Positions 1 through 64,000 of a stretch of DNA of 64,000 bases are shown here, one piece after another (position 1 is the first letter of the stretch; each line of letters begins with the position of its first letter). The notes under the pieces were generated by a model. It did not search any database and was not told the origin of the DNA. It worked only from the letters and a program-made list of their open reading frames with translations. The stretch comes from an uncultured Eisenbergiella sp. (GTDB lineage Bacteria > Bacillota > Clostridia > Lachnospirales > Lachnospiraceae): assembly GCA_947631815.1 (NCBI GenBank), contig CANRMT010000002.1, forward strand, positions 1 to 64,000. The letters run 5' to 3'. The translations under genes were made by a program, and so were the position numbers.

Positions 1-1208
1 GCCTCCATGGAAAGCTCCCGGATGCGCTCGTGCAGCTCCTGCCGGTCTCCGCCCGCCTTCACGGCGTCCATCATGATATTTTCCGTCGCCATGAAGGGGA
101 GCTCGCTGCGCAGTCGCTTTTCGATGACCTTCGGATAGACCACCAGGCCGTCCACCACGTTCATGCACAGATCCAGAATGCCGTCCACCGCCAGAAACCC
201 CTCCGCGATGGAAAGGCGCTTGTTGGCCGAATCGTCCAGCGTCCGTTCGAACCACTGGGTCGCAGACGTGATGGCCGGATTCAGCGCATCCACCATCACA
301 TAGCGGGACAGGGACGCGATGCGCTCGGAACGCATGGGGTTCCTCTTATAGGCCATGGCCGAGGACCCGATCTGATTCTTTTCGAAGGGCTCCTCCACCT
401 CCTTCAGATGCTGGAGCAGACGGATATCGTTGGACATCTTGTGCGCGCTGGCCGCGATCCCCGCCAGCACGTTCATCACGCGGGTGTCCACCTTGCGGGA
501 ATAGGTCTGCCCGGAAACCGGATAACAGCCGGAAAAGCCCATTTTCTCCGCGATCATCGGATCCAGCCGCTCCACCTTCTCCTGATCTCCCGCGAAAAGC
601 TCCAGGAAAGAAGCCTGGGTCCCCGTGGTCCCCTTGGAGCCCAGCAGCTTCAAAGAGCCCAGCACATATTCCAGATCGCAGAAATCCATGTAAAACTCCT
701 GCATCCAGAGCGTGGCGCGCTTTCCCACCGTGGTGGGCTGGGCGGGCTGGAAATGGGTGAAAGCCAGCGTGGGCTGGGCCTTCTGCGCCTGTGCGAAATC
801 GGAGAGCTCCGCCAGCACGTTCAAAAGCTTTTTGCGCACCAGCCGCAGCGCCTCCGCCATGATGATGATATCCGTGTTATCCCCCACATAACAGGAGGTA
901 GCCCCCAGATGGATGATGCCCTTCGCCTTGGGGCACTGCACCCCGTAGGCGTACACATGGCTCATGACGTCGTGACGCACTTCCTTCTCCCGCGCCTTCG
1001 CCACGTCATAGTTGATGTCCTCCGCATGCGCCTTCAGCTCGTCGATCTGTTCCTGAGTGATGGGAAGCCCCAGCTCCTTTTCCGTCTCCGCCAGCGCGAT
1101 CCACAGCCGCCGCCAGGTCCGGAACTTCATATCCTGTGAAAAAATATACTGCATCTGCCGGCTGGCATAGCGCTCCGACAGGGGGCTGATATATCTGTCC
1201 GTATTCAT
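1..1208 (-). CDS. purB: Adenylosuccinate lyase, truncated at window edge
   Basis: Reverse-strand reading from ATG at 1208 gives [47 protein letters not shown]...[23 protein letters not shown], with the PurB signature SSAMPYKRNP-like motif. Runs off the window start, so it is absent from the ORF track. Confidence 0.93.
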
Positions 1209-1253
1209 CCGTATTTCCGCCTTTCCCGTAAACGATGGTTTGCATGTACCAAA

Positions 1254-1282
1254 AGTATAGCCTAAAAGAGAACCGCGCGCAA
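1254..1282 (-). promoter_or_regulatory. Sigma-A-like promoter for purB (-35 TTGCGC, 17 bp spacer, -10 TATACT)
   Basis: Minus strand TTGCGC-GCGGTTCTCTTTTAGGC-TATACT upstream of the purB ATG. Confidence 0.6.
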
Positions 1283-1302
1283 CTGTTTTGTATCGGGCGC
1301 AG

Positions 1303-1527
1303 GGCCCTCCCGCAGAAAACGTCCCGCACGGAAAGCGCTGCCGGGGCCGGTGGACATTCCATTTTCCCGGACCGTTAGAAAAACGCCGGTGCTTAACAAG
1401 GCGATCCCTCTGGGCGAAGCCGAGTTTAGCACCGCTGCGTTTTTCTCGAGCGCAAGCGTGTCCGGAAAAGGAATGTCCACCGGCCCCGGCGGCGCTTTCC
1501 CTGCGGGACGTTTCCTGTGGGAGGGCC
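1303..1527 (+). repeat. Long imperfect palindrome, copy 1 of a conserved-core hairpin family; core 1352-1478
   Basis: Arms 1303-1360 and 1470-1527 are complementary with about 4 mismatches in 58; the 127 bp core is nearly identical to 3206-3332. Confidence 0.9.
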
Positions 1528-1596
1528 GGACAGGCATAACCGCTCCGCCTCCGCATACAGATAGTTATACCGCTTTGCCATCCGGGAGCGCTTTCC

Positions 1597-3144
1597 ATGA
1601 AAAAAAACGCGCTGATCAAAGGGACCTTCATACTGACCGCTGCGGGGCTTCTCAGCCGCTGTATCGGCTTTTTTTACCGGATCTTCCTCTCCCGCATGTT
1701 CGGGGCGGAGGGCATGGGCATCTACGAACTCATCAACCCGGTGCTGGCGCTGACCTTCGCCCTGTGCACCTCCGGCATCCAGAGCGCCGTCTCCAAATTT
1801 GTGGCCGCTCTGCCCCAGAACCGCCCGGAGGGACAGCTTCATATCCTGAAGACGGGCCTCGCCTTTTCCGGCGGTCTGTCCGTCCTCTGCGCTCTGTTCG
1901 TCTATCGCCGCGCGGACTTCATCGCCGCCGCGCTCCTCTCGGAGCCGCGCTGTGCGCCCCTTCTGCGCATTGCGGCGCTCTCCTTCCCCGCCGCGGCCGT
2001 CCATTCCTGCATCAACGGCTATTTTTACGGCATCAAAAAAGCGGGGCTTCCCGCCTTCTGCCAACTGTTTGAGCAGTGCTTCCGGGTGGGCAGCGTTTTC
2101 CTGTTCTGGAACTATGCGCAGGCGCATCAGGTCACCTTTTCCATTACGGCGGCCGCGGTCGGCCTGGTCATCGGCGAATTCGCGTCCATGCTGGCGGCCG
2201 TTCCCGTCACCTTCCTGCATTTTACCAAAAGAATGTCCGCCAGCCAGGCCGGGCGCTCCCTGCCGCACGCCGAAATCTCCGGCTTTTTCGGCCATGAACG
2301 CGGTGCTTCCAGAATCGGTGGCTTCCCGGACCGCGGTCCCGCTCACACCGGCGGCTTCGATTCCAACCGCAGTGCCTCCCGCATTGACAGGTTCGCCCCT
2401 GACCGCGGTGCCTCCCGCATCGGCAGCTTCCCGGACCGCGGTCCCGCTCGCAATGGCAGCTTCGGCCCTGTCCGCAATGCTTCCCGATCCGTTGTCCCGC
2501 AGATCCTGCTGTTTGCCGCGCCTCTCTCCGCCAACCGGGTCTTCCTGCACCTGCTGGGCGCTATGGAATCGGCCCGCATCCCCGTCAGCCTCCAGCTCTT
2601 CGGCTATACGCCCAAACAGGCCATTTCCCTCTACGGCATTTTCACCGGCATGGCGATGACCTGCATCCTGTTTCCCACGGCGCTGACCAACTCCGTCTCT
2701 GTTCTGCTCATGCCCCTGATCGCGGAAGCGGACGCCTCCGGGAACCGCCGCGCCATCCGTTCCGCCGTCTTCCGCTGCGTCCGGTACTGCGCGCTGATGG
2801 GCTTTGCCTGCATGGGATTTTTCCTGCTTTCGGGGCCCTTCATCGGCTCCGTCCTCTTTCACAGTGAAACCGCCGGATATTTTATCCGCATCCTGAGCTT
2901 CCTGTGCCCGTTCCTTTACCTGAACACCACGCTGTTTTCCATCCTGAATGGGCTGGGGAAGACCGGCTGCACCTTTCTCGTCAACACCGCGGCCCAGCTG
3001 GTGCGCATCGCTTTCGTTTTCTTCGCCGTCCCGCGTTTCGGACTGCCGGGGCTTCTGAGCGGCATGGTGCTGGCGCATCTGCTCACCACGCTCTGCTGTT
3101 TCCTTTTCCTATCCGGACACCTGAAGCGGACCTCCGGCCCATGA
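1597..3144 (+). CDS. Polysaccharide biosynthesis/MATE-like flippase (SpoVB/MurJ-like)
   Basis: [52 protein letters not shown] is a typical SpoVB/MVF N-terminus; multi-TM. Confidence 0.85.
2299..2490 (+). repeat. Degenerate in-frame tandem repeat (~33-39 bp units) inside the flippase gene
   Basis: Encodes [63 protein letters not shown]. Confidence 0.8.
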
Positions 3145-3403
3145 CCAGCCCCGCGGCCCGGACTCCTCCCCCAGAGGGCCTCCGGCCCAAAGTGTCGCCG
3201 CCCGCGGACATTCCATTTTCCCGGACCGTTAGAAAAACGCCGGTGCTTAACAAGGCGAGCCCTCTGGGCGAAGCCGAGTTTAGCACCGCTGCGTTTTTCT
3301 CGAGCGCGAGCGTGTCCGGAAAAGGAATGTCCGCGGGCGGCGACGCTTTGGGCCGCAGGCTCTCCCCGGTAGGAGCCCGGGCCGCGGGGCTGGTCATGGG
3401 CCG
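3135..3403 (+). repeat. Long imperfect palindrome, copy 2 of the conserved-core hairpin family; core 3206-3332
   Basis: Arms 3135-3214 and 3324-3403 are complementary with about 8 mismatches in 80; the outermost 24 nt are perfect. Confidence 0.9.
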
Positions 3404-3412
3404 AAAACGCCC

Positions 3413-3441
3413 TTGCGTTTCCGAAACGGGTATACTATAAT
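3413..3441 (+). promoter_or_regulatory. Sigma-A-like promoter for DAHP synthase (-35 TTGCGT, 17 bp, -10 TATAAT)
   Basis: TTGCGT-ttccgaaacgggtatac-TATAAT. Confidence 0.6.
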
Positions 3442-3483
3442 AAGCGTGCACGCTCAAAAGCGAACAAAGGAGAAAAACGAATC

Positions 3484-4515
3484 ATGAGTTTCACTTTTAT
3501 CAATCAGCTTCCCACCCCCGACTCCATCCGGCAGCAGTATCCGGTCCCGGCGGAGTTCGAGCGCCTGAAGGCGGTCCGGGACCGCGAGATCCGGGACGTC
3601 ATCACCGGGAAAAGCGATAAATTTCTGGTCATCATCGGCCCCTGCTCCGCGGACAACGAGGATTCCGTCTGCGACTATATCAGCCGCCTGGCCGGGCTCA
3701 ACGATAAAGTAAAGGACCGCCTGATCCTGATCCCCAGGATCTATACCAACAAGCCCCGCACCACCGGCGACGGCTACAAAGGGATCGTCCACCAGCCAGA
3801 CCCGGAAAAGGGAGAGGACTTCGTAAAAGGGCTGATCGCCATGCGGAAAATGCACATCCGCGCCTTTGAGGAATCCGGCCTGACCGCGGCGGATGAGATG
3901 CTCTACCCCGATAACTGGGGATACGTGTCCGACATCCTCTCCTATGTGGCCATCGGCGCCCGTTCGGTGGAGGATCAGCAGCACCGTCTGACCGTCAGCG
4001 GTTTTGACGTGCCCGCCGGTATGAAGAACCCCACCAGCGGCGATTTCTCCGTCATGCTCAACTCCGTCTACGCCGCCCAGCATCCCCACTCCTTCACCTA
4101 CCGGGGCTGGGAGGTCAGGACCGACGGCAACGAGCTTGCGCACACCGTCCTGCGGGGGGCCACCAACAAATACGGCCGCAATCTCCCAAATTACCACTAC
4201 GAGGATCTGAACACCCTGCTCACGCTGTACAATGAGCGCGACCTGAAAAATCCGGCCTGTATCATCGATTCCAACCACTCCAATTCCAACAAGCAGTTCG
4301 AGCAGCAGGTCCGGATCGTCAAGGAAGTGATGCACAGCCGCAGGCTGAGCGCCGATATCCGTTCCCTGGTGAAGGGCGTCATGGTGGAAAGCTATCTCGT
4401 GGAGGGCTGTCAGAAGGTGGGCGGCGGCGTCTACGGCCAGTCCATCACCGATCCCTGTCTGGGCTGGGAGGCCTCCGAACGGCTCATCTACGATCTGGCG
4501 GAGCTGAACCCGTAA
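3484..4515 (+). CDS. aroF: 3-deoxy-7-phosphoheptulonate (DAHP) synthase, class I
   Basis: IGPCSADNEDSV, PRIYTNKPRTTGDGYKG, GMKNPTSGDFSVML, GGNELAHTVLRG-like and IDSNHSNSNKQ motifs. Confidence 0.95.
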   Translation: MSFTFINQLPTPDSIRQQYPVPAEFERLKAVRDREIRDVITGKSDKFLVIIGPCSADNEDSVCDYISRLAGLNDKVKDRLILIPRIYTNKPRTTGDGYKGIVHQPDPEKGEDFVKGLIAMRKMHIRAFEESGLTAADEMLYPDNWGYVSDILSYVAIGARSVEDQQHRLTVSGFDVPAGMKNPTSGDFSVMLNSVYAAQHPHSFTYRGWEVRTDGNELAHTVLRGATNKYGRNLPNYHYEDLNTLLTLYNERDLKNPACIIDSNHSNSNKQFEQQVRIVKEVMHSRRLSADIRSLVKGVMVESYLVEGCQKVGGGVYGQSITDPCLGWEASERLIYDLAELNP

Positions 4516-4562
4516 GCCCGCTGCGGCAGCGGATCTCCCTGTCTTCTATCATCATGCATTTT

Positions 4563-4599
4563 AAAAACGCTGTGCGGACAGCCTCTGCACAGCGTTTTC
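4563..4599. terminator. Bidirectional intrinsic terminator between aroF and xerD
   Basis: AAAACGCTGTGC-ggacagcctct-GCACAGCGTTTT in a convergent gap. Confidence 0.75.
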
Positions 4600-4684
4600 G
4601 TCGTTCCTGAGGACGGGATGCGGCGCGCATTCCCGCCGCCTTTCGTTCTCTTCGTTCTCTTTTTTGGGAAAAATTTCCGGGCCC

Positions 4685-5569
4685 TCATCCCCGCGGGTGA
4701 TGATTCGCATATACCTCCCGGATGCGGTTCTGATCCAGTCCGGCATAGATCTGCGTCGTGGAGATATCGGCATGTCCCAGCATCTCCTGCACGCTCCGCA
4801 GGTCTGCGCCGTTCGCCACCAGATGGGCCGCAAAAGAATGGCGCAGCGTATGGGGCGTGATCTCCCGTTCGATCCCCGCCTGCTTCGCATAGTGCTTGAT
4901 CAGCTTCCAGAAGCCCTGGCGGCTCATGGGCGAGCCGGAATAATTCACGAACAGCGTCTGCTCCGCCGGATCGTCCACCATAGCTCCCCGCGCCTTGAAA
5001 AAATATGCGCTGAGCGCCTCCCGCGCCTTGCTCCCGAACGGGACGGCCCGCTCCCGGTTCCGGTCGTGACAGATGATATAGCCCATCTGCATGTTCACGT
5101 CCGTGATCTGCAGGCTGATGAGCTCGGATACCCGGATCCCCGTGGCATACAAAAGCTCCAGCATAGCCTTGTCCCGGATTTCCTTCACGTTTCTGTTCCC
5201 GGGCTGGGACAGCAGCTTCTCCACCTCTTCCATCGAAAGAACGTCCGGCACATGCTTCTCCACCCTGGGCGGCTTCAGATGCTCGGAAACGTCCGCCGAG
5301 ATGATCCCCTCCCGCAGCAGATAATGAAAAAAAGTGCGGATGGAGGCGATGTTGCGGGAGATCGTCGCCGCCTTGAAGTGATTTTCCTCCAGATAGCGCA
5401 CGTAGGCATTCAGGGAGACGGCAGTGATATCCTCGGCCCGCCAGATCCCTTCCGAGGAAAGAAAAACGGAGAGCTTGTGCAGATCCCGCCGGTATGACTG
5501 CTCCGTATTCTGCGAAGTGTTTTTTACATTATGTAAATATGTAATAAACGCCGAAATCCGCTCTTCCAT
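4685..5569 (-). CDS. xerD: Site-specific tyrosine recombinase XerD
   Basis: MEERISAFITYLHNVKNTSQNTEQSYRRDL... ATGIRVSELISL, TPHTLRHSFAAHLVANGADLRSVQEMLGHADISTTQIYAG; adjacent to spoIIM. Confidence 0.92.
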   Translation of the reverse strand: MEERISAFITYLHNVKNTSQNTEQSYRRDLHKLSVFLSSEGIWRAEDITAVSLNAYVRYLEENHFKAATISRNIASIRTFFHYLLREGIISADVSEHLKPPRVEKHVPDVLSMEEVEKLLSQPGNRNVKEIRDKAMLELLYATGIRVSELISLQITDVNMQMGYIICHDRNRERAVPFGSKAREALSAYFFKARGAMVDDPAEQTLFVNYSGSPMSRQGFWKLIKHYAKQAGIEREITPHTLRHSFAAHLVANGADLRSVQEMLGHADISTTQIYAGLDQNRIREVYANHHPRG

Positions 5570-5754
5570 TCCACTTTGTCCTTCCCTGCGCGGGAACACA
5601 GCCTTCTCTTTTGTCCCGAAACCAATTATAAGCAATCCGCTTCGGAAAAGCAATGTGGAAATTTCCCGTATTTCCGGCAAATTTTTGGCGGATTGACCAA
5701 GCGGGCCCGGTATGGCGCCGCCCCGTCACCGGCGCTGTGCCTCTCCCTCCCGTA

Positions 5755-6279
5755 TCAGAGGAATCCCAGCACCACTTTCAGGAAAAAGGGATTTACATAA
5801 CTTTCCAGGATACAGCCCGTTATGACAACCGCCAGGGAAAGCAGCAGCTTCTTCTTTTCCTGTTTTCCCATGCACCAGTCCAGAAGCATCAGAAAGCCCG
5901 GGATCAGCAGGATCTGCTGCGGCAGCACGGTCCCGAGAAACAGCAGGGGTCCTTTGATCCCGTACCGCACGGAAAGCGCCGTCAGCACAGCGCCCGCGGA
6001 CAGGCCGCCCCAGGCCGGGAGCAGGCAGCTCCCCGCGCCGCCGAAGCCGGCCGCCGCCAGAAGGATCAGGAATACGGCGGTTCCCAGCCGCTGCCGCAGG
6101 GAATACAAAAGTAGCGCGTTTCTGTTGACATCCAGATACCGTACCCGCAGAAGGGTCTGCGCGTCCAGGAAACCCGGCCGGAGCACCAGCGCGTCCGGCT
6201 TCAGGCAAACCGCCGCGATGCCCGCCAGAAAGCCCGCGAAAAAGAACGCGGCCCAGACCGTCCTCTCTTTTTTTCTCAT
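5755..6279 (-). CDS. spoIIM: Stage II sporulation protein M
   Basis: MRKKERTVWAAFFFAGFLAGIAAVCL...LDWCMGKQEKKKLLLSLAVVITGCILESYVNPFFLKVVLGFL; spoIIM-xerD synteny. Confidence 0.85.
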   Translation of the reverse strand: MRKKERTVWAAFFFAGFLAGIAAVCLKPDALVLRPGFLDAQTLLRVRYLDVNRNALLLYSLRQRLGTAVFLILLAAAGFGGAGSCLLPAWGGLSAGAVLTALSVRYGIKGPLLFLGTVLPQQILLIPGFLMLLDWCMGKQEKKKLLLSLAVVITGCILESYVNPFFLKVVLGFL

Positions 6280-6403
6280 TCTCCCGTTCAAATGCGCCGC
6301 TCCCCGCCCCGTCCGGAAAACAGACAGAGCGATACCGTGTTTTTTTATTTTATGCCGGGAACGGGTTTCCAGAACAGGAAACGGCAAAAATGCGCAAAAA
6401 AAG

Positions 6404-6437
6404 AAAGGCCCGTAAATCCAGTATTTACAGGGCCTTT
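6404..6437 (-). terminator. Intrinsic terminator downstream of rny
   Basis: AAAGGCCCGTAAAT...ATTTACAGGGCCTTT followed by a U-tract on the minus strand. Confidence 0.7.
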
Positions 6438-6460
6438 CCGCATTTTTCCTTTGGCTTGTG

Positions 6461-8011
6461 CTATTTCGCATAATCGGTCACACGGCTCTCCCGGATCACA
6501 TTGACCTTGATCTGTCCGGGATACTCCAGTTCCGCTTCGATCTGTTTTGAAATATCGCGCGCCAGGAGCACCATATCCGCATCGGAAATCTGCTCCGGCA
6601 CCACCATGACTCGAATCTCTCTGCCCGCCTGAATGGCAAAAGATTTTTCTACACCTTTGAAATTGTTGGAAATGTCTTCTAACTGTTTCAGTCTGCTGGT
6701 ATAAGTCTCCAGCGTCTCTCTCCTCGCGCCCGGCCTCGCCGCGGAAATGGTATCGGCGGCCTGAACGAGACAGGAGATCAGGGAAGTCGGTTCCTTGTCT
6801 CCGTGATGGGATTCCACGGCGTTGATCACCGTTGCGGACTCCCGATACTTCCTGCACAGCTCAGCGCCGAGCTGAATGTGGGAGCCTTCCATTTCATGGT
6901 CGACCGCCTTGCCGATGTCATGAAGCAGACCGGCACGCTTCGCCAGCCGTACATCCAGCCCCATCTCTGCAGCCAGAAGTCCGGAGAGCTGCGCCACCTC
7001 GATGGAATGCTTCAGAGCGTTCTGACCGTAGCTGGTACGGAATTTCATCTTGCCCAGAAGCTTGACGAGCTCGGGATGAATACCGTGCACGCCCACTTCC
7101 AGGACAGCCGCTTCACCCTCTTCCTTGATCATGTTCTCAACTTCCTTCTGCGCCTTCTCCACCATCTCTTCGATCCTGGCGGGATGGATACGGCCGTCCA
7201 CGATCAGCTTCTCCAGCGCGATCCGCGCCACTTCGCGGCGGATCGGGTCGAAGCCTGAAAGGACGACTGCTTCCGGCGTATCGTCGATGATCAGATCCAC
7301 GCCGGTCAGCGTTTCCAGCGTCCGTATATTACGGCCCTCGCGTCCGATGATCCGGCCCTTCATCTCATCATTGGGAAGCTGCACCACGGAAATGGTCGTT
7401 TCGGAAACGTGATCCGCCGCACACTTCTGAATGGCGTTCACCACGTATTCCTTGGCCTTCTTGTCCGCTTCTTCCTTGGCCCGATGTTCCATTTCCTTGA
7501 TCATCATGGCCGACTCATGCTTTACTTCGTCTTCGACAATCTTCAAAAGGTATTCTTTTGCCTGGTCGGAGGTTAAACCAGAGATTCTTTCCAGTTCCTG
7601 TATCCGCTGTTCGTTCAGCTTGGATATTTCTTCACGCTGCCTGCGCATTTCCTCTTCGCGTTTCGCCAGCTGGGCCTCTTTCTTCTCGATCGCATCGGCC
7701 TTCTTATCGATGTTCTCTTCCTTCTGCTGCACCCGGCGTTCAAAGCGCTGCATCTCGTTCCTGCGCTCTTTGATCTCCTTATCCAGTTCGTTCTTCGTAC
7801 GAATGGATTCTTCCTTGACTTCCAGCAATCCTTCCCGTTTCTTCGCCTCAGCCGTCTTCAATGCCTCATCGATGATCTCTCTGGCTTTGTCTTCCGCGTT
7901 GCCGATCCTGCCCTCGATCTCCTTTTTACAGTGATCCTTGGCAAGGAAGGCGGTAACCGGTATGGAAATGATGAGCGTGACGATGACCGCTGCCGCTATC
8001 TGCACCAACAT
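6461..8011 (-). CDS. rny: Ribonuclease Y
   Basis: N-terminal TM, coiled coil, [49 protein letters not shown]. Confidence 0.96.
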
Positions 8012-8246
8012 TACAGGAGCACCTCCTTATTAAATTTTCATTGTACGATATCTGTTATAGAATGCGACTGGAAACACATCCTTATAATCAAATTACAACA
8101 CTTCAATTCTAACCAAATCTGTATGTTATGTCAAGCACAATTTATGCCGCATTTTCATTTTCCGATACCGATTTCCCATTTTCTGCCCGTGCGCCATCCG
8201 GGGCGCCCTCTCCGGCGTCCCTTTTGCTCCCCGTCGGCTGCGGCGC

Positions 8247-8876
8247 TCACGTCTCAAAGGCGCCGTCTGCATCCCGGAGCACCCTGCGCACGACATCCGC
8301 GCCGATCCCCTTCCGGTACAGGAAGGCGGCCATTTTCTGCGTCTCCTTCCAGTCGGCCCCATCGGACGAAAAGTGCTTCTTCTCCAGCAGACGTCTGGCC
8401 AGGGCCTCCTCGTCCGCCGCGCCGCCGTACCGCTCCGCGGAGGCGAACGCGGCCTCTATCGCCTCCGGCGCAATACCCCGGCTGCGCAGATCCTGTTCGA
8501 TCGCGCGGCGGCTCTTTTTTTCTTTTTGATCCTCGATATAATCTCTGGCATACCTGGCGTCGTCCACATAGCCGTAGGACTTCACATACGCCAGCGCTTC
8601 TTCCACGCAGGCTGCGGGATAGAGGCCCTCCTCCAGCTTCTCCCGCAGGCGCTTCTCCGTGTACGGGCGGCTCTGCAGCAGGCTCATGCAGCGCAGCTTC
8701 GCGCGTCTGGGCAAAAGCTGGCCCACGATCTCGCTGTAGGCCTTCTCGTCCAGCTCTTCTCCCGTCCGGATCCCGTAGGAATGAAGTTCGCCTTTGTATA
8801 ACACAAAGGCGAAGCATTCATCCACATATACCTTGTACCGGGAGCGGGAAACTGGTTCCACTCCGGTCACAGTCAT
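8247..8876 (-). CDS. recX: Regulatory protein RecX
   Basis: [33 protein letters not shown] motif; 4 bp overlap with recA. Confidence 0.9.
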
Positions 8877-9889
8877 TCTTCAGGCTCCTCTTTCTTCCCA
8901 AGGCCGTAATGCTCCCTGACCTTCTGCTCGATCTCGGCGCAGGCCTCCGGGTTGTCCTTCAGGTACTGCTTCGCGTTCTCGCGGCCCTGCCCGATCTTAT
9001 TGCCCTCGTAGGCATACCAGGCGCCGCTCTTGTTCACCACGCCGCAGTTGGCCGCCAGATCCAGGATATCCCCGGTCATGGAGATCCCCTCTCCGAACAT
9101 GATATCGAATTCCGCCTCCTTGAACGGCGGCGCGATCTTATTCTTCACCACCTTCACGCGGGTACGGTTGCCGACCACCTCGCCGCCCTGCTTCAGCGCT
9201 TCGATCCTCCTGACATCCAGCCGCACCGAAGAATAGAACTTCAGCGCTCTGCCGCCGGTGGTGGTCTCGGGATTCCCGAACATGACGCCCACCTTCTCAC
9301 GGAGCTGGTTGATGAATACGACCGTGCAGTTCGACTTGCTGATCACGCCGGTCAGCTTGCGCAGTGCCTGAGACATCAGTCTGGCCTGCAGGCCCACATG
9401 GGAATCTCCCATGTCGCCCTCGATCTCGGCTCGCGGCACCAGCGCAGCCACGGAGTCCACGACCACGATATCCACCGCTCCGGAGCGCACCATCGTCTCC
9501 GTGATCTCCAGCGCCTGTTCGCCGTTATCGGGCTGCGAGATATAGAGGTTGTCGATATCCACGCCGATATTCTTCGCATAGACGGGATCCAGCGCATGCT
9601 CGGCGTCGATGAAGCCGGCGATGCCGCCCCGCTTCTGCACCTCCGCGATCATGTGCAGCGTCACGGTCGTCTTGCCGCTGGATTCCGGACCGTAGATCTC
9701 CACGATACGCCCTTTGGGGATCCCTCCCAGCCCCAGCGCTATATCCAGGCTCAGGGAACCGGTGGGGATCGTCTCCACATTCATCTGGGAAGCCGGATCG
9801 CCCAGCTTCATCACGGTGCCCTTGCCGTACTCCTTTTCCAGATGGGCGATCGCCGCGTCCAGAGCCTTTAATCTCTCTTCTCTTTCCAT
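8873..9889 (-). CDS. recA: Recombinase RecA
   Basis: [36 protein letters not shown]; start at [10 protein letters not shown] preceded by GGAG. Confidence 0.97.
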
Positions 9890-9919
9890 TGATTTCTCCT
9901 TCTTCGAAAACATTTATCA

Positions 9920-9931
9920 GAACATATGTTC
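9920..9931. promoter_or_regulatory. LexA/SOS box upstream of recA
   Basis: GAACATATGTTC matches the Gram-positive GAAC-N4-GTTC operator. Confidence 0.8.
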
Positions 9932-10130
9932 TCTTTTCTCCATCATAAAACACAAAGGCCGCTTTGTCAATTCCAAAATGCAGGAAATGACAGAAAAGCG
10001 CCTTTGGGCCGCCTCCGCAGGCCGCAAAGCGGCCGCCGGTCCGTCACAGTCCCTAAAACAGGGGCCCGGGCCGTCACAGGCCGTGAAACAGACGCCCGCC
10101 GCAGACCGCGAAACGGCCGCTTTTCTTCCG

Positions 10131-11981
10131 TCACAGGCTGCGCAGCCGGTCTCCGTACCAGCAGATCATGGCCTCCATGCGGGGAAGCTCCGACTGACGG
10201 CTGATCCGGCGGTACACCTCTTTATAATAGTAGAACCAGAGCTCCAGCCGCTTCGCCAGCGCCCAGGCTGCCGCCGTATCGGCCGGGTTCTTTTTCAGCA
10301 CCGCGCTGCCGATCATGCAGCCGACGGCGTTGAAGACCTCCGTTCCTTCCACAGCCATGATGAAGGGCCAGATGCGCTCCCGATCCCGGCCGTCCGTCGT
10401 CCGGATCTGCGCATAAAGCGCCGCTTTGATCTCCTCCAGCCTTCGGTTCTTCGCCTCCGCGTCCGCGGCGTCCGCGAACAGCCCTGCGATCTCCTCCTCG
10501 GTTCTGAATCTCTCGGAGATCCCCCGGGCGGCCTCCCAGTACATACAGGCCGAATACCAGCCGAAGGCCTTCTGTTCCTCGACCCCGCTCAGGATCTCCA
10601 AAAGCTTCTCCGAGCTGTCATGATACTCGATGCGGGAGATTTGCCGGTTGATCTCCTCAAAGGCGGGCACATCGGCGTTCCAGGAAAATGCCGCGCCATA
10701 GATCATGCCGGGAGCGGAGAATTCCGGATGATTCAGATGCAGGAAATCGCCCCAGTCCGTGTTGAGCACGCCCACCGCGCCGTACTGCCCGGCATAGGCG
10801 CACATCCGCCGGATATTTTCATAGGCGGTCCGATAGAGCGGGACGAATTCGTTCCAGGACGCGCAGCCGGGGCAGCAGTACTGCACGGCCCCCGCCTCCC
10901 GCATGGCCTTCACAGAAAAATCCGACTGCTCCTTCGCGTATCCCCAGGTCAGACAGATGATCTCCTCCGGCAGTTCCCGGATCATCTCCGGGAATTCCAC
11001 GATGATATCGCCCCAGAACATGGGCCGTCTGCCGTTGTCCAGAATGAACTGCGCCAGCTCCTTCACATAGCCGATATAAACGCTGCTCTTTCCGTTTTTC
11101 TCCGCCAGCGCCCGGCTTTTTCCCGTGCCCAGGTCGAAGGTCTCGTCCGCGCAGAGATTGAACTGCCTGGAGGAAAACAGCTCCATGTATTCCTTCACCA
11201 TCGCCTTGATGAGCGCAATGCCGTCGGGATTGGTCACATCGATCGTATGGTGGGCCATCCTCCCGTACAGGGAAAAGGGCTGGGCATCGCTGTCCGGAAG
11301 CTCGCACAGATGCGCGTACTCCTTCGTGGACAGCAGCTTATAGAGATGCCCGAAGCTGGAAAGGGACGGCACCAGCTCAATGCCTCTCTCCTGACAGTAA
11401 CGGTCGAGCTCCAGGATCTGCGCCGCGGTCAGCGGCGTATCGTCCCGCCACAGCTCCGTCATCCCCCGGAACAGATAGGAATGCTCGATATAAAGCTGCA
11501 GCTGATTCAGCTTGTAATAGGCCATCCGGTCCGCCAGCTTCTTCAGCCATTCCAGCTTCGGCACGCGCCCCCTGGCGCAGTCAAAATAATAGCCGCGGTT
11601 CAAAATGGCGGGGCTGTCTTCGATGCACAGGGCAGGCAGCACGGCCCCCTCCTGCTCCATGATCTGCAGAAGCGTCTGCATCCCGTGCCAAAGCCCCTTT
11701 TCACCGCCGGAAAGCACAACGCCTTCCGGGCCGATGCGGAGCGCATAGCTCTGTTCGGCCATCCCGTCATCCCGGCGGATGCGGATATCGCCCTTTTGCG
11801 CGCTCCCTCTGGTCAGCATCGGAGCATATCCCAGGACTTCTTTTGTCTTTTCCAGGAAAAGCTGTGCCTGGCGGACGGTCCTTTCACTGCAGCCTGTCTC
11901 CAGCACTGCCCATGTCTCATAGGAAACCGTAAACGCGCCCTCTTTTTTCTCCACCCTGGCGGGTGCGGGTATCAAATACAT
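10131..11981 (-). CDS. Glycoside hydrolase family 20-like (beta-N-acetylhexosaminidase) protein
   Basis: MYLIPAPARVEKKEGAF, GYYFDCARGRVPKLEWLKKLADRMAYYKLNQLQLYIEH, FNLCADETFDLG (D-E pair). Confidence 0.8.
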   Translation of the reverse strand: MYLIPAPARVEKKEGAFTVSYETWAVLETGCSERTVRQAQLFLEKTKEVLGYAPMLTRGSAQKGDIRIRRDDGMAEQSYALRIGPEGVVLSGGEKGLWHGMQTLLQIMEQEGAVLPALCIEDSPAILNRGYYFDCARGRVPKLEWLKKLADRMAYYKLNQLQLYIEHSYLFRGMTELWRDDTPLTAAQILELDRYCQERGIELVPSLSSFGHLYKLLSTKEYAHLCELPDSDAQPFSLYGRMAHHTIDVTNPDGIALIKAMVKEYMELFSSRQFNLCADETFDLGTGKSRALAEKNGKSSVYIGYVKELAQFILDNGRRPMFWGDIIVEFPEMIRELPEEIICLTWGYAKEQSDFSVKAMREAGAVQYCCPGCASWNEFVPLYRTAYENIRRMCAYAGQYGAVGVLNTDWGDFLHLNHPEFSAPGMIYGAAFSWNADVPAFEEINRQISRIEYHDSSEKLLEILSGVEEQKAFGWYSACMYWEAARGISERFRTEEEIAGLFADAADAEAKNRRLEEIKAALYAQIRTTDGRDRERIWPFIMAVEGTEVFNAVGCMIGSAVLKKNPADTAAAWALAKRLELWFYYYKEVYRRISRQSELPRMEAMICWYGDRLRSL

Positions 11982-11997
11982 GTTCTTCTCCTCTCTT

Positions 11998-13287
11998 TTA
12001 CCGTTTCACACGGATCCCGCAATAATCCAGTACCAGCTCGCAGAATATGGCGTTCGCCCAGGAAAACCATTCCCGCGTATATCTGGACGGATCGTTTGCA
12101 TCAAAACCCTCATGCATCATTCCTTTGCCGCCGTCCGTATTCTTCATCATCTCCAGGATCCTCCGCTTTTCCTCCCGGGAGGAGCTGGTCAGGCCCTGGA
12201 CCGCCAGGGAAATATGCCAGATATATCCCGGCGCGGTGTGCTGGCTTCCCAAGCCCCGGGCGGCGCTCCCTTCATAATAGTAGGGATTTGCACAGCTTAG
12301 GATCATTTCCCGGGTATTCTGCGCCGTTTCGGGATCCTCCGGCTCATATCCCAGATACTCCATCGAAAGCAGGCCGGGGATATTGGCATCATCCATCAGC
12401 AGATACTGTCCGTAACCGTCGATCTCATAGGCGTACACCTTCCCCAGATAGGGATTGCGGACCACGCCCAGCGATTCCACGGCCTGACGGATCTCCCCGC
12501 GCAGGGCGGCCGCCTCCGCCGCCATCTCCCGATCCCCCAGGATCTCTTCCGCGATGGTCTGCATGTACCCCAGGACCACCACGGCAAACATATTGGCGGG
12601 GATCAGGTATCCGTATACGCAGGCGTCGTCGCTGGGACGGAAGCCCGACCAGAGCAGGCCGACGCCGGACTTCACCAGGGCGCCCTTCCCCTCCCGGGAC
12701 AGCGTATCCGTAAAATAACAGTTCCGGCGCACGAAGCGGTAGGGCGATCTCTCCTCATGGTGCTGTTCCGTGCGCCAGACGGACAGGATACGGGCAAGTC
12801 CCTTATGGAACGCCTCGTCAAAGTGATCGGTGCGCCCCGTATTTTTCCAGATCAGCCAGGCCAGCTGAACCGGATAGCAGAGCGAATCGATCTCATATTT
12901 GCGTTCCCAGAGCCAGTCCGTCATTTCCGTCTCATCGTCGTCCCACCGGCTGCCGTCCGGCCCCTGATTGAAGGCGTTGGCATACGGATCGTGATTCAGG
13001 AAGAAAAACTGGCGCTTCGAAAGACCCACCAGCAGATCCGCGATCTCCTCATCCTCCGCCGCGGCGATCAGATAAGGCCGGACCTGCGCGGTAGAATCCC
13101 GCAGCCACATGGCCGGAATGTCCCCCGTGATCACATGTGTGGTCCCATCCTCCATCTTCTGCACGGTCGTATCCAGCGTGTTGGTAAAACACCGGATGAA
13201 CAGCCGCACCATGGCCTCATCATCTGCAAAGGTCTCCTGTACGCGGCCGATCAGCTTCTGCAGCGACTCCGGCACCTTTTTCTCCAT
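11998..13287 (-). CDS. Glycoside hydrolase family 125-like protein (exo-alpha-mannosidase family)
   Basis: TTHVITGDIPAMWLRDSTAQVRPYL, DPYANAFNQ, DETEMTDWLWERKYEIDSLCYPVQLAW, GMMHEGFDANDPSRYTREWFSWANA. Confidence 0.88.
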   Translation of the reverse strand: MEKKVPESLQKLIGRVQETFADDEAMVRLFIRCFTNTLDTTVQKMEDGTTHVITGDIPAMWLRDSTAQVRPYLIAAAEDEEIADLLVGLSKRQFFFLNHDPYANAFNQGPDGSRWDDDETEMTDWLWERKYEIDSLCYPVQLAWLIWKNTGRTDHFDEAFHKGLARILSVWRTEQHHEERSPYRFVRRNCYFTDTLSREGKGALVKSGVGLLWSGFRPSDDACVYGYLIPANMFAVVVLGYMQTIAEEILGDREMAAEAAALRGEIRQAVESLGVVRNPYLGKVYAYEIDGYGQYLLMDDANIPGLLSMEYLGYEPEDPETAQNTREMILSCANPYYYEGSAARGLGSQHTAPGYIWHISLAVQGLTSSSREEKRRILEMMKNTDGGKGMMHEGFDANDPSRYTREWFSWANAIFCELVLDYCGIRVKR

Positions 13288-13312
13288 AAAAATATGTCCT
13301 CCCTTCTTTTTC

Positions 13313-14332
13313 TCAGGCGCGCTCCCGCGCACCGGCTCCCCTGTTGTCTCCCTTCCCCCGGCTGCAGCTTATGAGGAGCAGCTCCACGCTCATCGCATCC
13401 TCCAGCTTCCCCGTCTTGACGGCCTCGTCCGCCCGGATGCAGGCCTCCAGCGCATTGCGGAGCCAGCGGTCCGTGAATCCGGCGGCCTGGGAAATATATT
13501 TCCCCACATAGAAAGCGGGCACGCCGATCTTCTCCGCGATCTGGCGGCTGGCATATCCCTTCTTCTTCAGCTCCTTGGCCTGCAGCAGGAGATTGAACTG
13601 CCGCGCCACCAGAGAAAGGATGCGCATGGGCTTCTCCTTCAGCGACAGCAGATCGTAGTACAGCCGCAGCGCCTCCTGCTGCTTCTGAAGCGCGATGGCA
13701 TCCACCATATCGAAGATCTGATTGCTGACCTGCCGCGTACAGACTGCCTCGATATCCGCGTCCGTGATCGCCTCCCGCCCCATCGTATAGCAGAACACCT
13801 TTTCCAGCTCCTGACGGATGTTCTCCATATCCGCTCCGGTCTTCTGCAGAAAAGCGTGGAGCGTCGCCCCGGAGATCTGCTTCCCTTCCCTGCGGACCAG
13901 GGAAAGGATCCACTTTTTCAGCGTTTCCTCATCCTGCGTCTGAAATTCCACGGCGCGTCCCACATCCCGGACTGCCTTGTACAGCCGTCCCCTTTTGTCC
14001 ACCTCCGTCTCCACGAACACGAAATACGCGGTGGGCGGCAGATGCCGCAGATAATCCGCCAGCTGGTCGCAGGATTTTTTGAAAAATCCGCTGTTCTCCA
14101 CGAGGATGACCCTGCGTTCCGCGAAAAACGGCATCGTCTCCGCCAGGTCGATCAGCCCGGCGGGATCCGTGTCCTTTCCCTCGAAATAGTGGTAATTCAT
14201 GGTATCTCCCGGCTCCGCCAGGGCATCGCGCAGACGGTCCCGGTACTGCAGCCGCAGATAAGCTTCTTCGCCGCAGAGCAGATACGCCTGCTTCAGACGG
14301 TTGTTTTTGATATCCTCCAAAAGCTGTTTCAT
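13313..14332 (-). CDS. holA: DNA polymerase III subunit delta
   Basis: MKQLLEDIKNNRLKQAYLLCGEEAYLRLQYRDRL...ILVENSGFFKK; adjacent to comEC. Confidence 0.9.
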   Translation of the reverse strand: MKQLLEDIKNNRLKQAYLLCGEEAYLRLQYRDRLRDALAEPGDTMNYHYFEGKDTDPAGLIDLAETMPFFAERRVILVENSGFFKKSCDQLADYLRHLPPTAYFVFVETEVDKRGRLYKAVRDVGRAVEFQTQDEETLKKWILSLVRREGKQISGATLHAFLQKTGADMENIRQELEKVFCYTMGREAITDADIEAVCTRQVSNQIFDMVDAIALQKQQEALRLYYDLLSLKEKPMRILSLVARQFNLLLQAKELKKKGYASRQIAEKIGVPAFYVGKYISQAAGFTDRWLRNALEACIRADEAVKTGKLEDAMSVELLLISCSRGKGDNRGAGARERA

Positions 14333-14401
14333 ATCCCCCACCTCCGGCTCACCGGAAAACACAGGAACTGCGGCGCCTGACAGAACATCCCCAAAGCCCC
14401 A

Positions 14402-14515
14402 GGCAGAGACTCGGAAATCCTTCGGCTTCCCGAGTTCGCTTCGCTCGCCGGATGGGCGAAATGCCATCTGCCCGCGCAGGCGCGGCATCTGTCCTTTCGC
14501 TCGTCCGGCTCTGCC
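14402..14515. repeat. Imperfect long inverted repeat between comEC and holA
   Basis: GGCAGAG (14402) pairs with CTCTGCC (14515); inner CCGGATGGGCGAAA / TTTCGCTCGTCCGG and nested hairpins. Confidence 0.6.
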
Positions 14516-14538
14516 CTTTGCGGATATTCTACCATACC

Positions 14539-16833
14539 TTATCCCGAAAGAAAAGGCTCAATCGTCATCCGGTCCTTTTTCACGCACACGCTCAGCGCTC
14601 CGGAACGCGCGGTGATATAGCAGGGGACCCCCGCCCTTTCCGCCCGCTCCAGCATCTCCGGCGCGGGATGGCCGTAGCGGTTGTTCCGCCCGCAGGTGAT
14701 CAGGACCGCCCGGGGCGATACCGCTTCCAGGAAGCGGTCGCAGGACGCGTTTTTCGCGCCGTGATGGCCCGCGTCCAGCAAAGTGCTGTCCAGAACGCTG
14801 TCCCCGTATGTATCCACGAGCCACTGCTCCCCTTCCGTTTCCAGATCCCCTGTGAACAGCGCGGAAAAGGACCCGTACTCCAGGCGCAGCACCGCGGAGA
14901 TGTAGTTGCGGTCGTCGGCCGTCTGTCCCGAAACGGGATGCAGACAGGTCAGCTTCAGATCCCCCGCCCGCATGGATGCCCCGGCGCCGATGCGCTTCAC
15001 CGGGATCTCATACCGACCGGCGAGGGCCAGCAGGTTTTCCAGGCTTTCATCCCGCAGCGCCGTGTCCGGCAAATACAGCCCGCCGATCGTAAGGCGCGCA
15101 TCCTGCGCCCATCGGAAGACGTCCTCCAGCGCATTGACATGATCCTCGTCCCAATGGCTGACGAAGATCCCCTCCAGCCCGTCCGCCCCGCGGTACTTCA
15201 GGAAGGGGACGATCTGATACTTGCCCGCGCTGCCGTTGGAGGTGCTGCCCGCGTCCAGCAGCCAGAATTTCCGGTCCGGCGACTCCAGGCAGACACACTC
15301 TCCCTGACCCACGTCCAGCATGGTGATATGCAGGCCGTCCGGGATCCGGATCAGGAAGACGGCGGTCAGCAGGGCCGCCGCCGCGGCGCGGACCGAGGGC
15401 CGGACCCTCGTGCCCAGCCAGATCAGGAGAAAAAGCCCCGCTGCGAAAACGGCGGTCTGCCATTTCTCCGGCGCGCCCGTGCGCAGACGGCCGAAGGGCA
15501 GCGCGGCGATCCCCTCGCAGATCGTTCGGTAGAGGAAAAGGATCCCCTTTACCGGCAGGACGGCCGCAGATACCGCCGCCCGTACGGGCCCAAACCCCAT
15601 CGGGCACAGGCCCAGCGCCGCCAGCAGCAGAAGAAAGAACAGCAAAACGCTCATCAGGGGGATCACCGCCAGATTGGCCAGAACAGACCAGGGATTCCAC
15701 TCGAAATAATGAAACAGGAGAAACGGGAGCATGGACAAAGTGACGCCGAAGCTGGTCAGGGCGCTGTCCCGAAGCGCCGCGGCCGTCCTTCGCAGACGCC
15801 CCGTCTCCCGCCCCGGCGGCTGCGGGCCGCGCTCCCGCAGCACGGGTACGACCGCCGCGATCCCTGCCACCGCCGAAAAGGAAAGCTGAAATCCGGCGTC
15901 CGCGGCCAGAGCGGGCTGCGCGGTCAGGATCCAGAAGGCCGCCAGCGTCAGGGAAGTCAGCGTATCCGCGGTCCGCCCCACGAGCCCCGCCGCCAGCATC
16001 AGCGTGAACATGAACGCTGCCCGCCTGGTGGACACGCTCATGCCCACCATCGCGGCATACGCCCAAAGGACCGCCGCCGAGGCGAACGCGCACAGCGCGT
16101 GCGGAAGCCTCATTTTTTTCAGGGCCGCCAGCAGGCCCAGCCCGATCATGGAGATATGCAGTCCCGATATGGCCAGAAGATGGGAAATGCCCGCTTCCTG
16201 ATAGAGTGACTTGATCTCCTGGTCCAGCCCCTTTTTCTCTCCCAGCACCATGGCGCAGGCCAGCGCGCCGTCCTCGGCGCCCAGCACGCGGGTGAAAAAA
16301 TACGCGGTCCGGCTCCGCAGTCCGAAGAGGAACTGTCCGGCCCTGTCAAACGTCCCGCTCTCCTCCAGCACCGCGGCGTCGCGCAGGGAAAGGACACAGC
16401 CCCGGGCGTTCTGATAGGCCCGGTAATCGAATTCTCCGGGATTGGTGGCCGCCGAAAAAGGGACCGCCTTTCCCTCCACCCGCACCGCACTCCCCACCCG
16501 GGGCAGCGGGCTGTCCTCCTTCAGATAACATAAAACGGTTTCTTCTTTGGTGAAATACGGATGATCCTCCGCTCTTTCCGAAATGCTCTCAGACAGGGAC
16601 TCCTCGGTCCCTAAAGATACGCCGAAACCGCGCAGAACGCCGACCCGTTTCAGCGTAAAACTCCTGCCTTCCCGCGAACCGTCCGCGGGATGGACAGGAT
16701 CGGCCGCTTCTCCCGTCAGCACAACGGTATCCCATGCCCAGCCGTCCCACCGCCCTTCATCGGGCGGTGATGGTGCCAGAATGAGATACCCTGCCAGGAA
16801 AAGCAGCAGGATCGCACACAATGGTCTTCTCAA
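14539..16833 (-). CDS. comEC: ComEC/Rec2 DNA internalization protein
   Basis: Competence domain (HLLAISGLHISMIGLGLL) and C-terminal metallo-beta-lactamase domain (MLDVGQGECVCL, SHWDEDHVNAL, DAGHHGAKNAS). TTG start at 16833 with GAGGAAGG RBS is inferred; the track ATG lies further upstream. Confidence 0.9.
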   Translation of the reverse strand: MRRPLCAILLLFLAGYLILAPSPPDEGRWDGWAWDTVVLTGEAADPVHPADGSREGRSFTLKRVGVLRGFGVSLGTEESLSESISERAEDHPYFTKEETVLCYLKEDSPLPRVGSAVRVEGKAVPFSAATNPGEFDYRAYQNARGCVLSLRDAAVLEESGTFDRAGQFLFGLRSRTAYFFTRVLGAEDGALACAMVLGEKKGLDQEIKSLYQEAGISHLLAISGLHISMIGLGLLAALKKMRLPHALCAFASAAVLWAYAAMVGMSVSTRRAAFMFTLMLAAGLVGRTADTLTSLTLAAFWILTAQPALAADAGFQLSFSAVAGIAAVVPVLRERGPQPPGRETGRLRRTAAALRDSALTSFGVTLSMLPFLLFHYFEWNPWSVLANLAVIPLMSVLLFFLLLLAALGLCPMGFGPVRAAVSAAVLPVKGILFLYRTICEGIAALPFGRLRTGAPEKWQTAVFAAGLFLLIWLGTRVRPSVRAAAAALLTAVFLIRIPDGLHITMLDVGQGECVCLESPDRKFWLLDAGSTSNGSAGKYQIVPFLKYRGADGLEGIFVSHWDEDHVNALEDVFRWAQDARLTIGGLYLPDTALRDESLENLLALAGRYEIPVKRIGAGASMRAGDLKLTCLHPVSGQTADDRNYISAVLRLEYGSFSALFTGDLETEGEQWLVDTYGDSVLDSTLLDAGHHGAKNASCDRFLEAVSPRAVLITCGRNNRYGHPAPEMLERAERAGVPCYITARSGALSVCVKKDRMTIEPFLSG

Positions 16834-16846
16834 TAACGGTCCTTCC

Positions 16847-17806
16847 TCATTCCTGATCGCCGTAAACCAGGTCAAGATTCCGTTCGTACACGTTGGCCAG
16901 ATTGAAATTCTCCCGGTAAATGAGCTCCGTGCTGCCGCTGACCGAAAACTGTACGCGGTTGATATTCGGAAGCTCCGCCAGGGAATTGACAATGGCATAG
17001 ATCGTCACGTCGCCCGTCACGTTATAGATCTGCGTCATGAAGCTGTCGTCCAGATTCACATAGCAGGTGCCGTCCTTTACGGTGACGCCGAGCACCTTCG
17101 TGTTGGGATTGATGACCGGGAAAATGCCCTCGCTGTCCGCTTCCGGCCCGGCGATCAGGCTTTCCACTACGAGCTTTTCCAGGGAAATATTGCTGTTATA
17201 CACCTTTCGGACGCTGGCGGATACCAGTCTGTCCCCGGTTTCATTGGCAAAATAAAGGGTCAGCCACACCTTTTCATAGGCGTTGATCTCATTCCCCGCG
17301 TTATCGATGAACAGATCCGCCGCCATGGGACCAACCGGCGCGCCCAGCGCGTCCGTCAGCGCCTCCCCCTCTACCGTCATCGCCACATGCTCCACGCCGG
17401 GGATCTGCGTCATGGTGCGCACGATGGCTGCGCGGACCAGCACCTCCGTCGTCGGAGCGATATTTCTGTATTCTTCACTGACATCCAGCACCAGCAGGGA
17501 TTCCTGCATCTCCCAGCCTTTGATCGAATATCCGTTGACTGCGGTCCGCAGGGAAAGCTCCACCGGGTTTTCCATCATGAAACCCACCGCCTCTTCCACC
17601 TGCTCTCCGAAATCCGCGGACTCCAGCACGTGGGCCACCGGGGTGATCCTCGTCTCCGCCTTGTTGATATAGTAGACGGATATGGTCCCTTCCTGCCGGG
17701 CCGCCTCTTCCTTCGAACAGCCGGAAACCGCACCGAAGAAAAGCGCGGCCGTCAGCACAATGAGGATCCGCCGCCAAATGAGGCGGCCGTCTTTCCGTCG
17801 CTTCAT
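16847..17806 (-). CDS. GerM-domain lipoprotein
   Basis: Lipobox AVSGC, two GerM-like repeats (VYYINKAETRITPV..., LYFANETGDRLV...). Confidence 0.82.
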   Translation of the reverse strand: MKRRKDGRLIWRRILIVLTAALFFGAVSGCSKEEAARQEGTISVYYINKAETRITPVAHVLESADFGEQVEEAVGFMMENPVELSLRTAVNGYSIKGWEMQESLLVLDVSEEYRNIAPTTEVLVRAAIVRTMTQIPGVEHVAMTVEGEALTDALGAPVGPMAADLFIDNAGNEINAYEKVWLTLYFANETGDRLVSASVRKVYNSNISLEKLVVESLIAGPEADSEGIFPVINPNTKVLGVTVKDGTCYVNLDDSFMTQIYNVTGDVTIYAIVNSLAELPNINRVQFSVSGSTELIYRENFNLANVYERNLDLVYGDQE

Positions 17807-19296
17807 AGTCTGCCTTTTCCTCCTGCCTTGATATAGGAAAGCGGTATCTTCACCGTAAAACAGGTGCCCTCTCCCTCGACGCTGCTGACCCGGATGGAAC
17901 CGCGGTGCAGAAGCACCGCGCTGCGGGTGATGGAAAGGCCCAGGCCCGTACCGCCGATCTCCCTGGAATGGGACTTGTCCACCCGGTAAAAGCGATCGAA
18001 AATATGATCGTAATCCTCTTCTCCGATGCCGATGCCGGAATCCGACACTTCCACCGTGAAAAACTGATGATCCGCGTCCAGGACCACCTTCACCCATCCG
18101 TGTTCCTTGTTGTACTTGATGGCGTTTTCCACCAGATTCGTGAAGATCTGGGACATCTTGATCTCGTCCACCTCCGCCGTCACGGGACGCATGCTCTCGA
18201 AGACGATCTCCACATCCTGTTTGCGCGCGATGGGCCGCAGCCGCTTCAGCGTGCTCTCCAGAAGCTCGTTGATGTTGACGGCGCTGATATCCATCTCCGC
18301 CTCCGTCTTGTCCATTTTCACCAGCGACAGAAGATCGTTGATGATCTTGTTCTCCCGTTCGATCTCCTGGGTGATATCCTGCATGAACTCCTGATAGAGC
18401 TCCACGGGAACGTCCGGCTGCTGATTCAGGGAATCCGCCAGGACCTTGACCGATGTCATGGGGGTTTTCAGCTCATGGGACACGTTCGCTACGAATTCCT
18501 GCCGCGAATCGTTGAGCTGCCGCATCCTGCCCAAAAGCTGATTGAAGGCGTCCGCGATGTGTTCCGTCTCTATGTAATCCGGCACGGAGATCTCCCTGTC
18601 GGTATAGCCGTCCCGCACCTCATTGATGGCCCGGGTGACCCGGCTGAACGGAAGCGTCAGGATATGGGCCAAAAACGGCACGATCCCCAGAATGAGGATG
18701 GTCATCACGATCTCCAGGATCATCGCCCTGTGCCGCATCAGCTCCATCGTGGCCACGATGCTGTCCGTGGATGCGCTCGCCAGGATCACGCCGCGCACCT
18801 GGGAAACGGTTTTTCCGTCCACCCGCTTCGTCTCCACGATCGGGACCGTCATCTCGATATAGCCGTTTTCCCTGTCGTGGCGGGAAGTACTCTCTCCGTT
18901 GAAGCATTTGATGACCTCCTCGGAGATCATCGTCCGCCCTTCGCTTATGGCATAGGTATCCTTGACGATGCGGAAATTGCCGCTGATGATCATGACGCGG
19001 CCGTCGTAGAGATTGGACATCTGCTCCAGCTCCGCGTTGATCACTTCCGACGACGTGTCCTGGAGATAATTGTAGTTGAGGAGATGGTCCGCGATGATCC
19101 GATACTGGGTGGTCACGTCCGACGTGCGCACGGAGACCGCGCGCTTTTCGTAGCTTTCCAGGATCCCGGCGCGCATGACGACGCTGGGGATCACGCCGAT
19201 CGCCAGCATCAGGATGAATATATAAGCCTTCTGGCTTCTCAGGATCGGCACTCTGCGCAGGATCCGCTGCAGCAGGCCGTTGGACGTCGTATCCAT
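17803..19296 (-). CDS. HAMP-domain sensor histidine kinase (WalK/ResE-like)
   Basis: Two TM, HAMP, FVANVSHELKTPMTSVKVLADSL, GTGLGLSITRS; ATGA overlap with the gerM gene. Confidence 0.9.
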   Translation of the reverse strand: MDTTSNGLLQRILRRVPILRSQKAYIFILMLAIGVIPSVVMRAGILESYEKRAVSVRTSDVTTQYRIIADHLLNYNYLQDTSSEVINAELEQMSNLYDGRVMIISGNFRIVKDTYAISEGRTMISEEVIKCFNGESTSRHDRENGYIEMTVPIVETKRVDGKTVSQVRGVILASASTDSIVATMELMRHRAMILEIVMTILILGIVPFLAHILTLPFSRVTRAINEVRDGYTDREISVPDYIETEHIADAFNQLLGRMRQLNDSRQEFVANVSHELKTPMTSVKVLADSLNQQPDVPVELYQEFMQDITQEIERENKIINDLLSLVKMDKTEAEMDISAVNINELLESTLKRLRPIARKQDVEIVFESMRPVTAEVDEIKMSQIFTNLVENAIKYNKEHGWVKVVLDADHQFFTVEVSDSGIGIGEEDYDHIFDRFYRVDKSHSREIGGTGLGLSITRSAVLLHRGSIRVSSVEGEGTCFTVKIPLSYIKAGGKGRL

Positions 19297-19393
19297 GAAG
19301 GACCTCCGGGTGAGGTGTGAGTAAAAAGCAGGCCGCGGTCTGGCCGGGATGCACGCATCCCGCCAGCCCCCTGACTGGCGGGTCCGGCTCTGC

Positions 19394-20098
19394 TTATGCG
19401 CGGAAGAAGTAGCCGACGCCCCATTTGGTATGTACGTAGCGGGGTTCGCTGGGATTCGATTCGATCTTTTCCCGGAGGCGGCGGATATGGACGTCCACGG
19501 TGCGGACGTCTCCCGGATAGTCGGCGCCCCACACGAGCTTCAGCAGAGTCTCCCTGCTGTAAACCTTGTTGGGGTTCTTGATGAGGAGCTCGAGCACATC
19601 GAACTCCCGGGCGGTGAGGTTCACTTCCTTGCCGGAAATGCTCACGCGGCGGCTTTCACAGTCCATGCGCATGTCACCCCGGACGATGACGTCGTCCTGC
19701 GGTCTGGCCGCCTCCCGGGCCGCGGTGCGCCGCATGATCGCCTTGATGCGCGCCTTCACCTCCAGAATGTTAAAGGGCTTCGTGATATAATCGTCGGCGC
19801 CGTATTCCAGCCCCATGATCTTATCCATGTCGTCGCTCTTCGCGGTCAGCATCACGATGGGCACGCTGGAGAACTCGCGGATCTGCTGGCAGACTTCGGT
19901 CCCGCTCATCTTCGGCAGCATGATATCCAGCAGGATGATATCAAAATCCTGACTCTGCGCATACTGCAGGGCCTCCTCCCCGTCATAGGCACAGGTGACC
20001 TCCATGCCGTCCTGCTCCAGGCTGAACCGGATCCCTTTTACGATCAGCTTCTCATCATCCACCACCAGAACCTTTTTCGCCATCTTTTCCTCCCTCAT
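19394..20098 (-). CDS. OmpR/PhoB-family response regulator
   Basis: KVLVVDDEKLIVKGI, DIILLDIMLPKMSG, winged helix VRTVDVHIRRLREKIE. Confidence 0.93.
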   Translation of the reverse strand: MREEKMAKKVLVVDDEKLIVKGIRFSLEQDGMEVTCAYDGEEALQYAQSQDFDIILLDIMLPKMSGTEVCQQIREFSSVPIVMLTAKSDDMDKIMGLEYGADDYITKPFNILEVKARIKAIMRRTAAREAARPQDDVIVRGDMRMDCESRRVSISGKEVNLTAREFDVLELLIKNPNKVYSRETLLKLVWGADYPGDVRTVDVHIRRLREKIESNPSEPRYVHTKWGVGYFFRA

Positions 20099-20111
20099 GC
20101 CCGCAGGCGGC

Positions 20112-20960
20112 TCATCCCGCTCCCACGGTGATCAGATCTTTTATCTTATCGAATGCGCCCTGCTTGATGCCATTCACCTTCATGATGTCTTCGATACACG
20201 TAAAGCGCCCGTTTTCCTCCCGCCAGGCGAGGATCGCCGCCGCACGGCTGTCCCCGATGCCGGGCAGCGTCTTCAGCGCAGCTGCGTCCGCGGTATTCAG
20301 GTCCACCCTTCCTGCCGCGTCCTGTGCCGCCGCTCCGCCCTGCGTCTGCGCGTCTCCGGCGGATCCGTCTGACTGCATCTCCTGCGACGCCGCCTGGATC
20401 CCTGGCTCCAGGGCCGTGCCCATGCGGCTGGTCTCCTCCCGGGTCGCGATATAGACCTGGCATCCGTCCGTCACCTTCCCGGCCAGATTGCAGGCGTTCG
20501 GATCCGCCTCCTCCAGGAAGCCGCCCCCGGCCGTCACCGCGTCGATGATCCTGCTGTCCGCCGGGAGCTCATATACGCCGGGACTGCGCACCGCACCGCA
20601 AATATGGACCAGGATCGTTTCCGGCTCTTCGGGAAACTCCTCCGACCGGTCCGCCGCCTCCGGTGCCCGGCCTTCGAGCGCATTTCCCGCGGCCGTATCC
20701 GCGGGCGCACTATCCCCGTCTCTTTCACGGTCTTCTGCGGCCGTGGGCGCATCTGCCAAAGGGACGCTGTCCGCGCCCTGCTCCGGCGCGCTTCCGGCCG
20801 TCTCCTCTGCCGCCGCGCCGTCCTGCCGAACGGGATCCTCCAGCGAAAACGAAACGGCGGCGTCATTTTTCCCGCAGGCGCTCACCGCCGCCGCGCTCCC
20901 GATGATCAAAAGTATCGAAACACATCGCAAAATATGAAATTTTTTCCTGAAATCCGGCAT
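20112..20960 (-). CDS. comEA: ComEA-like SLBB/helix-hairpin-helix DNA-binding lipoprotein
   Basis: VHICGAVRSPGVYELPADSRIIDAVTAGGGF, RVDLNTADAAALKTLPGIGDSRAAAILAWRE; lipobox-like VSAC. Confidence 0.88.
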   Translation of the reverse strand: MPDFRKKFHILRCVSILLIIGSAAAVSACGKNDAAVSFSLEDPVRQDGAAAEETAGSAPEQGADSVPLADAPTAAEDRERDGDSAPADTAAGNALEGRAPEAADRSEEFPEEPETILVHICGAVRSPGVYELPADSRIIDAVTAGGGFLEEADPNACNLAGKVTDGCQVYIATREETSRMGTALEPGIQAASQEMQSDGSAGDAQTQGGAAAQDAAGRVDLNTADAAALKTLPGIGDSRAAAILAWREENGRFTCIEDIMKVNGIKQGAFDKIKDLITVGAG

Positions 20961-21053
20961 TTTTCTCCTTTGCTGTCCGCATACAAAAAAAGGAGCCCCA
21001 TACACCGTAAATTCATTTTATGCCAGAAAAACCGTTTTTACAAGACCCTTCTT

Positions 21054-21485
21054 TCACTTCCATTTAAATATTGCGATCCCGGCCGCTGCCATTGCCATTC
21101 CCACCGCCTTGCGCCATTCCCAGGGCTGCTTTTCGGTCCCGAACAGCCCGAACAGCTCGATCAGATAGGCGGCCGCGATCTGGGCGACGACGATGAAAAG
21201 CACCGCCCTGGCCGGCCCCAGCGCATCCATCGCCCGGATCACCGTCCAGGTGATGGCCGCCCCCATCACGCCGCCCAGCAGCATATATTTCGGCTCCACC
21301 CGAAAGACGCCCAGAAGGCTGGAACGGTCCGTGAACAGCCACGCCAGCATGCAGACCGCAAACGCGGTGAACTGTACGAATGCGTTCGCCGTCCAGATGG
21401 TGGAGGATTTGGTCACCTGTGTGTTGAAAACGCCCTGCACGCTCATCAGCGCGCCGGATAAGACAGCAATAAAAAAACCGATCAT
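21054..21485 (-). CDS. DMT-family small transporter (YdcZ/DUF606-like)
   Basis: MIGFFIAVLSGALMSVQGVFNTQVTK..., four TM. Confidence 0.75.
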   Translation of the reverse strand: MIGFFIAVLSGALMSVQGVFNTQVTKSSTIWTANAFVQFTAFAVCMLAWLFTDRSSLLGVFRVEPKYMLLGGVMGAAITWTVIRAMDALGPARAVLFIVVAQIAAAYLIELFGLFGTEKQPWEWRKAVGMAMAAAGIAIFKWK

Positions 21486-21548
21486 ATTGGCCTCCTTTTT
21501 TTACAAGTATGCCAGCTGACCGGTATTTTTATTCAGAGCCGCGCGCCG

Positions 21549-22934
21549 TCAGTCCGCCATGTCCGTCTGGCTTTCCTCGGGCACCTCGATATATTCTTCT
21601 TCCACGTATTCGCTGCCCGTCACCTGCTCCATGATCTGCTCGGACAGCTCTTTGAGCATATCGGATACGTTTTCTCCCTGCCAGGCCTTCATGTAGGCGA
21701 TCTCCATGCTCACCCAGAAGTTCGCCGTCCGCATCATCTTCGGCATCGGTATGGAGTCCGCGTATTCCGCCGCGAAGCCGTCCGCTCCCGTCACATCCGG
21801 CACCGCGTCCAGAAGCGCCGGGAGACGTCCCGTTCCGGCATAAATATCTCCGGCTCCTCCGCACACCAGCCAAGCCGCGAACGCGTTCGCCTGATCCTTG
21901 TTCTCGCTGTAGCCGTTGACCGCCAGCACGTCCGTCACGGAAAGCCCCCGCGCGGCCAGCGATTCATTGATATCGGGCAGCGGGACCACGCCGTATTCGT
22001 AGGGGAAGCTCCCCTCCGCCCTGGCCTGGGTGATCCGCGCCAGGATATCGCTGGTCGCCACCGTGAACACAAGCCTGCCGTCCAGGAAATCCTGCACCAC
22101 CGCCTCATAGCTGGAGCTCTTGGCATCGATGGAAAAGAACTGGTTCAGATCCTGATACGCCTTCAGACCGCGCACCGCTTCTTCATTATAGATGTCGATC
22201 TGCTCCGGGTCGTCCCCGCACAGGCCGCCCACATTGATGTAGTTCCCCGCGAAAAAATAATTATAGAAAATATCAGACACATCCCAGCGGAAGACCGCAT
22301 CCACCGTTTCCGGCGCATTGTAGGCATCCGCGAAGCTCAGGATGTCGTCGATGGTCTCCGGGATCAGGTCGTCCTCCCGGACGCCCATTTCCCCGGCCGC
22401 CTGCTGCAGATAAGTCTTGTTGTAAACGAGCGCGCTCGTCTCATAATAAAACGGCCATGCCACCCGTTTTCCCCGGTAGGTGACGGCGCGCAGCGCCGCC
22501 TGGGAAAAGCTCTCTCCGGTGGCAAAGCCCTGGGTATCCCGGATCTCATCCGCCAGTCCCGCCAGATGTGCTCTTTCCAGGCTGTCGTTCGTCAGGATAT
22601 ACAGATCCGGCATGTCGTCCTGCTCCAGGGAGGCACGGTTGACCGCCTCGAGATAATCCAGGCCGGATACCAGCACCGGCACGACGCGCACATCGTTTTC
22701 TTCCATGTAATGTACGGCCGCCCCCGCGAGATAATCCTCCAGCGCCTCATCCGTGTACCACAGCGTGAGCGTCGTTCTCGTCGGCAGGATGTCCGGGATC
22801 ACCTCATCCAGTTCCCGTCCGGAGGTCAAAAAACCGATCCAGTCCCGGCCGACGCCCCGCAGCGCCCAAAAGGCAGCCGCCGCGAGGAGCGCTGCCGCGG
22901 CGAAAATGACCGCAAGCTTTCCCTTTCCATGCAT
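21549..22934 (-). CDS. Extracellular solute-binding protein family 1-like, membrane-anchored
   Basis: N-terminal TM, then LTLWYTDEALEDYLAGAAVHYMEENDVRVVPVLVSGLDYLEAVNRA...PDLYILTND. Confidence 0.75.
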   Translation of the reverse strand: MHGKGKLAVIFAAAALLAAAAFWALRGVGRDWIGFLTSGRELDEVIPDILPTRTTLTLWYTDEALEDYLAGAAVHYMEENDVRVVPVLVSGLDYLEAVNRASLEQDDMPDLYILTNDSLERAHLAGLADEIRDTQGFATGESFSQAALRAVTYRGKRVAWPFYYETSALVYNKTYLQQAAGEMGVREDDLIPETIDDILSFADAYNAPETVDAVFRWDVSDIFYNYFFAGNYINVGGLCGDDPEQIDIYNEEAVRGLKAYQDLNQFFSIDAKSSSYEAVVQDFLDGRLVFTVATSDILARITQARAEGSFPYEYGVVPLPDINESLAARGLSVTDVLAVNGYSENKDQANAFAAWLVCGGAGDIYAGTGRLPALLDAVPDVTGADGFAAEYADSIPMPKMMRTANFWVSMEIAYMKAWQGENVSDMLKELSEQIMEQVTGSEYVEEEYIEVPEESQTDMAD

Positions 22935-22970
22935 ACAAACTCCTTCACGCCGTACGAACGCTTCCGTCCG

Positions 22971-24167
22971 TCAGCCTTCCAGACAGGTCTCCAGAATCCC
23001 GATCATCTCATCCACATTCTCTTGCGTAACGATGAGCGGCGGCACGAAACGGATCACGTTCGTCCCCGCGTTGATCAGGATCAGTCCCTTCTCCAGCGCC
23101 GCCAGGATCACCGGTCCCACGGGCCGGTCCAGTTCAAGCCCCTGCAGCAGTCCGGCGCCCCGCCGCTCCCGCACACAGGCGTGCCCGGCCGCCAGCTCAT
23201 CCAGCCGCTTCTCCAGATACGCGCCCACTTCGCGCACATGCGCCGGAATGCACTCCTTCTCGAACAGCTCCAGCACCGTGGCCACCGCCGTACAGGCCAG
23301 CGGATTGCCGCCGTAAGTGGTGCCGTGGTCTCCTGCCGCCAGGGAATGCTGCCCCACCTTCTCGTTCATCAGAAAGGCGCCCACCGGAACGCCGCAGCCA
23401 ATGGCCTTGGCAGCGGTCATGATATCCGGCTTCACCCCGTATTTCTGCCACGCGAACAGATATCCCGTGCGTCCCATACCGCACTGGATCTCGTCCAGGA
23501 TCAGCAGGATGTCCTTTTCATCGCAGAGCGCCCTGATCTTTTTCAGGAAATCCTCTGTCGCCGGATAGATCCCGCCCTCTCCCTGCACCGTCTCCAGAAT
23601 GACGGCACAGGTCTTCTCGTTCACCAGCGCCGCCACGCTGTCAAAATCGTTGTAATCCGCGAAGCGGATGTTGCCGATCCCCGGCTCAAAGGGCTCCCTG
23701 TATTTGGGATTCCCGGTCACGGACAGTGCGCCCATGGTGCGCCCGTGAAAAGAATGGTTCATGGCGATGATCTCATGATCCGCCTTCCCGTCCTTCAGCC
23801 AGGCGTATTTGCGCGCCGCCTTGATCGCGCCCTCCACCGCCTCCGCACCGCTGTTGGTAAAAAACACCCGGTCCATACCGGACGCCGCCTTCAGGCGCTT
23901 TGCCGCCTCGATGGCGGGAACGTTATAATAATAATTGGACGTATGAGTCAGCTTGTCGATCTGAGCCTTCAGGGCGTCATTATAGATGCGGTTGCCGTAG
24001 CCCAGCGCGAAGACCGCGATCCCAGCCGCAAAGTCCAGATACTTCTTCCCCTCAATATCGTATAAATATACACCCTCACCCCGGTCCAGCACGATCTGAT
24101 ACCGGTTATAGGTATGCAGAAGAGCGCTCTCCGCATCCTCGATCAGCCGCTGCATATATTCCGCCAT
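22971..24167 (-). CDS. argD: Acetylornithine aminotransferase
   Basis: GVYLYDIEGKKYLDFAAGIAVFALGY, DEIQCGMGRTGYLFAWQ, AKAIGCGVPVGA; arg cluster. Confidence 0.92.
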   Translation of the reverse strand: MAEYMQRLIEDAESALLHTYNRYQIVLDRGEGVYLYDIEGKKYLDFAAGIAVFALGYGNRIYNDALKAQIDKLTHTSNYYYNVPAIEAAKRLKAASGMDRVFFTNSGAEAVEGAIKAARKYAWLKDGKADHEIIAMNHSFHGRTMGALSVTGNPKYREPFEPGIGNIRFADYNDFDSVAALVNEKTCAVILETVQGEGGIYPATEDFLKKIRALCDEKDILLILDEIQCGMGRTGYLFAWQKYGVKPDIMTAAKAIGCGVPVGAFLMNEKVGQHSLAAGDHGTTYGGNPLACTAVATVLELFEKECIPAHVREVGAYLEKRLDELAAGHACVRERRGAGLLQGLELDRPVGPVILAALEKGLILINAGTNVIRFVPPLIVTQENVDEMIGILETCLEG

Positions 24168-24190
24168 AACTCACCAGTCCCTTCCGCAGG

Positions 24191-25081
24191 TCATCCCGCC
24201 GCCTGCTCGGCATCGCCCATGATGGCCGTTCCCACGCCCTTGTCCGTAAAGATCTCCAGCAGCAGACAGTGCGGGATCCGCCCGTCCAGAATATGCACTT
24301 TATTCACGCCGCCCTTCACGGCCGCCGTACAGTTGGCCAGCTTGGGCAGCATACCGCCTCCGATATAGCCGCCTTCGATCAGCTCATCCGCCTCTCTGAC
24401 GCCGATCCGGTTGATAAAGGTGTTCTTGTCCTCGAAATCCCGGTAGAGCCCCTCCACATCCGTCAGGAACACCAGCTTGTCCGCTCCCACGGCCCGGGCG
24501 ATGGCGCACGCCGCGTCGTCCGCGTTGATATTGTAGGTATCGCAGTTCTCGTCCATCCCCACCGGCGCGACGATGGGCAGGAAATCGTGATCGATCAGAT
24601 CGTACAGGATCTTGGGATTGACATTTTTGATATTGCCCACGAAACCGATATCCTGTCCGTCCACATACTTCTTTTCCACCTGGAGCAGATTGCCGTCCTT
24701 GCCGGAGATCCCCGCCGCCAGCACACCCAGCTTCTGCACCATGGACACCAGGTTCTTGTTCACGCGGTTTAAGACCATCTCCGCGATCTCCATGGTCTCC
24801 TCGTCCGTCACCCGCAGACCGCTGATAAAATGCGGCTGTTTCCCGGCCTTTTCCACCCAGGCGCTGATCGCCTTGCCGCCGCCGTGGACGATGATGGGCT
24901 TGAAGCCCACCAGCTTCAGCAGGGTCACATCCTGAATGACGCTGCGCTGCAGCTCTTCGTTGCTCATGGCGCTGCCGCCGTATTTGACCACGATAATCTT
25001 GCGGTTGAACTTCTGTATATAAGGAAGCGCCTCCACCAGCACCTCCGCCTTCTTCATGATCTCTTCCATTCCGGGTTTCAT
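24191..25081 (-). CDS. argB: Acetylglutamate kinase
   Basis: [38 protein letters not shown]; start at [15 protein letters not shown]. Confidence 0.94.
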
Positions 25082-25102
25082 AAAAAACTCCTCATTTTTA
25101 AA

Positions 25103-25221
25103 ATACGGGAAACTTCGCAAATGCTGCGCATACGCGAAGTATCGGCCTTTGCCGTGCCGCAAATGCAGAAAGGCCTTTCGGATACGGGAAACTTCGCAAA
25201 TGCTGCGCATTCGCGAAGTAT
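25103..25221. repeat. Two 40-bp direct copies of a nested hairpin flanking a third hairpin, argJ-argB spacer
   Basis: ATACGGGAAACTTCGCAAATGCTGCGCATACGCGAAGTAT at 25103-25142 and 25182-25221 (1 mismatch); GGCCTTT...AAAGGCC between them. Confidence 0.9.
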
Positions 25222-26444
25222 TAGCTTCTGTAATCCGCGTTGATCTTCACATAATCATAGGTCAGGTCACAGCCCCAGGCCGCGGCCTCGCAGTCTCCCA
25301 TCTTCATGTCCACCAGGGCCGTCACCTCCGGGCAGGACAGGATCTTCGTCGCCTCTTCCTCGCTGTAATCCGTCGCCAGACCGTCCTCATAAACCAGGAT
25401 CTTCCCCGCCGCGCTCTCCAGCCAGAGGGAGACGCGCTCCGGGTCGAACTGCACGCCGGAATATCCCAGCGCGCACATGATCCTGCCGCAGTTGGCATCG
25501 TGGCCGAACACCGCCGCCTTGGTCAGATTGGAGGTGATGACGGATTTCGCCAGCTTCTTCGCGTTCTCCTTCGTGTCCGCGTGAATGACCTTCGTCTCGA
25601 ACAGCGCCGTCGCGCCCTCTCCGTCCCCGGCGATCTTTTTGGAAAGCGTCTCGTTGACCGCATGGAGGGCGGCGCAGAAGGCCGCGTAATCCTCATTCTT
25701 TTCGGTGATCTCCGGATTGCCCGCCAGCCCGTTCGCCAGCACCAGCAGCGTATCGTTGGTAGACGTATCCCCGTCCACGGAGACCATATTGAACGTGTCC
25801 TGCACATCCGCCGACAGGGCCTCCTGCAGGAGCGCGGCGGAAATGTTCACATCCGTCGTCACATAAGCCAGCATGGTGCACATGTTGGGATGGATCATGC
25901 CGGCCCCCTTGCACATGCCTCCCACAACGGCCTCTTTCCCGCCGACGGTGAGCTTCACCGCCGTTTCCTTGGGCACGGTGTCCGTCGTCATGATCGCCTG
26001 GGCGGCGGTATGGCCCGCCTCCGCGCCCGGTGCGACGGCCGCCGCGAGCTTTCGGACGCCCTCCGTGATCCTGTCCATGGGAAGCTGCATGCCGATAACG
26101 CCCGTGGAGCCGATGAGCACGCCGTCCGCCGGAATGCCCAGCGCGGCCGCCGCGGCTTCCGCCGTCTGCCTGCAGTATGCATAGCCCGTCTTCCCGGTAC
26201 AGGCATTGGCGATCCCGGAATTGACCACCACCGCCTGCACGCCGTTTCCTTTTTCTACGATCTCCTTATCCCAGAGCACGGGAGCAGCCTTCACCACATT
26301 GCTGGTGAATACCCCGGCCGCCCTGCAGGGCGTCGGGCAGTAGATCATCGCCATGTCCTTTCTGTTCCGGTACTTCACCCCGGCCTCGGCTCCCGCCGCC
26401 CAAAAACCCTTCGCAGCCGTCACGCCGCCTTTTATAACTTCCAT
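25221..26444 (-). CDS. argJ: Bifunctional ornithine acetyltransferase/N-acetylglutamate synthase
   Basis: [63 protein letters not shown]. Confidence 0.95.
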
Positions 26445-26476
26445 TTATCTCCCAGCCTTTCTCATCCGCATCGGAT

Positions 26477-26511
26477 TGTATAAATATACATCCTTCGTGA
26501 ATAATATGCAA
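26477..26511. promoter_or_regulatory. Candidate tandem ARG boxes upstream of argJ
   Basis: TGTATAAATATACA and TGAATAATATGCAA, resembling the ArgR/AhrC operator. Confidence 0.55.
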
Positions 26512-26514
26512 TAG

Positions 26515-26964
26515 TCATTCATTAAATTTTTCAATATTTTTCTGGTTCAGCACAAAATCATAATAATTCAGGTCTTCCCGCTTCGTCCAGCCGATGCATC
26601 TCCAGAACGCGTTCCCCACGTCGTTCTTCGTAAAGGCGATCAGGGACACCTTGCTGATCTCCTCCGCCCGCAGCGCGTTCATGCAGGCCACCACCATGGC
26701 CTTGCCGATGCCCATGCGGCGGTATACCTCCTGCACGCACACATGATACAGACACCCGCGCCTGCCGTCATGGCCGCAAAGAATGGCGCCCACCACCTTC
26801 CCGTCCATCACCGCCACCACACTGGTGGAGGGATTGCGCCGCAGGAAACGCGCCACGCCTTCCCTGGAATCGTCAATGCTCCGGATCCGAAACCCGCGGA
26901 TCGTCATCCAGAGCGCGTGCACCTGATCGTAATCTTCTATCGTCATCGTCCTGACTGTATACAT
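26515..26964 (-). CDS. GNAT-family N-acetyltransferase
   Basis: MYTVRTMTIEDYDQVHALW...LYHVCVQEVYRRMGIGKAMVVACMNAL. Confidence 0.85.
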   Translation of the reverse strand: MYTVRTMTIEDYDQVHALWMTIRGFRIRSIDDSREGVARFLRRNPSTSVVAVMDGKVVGAILCGHDGRRGCLYHVCVQEVYRRMGIGKAMVVACMNALRAEEISKVSLIAFTKNDVGNAFWRCIGWTKREDLNYYDFVLNQKNIEKFNE

Positions 26965-26977
26965 TCTAATCCCCATT

Positions 26978-27106
26978 CCGGAGCGTTTACGCGACGGGGC
27001 GAGGAGAAATCGCGAATGCGATTTCTCCTCTGCCATCAGGGCTATTTGTGACGCTCCGGCACAAATAGCCGTGTGAAAAATAAGCTATCGAGCTTATTTT
27101 TCACAC
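26978..27106. repeat. Cluster of three abutting hairpins with a loop-complementary upstream segment
   Basis: 27001-27030 (13 bp stem), 27040-27070 (11 bp stem), 27071-27106 (16 bp stem); loop ACGCTCCGG is complementary to CCGGAGCGT at 26978-26986. Confidence 0.92.
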
Positions 27107-27327
27107 TATCCTCTTCCAGCGTATTCCCTGACAGTTTACCCTCTTCTCTCTTCCCTGTCAAGACGGAAAACAGCGGCCCGGCCCGCAGCAGGGCGCCGGT
27201 TCGGCCTGCCGAAAAAAGCTCCCGTCCCGCCAAAGGCGATCCGTTCCACGAAAAAACGGCGGCCCGTCTCGCAACGGTGCCGCCGTTTCTTTCCCTATAT
27301 TTTTCTCTTTTGCCGTCCTCCGACGCT

Positions 27328-28140
27328 TCAGGAATCCCAGCCCACCGCGATCTGCTCCTGATCGAACATCTGCTCGTAGGCCTGTTCCACCAGCGCCTCG
27401 ATATTCGCCTGGATCCCTTTGTAAGTGTTCTGATACATCTGCCACAGGCTGCGCGGGCTCACCTTTCTCTCGTCCACGTGCGCGTCCCGGCAGACAGACT
27501 TGACGCTCTTCCATACGCTCGACCGGATCAGCGGCGTTCCCTCCTGCGTGACGAACACCGGCCCGCTGTGGATTCCTTCCCGGTCCACGAAGTCCAGCAG
27601 CTCCTTCCGGAACGACGCCGGGATCCGCAGTCTGCGCTCCCTGTTGTAGCATTCCAGCATCACTTCCCCGGCCTGAACCGCCTCCACCGTGATCTGAGAC
27701 AGCTCCTGGATCCGAACGCCCGCACCGCCCAGCGCTTTGATGAGCAGATAAGGCTTCTCCTTGCCCGATACCTTTGCCGCGCGCAGAAGCCGCATGTATT
27801 CCGCCCGCGTCAGCTCCATCCGGTCAACGTCCATCCTTCTGGAAAAATGGATCATCTGCCATTCCCTCCTGTCCAGGTAGGAAAGCAGACTGTTGAGCGT
27901 CGACAGCCTGGAATTCACCGTGCGCTCCGAATAGCCCTGGCTGTTCAGCCAGTCCCTCCATTCCACCACGGTGTTCTTGCTCAGCATCTTATCTTCAGGC
28001 AGGAAATCATACAGTCCCATCAGGATCAGATAATAATTCTGCAGAGATCCCTCCCTTCTGCCCCTGTCAGACAGATCCTGTAAAAAATCGTGTATGACTT
28101 CTGATGTCAGCGGAATCTGTTCCCCCTTTGTGGTCGCCAT
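27328..28140 (-). CDS. Tyrosine recombinase-like protein with degenerate catalytic residues
   Basis: Phage-integrase-type N-terminal and core folds by motif (GGAGVRIQELSQITVEAVQ), but the HxLRH box reads PRSLWQ and no terminal Tyr is recognisable. Confidence 0.7.
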   Translation of the reverse strand: MATTKGEQIPLTSEVIHDFLQDLSDRGRREGSLQNYYLILMGLYDFLPEDKMLSKNTVVEWRDWLNSQGYSERTVNSRLSTLNSLLSYLDRREWQMIHFSRRMDVDRMELTRAEYMRLLRAAKVSGKEKPYLLIKALGGAGVRIQELSQITVEAVQAGEVMLECYNRERRLRIPASFRKELLDFVDREGIHSGPVFVTQEGTPLIRSSVWKSVKSVCRDAHVDERKVSPRSLWQMYQNTYKGIQANIEALVEQAYEQMFDQEQIAVGWDS

Positions 28141-28273
28141 AGTACTGCTCCTTTCTGGCCGCACAATATCCGGCGCGGTCGCCGTAAAAAACTTTTTCCC
28201 CGTTTCCTTTCTCTAGTTTGTCAAAATTGCTATTTTGCGTATACCATTCCGCTAATCATCCTAGTGTAAATAA

Positions 28274-28303
28274 ATTATATCGCACCCCTCTCCGTTCTGT
28301 CAA
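28274..28303 (-). promoter_or_regulatory. Sigma-A promoter for the recombinase-like gene (TTGACA-18-TATAAT)
   Basis: Minus strand TTGACA-GAACGGAGAGGGGTGCGA-TATAAT. Confidence 0.75.
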
Positions 28304-28449
28304 TTCCAATTTTCGAAAAAATTGATATTTTTTTGATCTTTTTTGCTTAAAAGTGTGACTTTTTTATAAAATTGTTTCCGGTGACAACACTTTTATTTTT
28401 TATGCGGGTCATTTTCCGAAACCGCAAATTCGTATTTTGATGTCCGTCC

Positions 28450-29871
28450 TCACGCCGCGGTCCCGAACGGCGCCGTTTTCTCCCCGCTTCTGCGCCCCAC
28501 GATCCCGGAAACGGCATCCGTCAGCATCAGCAGGCCGCTGACATAGAACAGCGCCATGTTGTAGATCGTATATCTGCTCTGGCAGAAGATGACCGCGGAG
28601 ACCACGGCCACGTTGACCAGGATCGACAGGAGTATGATCAAGGAAAAGATCAAAAGCCGCGGATTGCTTCTCAAAAGCGCCAGCCGGAGCAGCAGGAACA
28701 GGTATCCGGCGTACAGCACCGCCGCGGCCGCGATCAGCAGAGGCGTGGTCTTCGTGACGGTGGTGACCAGGCCGAACAGGAAATTATCCAGGAAGCTATC
28801 GATCATGGAGGGCAGGCAGGCGGGCAAAAGCGCCGTCGTCATCTCACTCATGATCTCTCCGGACTTCACATTCTGATCCACCGCCGTTCCCGGATAATTC
28901 TGCTCCACATACGAGGACACGATCGGGCGAAGCCGGTCAACCTGTATATGATTATAATGTGCCGCAAAATGGTCCGCCCCATTCAATCGGCCGTCCTCCG
29001 CATTGGCCTTCAGACATTCCGCCGCAGCGCAGTCATCATATATCTGTAAAAAAAGATCCTTTATCTCCTCATCCGCGATCCTGTCGGCATCCTCTCTCTC
29101 CGCCGTATAAATGACCATGGCAAGCAGGAAGCTCGCTCCCGAACTGTTCCTCATGGGGCTGCCATGAAACACCTGATTATAGACCAGATCGATCCCCGCG
29201 GTCAGTGCATAGATCACCATGACAGAAAGAAACGTCTGTAAAACGATCACGGGCCTTTTCTTTGCGAGCCAGACGAAAACGGAAGCGGCGAGAAGCAGCG
29301 CGATCACAAATATCATCTGCTTCCGGATCGACATGAGAATGACGCACAGCAGACAGGAACAGATAAAATCTCCCCCCGGGAACGGACGCTTTTTCTCTTC
29401 AAAGCATTCCCGATACAGGAAGCCCGTCAGATAACGGATAAAAAGGATAAAAAGAGGTATGGCCAGCGCCTCGGAAAGAATACTGTTGGAATACAATACA
29501 TGCCGCTTCGCCAGATAACGCGTGAGCAGAGAAAAGACCAGCATCATACAGGAGAGAAGCGTCCCCATCCTCCCGGAGAGCTTCAGCCGCAATACCAGGA
29601 ATCGGATGATGGAATAATTCGCATATGCGGTAATAAATGCCTGCACAGCGATCACCCAGTACATCCAGCTGTCCGGGCTGCACATCCTCCGAAACAGGTA
29701 CAAAAAAAACGGATAGGCGGGTTCCCGATGCAGGGCCATATCAATATAGCTATAGCTGTCAGGCCCCAGATAAGGCCCGTCCAGCCATGCAAAAAAAAGC
29801 AAGACCAGAAACGGGACCAAAAGCTGTACAGTCCAAAACAGGCGGCGACTTTTCTGTATCATTGAAAACAC
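28450..29871 (-). CDS. Polytopic membrane protein, GT-C-glycosyltransferase-like
   Basis: About 10 TM segments with LDGPYLGPDSYSYIDMALHREPAYPFFLYLF, an acidic extracytoplasmic loop typical of GT-C enzymes. Confidence 0.55.
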   Translation of the reverse strand: MFSMIQKSRRLFWTVQLLVPFLVLLFFAWLDGPYLGPDSYSYIDMALHREPAYPFFLYLFRRMCSPDSWMYWVIAVQAFITAYANYSIIRFLVLRLKLSGRMGTLLSCMMLVFSLLTRYLAKRHVLYSNSILSEALAIPLFILFIRYLTGFLYRECFEEKKRPFPGGDFICSCLLCVILMSIRKQMIFVIALLLAASVFVWLAKKRPVIVLQTFLSVMVIYALTAGIDLVYNQVFHGSPMRNSSGASFLLAMVIYTAEREDADRIADEEIKDLFLQIYDDCAAAECLKANAEDGRLNGADHFAAHYNHIQVDRLRPIVSSYVEQNYPGTAVDQNVKSGEIMSEMTTALLPACLPSMIDSFLDNFLFGLVTTVTKTTPLLIAAAAVLYAGYLFLLLRLALLRSNPRLLIFSLIILLSILVNVAVVSAVIFCQSRYTIYNMALFYVSGLLMLTDAVSGIVGRRSGEKTAPFGTAA

Positions 29872-29899
29872 CCAACCTTTCGTATATTCTTCTTTCCTC

Positions 29900-30394
29900 T
29901 CATCCGAGATAAGGACCGCACGCCCCGCCCCAGCTTTCCTGCAGGCGCTCCAGAGACCATGCGGCGTTGGCCGGAGACGTGGAAGGCAGCCTGACGGCCC
30001 TCAGCCCGCAGGATGCCTCACAATACTTTTCATATAGCTCATATGCCTTATTCCCGTTGGCGAACACGGCACGGATCCCGGTTCGGGCCAGCAGTCCGGC
30101 AATATCATTCGGCACCACGCCGCGGATGGAGCTGTCCGAGGAGCCGCGGATCTCGCAGGACGCGATCACATCCCAGACGGCGATGTGTCCGGACAGCAGC
30201 ATGGCCTTTTTCTCCGCGATGGTCTGCGGGACCGGGCTGTCCGTCAGAAAGGCGGTCACCTTCCAGAAGCGGTTCTGGGGATGGCCGTAATAAAACTGTG
30301 CCTCCCGGGACTTCACCGACGGAAACGTGCCCAGGATCAGGATCCTGGAATTCCCGTCGAAAACCGGTTGAAATGTGTGTGTTAGAGCTGCCAT
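29900..30394 (-). CDS. DNA-deoxyinosine (hypoxanthine) glycosylase-like, UDG superfamily
   Basis: ILILGTFPSVKSREAQFYYGHPQNRFWKV, GHIAVWDVIASCEIRGSSDSSI, LPSTSPANA. Confidence 0.85.
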   Translation of the reverse strand: MAALTHTFQPVFDGNSRILILGTFPSVKSREAQFYYGHPQNRFWKVTAFLTDSPVPQTIAEKKAMLLSGHIAVWDVIASCEIRGSSDSSIRGVVPNDIAGLLARTGIRAVFANGNKAYELYEKYCEASCGLRAVRLPSTSPANAAWSLERLQESWGGACGPYLG

Positions 30395-30456
30395 CTGATC
30401 CTCTCCCGCCGCCGGAAAGCCCTGGCGGACAGCAAGCTGTATGATAAAGCATTCCG

Positions 30457-31257
30457 TCAGGAGCGGTCCGGAGCGTATGCCCCCAGCGCGTTCTTCAGCA
30501 AGATCTTCATGAGCTCACTGTTTCCTTTCAGAAAGCTTATCTTCGTCGGGGTTTTTCCGCCTTTGGGGTATGCCCTCGTGACAGGTATCTCGCATGCCCG
30601 ATACCCCAGCTGTGTTGCCCTGACCGAAAGATACGCCAGCAGTTCATATGTCATGAACACATCCCGCAGCGGTTTTACCCTTTCGTCCCGCAGATATGCG
30701 GCCGAATATGCTCTGTATGCGTTTGTCGTGTCCGTAAATCTCTGATGCGCCGTGAGAGAAATGACCGGCGCATGGATCAGCCGGACGGAAAGCAGGCGGA
30801 TGAGCGGTGTATTAACGGCCTTCCCTCCCTTTATGAAACGGGAGCCCTGCACCAGATCGTACCCTTCCTCCAGCTTTTCGATGAACCGCGGAACATCTTC
30901 GATACTGTCCTTGTTATTTCCGTCTATTGTAAGGATGCCTTTATAACCTCTCTGAAGCGCCCACCAGATGCCCATGCGCAGCTGCGCGCCCTGTCTTCCG
31001 GCATCCTGCTTCACAAGCAGCGTGTTCACTCCTGTGCCAAGAAGCATCGCCTCCGCCGTACAGCCGTCCGTGGAGCCCCCGTCACAAACTGCAATATCCG
31101 CATATTCGTGTATCCGATGCGCAAAAGCGCGCTCCAGTTCTTTTCTGATCCGGTCTCCTTCATTGATGATCGGGATCAGGAGCGCATAATCTTTTGACTT
31201 CTCCCGGTATTCGGTACACATAAATCTTGGCACGCCGGCCTGTCTTTCATACAGCAC
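30457..31257 (-). CDS. Glycosyltransferase family 2 (dolichol-phosphate mannose synthase-like)
   Basis: LLIPIINEGDRIRKEL, ADIAVCDGGSTDG, GILTIDGNNKDSIEDVPRFI. Confidence 0.8.
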   Translation of the reverse strand: MLYERQAGVPRFMCTEYREKSKDYALLIPIINEGDRIRKELERAFAHRIHEYADIAVCDGGSTDGCTAEAMLLGTGVNTLLVKQDAGRQGAQLRMGIWWALQRGYKGILTIDGNNKDSIEDVPRFIEKLEEGYDLVQGSRFIKGGKAVNTPLIRLLSVRLIHAPVISLTAHQRFTDTTNAYRAYSAAYLRDERVKPLRDVFMTYELLAYLSVRATQLGYRACEIPVTRAYPKGGKTPTKISFLKGNSELMKILLKNALGAYAPDRS

Positions 31258-31286
31258 GAAAAATCCTCCCTATATCAACCGGATAT

Positions 31287-32129
31287 TCACCGGCACTGCC
31301 CGAATATCTCTTTTACATAAAGCATCGCTCGCTCCAGCACATCCGTTTCTTCCGTCTTCCCCATCTCAATGGAAATAAATCCCCGATATCCTTCTGTCCG
31401 CAGGATATCCCGCAGTTCCAGGTGCAAATCCCTTTTTTCGATCGGCTTCAATCCCGGCTCGCTGATGTGCACGTGATTGATCAGAAATACGCTTCCTTTC
31501 AGTTCGTCCGCGCTTTCTTTGTTCTCTATCATCGTTCCCGCATCAAGATTCAGCCGAAACCCGGCCCGATCCACCCGATCGATCAGCTCCAGCGCGGCCC
31601 TCGTGTCATTGATATAGTTCGTGTGATAGACCGGCGGATTCGCTTCCATCCCGATTACGGTATCATGCTCCGCCGCATATTCCCCCAGCTCTCTGAAAAA
31701 AGCGACCGCATCGAGCGCATCCGCCCCCGGCAGGAGCACTCTGTTTTTCGGGCATCCGAACACCAGATTTTGGCAGCCGACGGTCTGCGCAAAATCGACC
31801 GCCCGCATCGTATAGGCGAGCAGCGCTTTTTTTTCTTCCAGGGACCCAAAAAGCTTTTCCTGTCTCCCGAACCAGATCGACTGCATGGAGGATACGACAA
31901 AGCCGTATCTGTCCGCCAGCTGCCCGGACCATTGCCCGGCCTGTTCCAGCCTGTCATACGGTCTTTCCGGGAACAGTCTCGTCGGTGCGATCTCCAGGCC
32001 CGAATACCCCAGCTTCTTCATTTTATCATAAACGGCTTCATCGCATTCCTTCAGCCAGCCTATATTGGAAATCGACAGCTTCACCTTTTCCACCTCAGCC
32101 ACTTTTATCTTCCCGGGCTTTTCATTCAT
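31287..32129 (-). CDS. Sugar phosphate isomerase/epimerase, AP-endonuclease-2-like TIM barrel
   Basis: LSISNIGWLKECDEAVYDKMKKLGYSGLEIAPTRLFPE...GFISIEMG. Confidence 0.78.
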   Translation of the reverse strand: MNEKPGKIKVAEVEKVKLSISNIGWLKECDEAVYDKMKKLGYSGLEIAPTRLFPERPYDRLEQAGQWSGQLADRYGFVVSSMQSIWFGRQEKLFGSLEEKKALLAYTMRAVDFAQTVGCQNLVFGCPKNRVLLPGADALDAVAFFRELGEYAAEHDTVIGMEANPPVYHTNYINDTRAALELIDRVDRAGFRLNLDAGTMIENKESADELKGSVFLINHVHISEPGLKPIEKRDLHLELRDILRTEGYRGFISIEMGKTEETDVLERAMLYVKEIFGQCR

Positions 32130-33067
32130 CCGATGCTTCTTCCGACAAAATCCCTTATTTCTCTGACGACCGTCATCTTATCACAGATATATCCGTCCGA
32201 ACCTCCGAACAGACCGCCGTAAACCGTTTTATAATCATAATCCGCCGGGACACCGGCCAGCTCGTTCACAAACTTCTTTCCGGTCAAAAATTCATACAGC
32301 TCCCCTGCGGACACGGGCTCCGTCGCAGGATGCCATATCCTGAGATCATTTTGGAGCGCTGTCCGGATATCGTCCCATAACCTTCCCAGATCATAAAACT
32401 GATATTTGCTCCTGCTGTCCGTAAAATGAAGCGCCGAAAAGCCCAATGTCCGAAACTTCTCCTTCAGCAGTCTTCTGTCGCCCTCCGACATATTCTTCAC
32501 TCTGTAAAAGCCATTATCCTGCAGCTCATAACAGCCCTTCAGCTGCGGATCCTTTTCGGAAAGTTCCTCCAGCTTTTGCCCGCTGAGCATAAACGGGATC
32601 ACATTCATATAATCATAAATAAAATTCTTTTTTATATTTGCCCCGAATAAACCCGGCAGCCGGACGATCAGCGCATCCGGGCAGAAATCCCTGACCCACG
32701 ATTCCAGCTGATACCGGTTATAGCCATATGCGGAAAGGCCCTCCGTATCGATCTCTGAATTTTCATCCACATCCCGGGGGATCTTAAAGACATCTATCGT
32801 GGAAATGAGCACCAGCTTCTTCGGAGCGATCCTTCTGATGTTTTCCTCCGCCTGAACGATAAGCTGCCAGTCCTTTTCCGGCGCATGATTTGCCAGATAT
32901 TTTTCCGCGCGAAGCCCCGCGTAAATGAGAAGCTCCGGCTTCGTACCGTAGGCCTCCGCGATATTTTTTGAATTGTATACAAACTGAATCTGCTTTCCCG
33001 CGGAAAGATATAGATTACTCCCAACAAATCCCGTATATCCGACCAATGCCGTCATATGATCCTTCAT
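32126..33067 (-). CDS. NAD-dependent epimerase/dehydratase-like protein
   Basis: TALVGYTGFVGSNL Rossmann motif, LVLISTIDVF, YGYNRYQLE (YxxxK-like variant). Confidence 0.72.
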   Translation of the reverse strand: MKDHMTALVGYTGFVGSNLYLSAGKQIQFVYNSKNIAEAYGTKPELLIYAGLRAEKYLANHAPEKDWQLIVQAEENIRRIAPKKLVLISTIDVFKIPRDVDENSEIDTEGLSAYGYNRYQLESWVRDFCPDALIVRLPGLFGANIKKNFIYDYMNVIPFMLSGQKLEELSEKDPQLKGCYELQDNGFYRVKNMSEGDRRLLKEKFRTLGFSALHFTDSRSKYQFYDLGRLWDDIRTALQNDLRIWHPATEPVSAGELYEFLTGKKFVNELAGVPADYDYKTVYGGLFGGSDGYICDKMTVVREIRDFVGRSIG

Positions 33068-33073
33068 CCTTGT

Positions 33074-34030
33074 CTATTTTGTCAATTTTTCAACACTTTC
33101 GAAGCTGTACGGCATTCTGCGGAATACGAGATTCACAAGAAGCTGCAGGTATTTGATGATGACCGTCAGAATGCCGAACATTCCCAAAAAAGCGACCGAC
33201 AGAAACAGGATCGTCGTCGTCCACCCTTCCACCGGATGGGCCGCAGCAAAGATCACCACCGAATATACGATCATGAATACGGAAACCAACATCATCAGCA
33301 TTGTCATCGCGACCGCAAAACGGTATCCCAGCTGCGTGAACAGGATCAGGGAGTCCACAGCCAGCATTGACCGGTATCCCCGCTCCCTTCTGTCCAGCCC
33401 TTCCCCGCCCCTGCCTGTCGGACTGTACATCACGGTATCGGCCTTAAGTCCCGCGCTGGCATATACGGCCTTCCGATAAGGTACCGTTCTGTTCATGGAA
33501 GCAGTCCGGTTAATCATCCTGCGGCTGAGGATCCGAAAGCTTTCCGTATGCATTTTGCAGGAAACGTCAGAAAAAAGATCGAAGACCCGATAAAACAGCC
33601 TGGAGGTGAATTTCTCTTTTTTATCCGGGGCAGCGTTCACGATATCATATCCCTGGAGCGCTCTGTCATAAACCCTCATAATCTCCTCCGGATCGAAGTC
33701 CGGAGCAGTCCGGTCAAACTCGAACACGAAATCCCCGATGGCAAGATCCATGCCCGCATTCATCGCCGACTCCAGTCCGTGAAATCCGCTCATGTTCACG
33801 ACGGATATGCTCACCGACGCATCCGCCCTGCCCGCTTCCCTTTTTATGACGCCGACGCTGTCATCCTCCGATCCGTCATTGACACAGATGATCTCGGAAT
33901 GTTCAAAATGGCCTTCCAGTACAGCGATGACCATTCCCAGGAACGACGCTATCCTGTGTTCCGCATTGTGCACATAAATAACAGCTGAGACAAAATTCTT
34001 CTCTTTATTTTCCATTTCAGAGCACCTCAT
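33074..34030 (-). CDS. Glycosyltransferase family 2 with two C-terminal TM helices (GtrB/CsbB/ArnC-like)
   Basis: SAVIYVHNAEHRIASFL, IICVNDGSEDDS, two TM near the C-terminus. Confidence 0.78.
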   Translation of the reverse strand: MRCSEMENKEKNFVSAVIYVHNAEHRIASFLGMVIAVLEGHFEHSEIICVNDGSEDDSVGVIKREAGRADASVSISVVNMSGFHGLESAMNAGMDLAIGDFVFEFDRTAPDFDPEEIMRVYDRALQGYDIVNAAPDKKEKFTSRLFYRVFDLFSDVSCKMHTESFRILSRRMINRTASMNRTVPYRKAVYASAGLKADTVMYSPTGRGGEGLDRRERGYRSMLAVDSLILFTQLGYRFAVAMTMLMMLVSVFMIVYSVVIFAAAHPVEGWTTTILFLSVAFLGMFGILTVIIKYLQLLVNLVFRRMPYSFESVEKLTK

Positions 34031-35135
34031 CCAGATCGTAGACCGTATTGATCTTGCCGGAAAGCACCGCGATAAACGTCGGATCCTTCGAATATGTCCG
34101 GATCACCGTCGGCCTTGAATCATCGATCTCCGAACTCATCAAGATCGGCTTGACGGAAAAAAGGGACCGCCTGTAGGCAAATGTGAATTCATCCCGCAGA
34201 TACTTGACCGCCAGATTCGCCATATAGGGAAAGGCGGTCTCCGGCCTTTCGGAACAGTCATTACAGTTGCCCAGCCGGAACGCCGAACACGCTCCGCCGC
34301 CCTTTCCCTGACAGGGAAAAGCGGGCGTTTCCTGATAACACGTCATGTGAGGCGTGAACGTCACCGACGTCAAAGAGTGCAGCCCCGTCTTCCCAAAGGG
34401 CATGATGGAGAAAAACGGGCCGTCCATCACGGTAAAACCGTACTGCTTCAGTTTTTCCCCTGCATCACATAAAATGATCTCACACAGCTCATACTTGATC
34501 CGGAACTTTTCAAATCCGGCCAGGTCCAGGATCTGATTGATTCCGGCATAGGCCGCGTTCAGGATAAATCCCGCTCTGTATTCTTTGCCGTCCTCCATAC
34601 AGATCGCGTACACATCGTTCCGTGCCTCTATGGACCGGATCGCCGCGCCATACAGGATCTTCACGTCCTTCAACGCATTTATCTTTTCCAGGAAATAATC
34701 CTTCAACAGCATCGCGTCATAGGTGTATTCTCTCGTCAAAAATGCGCCGTCACACATCCCCGGTTTAAAAAAGCGCTCCGGATGCAGTTCTTCACAGGGA
34801 ATACCGGCCGCTTTGCAGAAACGTCTGAACTGCTCTCCGTCCGACCAGGAATACCGGGCAGACGTGGCATAGATCTTATCAAATTCCCTGTTGATGCAAA
34901 AATCATAATCCCTGTTGAACCGTTCGAAATATCCGGCGGATTTCATTGCCGTCGAGATCGATCTGGGATAATGATACCCCTGATGCACCCGCGCCTGATT
35001 GATATAGGTAGCCCGGCGAAACGGCGTGGGATCGCACTCCAGCACAAGCACCTTTTCCCTTCTCTGACCGCAGACACAAGCGGAATAGAGACCGTACAGC
35101 CCTGCGCCGATGATGATCTTGTCATACTGTTCCAT
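34017..35135 (-). CDS. FAD-dependent oxidoreductase, DAO-like
   Basis: YDKIIIGAGLYGLYSACVCGQRREKVLVLECD dinucleotide-binding motif; Cys cluster PCQGKGGGACSAFRLGNCNDC. Confidence 0.75.
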   Translation of the reverse strand: MEQYDKIIIGAGLYGLYSACVCGQRREKVLVLECDPTPFRRATYINQARVHQGYHYPRSISTAMKSAGYFERFNRDYDFCINREFDKIYATSARYSWSDGEQFRRFCKAAGIPCEELHPERFFKPGMCDGAFLTREYTYDAMLLKDYFLEKINALKDVKILYGAAIRSIEARNDVYAICMEDGKEYRAGFILNAAYAGINQILDLAGFEKFRIKYELCEIILCDAGEKLKQYGFTVMDGPFFSIMPFGKTGLHSLTSVTFTPHMTCYQETPAFPCQGKGGGACSAFRLGNCNDCSERPETAFPYMANLAVKYLRDEFTFAYRRSLFSVKPILMSSEIDDSRPTVIRTYSKDPTFIAVLSGKINTVYDLDEVL

Positions 35136-35221
35136 AACGCTGTCCCCCAGCCCTTTTGACCTCCTTCAAATATCGGTGCGATGCACCCGCTCCGCGGATC
35201 CCTGCAGGCCGCAAGGCCCTT

Positions 35222-36286
35222 TTACGGAAACACCGGCGCCGTCCGCAGTCCTTCCTCTTCCGCCTCCCCGAACATCAGGTTCATGTTCTGCACGGCCTGT
35301 CCGGCCGCGCCCTTGACCAGATTGTCCATGGCGCCCATCATGATGACGCGGTGCGTACGCGGATCCACCTTCACGTTCACATCCACGAAATTGCTGCCCT
35401 CCACCCAACGGGTCTCCGGGCAGACGCCGGGCTCCAGGAAACGGACGAAATATTCGTCCCGATAATATTTCTCATAGGCCGCGCGGACCTGTTCCTCCGT
35501 CGGGAAACCGCTGCCGTCCGGCCCCTGCTGCGCCTTCAGCGACGCATACGCCGTGATCAGGATGCCCCGGTTCATGGGCACCAGATGCGGCGTGAAATTG
35601 ATGAGCACCGGCTCCCCGGCGGCATAGGAAAGCTGCTCCTCGATCTCCGGCGTATGCCGGTGATTCGTCACCCCGTATGCCTTGATATTCTCGTTCACCT
35701 CGCAGAAAAGGTTCACCACCTTGGCCCCTCTTCCCGCGCCGGAGGTGCCGCTCTTGGCGTCGATGATGATCGTGGCCGGATCGATCAGCCCCTCCTTCAG
35801 GAGCGGATACACGGCCAGCGTGGAGCAGGTGGGATAACAGCCTGGATTCGCCACCAGCCTGGCGGTCCGGATCCTGTCCCGGTTGATCTCGCACAGCCCG
35901 TAAACGGCCTCGCCGATGAACTGCGGCGCTTTATGCGTCATGCCGTACCATTTCTCATAGACGGACACGTCCTTGATCCGATAGTCCGCGCTCAGATCGA
36001 TCACCTTCACCCTGGAGAGGATCCTCTCGTCCAGAACGGACGCCAGGAATCCCTGGGGCGTCGCCGTGAAGATCACGTCCACCTCCTCCGCCAGCTTCTG
36101 CAGATCGTCATCCTTACAGACATCCTCCACCAGCCGGAACATGTTCCGGTAAACATCCGCATATTTCTGATCGATATAGCTCCTGGAGCCGTACCATTTG
36201 ATCTCTGTATCCTTATGACCCAGCAGAAGGCGTACCAGCTCGCCCCCCGCATATCCCGTGGACCCGATGATCCCTGCCCTGATCAT
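35222..36286 (-). CDS. argC: N-acetyl-gamma-glutamyl-phosphate reductase
   Basis: MIRAGIIGSTGYAGGELVRLLLGH, ANPGCYPTCSTLAVYPLL, SGTSGAGRG. Confidence 0.95.
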   Translation of the reverse strand: MIRAGIIGSTGYAGGELVRLLLGHKDTEIKWYGSRSYIDQKYADVYRNMFRLVEDVCKDDDLQKLAEEVDVIFTATPQGFLASVLDERILSRVKVIDLSADYRIKDVSVYEKWYGMTHKAPQFIGEAVYGLCEINRDRIRTARLVANPGCYPTCSTLAVYPLLKEGLIDPATIIIDAKSGTSGAGRGAKVVNLFCEVNENIKAYGVTNHRHTPEIEEQLSYAAGEPVLINFTPHLVPMNRGILITAYASLKAQQGPDGSGFPTEEQVRAAYEKYYRDEYFVRFLEPGVCPETRWVEGSNFVDVNVKVDPRTHRVIMMGAMDNLVKGAAGQAVQNMNLMFGEAEEEGLRTAPVFP

Positions 36287-36315
36287 AATGCTCTCCTCCT
36301 CGTCCTTCGCAAGCC

Positions 36316-36410
36316 AGAAATGAATAATAATACTCGTTCTCCCCGTTTTTATCGCTATTTTCAGGAATATAATACATAATTATTCATTATTCCTGCATAT
36401 TTTTGTATCA
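36316..36410. promoter_or_regulatory. Candidate ARG-box cluster between argC and argG
   Basis: AT-rich TGAATAATAATACT, CATAATTATTCATT and TGCATATTTTTGTAT elements in the divergent argC/argG gap. Confidence 0.5.
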
Positions 36411-36418
36411 AATATCCC

Positions 36419-36447
36419 TTGCAATTCTCCCTGCCCTGATGTATAGT
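36419..36447 (+). promoter_or_regulatory. Promoter for argG (TTGCAA-17-TATAGT)
   Basis: TTGCAA-ttctccctgccctgatg-TATAGT. Confidence 0.55.
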
Positions 36448-36544
36448 ATTGGAAGAATGCGGCGTATGTACATATACATGTATGTGTCCATCTTGCCACA
36501 AATCCACAAAAAAAGCAACTGCAATAAAGGAGAGATCATTTATC

Positions 36545-37774
36545 ATGAAAGAAAAAGTGATTCTGGCGTACTCCGGCGGTCTGGACACCACCGCCATCAT
36601 CCCCTGGCTGAAGGAGAACTTCGATTACGAGGTCATCTGCGTCTGCATTGACTGCGGCCAGGGAGAAGAGCTGGACGGCCTCGAAGAGCGCGCGAAGTTC
36701 TGCGGCGCTTCCAAGCTGTACATCCTGGACGTGGTGGACGAATTCGCGGACGAATACATCGTTCCCTGCGTACAGGCCAACGCCGTTTACGAGAACAAGT
36801 ATCTGCTGGGCACCTCCATGGCGCGCCCGCTGATCGCCAAGAAGCTGGTGGAGATTGCGCGCAAAGAAGGCGCTGCCGCCATCTGCCACGGTGCCACCGG
36901 CAAGGGCAACGACCAGATCCGGTTTGAGCTGGGCATCAAGGCGCTGGCTCCCGATCTGAAGATCATCGCGGCCTGGCGCAGCGACAAGTGGACCATGGAC
37001 TCCCGGGAATCCGAGATCGAATACTGCAAGGCCCACGGCATCCATCTTCCCTTCTCCGCGGATTCCAGCTACAGCCGCGACCGCAACCTCTGGCATATCA
37101 GCCACGAAGGCCTGGAGCTGGAGGATCCGGCCAACGAGCCCAACTATGACCATCTGCTGGTGCTGGGCACCACGCCCGAGAAGGCTCCTGAAGAAGGCGA
37201 ATATGTGACCATGACCTTCAAGGTCGGCGTTCCCACCTCCGTCAACGGACAGGAAATGAAGGTGTCCGACATCATCCGCACCCTGAACGCGCTGGGCGGC
37301 AAACACGGCATCGGCATCGTGGACATCGTGGAGAACCGCGTGGTCGGCATGAAGTCCCGCGGCGTATATGAAACGCCCGGCGGCACCATCCTGATGGAGG
37401 CCCATCAGCAGCTGGAGGAGCTGATCCTGGACCGCGATACCTACGCGCTCAAAAAGGATCTGGGCAATAAGCTGGCGCAGGTGGTCTACGAGGGCAAATG
37501 GTTCACGCCGCTCCGGGAGGCTCTGCAGGCGTTCATCACCTCCACACAGAAATATGTGACCGGCGAGGTGAGGTTCAAGCTCTATAAGGGCAACATCATC
37601 AAGGCCGGGACCACCTCTCCCTACTCTCTCTACAACGAAAAGATCGCTTCCTTTACCACCGGCGATCTGTACGACCACCACGACGCGGAAGGCTTCATCA
37701 ATCTGTTCGGCCTCTCCTGCAAGGTGCGCGCCATGAAGCTGAACGAGGCGAAGAACGCCGGGCTCGAGATCTGA
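36545..37774 (+). CDS. argG: Argininosuccinate synthase
   Basis: MKEKVILAYSGGLDTTAIIPWLKENF; GATGKGNDQIRFELG; AAGGAGAG RBS upstream. Confidence 0.96.
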   Translation: MKEKVILAYSGGLDTTAIIPWLKENFDYEVICVCIDCGQGEELDGLEERAKFCGASKLYILDVVDEFADEYIVPCVQANAVYENKYLLGTSMARPLIAKKLVEIARKEGAAAICHGATGKGNDQIRFELGIKALAPDLKIIAAWRSDKWTMDSRESEIEYCKAHGIHLPFSADSSYSRDRNLWHISHEGLELEDPANEPNYDHLLVLGTTPEKAPEEGEYVTMTFKVGVPTSVNGQEMKVSDIIRTLNALGGKHGIGIVDIVENRVVGMKSRGVYETPGGTILMEAHQQLEELILDRDTYALKKDLGNKLAQVVYEGKWFTPLREALQAFITSTQKYVTGEVRFKLYKGNIIKAGTTSPYSLYNEKIASFTTGDLYDHHDAEGFINLFGLSCKVRAMKLNEAKNAGLEI

Positions 37775-37840
37775 GCCGGGACAGGGACGGGACCGAAGGC
37801 CGGTCAGACACGGGAAGACCGCTGAAGACAGGGGATATTT

Positions 37841-38137
37841 ATGGAAGTGATCTTGATCTTGCTGATTTATTTTCTCGCTGTGAATATCGCCGGTTTCGCC
37901 GCGATGGGCATCGACAAGCACAGGGCCCGGCGGCGGGCATGGCGCATTCCGGAATCCACGCTCTTTCTGATCGCCCTGATTGGCGGCAGCATCGGCAGCA
38001 TCGCGGGCATGTATTTTTTCCGCCACAAAACGCTGCACTGGTATTTCGTCTGGGGAATGCCCGCCATCCTGCTCCTGCAGGCGGCGCTGATCCTCTACCT
38101 GCTGTTCGCCTCCCCATTCACATTTGCCATTTTATGA
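37841..38137 (+). CDS. DUF1294-family membrane protein
   Basis: NIAGFAAMGIDKHRARRRAWRIPESTLFLIALIGGSIGSIAGMYFFRHKTLHWYF. Confidence 0.85.
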   Translation: MEVILILLIYFLAVNIAGFAAMGIDKHRARRRAWRIPESTLFLIALIGGSIGSIAGMYFFRHKTLHWYFVWGMPAILLLQAALILYLLFASPFTFAIL

Positions 38138-38142
38138 GCCAG

Positions 38143-38170
38143 ACAGGAAACCCGCCAGCGGGTTTCCTGT
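38143..38170 (+). terminator. Hairpin downstream of DUF1294 gene
   Basis: ACAGGAAACCCGC-ca-GCGGGTTTCCTGT, perfect 13 bp stem. Confidence 0.6.
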
Positions 38171-38184
38171 TATTATGAGGAAAT

Positions 38185-38685
38185 ATGACATCCTTTCACA
38201 TCACAGAGCTGAAAAATTTTATGGGGAAGCTGCTGGGGACGGACTGCTTCGATTCCTTTCTGCTGGAGCAGGCCTCCGTTTCCACCTTCGCGGAATACGC
38301 CATAGACGGCCGCATCAACCCCGATTTTTATACAAAAGAAGAACGGGAGGATCCGCAGATCTGTCCCTATGACTTCGCCGCCTGGAGCGCCGTCCGCCCG
38401 CTCTGCTTCGAGATCATCAAGGGGAAGCGCAGTCCTTCCCGTTTTAAATTCGTGCTTCATCTGAAGCCGGAATACATTCCCGGCGTGCTGAAGGGAGCGG
38501 ACCCGTCGCTCACCGCCGACCAGGTCCGCGCGCTGGTGCTCACCGTCAAATATGACGGGAACGAAGCCTGCGCCGTCACGGGCACGGCCTTTTCCACCTT
38601 CGTCATGGACAAAACGCTGGACGCCCAGTGGGACAAGACCATGCGGCAGTTCCTGACCCGAAAGGGGATCGCCTTTCGCGAATGA
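38185..38685 (+). CDS. DUF5721-like protein
   Basis: MTSFHITELKNFMGKLLGTDCFDSFLLEQASVSTFAEYAIDGRINPDFYTKEE. Confidence 0.7.
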   Translation: MTSFHITELKNFMGKLLGTDCFDSFLLEQASVSTFAEYAIDGRINPDFYTKEEREDPQICPYDFAAWSAVRPLCFEIIKGKRSPSRFKFVLHLKPEYIPGVLKGADPSLTADQVRALVLTVKYDGNEACAVTGTAFSTFVMDKTLDAQWDKTMRQFLTRKGIAFRE

Positions 38686-38708
38686 TCCTCCGACAATACG
38701 AGACTGGG

Positions 38709-38748
38709 AGGCAGGGCAGACGTCAGAAAAAAAGCGTCTGCCCTGCCT
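38709..38748. terminator. Intrinsic terminator, convergent DUF5721/spoVAE gap
   Basis: AGGCAGGGCAGACG...CGTCTGCCCTGCCT. Confidence 0.7.
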
Positions 38749-38773
38749 CTTTGCATTGGGTCTTGCCGGGATA

Positions 38774-39130
38774 TCACTTCTTCATTTTGGGATTGAAGAT
38801 CAGGCTGGCCAGATAGCCGAAGATGAGGGCCGCGGAGGTTCCCACGGCGCCCGCCCTGAAGCCGCCGGAAAACAGTCCCAGAAAGCCCTGCTCATCCACA
38901 GCCTCTTTCACACCTTTGATCAGCACATTCCCGAATCCGAGGAGCGGAATGCCTGCCCCGGCACCCGCATACTCCAGGAAGGGCTCATACAGCCCCAGCG
39001 CCCCCAGGACCGCCCCAGTGCACACCAGGAGCACCATGATCCTTCCCGGCATCAGCTTCGTCTTTTCCATCAAGATCTGGACGAGGGCACAGATCAGGCC
39101 GCCCACCCAGAAAGCTCTGAAATAATCCAT
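38774..39130 (-). CDS. spoVAE: Stage V sporulation protein AE (SpoVAEB-type)
   Basis: FWVGGLICALVQILMEKTKLMPGRIMVLLVCTGAVLGALGLYEPFLEYAGAGAGIPLLGFGNVL. Confidence 0.9.
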   Translation of the reverse strand: MDYFRAFWVGGLICALVQILMEKTKLMPGRIMVLLVCTGAVLGALGLYEPFLEYAGAGAGIPLLGFGNVLIKGVKEAVDEQGFLGLFSGGFRAGAVGTSAALIFGYLASLIFNPKMKK

Positions 39131-39264
39131 TCAGCGCGCCTCCTTTTTCATAGGATGCGCAGCCGGAACGCGATTTATGCCGGGATGCGCAGCAGCGCGC
39201 CCTTTTTGCCGTCCGCGTCCGGCCGTTTCCGAGTTTCCGAACAGGCAGATGTCCGAACGCTCCG

Positions 39265-39371
39265 CCGCCTTTCTCCGCTGTCCAAAAGCCAAAGGCTGGC
39301 AAAGTTCTCGAACGGGCCGCAGCCTTTCTCCGCTGTCCGAAAGCCCGAGGTTGGCCAAATTCCCGAACAGG
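39265..39371. repeat. Two ~53 bp imperfect tandem repeats between spoVAE and DUF3810 gene
   Basis: CCTTTCTCCGCTGTCC(A/G)AAAGCC(A/C)(A/G)AGG(C/T)TGGC...CGAAC(G/A)GG twice. Confidence 0.8.
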
Positions 39372-39395
39372 CGGGCGAACGGCCCTGCCGCAGCC

Positions 39396-40526
39396 CTAAA
39401 ACAGAATGCCGTCGTAATAAGCCAGGAGCAGCTTCACCACGCCCTCGTAGCTCTGCATGCCTTCTTTCACGCCGTTCATTTTCAGCGCGGCCGTCGTGAC
39501 CGCGCGGGATGCGCTTTTGGCGGTCTTCGTGCTCACCACCGCGTTCTCCTCCACCTTTTCCCAGGCTTCCTCCGTCAGGAAAATATTATCCGCCCGGACC
39601 TGATCCGAAATGGCCGGATGCTTTTTATACTCCTCCGCGCTCCTGTCGATCGAGCGGATGAATTCATTTTCCACGTAATTCAGCACGCCCATATAGCCGC
39701 TGTAGCGGAAAAACGGGTCCGGCGAATCGATACAGGCCAGATACCCGATCAGATTCGCTTCGTCCTCCTGCAGAAAACCCTTTAAATGCGCCAGCTCGTG
39801 GCAGGCGGTGGAGGGCAGGTTCACCACATACATGGTATCGTTGTAATTGGCCTCCATGGAAAACGGGAAATAATAGCCCATCATGTTCGTCTGGCTCAGG
39901 AAATCGGAAAAGAAGATCCGCTTCGGCTGCGGATAATAGCCCTGCAGCTGTCCGTAAACGGTCCCCAGCCGCCCCATTTCGGCAATGGCCGTTTCATGCA
40001 GATCGCCTTCATAGATCAGATATCCCCGGCCGTCCCGGACGAACTGTCCGGCCAGCTCGTTGAGATTCTCCACAACATAGTCGCGCAGGGCCGCCAGCTC
40101 CTCCGCCGTGTAGCCCTCCGCCCGCGCCTGCATATATTTGTCCTCAAATTCGGTGGCATGATACTGGATAAAGCAGTTGCAGGTCATGATCCAGAAAAAC
40201 AGGAGGAAGATCCAGGCCAGGGGCCTTTGCAGCGCTGAGAAGACCTTCTTCGTCCAGCTCCGGCGGGCAAACAGATACAGCGCCCCGAAAACGGCCAGGA
40301 AGAACACATAGAGGACCGCGGCCGCCAGCATCCATTCCCCCACGCTGAACGGGAACACGGCCGTCAGTCTGGCATAGGCTGTGCCGAGAACCGGAAAAAC
40401 ATGCGTGATATAAAGATCGCAGAACGCCCTGCTGTTCCACGCGATGAGGTTGATCCCCACAGCCGCCGCAAACAGGACGATCCAAAGCCGTTTCCGCATA
40501 GGTTGTTCTCTGTCCTTCATCCGCAT
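39396..40526 (-). CDS. DUF3810-like membrane protein with HELAH motif
   Basis: Three N-terminal TM, LPSTACHELAHLKGFLQEDEANLIGYLACI. Confidence 0.8.
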   Translation of the reverse strand: MRMKDREQPMRKRLWIVLFAAAVGINLIAWNSRAFCDLYITHVFPVLGTAYARLTAVFPFSVGEWMLAAAVLYVFFLAVFGALYLFARRSWTKKVFSALQRPLAWIFLLFFWIMTCNCFIQYHATEFEDKYMQARAEGYTAEELAALRDYVVENLNELAGQFVRDGRGYLIYEGDLHETAIAEMGRLGTVYGQLQGYYPQPKRIFFSDFLSQTNMMGYYFPFSMEANYNDTMYVVNLPSTACHELAHLKGFLQEDEANLIGYLACIDSPDPFFRYSGYMGVLNYVENEFIRSIDRSAEEYKKHPAISDQVRADNIFLTEEAWEKVEENAVVSTKTAKSASRAVTTAALKMNGVKEGMQSYEGVVKLLLAYYDGILF

Positions 40527-40706
40527 ACCCCCGTCCGACAGTCCCCAATACGCCTTTTTTAAATTATATCAGACCTCTCCCCGCCGCGTCCTGAATGAAA
40601 TATGAACATTTTGAAAACATCCTCCTGCCTTCCGCCCGAACAGGATGTCCGTCTCCCGCAGCACACATGCTTTCCGTCCCGGGTACAGATTTTTGTGCAA
40701 AAAAAA

Positions 40707-40739
40707 GACGGGAGAAAACGTTTCCGCTCTCTCCCGGTC
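40707..40739 (-). terminator. Intrinsic terminator of groEL
   Basis: Minus-strand GACCGGGAGA...TCTCCCGTC followed by T-run. Confidence 0.7.
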
Positions 40740-40781
40740 TGAAAATACTGCTGTTTCGTTTGGAGCTCTGTCCGGAACGGC

Positions 40782-42410
<1,629 letters not shown>

Positions 42411-42442
42411 CTAAGTTCCTCCTTTTTATTCTTTCCCGCAGC

Positions 42443-42775
<333 letters not shown>

Positions 42776-42776
42776 T

Positions 42777-42803
42777 TAGCACTCAACTTCATCGAGTGCT
42801 AAA
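42777..42803. promoter_or_regulatory. CIRCE element (HrcA operator) upstream of groES
   Basis: TTAGCACTC-N9-GAGTGCTAA, exact consensus. Confidence 0.97.
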
Positions 42804-43075
42804 CACTATCTGTATATTATGAGCCTTTTCCATAAGATGCAACACGAAATAAATCGTTTATACTCTTGTTTTCACATTTTATCTCCCGTTTTCTTTTTAT
42901 TTCTCCGTTTTTCTTATCGTGTCTTAAAAAGTTTGATTTCATAATTTTTTTAGATTTTCACGGGCCGGATAAAAACAGGCGGCCGCAAAGCGGACATTTG
43001 CCCTCTCCCGGCCCATGAATACAGCGAAGGAACCAAAGCGCTCACGGGTCCGCTCCCGGGAAGAAAGAGAGCCGC

Positions 43076-43118
43076 AAAAAAGGCACCCCTCCGGCCGAAA
43101 CGGCCTTCGGGATGCCTC
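43076..43118 (-). terminator. Intrinsic terminator of efp
   Basis: Minus strand AGGCATCCCGAAGGCCGTTTCGGCCGGAGGGGTGCCTTTTTT. Confidence 0.75.
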
Positions 43119-43131
43119 CGTGCATTCTGAT

Positions 43132-43689
43132 TCAGACCCTGGACAGATACTCGCCCGTGCGGGTATCGATCTTGATCACATCGCCTTCATTGACGAACAG
43201 CGGCACATAGACCTGCGCACCGGTCTCCACGATCGCGGGCTTATTCGCGCCGGTCGCCGTATCGCCCTTAAAGCCGGGCTCCGTGGAGGTGATGGCCAGC
43301 TCCACGAACAGAGGCGGCTCCACCGCGAAAACGCTGCCGTTGTGAGAGCAGATCCGGCAGGTCTCGTTCTCCTTCACGAACTTGAGCGCGTCCCCGATGG
43401 TATCCTTGTTCAGAGAAAGCTGATCGTAGCTCTCCATATCCATAAAGGTGTACAGATCGCCGTCATTGTACAGATACTGCATATCCCTTCTGTCGATATG
43501 CGCTGTAGGGCACTTCTCAGTCGGGCGGAACGTGCGCTCCACCACGCCGCCGTTCTTGATGTTCTTCAACTTGGTCCTGACAAACGCAGCGCCCTTGCCG
43601 GGCTTCACGTGCTGGAATTCGATGATCTGGTAAACATTGCCTTCGTATTCGATCGTAACGCCATTCCTGAAATCGCCTGCAGAAATCAT
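43132..43689 (-). CDS. efp: Elongation factor P
   Basis: [59 protein letters not shown]. Confidence 0.97.
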
Positions 43690-43816
43690 ATCAAAAGTCC
43701 TCCTAATCAAATATCGCGTATGAATCTTCTACAAGTGTATCCTATACGGCGCTATTTTTCAACAACTTTTTTTCAAAAATGCCGGGTTTGTGGCTGCGGA
43801 GGGACCGCCCGGCGCC

Positions 43817-45292
43817 CTACTCCTTCACCAGCTCCAGCTCGAACCAGAAGGCCACGCCGTTTTCGTAGTTGATCACGCCGTACTCCTGATTCATGGACTC
43901 CATGATAGCCCGGACGATGGACAGCCCGATCCCGCTGCCGCCGTACTCCCTGGTCCTGGCCTTGTCCACCTTGTAAAACTTCTCCCAAAGGTGCGGAAGG
44001 GATTCCTCCGGAATGGGCTGTCCCGTGTTGAACACGGAGATCCGGGCGCAGCCCTCCCGCCGCAGGACCTTCACGTCGATCACCCGTTTTCCCTCGCAGT
44101 GATTGACCGCGTTGGAATAATAGTTCATCAGCACCTCTTCCGTCTTGAACTCATCCCCCCACACGTAGACCGGTTCGCTCTGTTCATAGGTGACGGTGAT
44201 CCCGTTCTGCTTCGCCAGAAGCCCCGCGGACTGGAGATAGTTCCGGATCAGCGCCGTGATATCGAACCGTTCCATGGTGACCTTCTCCCCGCCGGACTCC
44301 AACTGGTTCAGCGTCAGGAGCTTTTTCACCATTTCGTTCATCTTCGCGGCCTCGTCCGCGATGACCTCGCAGTAGAAATTCCGGCTTTCCGCGTCGTCGC
44401 TGACCCCCTCCATCAGTCCCTCCGCATAGCCCTGGATCAGCGCGATGGGCGTTTTCAGCTCGTGGGAGACATTGGACAGAAACTCCCTGCGCATCTCGTC
44501 GATCTCGTTTTTCTTCTCGATGTCTCTGGTCAGCTCGTTGTTGGCGGTCTTCAGCTCGGAAATGGTCTTCTCCAGCGTCTCGGACAGATAATTGATGTTT
44601 TCCCCGAGCACCGCCACCTCGTTATGATTTTTTCCTTCATATCTGGCGTCAAAGTCCAGGCGGGCCATTCGGCGGGAAATATCCGTCAGCTGCAGGATCG
44701 GCTTGGTCACCTGCCTGGAAACCACCCAGATGATGATGCCGCTGGCCAGCGCGGCCAGGATCCCCACGTAAGCCAGAAAGCGGTTGGCGATCCGCACGCT
44801 GTCCTGAATGCCCTCCAGCGCAGTGCGGATGATGAAGAAATTCCCGTTCCCCAAAACGCCCCACAGCTCGATATATTCCATGTGGGAAAGGGAATCCCCC
44901 ACCCGCTGGATGATATACTGGGGCGTTTCCTCCATCACCGTGGCGTTTTCCCCCGGACGCATGAACACATGCTGCAGAAGCTGCCGTTTCATGAAATCGG
45001 AATCGTTTCCGGAGATCTTGATGGTCCTGGAATTGGCATCCACCACCAGCAGGGAGAGGTTGTGCTTGGCGCAGCTCTGCTGCAGCTTCAGATCGTAGCT
45101 TTCCGACTCCAGCGTCCCCGTTTCCACCGCGCGCTGCAGATCCGCATAAACATCCAGCAGCACGGTCTGCTTGTTCGTGATATAATACCGCTCCAGAAAT
45201 GTATTGTTGAGAAACCAGCACAGCAAAACCGTCCCGGCCATCAATCCGATGAAAATGCCCGCGAACTGTCTGCGGATCGAATGTTTTCCCAT
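43817..45292 (-). CDS. HAMP sensor histidine kinase
   Basis: FLSNVSHELKTPIALIQGYAEGL, YGGSGIGLSIVRAIME. Confidence 0.92.
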   Translation of the reverse strand: MGKHSIRRQFAGIFIGLMAGTVLLCWFLNNTFLERYYITNKQTVLLDVYADLQRAVETGTLESESYDLKLQQSCAKHNLSLLVVDANSRTIKISGNDSDFMKRQLLQHVFMRPGENATVMEETPQYIIQRVGDSLSHMEYIELWGVLGNGNFFIIRTALEGIQDSVRIANRFLAYVGILAALASGIIIWVVSRQVTKPILQLTDISRRMARLDFDARYEGKNHNEVAVLGENINYLSETLEKTISELKTANNELTRDIEKKNEIDEMRREFLSNVSHELKTPIALIQGYAEGLMEGVSDDAESRNFYCEVIADEAAKMNEMVKKLLTLNQLESGGEKVTMERFDITALIRNYLQSAGLLAKQNGITVTYEQSEPVYVWGDEFKTEEVLMNYYSNAVNHCEGKRVIDVKVLRREGCARISVFNTGQPIPEESLPHLWEKFYKVDKARTREYGGSGIGLSIVRAIMESMNQEYGVINYENGVAFWFELELVKE

Positions 45293-45296
45293 CTGT

Positions 45297-45974
45297 TCAC
45301 GCCTCGAATTTATATCCCATGCCCCAGATCGTCCGGATCAGATCGCCCTTGTCTCCCAGCTTGCTGCGGAGTTTTTTGACATGGGTGTCGATCGTCCGGG
45401 CATCCCCGAAGTAATCGTAATTCCATACGTTGTTGAGTATCTTCTCGCGGGAAAGGGCCAGTCCCCTGTTTTCCATGAAATAAGTGAGAAGCTCGAATTC
45501 CTTATAGCTCAGTTCCACATTCCGCCCGTCGATGGTCACCAGATGGGCCGCCTTGTCCAGCCGGATCCCCCCGGCCTCCAGGATCTGATCCTCCGCCTCG
45601 GTCTGTCCGGTCCGCCGGAGGATCGCCTCCACCCGGGCCACCAGGATCCGCGGCGAAAACGGCTTGGAGATATATTCATCCACGCCCAGCTCAAAGCCGA
45701 GCAGCTCGTCCTTCTCGTCCCCTCTGGCCGTCAGCATGATGATCGGGACCTTGGAATAGTTCCGGATCTCCCGGCACACCTGCCAGCCGTCCATCTTCGG
45801 CATCATCACATCCAGGATCACCAGCGCGATCTCCTTTTCCGCAAAAAAGATATCCAGCGCCTCGCTGCCGTCTCCGGCCTCCAGCACCTCGAAATTCTCC
45901 CTCTGCAGAAAATCCTTCACCAGCTTGCGCATCCTGCTCTCATCGTCCACCACAAGCACTTTCCGCTTCTCCAT
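45297..45974 (-). CDS. OmpR-family response regulator
   Basis: MEKRKVLVVDDESRMRKLVKDFLQ, VILDVMMPKMDGW, RTIDTHVKKLRSKLG. Confidence 0.93.
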   Translation of the reverse strand: MEKRKVLVVDDESRMRKLVKDFLQRENFEVLEAGDGSEALDIFFAEKEIALVILDVMMPKMDGWQVCREIRNYSKVPIIMLTARGDEKDELLGFELGVDEYISKPFSPRILVARVEAILRRTGQTEAEDQILEAGGIRLDKAAHLVTIDGRNVELSYKEFELLTYFMENRGLALSREKILNNVWNYDYFGDARTIDTHVKKLRSKLGDKGDLIRTIWGMGYKFEA

Positions 45975-46212
45975 ATCCGTGCCGCCTTTCTCCCGCTTCC
46001 TCCAGGTCCGTTTCCCCGGACAAAAACATACTCCCAATGCCCCTGTCCATTGAGAGTATAACACGCAAATATGTATAAATTGTGATAATCCGAAAAAAAC
46101 GCCGAAAAACTTCTATTATATCCGCGTTGCCGGACAGTGCGCCCGTGCCGACATAATGCGCTGCTCTGCCCCGGCTGGCAGTACATCCCGGCCCGCAGGA
46201 CCCGCACCGGCT

Positions 46213-46965
46213 CTAGCAGTACATCACCGGCCCGCAGCAGCCCGCGCCGCCGCAGCAGAGATTGCAGATGATATTCGCCAGACAGAGCTTCCAGCAGAGA
46301 TTCCCGCCGCCGTAAGAGGGCATGCCCCCGTACATGCTCTGCCGCCCCGTATACCAGGTCTGCCCGGATTCCAGCTGACGGACCCATCCCGCAAAGCGGC
46401 CGTTCTGCGGCTCCATGGACTGCGCCTTCCGGGCGTATTCCAGAGCCTGCGCGTTGTTGCCCAGCCCCTGATTGGCCACGGAGCTGTAATAATACCAATC
46501 TCCGGTCCGTTCCGAAATGCCGTCCAGCACGTTGAGGGCCTCCTGAAAATGGCGGCTGTTGATGTAGTTGGCCGCCGCGCGCATGTGCACCGTATATGCA
46601 TCCTCGTCCGCGGCCGCGCGCTGTCCGTAACCGGCCCGCCCGTATCCGCCGCCGAAGAAATCGCCGAAGAAGTCGTCGAAGCCGCCCCGGTAGGGGCCTC
46701 CCTGCGCACCGCGGTACGGCCCGTATCCGCCGTTCTGCGCGTCCCCGTCATAGGACGCATATCCCTCCGTGCCGCCTTCCCGCTCCTTCATGATCTGCTG
46801 ATAGGCCTGCTGGATCTCCTTGAACTTTTCCTCCGCCTGATCCCGGTTGGGATTGTTGACGTTGGCATCGGGGTGGTAAATGCGGCTCAGCTTTCTGTAT
46901 GCCTTTTTGATCTCTTCTTCCGTGGCGCCCCGCTGTATGCCGAGCACCTGATAAGGATCACGCAT
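46213..46965 (-). CDS. J-domain (DnaJ-like) protein with Cys-rich C-terminus
   Basis: [40 protein letters not shown] (HPD); C-terminus [29 protein letters not shown]. Confidence 0.88.
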
Positions 46966-47806
46966 CTTTTTTCTTTTCCTTTTTCCTCCGCGCGGCTTCA
47001 TACCGGCACCAGACGCCGGAATACAGAATATTGCGCAGGATCTCTATATTTTCCAGGATAGGCAGCGTCTCAAAGGCGCGGGAACACTCCGCCATCATCA
47101 TCCGCAGCACGCCGTCCGCGTAAGCCGCAAACGCCTCGCCGTCCGCCATCTCCCTTTTCTTCATCAAAAGCACGTTATAATTGCCGGTCTGCGCGTCCCG
47201 GTCCATATCCTCCCAGGCATCCATCAGATAGATGAACTTTCCCAGGAAAAACCCCATCCTGCGCAGACAGTCCTCCCATTCGTCCTGACGGCACGCGAAG
47301 ATCTCCGCCATGATCTCCCCGAAGCAGCCGCTGGCCAGATCGGGATTGGGCTCTCCCGCCTTCTCATAACAGCCGATCTTCTCCATCAGGGCGCCGATCC
47401 GCCCCACCTTTTGGAGATATTTCGCGCTGACCGCGTCCCTTTTCCCGCGAAGGAAAGCCATGGACACTCTGCTGGCCGGGCTGTGCTCATCCTGCCAGTC
47501 GTCCGCCCGCTTGTACCAGGACAGCAGGATATTCATGTCCGCGGCATAATCCGTGAACGCGCTGCGCCGGTTCATGCGCGGCGCAAAAGGATGGGCGATG
47601 CAGCGGTCCTTCCCGACCGCCGTCTCTGACTCATAAAGCCCCGTCAGCAGCAGGATCAGAAACGTCATGTCATAGCTCAGCGTCAGCTGTCCGGAGACGC
47701 CGTAGCGCTCCTTCAGGGCGCGGCACAGACCGCAGTACCAGGACTGATAGCAGTCAAACTCCCGGAACCTCAGCTCCGGCTTATTGACGATCACATAGCC
47801 GAACAT
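46958..47806 (-). CDS. DUF5685-like protein
   Basis: [36 protein letters not shown]; overlaps the J-protein start. Confidence 0.78.
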
Positions 47807-47813
47807 AGCGGTC

Positions 47814-48209
47814 TTAGCTCCTTTTTATGAAAGTGGCGCTGCATTTGGGACAGCGGATCTCGATCCTGCCGTGCCCCCTGGGCACACGGACCTTCTGGCC
47901 GCAGGACGGGCACTTATAAATATGATGCGTCTTCTTCTGCGCCAGTTCCCGCCGCTTTCCGGCCAGCCGCTGCCGAAACACCGCCGTCAGCGCCAGATAT
48001 TTCTGTTCCTCCGCATACCGCTTCGGGATATTGCGGGAAAACATCCGGAAATAGCTGTATATCAGCACCAGCAGCGCCGCCAAAAACCAGATCCGGTGTC
48101 TGGAAAACAGGGAGATCACCAGAAGCACCATGGTGACGCCGGACAAAAAGCGGCAGAAATGATCCGCCCCGTAACGCCCCTGCATAAACCGCATGAACTT
48201 CTCTCTCAT
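47814..48209 (-). CDS. Small membrane protein with C-terminal zinc ribbon
   Basis: Two TM then CPSCGQKVRVPRGHGRIEIRCPKCSATFIKRS. Confidence 0.78.
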   Translation of the reverse strand: MREKFMRFMQGRYGADHFCRFLSGVTMVLLVISLFSRHRIWFLAALLVLIYSYFRMFSRNIPKRYAEEQKYLALTAVFRQRLAGKRRELAQKKTHHIYKCPSCGQKVRVPRGHGRIEIRCPKCSATFIKRS

Positions 48210-48317
48210 CGCAAACGGTCTCCTTCCCAACGTCTTTTCCCTCATTTTACCCGTTTCGCCCCAAAATGCAAGCCGCGATCGCATCATGAAATATGAAAAA
48301 AGGATAAAGACCTTTGC

Positions 48318-49106
48318 TCAGACAAGATCCGTTCCTCTGCGCGCATCCTCCAGGATCAGGCGCCGCAGCGCCTCCACGCCCGTCCGGATCGCGCTCTGGG
48401 TGTCGTGCACCACAGGATTGGAGAGCCCCGCTTTTTCCCGTTCCTGATTGGCCACCGTCAGGAAAACGGAACCACAGCGCACCTTCAGATAGCTGGCCAC
48501 CACGAACAACGCCGCAGACTCCATCTCGGAGGCCTTGCAGCCCAGCCGCAGCCAGGCGTTCCATTTCTGCTCCAGCTCACAGCTCACCGGCATGAGCTCC
48601 GGCTCATGCTGTCCGTAAAAGGAATCCTTGCACTGCACGACCCCCACATGACAGGGCAGAGACAGCGCTGCCGCCGCCTTCCGCAGAGCGCAGACCACGT
48701 CCGGATCGGCCACCGCGGGAAACTCCACCGGCGCATACTCCCGGCTGGTTCCCTCCGCCCGGACCGCGCCCGTGGCGATCACGAGATCTCCGCTCTTCAC
48801 CGCCGGGTCCATGCCGCCGCAGGTCCCCACGCGGATAAAGGTGTGCGCTCCGGCCTTCACCAGCTCCTCCATGGCGATGGCCGCCGAGGGCCCGCCGATC
48901 CCGGTGGAGGTCACGCTGACCTTCGTCCCCTCCAGATACCCGTTGTATGTAACAAACTCTCGGCTGTCCGCCGCCAGGACCGGATCGGACAGAAACCGCG
49001 CGATCTTCTCACAGCGCTTCGGGTCCCCCGGCAGGATCACGTACTTCCCTACCTCACCGTCATGGATCTGCAGATGATACTGCATCCCCGCGTCCGCATA
49101 TTTCAT
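48318..49106 (-). CDS. Nucleoside (uridine-type) phosphorylase
   Basis: [54 protein letters not shown]. Confidence 0.88.
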
Positions 49107-49158
49107 AGATATCCTCCATAAAGAATCCGCAAACGGACGGCACCGCGCCGTCCGACCG

Positions 49159-50190
49159 CTAAAAGCTCAGTTCCGTCTTTTTCTCGTAGACGGCAGCCAT
49201 CATATCGCCGTCTCCCTGCCCCGGCACGAGACAGATCCCGTCTCCGCTGCCCAGCTGTGCGCACCGGCTACAGATCTTCGCCCCGTCGCCGTCCCCGACA
49301 GACAGCTGTTCCGGATCATATGTAAAGAACGGAACGTCCAGCCATTCCGCCAGCTGCGCCACCGCCGGTTCCTTCGCCAGCGGCGCGCTGGAATAAACGG
49401 CGCAGACACGCTCCTTGGAGATATGGTTCCCGGCCAGGGTGCTCACCGCGAGCTGCCGCAGCCCCAGCGCGTCGCAGCCCTCCCGGCAGAATATGCCGAG
49501 CACCACGTTTTCCGGGAACATCCGGCATTCCTTTTCGAAGTGCGGCGCTTCCCAGTCGTCGGTGATGGAAATGCCGCATTCCGGCGGCCTGCCCTCTCCC
49601 GCCCCGGGATCCGCCATGACGGTGCCGACGCCGACCATTCCCTCCGGCATCACGCCCTCTACGGGATAATCGCTGTAAACGCCCACCGTGTGTCCGGCCG
49701 CCAGCGCCTCCGCCACCGTCTGGATCCGGAAAAGATCCTGAATGTACAGACCGTTCTTCCGCGCAAAAGCGTCCACCTCAAACCGGCGCGCCTTTTCGCC
49801 CCGGGACAGGATGACGGGCGCCGCGCCCACCAGACCCGCGAGCTGGCGGCACCAGCCGTTCAGCCCCTGCATCCTCCCTTTCGAGAAGGGGATCAGGAAC
49901 TTTCCCTCTTCGTCCATCACCACGGCGGCCGGTCCCTCTCCCTTTTCCTTCAGGAAGGGAACGTATACGCCCGCGATCTGTTCCAGCTCGCCCAGAAACA
50001 GAAAGACCTCCTGCGTATCCCAAAGGTCCTCCAAAAGCAGCCGGAAGGATTTGAACGGGATCAGACGGCGGCCCGTGAACGCATGCCAGCTGTAACTGGC
50101 CGCCTGATGGTTCTTCTCCTGCAAAACGGCGGCCAGCTCCAGATTCTTTTTCGCTCCCGCCCGGGTAAAGGAGATCACGCTGATTTTCAT
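49159..50190 (-). CDS. CbiG-like protein
   Basis: [48 protein letters not shown]-terminal [15 protein letters not shown]...[16 protein letters not shown]. Confidence 0.6.
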
Positions 50191-50205
50191 AACGGCACGC
50201 CCTCT

Positions 50206-50514
50206 CTATTTGTAAAGATCCAGCCTGCGCGCCAGCTCCGTCCCGCTCTGAACGCCGACCATGCGGTCCACTTCCCTGCCGTCCTTGAAGATGATCAGCG
50301 TCGGGATGTTCATGACCTGATATTCCGCCGCCAGCGCGGGCTGCTCGTCCACGTTCACCTTACCGGCCTGATAGCCCTCCTCCGCCAGCTTCTCCACCGC
50401 CGGGGCCTGCATCCTGCAGGGGCCGCACCACGGAGCCCAGAAATCCACCAGCACCGGGCCGGATGCGCCCAGCACTTCCGTTCCGAAATTATCGGATGTG
50501 AGTATTTTTGCCAT
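50206..50514 (-). CDS. trxA: Thioredoxin
   Basis: [59 protein letters not shown]. Confidence 0.95.
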
Positions 50515-50742
50515 ATCTTCGGCCTCCTTTTGTTCTCTTTTTTCACGGCAGCCGTCGGCGCGGACGCGCCCCGCATGCCGCTGCCTATAGTATACCTGTT
50601 TTCTTTCATAAAATCCACGGTTATTTCATCATATTTAAAAGTTCATCCTCGTGAAAGGCTCTGTATCCTGCTCCGCAGTCCGTTCCTCGTCCAATGCGCC
50701 GGTCGGCCCACTTCGCGAACATACGGAACAGGAATGCCGCCG

Positions 50743-52056
50743 TCACGCGCCGTCCGAGATCTCCCGGCGCAAAAGCCACAGGCAGAAAAGATTGGGCAGC
50801 GCCATACAGGCGTTCGCCAGATCCGACAGGTCCCAGACCAGCTCCAGAGAAAGGACCGCCCCCAAATAGACAAATACGATATATACGGTCTGAAACAGCT
50901 TCACGCCCCGCTCTCCCCACAGATAGCGGGCCGCGCACTCCCCGTAAAAGCTCCACCCAATGACGGTGGCGAAGGCGAACAGTACCAGGCAGAGGGAAAG
51001 CAGTTCCTCCCCCGCGAAGGGCAGACTGCCGAAGGCCACGAAACAGTAGGCATCCTCCCCCGCCGCAAGATAGGGAGCCGGATCTCTGACCATACCGCTC
51101 AGAACGGCGAGGCCCGTGACGGCACACATGACCAGCGTATCCCAGAAGATCCCCGTCATGGAAATGAGCGCCTGCTGCCGGGGCGCGGTATCCGCCGCGG
51201 CGGCAGCGGCCATGGGCGCGGAACCCATCCCCGCCTCGTTGGTGAAAAGGCCCTTCGCCATCCCGACGCGGATGCCCGTCGTCACCGCGCATCCCGCCAC
51301 GCCGCCGATCACGGAGCGGGAGGAAAAAGCGCCCCGGAACACCGCCGAAACCGCCGCCGGGAGAAAGGCCGCGTTTTTCAGGATCACATACAGACAGCCC
51401 CCCAGATAGATCAGGCACATGACCGGCACCAGGCGGGTGCACACCCGGGCGGTCTTTTTCGCGCCGCCGATCAGGACGCTGCCCGCCAGCAGGGCCGCCG
51501 TCATCCCCACCAGGTGGGGCGACACGGGGATATGCCGGGTCACCGCCGCCGTCAGCGCATGGGCCTGCACGCCGCTGCCCACGCTGAGCGCGGCCAGGAG
51601 TGCGAACAGGGAAAAGACCGCCGCCATCCCCTTTCTGTGCAGTCTGTGCTCCATCACGTACATGGGACCGCCGCAAGCGCTGCCGTCCGGCCTTCGGATC
51701 CGATATTTCGCGGACAGAAAGCACTCCGCATAGCAGGTCGCCATGCCCAAAAGCCCGCAGATCCAGCACCAGAACAGCGCCCCCGGCCCTCCGACGGCGA
51801 TGGCCGCAGAGATCCCGATGATATTGCCGGTGCCGATGGTGGCCGCCAGCGCCGTCGAGAGCGCCTCATAGGCCGATACCTTCGTTCCTTCCTCTTTTCT
51901 CCCCGCGAAGCTCATCCGGATCCCCCGCGGGACTTTCTTCTGAATGAATCCCAGCTTCACCGTGAAGCAGAGATGCGTCCCCAGCAAAAGCACCGGCATG
52001 GGAAAGCCCCAGAGAAAATCGCAGAGTGTTCTCACCAGGCCGCCGATCTGTTCCAT
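50743..52056 (-). CDS. Sodium:alanine/glycine symporter (AGCS family)
   Basis: EALSTALAATIGTGNIIGISAAIAVGGPGALFWCWICGLLGMATCYAECFLSAKYR. Confidence 0.92.
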   Translation of the reverse strand: MEQIGGLVRTLCDFLWGFPMPVLLLGTHLCFTVKLGFIQKKVPRGIRMSFAGRKEEGTKVSAYEALSTALAATIGTGNIIGISAAIAVGGPGALFWCWICGLLGMATCYAECFLSAKYRIRRPDGSACGGPMYVMEHRLHRKGMAAVFSLFALLAALSVGSGVQAHALTAAVTRHIPVSPHLVGMTAALLAGSVLIGGAKKTARVCTRLVPVMCLIYLGGCLYVILKNAAFLPAAVSAVFRGAFSSRSVIGGVAGCAVTTGIRVGMAKGLFTNEAGMGSAPMAAAAAADTAPRQQALISMTGIFWDTLVMCAVTGLAVLSGMVRDPAPYLAAGEDAYCFVAFGSLPFAGEELLSLCLVLFAFATVIGWSFYGECAARYLWGERGVKLFQTVYIVFVYLGAVLSLELVWDLSDLANACMALPNLFCLWLLRREISDGA

Positions 52057-52140
52057 ATGCGCATTCCCGCCCGTATCCGATCCATCTGTACAGGATATGG
52101 CGCCTGGGCCGAAAATAAAACCGGCGGGCGGTGCCTGTGA

Positions 52141-52322
52141 CCCATCCGGTCAGGGCCCCGGGGAGATACGGTGTGTATGTCAGGCACGCTCTCGCTTCGT
52201 GAAAAACGCAGCGGTACTAGGCTCAGTTTCGCCCGCAGACGGGCTCACTTCGCCAAGGACCGGCGTTTTTCAAGAGCGCTGACATCACACACCGTATCTC
52301 CCCGGGACCCTGACCGGATGGG
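52141..52322 (-). repeat. Long palindrome, copy 3 of the conserved-core hairpin family (core on the minus strand)
   Basis: CCCATCCGGTCAGGGCCCCGGGGAGATACGGTGTGTATGTCAG pairs with CTGACATCACACACCGTATCTCCCCGGGACCCTGACCGGATGGG; inner GAAAAACGC...GCGTTTTTC core. Confidence 0.88.
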
Positions 52323-52330
52323 CGATTTTC

Positions 52331-52358
52331 TTGACATCGGGACGCAAACGTGTATACT
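52331..52358 (+). promoter_or_regulatory. Promoter for glmS (TTGACA-16-TATACT)
   Basis: TTGACA-tcgggacgcaaacgtg-TATACT. Confidence 0.7.
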
Positions 52359-52471
52359 TTACAGAGAAAAGAAATATTTATTTTTTCAAAGAGATACGAT
52401 CCACGGCATACCCGAAGCCAGGGACTTGACAAAACATGGGTATGAATTATTGAATATCAGGAGGAACAGCT

Positions 52472-54298
52472 ATGTGCGGAATTGCCGGTTATATCGGGCG
52501 CAGTCAGGCCGCGCCCATCATCCTGGACGGACTTTCACGGTTGGAATACAGAGGCTATGATTCCGCCGGTATCGCGGTATACGACGGAGAAAAGATCCAC
52601 ATGCAGAAGGCCAGAGGGCGTCTGCGGGTTCTGGAGGAAATGACGCGGCACGGCGCTGCCCTGCCCGGCTTCTGCGGCATCGGCCATACCCGGTGGGCCA
52701 CCCACGGCAGCCCGTCGGACACCAACGCCCATCCCCATATGAACGAGGAAAACACCATCGCGGTGGTCCATAACGGCATCATCGAGAATTACGCGGCCCT
52801 GAAAAACAGGCTGGAACAGAAGGGGTACAAATTCGCCTCCGAAACGGATACGGAGGTGCTGGCCCATATGCTGACGGAATATTACCGCGGCGATCCGGTG
52901 GAGGCCATCGAGAAGGTCATGCACCGGGTGGAGGGCTCTTACGCGCTGGGCATCATGTTCCTGGACCATCCTCATCACATCTACGCCGCCAGAAAGGACA
53001 GTCCGCTGGTGGTGGGAGAACGGGAGGACGGCAAATTCATCGCCTCCGACGTACCCGCGATCCTGCACTACACCCGCACCGTCTACTACATGGAAAACGA
53101 AGAGATCGTCTGTCTCTCCAATGAGCACACCCGTTTCTTCAACGTGGACGGCGAATCCATTCAGAAGGAACCCGTCACCATCGACTGGGACATCCACGCC
53201 GCAGAAAAGGACGGCTATGAGCACTTCATGCTCAAGGAGATCCACGAGCAGCCCAAGGCCATCCGGGATACCGTCTCGCCCCGCATCCGGGATAACGACA
53301 TCGACCTGGGCGACATCGGACTGAGCGATGAAAGGATCCGGGCTCTGCGCAAAATATCCGTCATCGCCTGCGGCTCCGCCTATCATACCGGCGTCACCGG
53401 GAAATATGTGCTGGAGGATCTGGCCCGCATTCCCGTGGAGGTGGATCTGGCCAGCGAATACCGCTACCGCAATCCCATCTATGAACCGGATTCCCTCACC
53501 GTCGTCGTCAGCCAGTCCGGAGAGACGGCGGATTCCCTGGCCGCGCTGCGGGACGCCAAAGCGCACGGCAGCCATGTGCTGGCCATCGTCAACGTGGTAG
53601 GCAGCTCCATCGCCCGGGAAGCGGACAACGTGCTCTACACCTGGGCCGGACCGGAGATCTCCGTGGCGACCACCAAGGCCTACAGCGCCCAGCTGGCCGT
53701 CTTCTATCTGCTGGCCCTGAAATTCGCGCAGATCCGCGACACCGTGACCCCGGAACGCTTCCGGGCGCTGCTGGACGCCCTGCGCCGCCTGCCCGGACAG
53801 GTGGAAAGCCTGCTGGCCCAGAAAGAGAAGATCCAGTATTTCGCCAACCACTATCTGGCCACCGAGCATATTTTCTTCATGGGGCGCGGCATCGACTATG
53901 CGCTCTGCCTGGAGGCCTCCCTGAAGCTGAAGGAGATCTCCTACATCCACTCCGAGGCCTATGCCGCCGGAGAGCTCAAGCACGGCACCATCTCCCTGAT
54001 GGAAGACGGCACGCTGGTGGTGGCGGTGGCTACCCAGGACGCGCTCTACCCCAAGACCGTGAGCAATATCGTGGAAGTCAAGACCCGCGGCGCCTTCGTC
54101 ATGGCGCTGACCACCTTCAAACACAACGATATGGAGAAATGCGCGGACTATGTGCTGTATGTACCGGAAACGGAAGGCCCCTTCATGGGCTCCCTCTCCA
54201 TCATCCCGCTGCAGCTTTTCGCCTACTACGTCTCCCTGGGACGGGGCCTGGACGTGGATAAGCCCCGCAACCTGGCCAAATCCGTCACTGTAGAATAA
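52472..54298 (+). CDS. glmS: Glutamine-fructose-6-phosphate aminotransferase
   Basis: MCGIAGYIGRSQAAPIILDGLSRLEYRGYDSAGIAV...LGRGLDVDKPRNLAKSVTVE. Confidence 0.97.
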   Translation: MCGIAGYIGRSQAAPIILDGLSRLEYRGYDSAGIAVYDGEKIHMQKARGRLRVLEEMTRHGAALPGFCGIGHTRWATHGSPSDTNAHPHMNEENTIAVVHNGIIENYAALKNRLEQKGYKFASETDTEVLAHMLTEYYRGDPVEAIEKVMHRVEGSYALGIMFLDHPHHIYAARKDSPLVVGEREDGKFIASDVPAILHYTRTVYYMENEEIVCLSNEHTRFFNVDGESIQKEPVTIDWDIHAAEKDGYEHFMLKEIHEQPKAIRDTVSPRIRDNDIDLGDIGLSDERIRALRKISVIACGSAYHTGVTGKYVLEDLARIPVEVDLASEYRYRNPIYEPDSLTVVVSQSGETADSLAALRDAKAHGSHVLAIVNVVGSSIAREADNVLYTWAGPEISVATTKAYSAQLAVFYLLALKFAQIRDTVTPERFRALLDALRRLPGQVESLLAQKEKIQYFANHYLATEHIFFMGRGIDYALCLEASLKLKEISYIHSEAYAAGELKHGTISLMEDGTLVVAVATQDALYPKTVSNIVEVKTRGAFVMALTTFKHNDMEKCADYVLYVPETEGPFMGSLSIIPLQLFAYYVSLGRGLDVDKPRNLAKSVTVE

Positions 54299-54429
54299 AG
54301 CAAAAACCGGAGCGAGTCGGGCTTTTTGTTTGAGCGTATGCGCTTTTTCGATAGTCTGACGGGGAATGAATCGTTCACCGTCACCGGTGAAGGAGATGGC
54401 GAACCGCTCCCATTCTATGTATGCCGTTT

Positions 54430-56043
54430 TCAGATGGAAGCCACCGGCTGTAAGCTGTACACCTGGGTAAACTGTTCTTTCCGTTCGGGGGTCAGGTGGT
54501 GGCTGACCAAAATCAGCGTCAGATCGGGATTCGCCAGCAAACTCTTTTCTACGATATCCGCGTTCTTCTGGTCCAATGCGCTGGTTCCCTCGTCCACAAG
54601 GAGAATAGAGCGGTCATGGATCAGCGCGCGGGCAATGGCCACACGCTGCTTCTGCCCGCCGGAAAGATTGCCGCCTTCTTCGCCCACGATGGTATCCAAA
54701 CCGTCCGGCATGGAGGCCAGATCACCCATGAGGGCGCTGTCCCGCAGGGCCTTCTCCATCTGCCCGTCGGTAAACGTCTCGCCCAAAGTGATGTTGTCCC
54801 GGATGGTGGAATTGAACAGGAACACGTTCTGCTCGATGTAGCTCATCTGCTGCTGAAGCTGTTCCGGGGTGAAGTCCCTGGCGTTCTTATCGTCAAATCG
54901 GATAGTCCCGGCATAATCCGGCAGCCAGCCCAGCAGGAGCTTCAAAAGCGTAGATTTTCCGCACCCGGAGGGGCCGGTGAGGGCGTACTTGCCGCCCCTT
55001 TGGAACTGCAGGGACAGGTCTTGAAGAACGGGCTTCTCGCCATACCCAAACTTAAGATTTTCCACAGTAATGGTGCTTTTCACCGGGTCAATGCCCGCCT
55101 TGGGCTGGTAATCGCTCCCATTGCTATGAACGGCAATATGGTCAAAATACGCTTTGGAGGATGCCAGCGCCAGACGCAGCGCCGCGATCTCTTTGATGCC
55201 GCTGCTGACGTAACTGCAAAGATTGCCTGTGCCGGTGAGCGCGGCCTGGATGATGATCCCCTGGAGAGACAGCATGGCTACCAGGATGGTGGTGCCAATA
55301 CTCAGCAGGGTCTGGACATTCCCGATGACACCGGCAGAAACTGCCCGCTGGATATATGCCTGCCGGTACTTTGGTTCCTCGATCTGATCGCTGGCCTGCT
55401 CAATGCCTCGGAGGAAACGGTCTTTTCTGCCGAAGAAGCACAGTACATCAAACCCGCCCAGCAGTTCCTTCAGCTTTCCAGTGGCCGCAGCCTGCTCCTG
55501 GGCACAGACCTCCCCCAAACGCTCCATCCTCTTTTGAAACAGCTGCGGAACAGCCAGCAGGATCAATCCCGACAATACAGAGGCCAACAGCAGGGACCAG
55601 TGGAGGGCGGCCAGCGCCGCCAAGCTGGTAATCACCCGGGTCACATAGGCAGTAAAGCCGAAAAATGAGTTCCATGCGGAGGATTCGATGCGCTCTACCC
55701 CGGTGGTGAGCCAGGACAGGTATTCTCCGCTCTCCTGGGCGTGGTAGTCCTGATGCGTTTTGCGCAGCAGCGTGGCGGCCATATCCTGCCTGACCTGGTT
55801 GTTCATGACCAGGATCGCGTGGGATGCAGATTTCTCACATAAGATTTCCAGCACAGAGATTGTCAGCCATATTCCGGTGTTAAGGGTTACGATCAGAAGA
55901 AACCGGTGCGTGTCCCAGTCAATGATCGCCTGAAACAGCTGAATCTGTACCAAGGACTGCCAGGAGATCAGACCATACATTACGAGCTGAAGCAGAAGAA
56001 CAACAAGGTTTTGCTTCCAGAATTTTTTCAAATAATATGTCAT
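54430..56043 (-). CDS. ABC transporter, fused TM and ATPase (exporter type)
   Basis: ABC exporter TM domain; GPSGCGKSTLLKLLLGWLPDYAG, GGNLSGGQKQRVAIARALIHDRSILLVDEGTSALD. Confidence 0.92.
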   Translation of the reverse strand: MTYYLKKFWKQNLVVLLLQLVMYGLISWQSLVQIQLFQAIIDWDTHRFLLIVTLNTGIWLTISVLEILCEKSASHAILVMNNQVRQDMAATLLRKTHQDYHAQESGEYLSWLTTGVERIESSAWNSFFGFTAYVTRVITSLAALAALHWSLLLASVLSGLILLAVPQLFQKRMERLGEVCAQEQAAATGKLKELLGGFDVLCFFGRKDRFLRGIEQASDQIEEPKYRQAYIQRAVSAGVIGNVQTLLSIGTTILVAMLSLQGIIIQAALTGTGNLCSYVSSGIKEIAALRLALASSKAYFDHIAVHSNGSDYQPKAGIDPVKSTITVENLKFGYGEKPVLQDLSLQFQRGGKYALTGPSGCGKSTLLKLLLGWLPDYAGTIRFDDKNARDFTPEQLQQQMSYIEQNVFLFNSTIRDNITLGETFTDGQMEKALRDSALMGDLASMPDGLDTIVGEEGGNLSGGQKQRVAIARALIHDRSILLVDEGTSALDQKNADIVEKSLLANPDLTLILVSHHLTPERKEQFTQVYSLQPVASI

Positions 56044-56044
56044 A

Positions 56045-56953
56045 TCAATTTTCCTCTTTTTCCTTCCATTTTTCTCCCCGCAGCACAGGGGCCGTCCGTC
56101 CGGCCGAAGTGATAGGAGGGACGCCGCCCGTGGTCAGCCAGCGGGCGAAGTAAAGGAGCGGTACGATCGCGTCATACCCCCATATGCGGAAAGAGTGACA
56201 TACCCCGTCCTCCGTCTCCAGCATTGCCGGTTTCAGCATACCAAGGTCTGTCAGCGCCGCGATCAGGTTTTCTGCCTCTTGAACTTCGATGCCCAGAGCC
56301 TTTGCTATCGCCCCGGGTGTATAGTGGCGGCAGTCGCGGGCAGGCTTGCTGTGCAGATACTCCAGAAGTTCAAGGCAATGGGGCATGGCCAGCACCTGAA
56401 ACAGCTTCCGACACAGGTTGTTTTTCGCCATGAACGGTTCATAGCCAGCCTCCGGCTCCGGCCAGATGGAGACGAAGGACATATCATCGGCGTTGACCCC
56501 AAACACGAAACCGTCCTCCTTGAAAATAGATGTCCGCCGCAGGATGGGATATGATTTTCCGTCTACCTCATCGATCCATTCACAGCGGCTTTCACGGTTA
56601 AATTCCGGGGCTGTTTTGTAGTCCCCGCCTTTCGGCAGGACAAGCGGCCCCATGGCCGACCACACCAGCCGACACAATTCGTTCAGCCGCTGCCCTTGGG
56701 GGACTGTAACGATCCATCGCCGCACCGCGTCCTCCACGTTGATCTGTTCTCCGCCATCCAAACCAAAAAGATTGTCGATGGTCACGCCCAGCTGGCGGGA
56801 CAGGACCGGCAGCAGCTCCACATCCGGCGCACCGCCTTTTTCCCACTTGCCTACGGCCTGGGAGGATACGCCTACCATCCTGCCCAGCTGCTCTTGGGTA
56901 AGGCCTCTCTCCTTTCGCAGAGCGGCAATGCGTTCACTTAATATACTCGACAT
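56045..56953 (-). CDS. XRE-family regulator with C-terminal winged-helix-like region
   Basis: LSERIAALRKERGLTQEQLGRMVGVSSQAVGKWEKGGAPDVELLPVLSRQLGVTIDNLFG; C-terminus CLELLEYLHSKPARDCRHYTPGAIAKALGIEVQEAENLIAALTDLGMLK. Confidence 0.88.
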   Translation of the reverse strand: MSSILSERIAALRKERGLTQEQLGRMVGVSSQAVGKWEKGGAPDVELLPVLSRQLGVTIDNLFGLDGGEQINVEDAVRRWIVTVPQGQRLNELCRLVWSAMGPLVLPKGGDYKTAPEFNRESRCEWIDEVDGKSYPILRRTSIFKEDGFVFGVNADDMSFVSIWPEPEAGYEPFMAKNNLCRKLFQVLAMPHCLELLEYLHSKPARDCRHYTPGAIAKALGIEVQEAENLIAALTDLGMLKPAMLETEDGVCHSFRIWGYDAIVPLLYFARWLTTGGVPPITSAGRTAPVLRGEKWKEKEEN

Positions 56954-57329
56954 TCAGAACACCGTCCTTTCGCTTTCTGGTTGTATTATAGCAAAAGAGT
57001 CGGTTGGATTCAACGGAGGCGCTTTTTCACAAAATCAACCGTGGGTTTCAAAGCGAAACCGCCGGGGCATCCCAATGCCATACTTGACAATCAACAGCAA
57101 ATGGTATCTTTCACACATTCGGACATTCCTCCGATATGCGTATCAGTCCGGTCATACCGGCAGGGATTACAGCGTTTAAAAATTTCCTCGGATAATTGAA
57201 AATCCCGGATAATGCGCCCTTCGGGAGCAGCGGGGGAAATTATAAAATTCACATTATCCCGCTATACTTTTTCTGACGGAAAGAGTAAAATGTTCTCAGC
57301 GAAAAATCGTTATTTAGCGGAGGTAAGAC

Positions 57330-57524
57330 ATGAACAAAGTTTGGCAGTATTTTTTGCTGGGTATTGTAGTGGCTATTGTTGGATTGTTTGTAGCTAATTT
57401 TATAGCGAGCATTCTCAATATGATTATGAATTACGAAACTGCATATGTTATAAGCATTTGCATGTATCTTAGTGTTGTCGTTGTGACTTGCACTGGAATC
57501 ATTATCGCTAAACTTAATAAATAG
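57330..57524 (+). CDS. Small two-TM membrane protein (64 aa)
   Basis: GCGGAGGTAAGACATG gives a strong RBS; MNKVWQYFLLGIVVAIVGLFVANFIASILNMIMNYETAYVISICMYLSVVVVTCTGIIIAKLNK. Confidence 0.6.
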   Translation: MNKVWQYFLLGIVVAIVGLFVANFIASILNMIMNYETAYVISICMYLSVVVVTCTGIIIAKLNK

Positions 57525-57738
57525 AATCGCACATTCCGAGGAAATACATGATAAGCAAAGCGACTGATAGATTCCTGCTTGCAGAGCTATAAGAAGGGAC
57601 ATGACCGCCCATCAGCGTATCATGCCCCTGTTTGTTTTGCAATTTTACTGTTTTACGACCATCCAGCAAACGCCGGTTCTTTGCTTTACCCTGTGAATTG
57701 AGAACCCCTTTTCCTGCGGTATCCTCCATCCCGCCGAT

Positions 57739-58329
57739 TCACAGCACCTCTCTGCAGAAATAGCAGGTATAGTCCTCCGGCTTCCGGTACTCGGAGATCA
57801 GGTTTTCCGCCGCGCAGTATCGGCAGCGGACCACGCGGGTGCCCTTCGGCACCTCTTCCCATTCCAGATGGCGCATTCCCGTCATCCGGCCTCCGGTCTC
57901 CTGATGCAGACGTCTCTCCTCCTGACTATTCTCCCGGGCATGATCCTTCGCGTCCTCCAGCGCCTTCTGGCGCAGATACTCCGTGGTGGACATATCCGCC
58001 CCGCTCCCGGCGTCCGCATCGGCTCCGGCGGACCTGCGGGCCGTCCCCGTGCTGCCCTTCGCGGCAGCGGACGTCCGGTTTCCGGCGCCGCCCGACCTGC
58101 CCGCACCGTACGACCGATTCCCGGCGGAAAATGACCGGTTCCCGGAACCGCCTGTTCCGGCTCCCGCGCCGGTATGGGACCGGCGTCCCTCTCCGGCATA
58201 CTGCTCCGTCCGGCCGCCGGTCTCCTGCCGGGATGCGGAGGGCTTATGCGCCCCGTCCCTTTTCTTTTTTGAAATGATATTGCTCACGACAAAAAATATA
58301 ACGATCAGATAGATCAGTGTGCCCAGCAT
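57739..58329 (-). CDS. Membrane-anchored low-complexity protein with C-terminal zinc ribbon
   Basis: N-terminal TM, Gly/Ser/Arg/Ala-rich middle, VVRCRYCAAENLISEYRKPEDYTCYFCREVL. Confidence 0.7.
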   Translation of the reverse strand: MLGTLIYLIVIFFVVSNIISKKKRDGAHKPSASRQETGGRTEQYAGEGRRSHTGAGAGTGGSGNRSFSAGNRSYGAGRSGGAGNRTSAAAKGSTGTARRSAGADADAGSGADMSTTEYLRQKALEDAKDHARENSQEERRLHQETGGRMTGMRHLEWEEVPKGTRVVRCRYCAAENLISEYRKPEDYTCYFCREVL

Positions 58330-58359
58330 GGCGTTCCCTCTCTTTCGCGGCGTTTCCGT

Positions 58360-59289
58360 TCATTCCGCCGCCTCCTCCTCCAGCGTTTCCTCCGTTTCCC
58401 CGGTGGGCTCGGTCTCCTCCGTCTCAGGGGTTTCAGGGATGTTCTTCTCATCCCGTTCGAACGTGATATTTCCGCTCTCCTCCGTATAATTCTCCAGCTT
58501 CAGCACGCCGCTCTCGCCCTCCAGGCGGGGCAGGATATACGGAAGCCGCATGACCTTCTCCTCATAATCGCTGCTGCCCAGGCGCACGCGGACATCTCCG
58601 AAATACAGCGTGACGGAATCGTCCTCGTTGAAATAGATCTTGTCCGCCGTGATCTCGTATTTGGACAGCATCTGCGTAATGGACAGGATCTGCTGGAAAA
58701 TGGACGCATCCTCCACCGGCAGCGGCTCATAGAGCACCACATGGTCGAATTTCACGCCCGTCACCTGGGGGATCCCCATGGTCCTCGTCTCCGAGGATTC
58801 CACCACCACGCCGTCCCGGTCAAAATACATGAACCTGCCCATGTACTCCACATACCCGGCCACCGTTTTTTCATAGACGATGATCCGGATGGAATCCGGG
58901 GAGACCACATTGACGCTCATGGTCTGGATGAACGGAATGTCCTCGATCCTTCGGTTCCTGTATTTCAGCGTGAGGTAGAGGGAATTGTAGGACAGCCTGT
59001 CCGTCAGCACCATATCGATGATCTCTTCCCTGGTATAATGCAGATTGCCCTCCACCGAAATGTTTTTCACCTGAAAACGGTTTGCCGCGAAAAGCAGACC
59101 GCCCGCCGCCAGACAGAGAAACGCCGCCAGGACGGCCAGGGCTGTCCTTCCTGACCTGGAAATGCGCGGGCCCCCAGCCGGGAGCTCTCCCTCCCTGCCG
59201 GACGCCCGCCGTCCTCCGTTCCCTTTTCGGCCGCCCGTCTTTTTGCCTTTCCCGCCGGGCATCAGTTTAAAGTTCCGTTTTGTCGTCAA
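58360..59289 (-). CDS. ftsQ: FtsQ/DivIB-type cell division protein
   Basis: TM followed by POTRA FQVKNISVEGNLHYTREEIIDMVLTDRLSYNSLYLTL; acidic tail; dcw context. Confidence 0.88.
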   Translation of the reverse strand: MTTKRNFKLMPGGKGKKTGGRKGNGGRRASGREGELPAGGPRISRSGRTALAVLAAFLCLAAGGLLFAANRFQVKNISVEGNLHYTREEIIDMVLTDRLSYNSLYLTLKYRNRRIEDIPFIQTMSVNVVSPDSIRIIVYEKTVAGYVEYMGRFMYFDRDGVVVESSETRTMGIPQVTGVKFDHVVLYEPLPVEDASIFQQILSITQMLSKYEITADKIYFNEDDSVTLYFGDVRVRLGSSDYEEKVMRLPYILPRLEGESGVLKLENYTEESGNITFERDEKNIPETPETEETEPTGETEETLEEEAAE

Positions 59290-60526
59290 TGTCCGCTCCT
59301 AAGCACCTGAAATCCCGCACGATATCCTCATATCCGCGGTCGATATACTGCCGTCCGTACACGCGCGTGGTCCCCTCCGCGCAAATGCCCGCCAGGACCA
59401 GGGCCGCTCCGCCCCTCAGCTCCCGGGCCGTCACGTCCTGCCCGAGCAGTCTGCATCCGCCCTCCATGCGGGCACAGCAGCCGTCCACCGCGATGGACGC
59501 GCCCATGCGGTTCAGCTCCGATGCCACCGCAAACCGTCCGTTGAAGATCCGTTCGGCCACACAGCTCTGCCCCTGCGCCTGACACAGCGCCGCCAGCAGG
59601 GGAGACTGCAGATCCGTGGGAAAAGCGGGATAGACGCCGGTTTCCACGAAGCCCGGCGCGCACAGCCTTCCCGTGCGCTCCACATAAAGCCCTTCCCCGG
59701 TCTTCACGAGCCTTGCGCCCATCTTCCCGGCCAGCGCCGTCACGCTCTCCAGCTGTCCGGCAGGGGCGTTCCGCAGAAAAGCACGGCCTCCCGCCGCCAG
59801 CACGCCGATCAGACAGGTCCCCGCCACAATGCGGTCCGGCTCCACGCGGTATTCGCTCTCCCGCAGGGCGTTCACGCCGGACACGCGGATATGTCCCCTT
59901 TCCGGCAGGACGATCCGTGCGCCCGCTCCGTTCAGAAATGCACAGAGCGCCAGGATCTCCGGTTCCATCGCACAGCCGCAGATGTCCGTGCGGCCCTTCG
60001 CCAGCGCCGCGGCCAGGATCACGTTTTCCGTCGCGCCCACGCTGGGAAACGGCAGGACGATCCGCCCGCCGCGCAGTCCCTGCGCCCGCGCGGTCATCAG
60101 CCGTCCCTCTTCTTCAAATACAGCGCCCATCTGCTCGAGGGCGCGGACATGCCAGTCAATGGGCCGGTCCCCGATCACACAGCCTCCCGGCGTGTGCAGA
60201 CAGACCTCCCCGCATCTTCCCAGCATGGCCCCGGCCAGGATCACCGAGGAACGCATCTTCGTCACGAACTCCTCCGGCAGACGGCAGGACGTGATATGGG
60301 AAGCGTCGATGCGCAGCGCATCCCTGTCCCACTCGGTCTTTGCGCCCACACTCTGCAGGAGGCTGCACATACAGAACACATCGGAGATCGCGGGGCAGTT
60401 TTTCAGCACCGTGACGCCCCGCACCAGCAGACACGCCGCCATGATGGGCAGCGCCGCGTTTTTGGAACCCTGAATGGCAACCTCCCCGTGCAGAGAGGTG
60501 CCGCCTTTGATCTGAATATATCTCAA
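59267..60526 (-). CDS. murA: UDP-N-acetylglucosamine 1-carboxyvinyltransferase
   Basis: GGTSLHGEVAIQGSKNAALPIMAACLL, MRSSVILAGAMLGRCGEVCLHTPGGCVIGDRPIDWHVRALEQMGA. Confidence 0.95.
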   Translation of the reverse strand: MRYIQIKGGTSLHGEVAIQGSKNAALPIMAACLLVRGVTVLKNCPAISDVFCMCSLLQSVGAKTEWDRDALRIDASHITSCRLPEEFVTKMRSSVILAGAMLGRCGEVCLHTPGGCVIGDRPIDWHVRALEQMGAVFEEEGRLMTARAQGLRGGRIVLPFPSVGATENVILAAALAKGRTDICGCAMEPEILALCAFLNGAGARIVLPERGHIRVSGVNALRESEYRVEPDRIVAGTCLIGVLAAGGRAFLRNAPAGQLESVTALAGKMGARLVKTGEGLYVERTGRLCAPGFVETGVYPAFPTDLQSPLLAALCQAQGQSCVAERIFNGRFAVASELNRMGASIAVDGCCARMEGGCRLLGQDVTARELRGGAALVLAGICAEGTTRVYGRQYIDRGYEDIVRDFRCLGADIDDKTEL

Positions 60527-60713
60527 TTATCCACCATCCACACAAAAAAGCAAGACTTATTGTATTTTATGTAGAAAAGCGGATCCGTTGCCTGTCCACC
60601 CGAAAAACAGACAGTTTCCGACACTGCCGCAGGCGCCCGGGACAGGCAGATGCCCCGCAGCTGGACACCGGCCTTCTCAGCCCCCGGCCGTCTGCGCGCT
60701 CCCCTGCTCCGTC

Positions 60714-61868
60714 TCAGGCGTCCTTCAGCCGGATGCCCCTGGCGACGCTCATCACCAGCCCCATCTCGATGAGCAGGAACAGCACCGAGGTGCCGCCGTA
60801 GCTGATGAAGGGAAGGGAGATCCCCGTATTCGGGATCGTATTCGTCACCACCGCGATATTTAAGATCACCTGGATCGCGATATGTCCCATGACGCCCACC
60901 ACGATGAGCGCACCGAACAGATCGGGCGCGTTGTTGGCGATCACCATGAACCGCCAGATCAGCAGAATAAAGATCATGATCACCGCGATGGCGCCGAACA
61001 GGCCCAGCTCCTCGCAGATGATGGAAAAGATCATATCGTTCTGCTGCTCCGGCAGGAATCCCAGCTTCTGCATGCTGTTCCCCAGCCCCTTGCCGAACAG
61101 GCCGCCGGAACCGATGGCATAGAGCCCCTGCAGGACCTGAAAGCCCTTCCCGGACGCGTACGCCTCCGGGTCCAGCCAGGCCATGATGCGGGCGCTCCGG
61201 AAGTCGGTGTCCTCCGTCATGGACGATTGGGAAATGAGATAGACCACGCCCGCCGCCGCCGCCAGGCCCGCGCCCACGATCAGCACGAACTTCTTATAAT
61301 CCGGGCTGGCCACGAACAGCATCAAAAACGCGATGCCGCCGATGATGATGGCGGAGCTCAGGTTATCCGTCACCTGCCAGACCAGCAGGCAGACCACGCC
61401 CGCCGAGCCCATGATCAGGAAAAAGGCCTTCGCCGTTTTGATCCCCCGGCCGATCTTGCAGATCAGCGCCGCCAGGAACAGGATCATGCCCAGCTTCGCG
61501 ATCTCCGCAGGCTGTACGGAAATGCCGATCTTCAGCCACCGCCTGGCGCCGTTGGCCTCGTATCCCAGGGGCGTGAGCACCAGCAGGATCAGCACGATGG
61601 ACACCAGATAGGCCAGTGTCGCGAACTTCTCCCAGAAATGGTAGGGGATCCAGGATACCACGATCATGGCCACGATGCCGATGGCGGCCGCGCCGCCCTG
61701 GTGGATCAGGTAATACGCCTCATTGTCCATCTGGTCCGCCGCGTCGTAGGCGCTGGCGGAATAGATCATGATCAGGCCGAACACCACCAGAAAAAGGATG
61801 ATGAACAGCAGACTGTAATCAAAATAATGCTCTTCTTTTTTTCGAAACCGATTCCGGACGCCGGCCAT
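60714..61868 (-). CDS. ftsW: FtsW/SpoVE-family SEDS glycosyltransferase
   Basis: FGLIMIYSASAY, YEANGARRWLKIG, FLPEQQNDMIFSIICEELGLFG, GISLPFISYGGTSV. Confidence 0.94.
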   Translation of the reverse strand: MAGVRNRFRKKEEHYFDYSLLFIILFLVVFGLIMIYSASAYDAADQMDNEAYYLIHQGGAAAIGIVAMIVVSWIPYHFWEKFATLAYLVSIVLILLVLTPLGYEANGARRWLKIGISVQPAEIAKLGMILFLAALICKIGRGIKTAKAFFLIMGSAGVVCLLVWQVTDNLSSAIIIGGIAFLMLFVASPDYKKFVLIVGAGLAAAAGVVYLISQSSMTEDTDFRSARIMAWLDPEAYASGKGFQVLQGLYAIGSGGLFGKGLGNSMQKLGFLPEQQNDMIFSIICEELGLFGAIAVIMIFILLIWRFMVIANNAPDLFGALIVVGVMGHIAIQVILNIAVVTNTIPNTGISLPFISYGGTSVLFLLIEMGLVMSVARGIRLKDA

Positions 61869-61872
61869 ACGC

Positions 61873-63234
61873 TCACTCCTCTATCTGTCTGACAAACTCC
61901 TTGAACTTCCGTCCGCGCTCCTCGTAATTCTCGAACATGCCCCAGCTGGCGCAGGCGGGAGAAAGCAGCACCGCGTCCCCGGGCGCGGCGTTCTGCTCGC
62001 AGATCTCCAGCGCCTCCTGAAAGCTGTCGGCCGTCACCACGTTATACATCCCGTGCACCTTCGCGCAGGCGGCGATCTTGTTCTTCGTCTGCCCGATGAG
62101 CACCAGGAGCTTCACCTTTCCGTCAAACGCCTCGATCCATTCGTCATAGCGGCTCTTCTTGTCATAGCCGCCGCCGATGAGAAGGGTGGGCCAGCGCATG
62201 GCCCGGATGGCCTGAATGGCCGCGTCGGGATTGGTGCCCTTGGAATCGTTGTAATAGACCACGCCCTTTTTGGTGGCCACATATTCGATCCGATGCTCCA
62301 CCGCCCGGAACGTCTTTACCGTGGAGAGGATAATGTCCATGGGGACGCCGAAGGCCGCGGATACGGCGATGGCCGCCATCACGTTCTCGTAATTGTGGAC
62401 GCCGATCAGGTTCATATCGTTCACGTTCATCAGCGCCTCCGGCCCCTCTCCCAGGTCGCGGCAGATCGTCTCTCCGTCCAGATAATAGCCGTTTTTCAGC
62501 TTCCTTTTGGAAGAAAACCAGATCACCTGCGCGGGACAGACCTCCCCGAAGGCGGAGAGATACGGGTCCTCATAGTTCAGGACGCAGAAGTCGGAGCGGT
62601 CCTGATTCTTCGTGATGGATTCCTTGACCGCCGCGTAGTTTTCCATCGTGTGATGGCGGTTCAGATGATCCGGCGTGATGTTCAGGATGGCGGATACCGC
62701 GGGGTGGAAATCCACTATCGTTTCCAGCTGGAAGCTGCTGATCTCCGCCGCCGTCACGCTGTCCTCGGTCATGTTGGGGACCTCTTTCGTATAGGGGATG
62801 CCGATATTGCCCACCACGAAAGCGGAATCGCTGTACCGTTTCAGGATCTCCCCCACCAGCGCCGTGGTGGTGGTCTTGCCGTTGGTGCCGGTGATGGCGA
62901 TCAGACGGCCCTTACCGTAGTGCCAGGCCAGCTCCACCTCGCCCCAGACGGGGATCCCCTTCCCGCGCAGCTCGGACACCAGCGGGCTGTCCACCGGCAC
63001 GCCCGGGCTGACGACCGCCAGGGAAAGCTCGCTCCAAAGGGGATCCGGAACAGCGCCGGTGATCACGCGCACATCCTCCGCCAGCCCGTTGTCCCGCCGC
63101 AGCTTCTCCGCATCCAGGCTTTCGTTGGCGTCATACAGAACCGGTACGGCGCCGAACCGTTCCAGCAGACCGGCGGAACCGATGCCGCTCTTTCCGCATC
63201 CCACGATCAGTACTTTTTTCCCTGTCAGATCCAT
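61873..63234 (-). CDS. murD: UDP-N-acetylmuramoylalanine-D-glutamate ligase
   Basis: MDLTGKKVLIVGCGKSGIGSAGLLERFG, ITGTNGKTTTTALVGEIL, NDSKGTNPDAAIQAIRAM. Confidence 0.96.
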   Translation of the reverse strand: MDLTGKKVLIVGCGKSGIGSAGLLERFGAVPVLYDANESLDAEKLRRDNGLAEDVRVITGAVPDPLWSELSLAVVSPGVPVDSPLVSELRGKGIPVWGEVELAWHYGKGRLIAITGTNGKTTTTALVGEILKRYSDSAFVVGNIGIPYTKEVPNMTEDSVTAAEISSFQLETIVDFHPAVSAILNITPDHLNRHHTMENYAAVKESITKNQDRSDFCVLNYEDPYLSAFGEVCPAQVIWFSSKRKLKNGYYLDGETICRDLGEGPEALMNVNDMNLIGVHNYENVMAAIAVSAAFGVPMDIILSTVKTFRAVEHRIEYVATKKGVVYYNDSKGTNPDAAIQAIRAMRWPTLLIGGGYDKKSRYDEWIEAFDGKVKLLVLIGQTKNKIAACAKVHGMYNVVTADSFQEALEICEQNAAPGDAVLLSPACASWGMFENYEERGRKFKEFVRQIEE

Positions 63235-63290
63235 CTTCTTTTTCCTTTCCTTTCCGGACAGCGGACCCTTCAGTCCCTCTCCCGGTTTTT

Positions 63291-64000
63291 CTAATAGGCC
63301 GCCAGAGCGATCAGGCACAGCAGCGCGGTGAGTATGGAGAACACCGCGACGACCCTGGTCTCCGACCAGCCGCAAAGCTCAAAATGATGATGCAGCGGCG
63401 CCATCCTGAAAATGCGTCTGCCGCCGCTCAGCCTGTAATACCCCACCTGGAGGATCACCGAAAGCACCTCCGCCAGATAGACGAAGCCCACGATGGGCAG
63501 AAACAGCGGCAGATGGAGCATATAGGCACAGCCCGCCACAAAACCGCCCAGCGCCAGAGATCCGGTATCGCCCATGAACACGCTGGCGGGATAGACATTA
63601 AACAGAAGGAACCCCAGCAGACCGCCCGCCACCGCGCAGGGGAGCGGGGTGAGGGAGCTTCCCGTTCCGATGGCTATCGCTGAAAAAAACACCGCCACCA
63701 GCACGGTCACGCTGCCCGCCAGGCCGTCCAGGCCGTCGGTGAAGTTGGTGCCGTTGGCCGTCCCGATCACCACCAGGAACAGAAACGGCACGGAAAGGGC
63801 GCCCAGCTCCAGGCGCATCGTGGGCAGGAACGGGATCCGCATGGTCAGATCCGTATGTCCGCTTTCCATCAGATAAAGGACGAACACGCCGGTCACCGCC
63901 GCCTGTCCCAGGAATTTCTGCCAGGGGCGAAGCCCCATGGAGCGCCGCAGGACCACCTTCAGATAATCGTCCAGAAATCCCACGAGTCCGAACCCCAGCA
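63291..64000 (-). CDS. mraY: Phospho-N-acetylmuramoyl-pentapeptide transferase, truncated at window edge
   Basis: GFLDDYLKVVLRRSMGLRPWQKFLGQ, NFTDGLDGLAGS, MGDTGSLALGG, PLHHHFELCGWSETRVV. Confidence 0.96.
   Translation of the reverse strand, partial: LGFGLVGFLDDYLKVVLRRSMGLRPWQKFLGQAAVTGVFVLYLMESGHTDLTMRIPFLPTMRLELGALSVPFLFLVVIGTANGTNFTDGLDGLAGSVTVLVAVFFSAIAIGTGSSLTPLPCAVAGGLLGFLLFNVYPASVFMGDTGSLALGGFVAGCAYMLHLPLFLPIVGFVYLAEVLSVILQVGYYRLSGGRRIFRMAPLHHHFELCGWSETRVVAVFSILTALLCLIALAAY

Follow-up and report, generated by a model that had tools for sequence, protein, structure and literature searches.

Near the start of the 64-kb stretch of DNA analysed here (the window), two long hairpins share a nearly identical middle, while their arms differ from each other and are self-complementary in each copy. 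The locus raises the question of how arms can be specific to a locus and yet always match themselves. The window is part of a draft genome of 2.75 Mb (G000), and G011 and G009 are relatives of it from the same genus. Copy 1 (1303-1527) has arms of 62 nt (1303-1364 and 1466-1527) that are 92% complementary and flank a 101-nt centre, and copy 2 (3135-3403) has arms of 84 nt (3135-3218 and 3320-3403) that are 89% complementary. The conserved core of 127 bp, located at 1352-1478 in copy 1 and at 3206-3332 in copy 2, lies on the minus strand in both and is 98.4% identical between them; in copy 1 it reads, in motif orientation (minus strand), GGACACGCTnnCGCTCG..AAAAACGCAGCGGTGCTAA..AAGCACCGGCGTTTTT..AACGGTCC. 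Outside the core, the left arm of copy 1 (1303-1351) is locus-specific and common to the G011 ortholog, and the right arm (1479-1527) is its inverted repeat. The corresponding parts of copy 2 are 3135-3205 and 3333-3403. The folding z-scores were -15.8 for copy 1 and -20.3 for copy 2, and no shuffled sequence folded as well. Hence, both the very long stem and the near-identical core given in a preliminary description of this DNA were confirmed.

Only three strong inverted repeats were found in the window, namely copies 1 and 2 and a divergent copy 3 on the plus strand at 52141-52322, which has a divergent core (CACGCTCTCGCTTCG / AAGAGCG) and arms of its own. Block-shuffled window sequence contained no inverted repeats of comparable strength. 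The neighbouring genes were named by reading. Those around copies 1 and 2 are an adenylosuccinate lyase-like gene (purB, 3-1208, minus strand), a gene for a MurJ/polysaccharide-transporter-like membrane protein (1597-3144, plus strand) and a 3-deoxy-7-phosphoheptulonate synthase-like gene (aroF, 3484-4515, plus strand), and copy 3 has a sodium:alanine symporter-like ORF on one side and glmS on the other.

The element is dispersed and structured, as had been supposed, with 41 core matches in G000 by BLAST. When a covariance model was trained on 25 diverse cores, it found 66 copies in G000, 69 in G011, 26 in G009 and 22 in G006, and it gave zero matches in six other members of the genus. Across the Lachnospiraceae, the element was present in 65 of 150 sampled genera, often with at least 26 copies. 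A class-wide sample showed it in three of four further Lachnospiraceae genomes and in none of the 144 genomes from other families. Judging by the genomes sampled, the core family is confined to the Lachnospiraceae. Among the carriers with arms found by a pattern scan are Ruminococcus turbiniformis, Lachnoclostridium sp. An169, Acetatifactor muris and Clostridium symbiosum; since isolates occur among the carriers, the palindromes are not a MAG artefact. Five pattern-scan matches that were checked in unrelated phyla lacked the paired partner motif or the arms and were taken as chance, and the viral contigs scanned with the core-motif pattern gave no match. In alignment A1, some of the invariance of columns stems from the pattern with which the sequences were fetched. 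Several MAG contigs terminate inside the element, and contigs of draft genomes end in or beside the palindromes at L008, L038 and L253/L254. In G011, the break between contigs C6 and C69 falls at the element orthologous to L027, and the two contigs have a common inverted end of about 78 bp.

The arms were self-complementary in all 79 measurable copies of G000, G009 and G011, with lengths of 27-91 bp (median 53), whereas the left flank of one copy paired with the right flank of another over a median of 6 bp. In terms of arm pairing scores, the within-copy minimum was 23 and the cross-copy median 1.5. The main claim of the preliminary description, that arms match themselves and are specific to their locus, thus applies across the genome. 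The further claim that the arms are of unrelated sequence goes too far. A degenerate inner-arm motif, GCCCCGGCAGAAAGCGCCGCC, found at a variable distance from the core, matched at 15 or more of its 21 positions in 40 of 80 copies; about one copy was expected from shuffled arms, although this excess is partly circular because the motif was picked by eye from the same data. In G098 and G063, which represent two other genera, the copies plainly have their inner arms in common, and the outer arms are locus-specific. The flanks at L020 and L090 contain near-tandem repeats of an arm unit (CAGACCCCACAGCAGAACACACCGCCCCCTG) adjoining the element, for which repeated arm copying is possible.

G000 and its sister species have many element sites in common, with flanks that are often 85-97% identical, and the arms are retained at these orthologous sites. 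The ortholog set consisted of 21 comparisons, in which L041 was used twice; L007/L072, which does not look like an orthologous pair because the arms differ and a single flank aligns, was left out. Both arms had changed at 48 positions, compared with about 10.6 expected from the one-sided rates if the two sides changed independently, and 44 of these 48 two-sided changes were still Watson-Crick pairs. There were also 113 one-sided changes, and their occurrence beside the concerted ones indicates that pairing decays and is restored. In 7 of the 21 comparisons the core was inverted relative to the arms and flanks, the inverted cores having an identity of 84-100% when aligned in core orientation, compared with 47-54% in flank orientation. 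Core inversion was also observed at L019/L150. Identity between orthologs was 98.5% in the core stem blocks and 86% in the outer flanks, and the apical loop was the most variable part (median 81%).

At several loci the arms include inverted copies of native sequence and of gene ends. In copy 2, the outermost 27 bp pair without a mismatch and take in the final 10 nt of the MurJ-like gene (3135-3144, CGGCCCATGA), so that the right arm finishes with this gene end in inverted form (TCATGGGCCG). At the same site in G011, the end of the gene is homologous and the arms are different. Likewise, 18 nt of a coding end are present as an inverted copy at L006, and at L019 the inner arms are common to G000 and G009, with an inverted copy of the gene-end GGCTGA on the far side only in G000. 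At L027 the arms extend 26 nt into both convergent genes and both proteins end in KQKQAAQ*, while the G011 orthologs end in LKRSRAAS* and LKEKMG*. Comparison of these termini suggests that one of the two C-termini was probably replaced by a copy of the other, and it means that the element can alter protein C-termini. At L028/L142, 22 nt of left flank are single at the unoccupied G011 site, and G000 has a second copy, inverted, on the right. A possible CGGCAG direct repeat at this site is a candidate target-site duplication that is also explicable by deletion, and unoccupied sites such as this one in G011 may have arisen by deletion and need not show the ancestral state.

We consider it fairly probable that the copies form a family of protein-less foldback elements whose arms are rewritten by polymerase template switching. 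All copies have in common an asymmetric apical core, about 107-127 nt long, which probably serves as the recognition or structural determinant of spread. During replication, DNA polymerase would switch template within the hairpin and rewrite the long arms repeatedly. Such switching would homogenise both arms, leaving changes on both sides, and would invert the core in place; where it passed the old arm edge, it would produce an inverted copy of the native flank, neighbouring coding ends included. Homogenisation, core inversion and flank copying together would make the arms locus-specific yet always self-complementary, and the arms are no fixed terminal repeat. Template switching homogenises the arms of inverted repeats and flips the spacer (PMC8604942), and it makes and keeps stems, with the loop occasionally inverted (PMC8794818). 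Arm homogenisation, core inversion and stem extension were all three present here, at many loci, and it is from the match of this sequence pattern to the published signature that we infer the cause. Local inverted duplication or template switching had been offered earlier as one origin of the arms, and the concerted change, core inversion and inverted gene ends at orthologous sites argue for it. Core inversion could also result from recombination between the arms, which is a poorer explanation of how arms come to extend outwards into native sequence.

Not all sites are accounted for by template switching alone. At murJ/aroF, L019 and L027, the sister species bear elements with differing arms, a sign that elements may have inserted repeatedly, or been replaced as a whole, at preferred gene ends. 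It is also conceivable, though unlikely, that the arms are a product of insertion: a core bearing no more than one short arm would join the target strand, and snap-back (self-primed) synthesis would copy the flank. If this were true, each insertion would create its own locus-specific palindrome, and a new mode of transposition-coupled inverted duplication would be in use across a bacterial family.

None of 81 copies fell within a gene. Among copies for which both neighbours had been called, tandem or convergent arrangements predominated, with seven divergent cases that include copy 1, and the core typically lay about one arm length 3' of a stop codon. At tandem positions the core had the direction of the upstream gene in 18 cases and the opposite direction in 21. 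The distal arm edge was not enriched in T-tracts, since at least three T among the first 6 nt were found in 11 of 73 cases at the far edge and in 11 of 73 on the near side; the copies thus show no excess of the U-tract that directly follows the stem in intrinsic terminators. The random core orientation and the lack of a T-tract excess make a strand-specific cis RNA function unlikely; the asymmetric core motif is nonetheless conserved between genera.

These results bear on whether the element is a selected structured RNA in 3' UTRs, serving mRNA stabilisation, termination or as a small RNA, with compensatory substitutions keeping the stem. The location 3' of genes, the strong predicted folds, the conserved internal-loop motifs, the stems that covary across genera and the higher identity of the core blocks than of the flanks between orthologs are all consistent with such an RNA. 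However, its core would not be expected to take either orientation to the upstream gene at random or to flip between sister species, the 113 one-sided arm changes persist, the distal arm edge is not enriched in T-tracts, Rfam has no match, and template switching can likewise produce covariation. We therefore regard this explanation as unlikely, and the earlier suggestion of a cis-acting RNA with maintained outer pairing was not supported, as many arms also show uncompensated decay. The covariation of the element would satisfy common tests for functional RNA, which calls for caution in RNA discovery.

Two further explanations concern the origin of the arms. That the core enters pre-existing terminator-like palindromes, so that the arms are old terminator stems, would fit the position of the copies after stop codons and the shorter hairpin at the unoccupied G011 sites L014/L141 and L026/L143. 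We find it quite improbable nevertheless, given that the window has no other strong inverted repeats, that the spacers of copies 1 and 2 are short and element-free in most relatives, and that the arms contain coding sequence and a motif common to several loci. Very improbable, in our judgement, is an ordinary MITE or REP-like element whose common arms have merely diverged: its conserved part would not be the middle with the ends varying, its outer arms would not consist of local sequence with gene ends included, two-sided changes would not so far exceed expectation, and the Y1 transposase is absent from G000 and G009, even though the motif in about half of the copies and the common inner arms of G098 and G063 point in its direction.

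The Y1 transposase family PF01797 is missing from G000 (95% complete) and G009 (68% complete), which carry the element, and it is present in G011 and also in G008 and G010, both of which are without the element. This distribution does not fit a mobiliser, and that of reverse transcriptase does not track the element either; no mobilising enzyme was found among these two families. Rfam gave no match at gathering score in the 64-kb window and chance-level matches only at E<=5, leaving a repeat family that is abundant in the Lachnospiraceae (65 of the 150 genera sampled) without an Rfam match.

Among known systems, the element resembles the REP, BIME and REPIN sequences associated with RAYT (TnpA_REP, Y1), which are small, non-coding, intergenic palindromes 3' of genes in tens to hundreds of copies. 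It differs from them in that core and arms together measure about 180-300 bp, the arms are locus-specific, and no Y1_Tnp protein is encoded in G000 or G009. MITEs, including the RU-type repeats of enterobacteria (PMC2759123), are likewise short, dispersed, non-autonomous and hairpin-capable, but the element has no shared terminal inverted repeats (6 bp across copies compared with 53 bp within them) and is conserved in the middle. Quasipalindromes made by template switching share arm homogenisation, stem creation and inversion of the spacer or loop; the cases published in PMC8604942 and PMC8794818 are isolated and mostly short, whereas this family is dispersed over many loci, with arms of 27-91 bp and a spacer of at least about 100 bp. 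Bacterial stem-loop sequence families (PMC2267715) are repeated intergenic stem-loops too, a likeness drawn here from their general description. No description of the element was found in the open-access literature, most subscription papers being outside the search. The copies are best described as a new dispersed family of hairpin elements with unusual arm dynamics, resembling palindromes of REP or MITE type minus the RAYT gene and the shared termini.

A second long-hairpin family was observed in G006, at L111:1815-2187 and in the purB-murJ spacer (L132), with a different core (GAAATTCC..GGAACGTTCCTG..AGTCCGGAACG..GGAATTTCCC); its arms are again unlike at the two loci. The purB-murJ spacers of G001 and G007 (L134 and L135) are element-free and have an inserted gene of about 1.1 kb that looks like a tRNA 2-thiouridylase. 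Within the window, the MurJ-like ORF contains an in-frame tandem duplication at 2287-2486, made up of two units of about 105 nt that are 79% alike, with repeats of GASRIGxFPDRG type.
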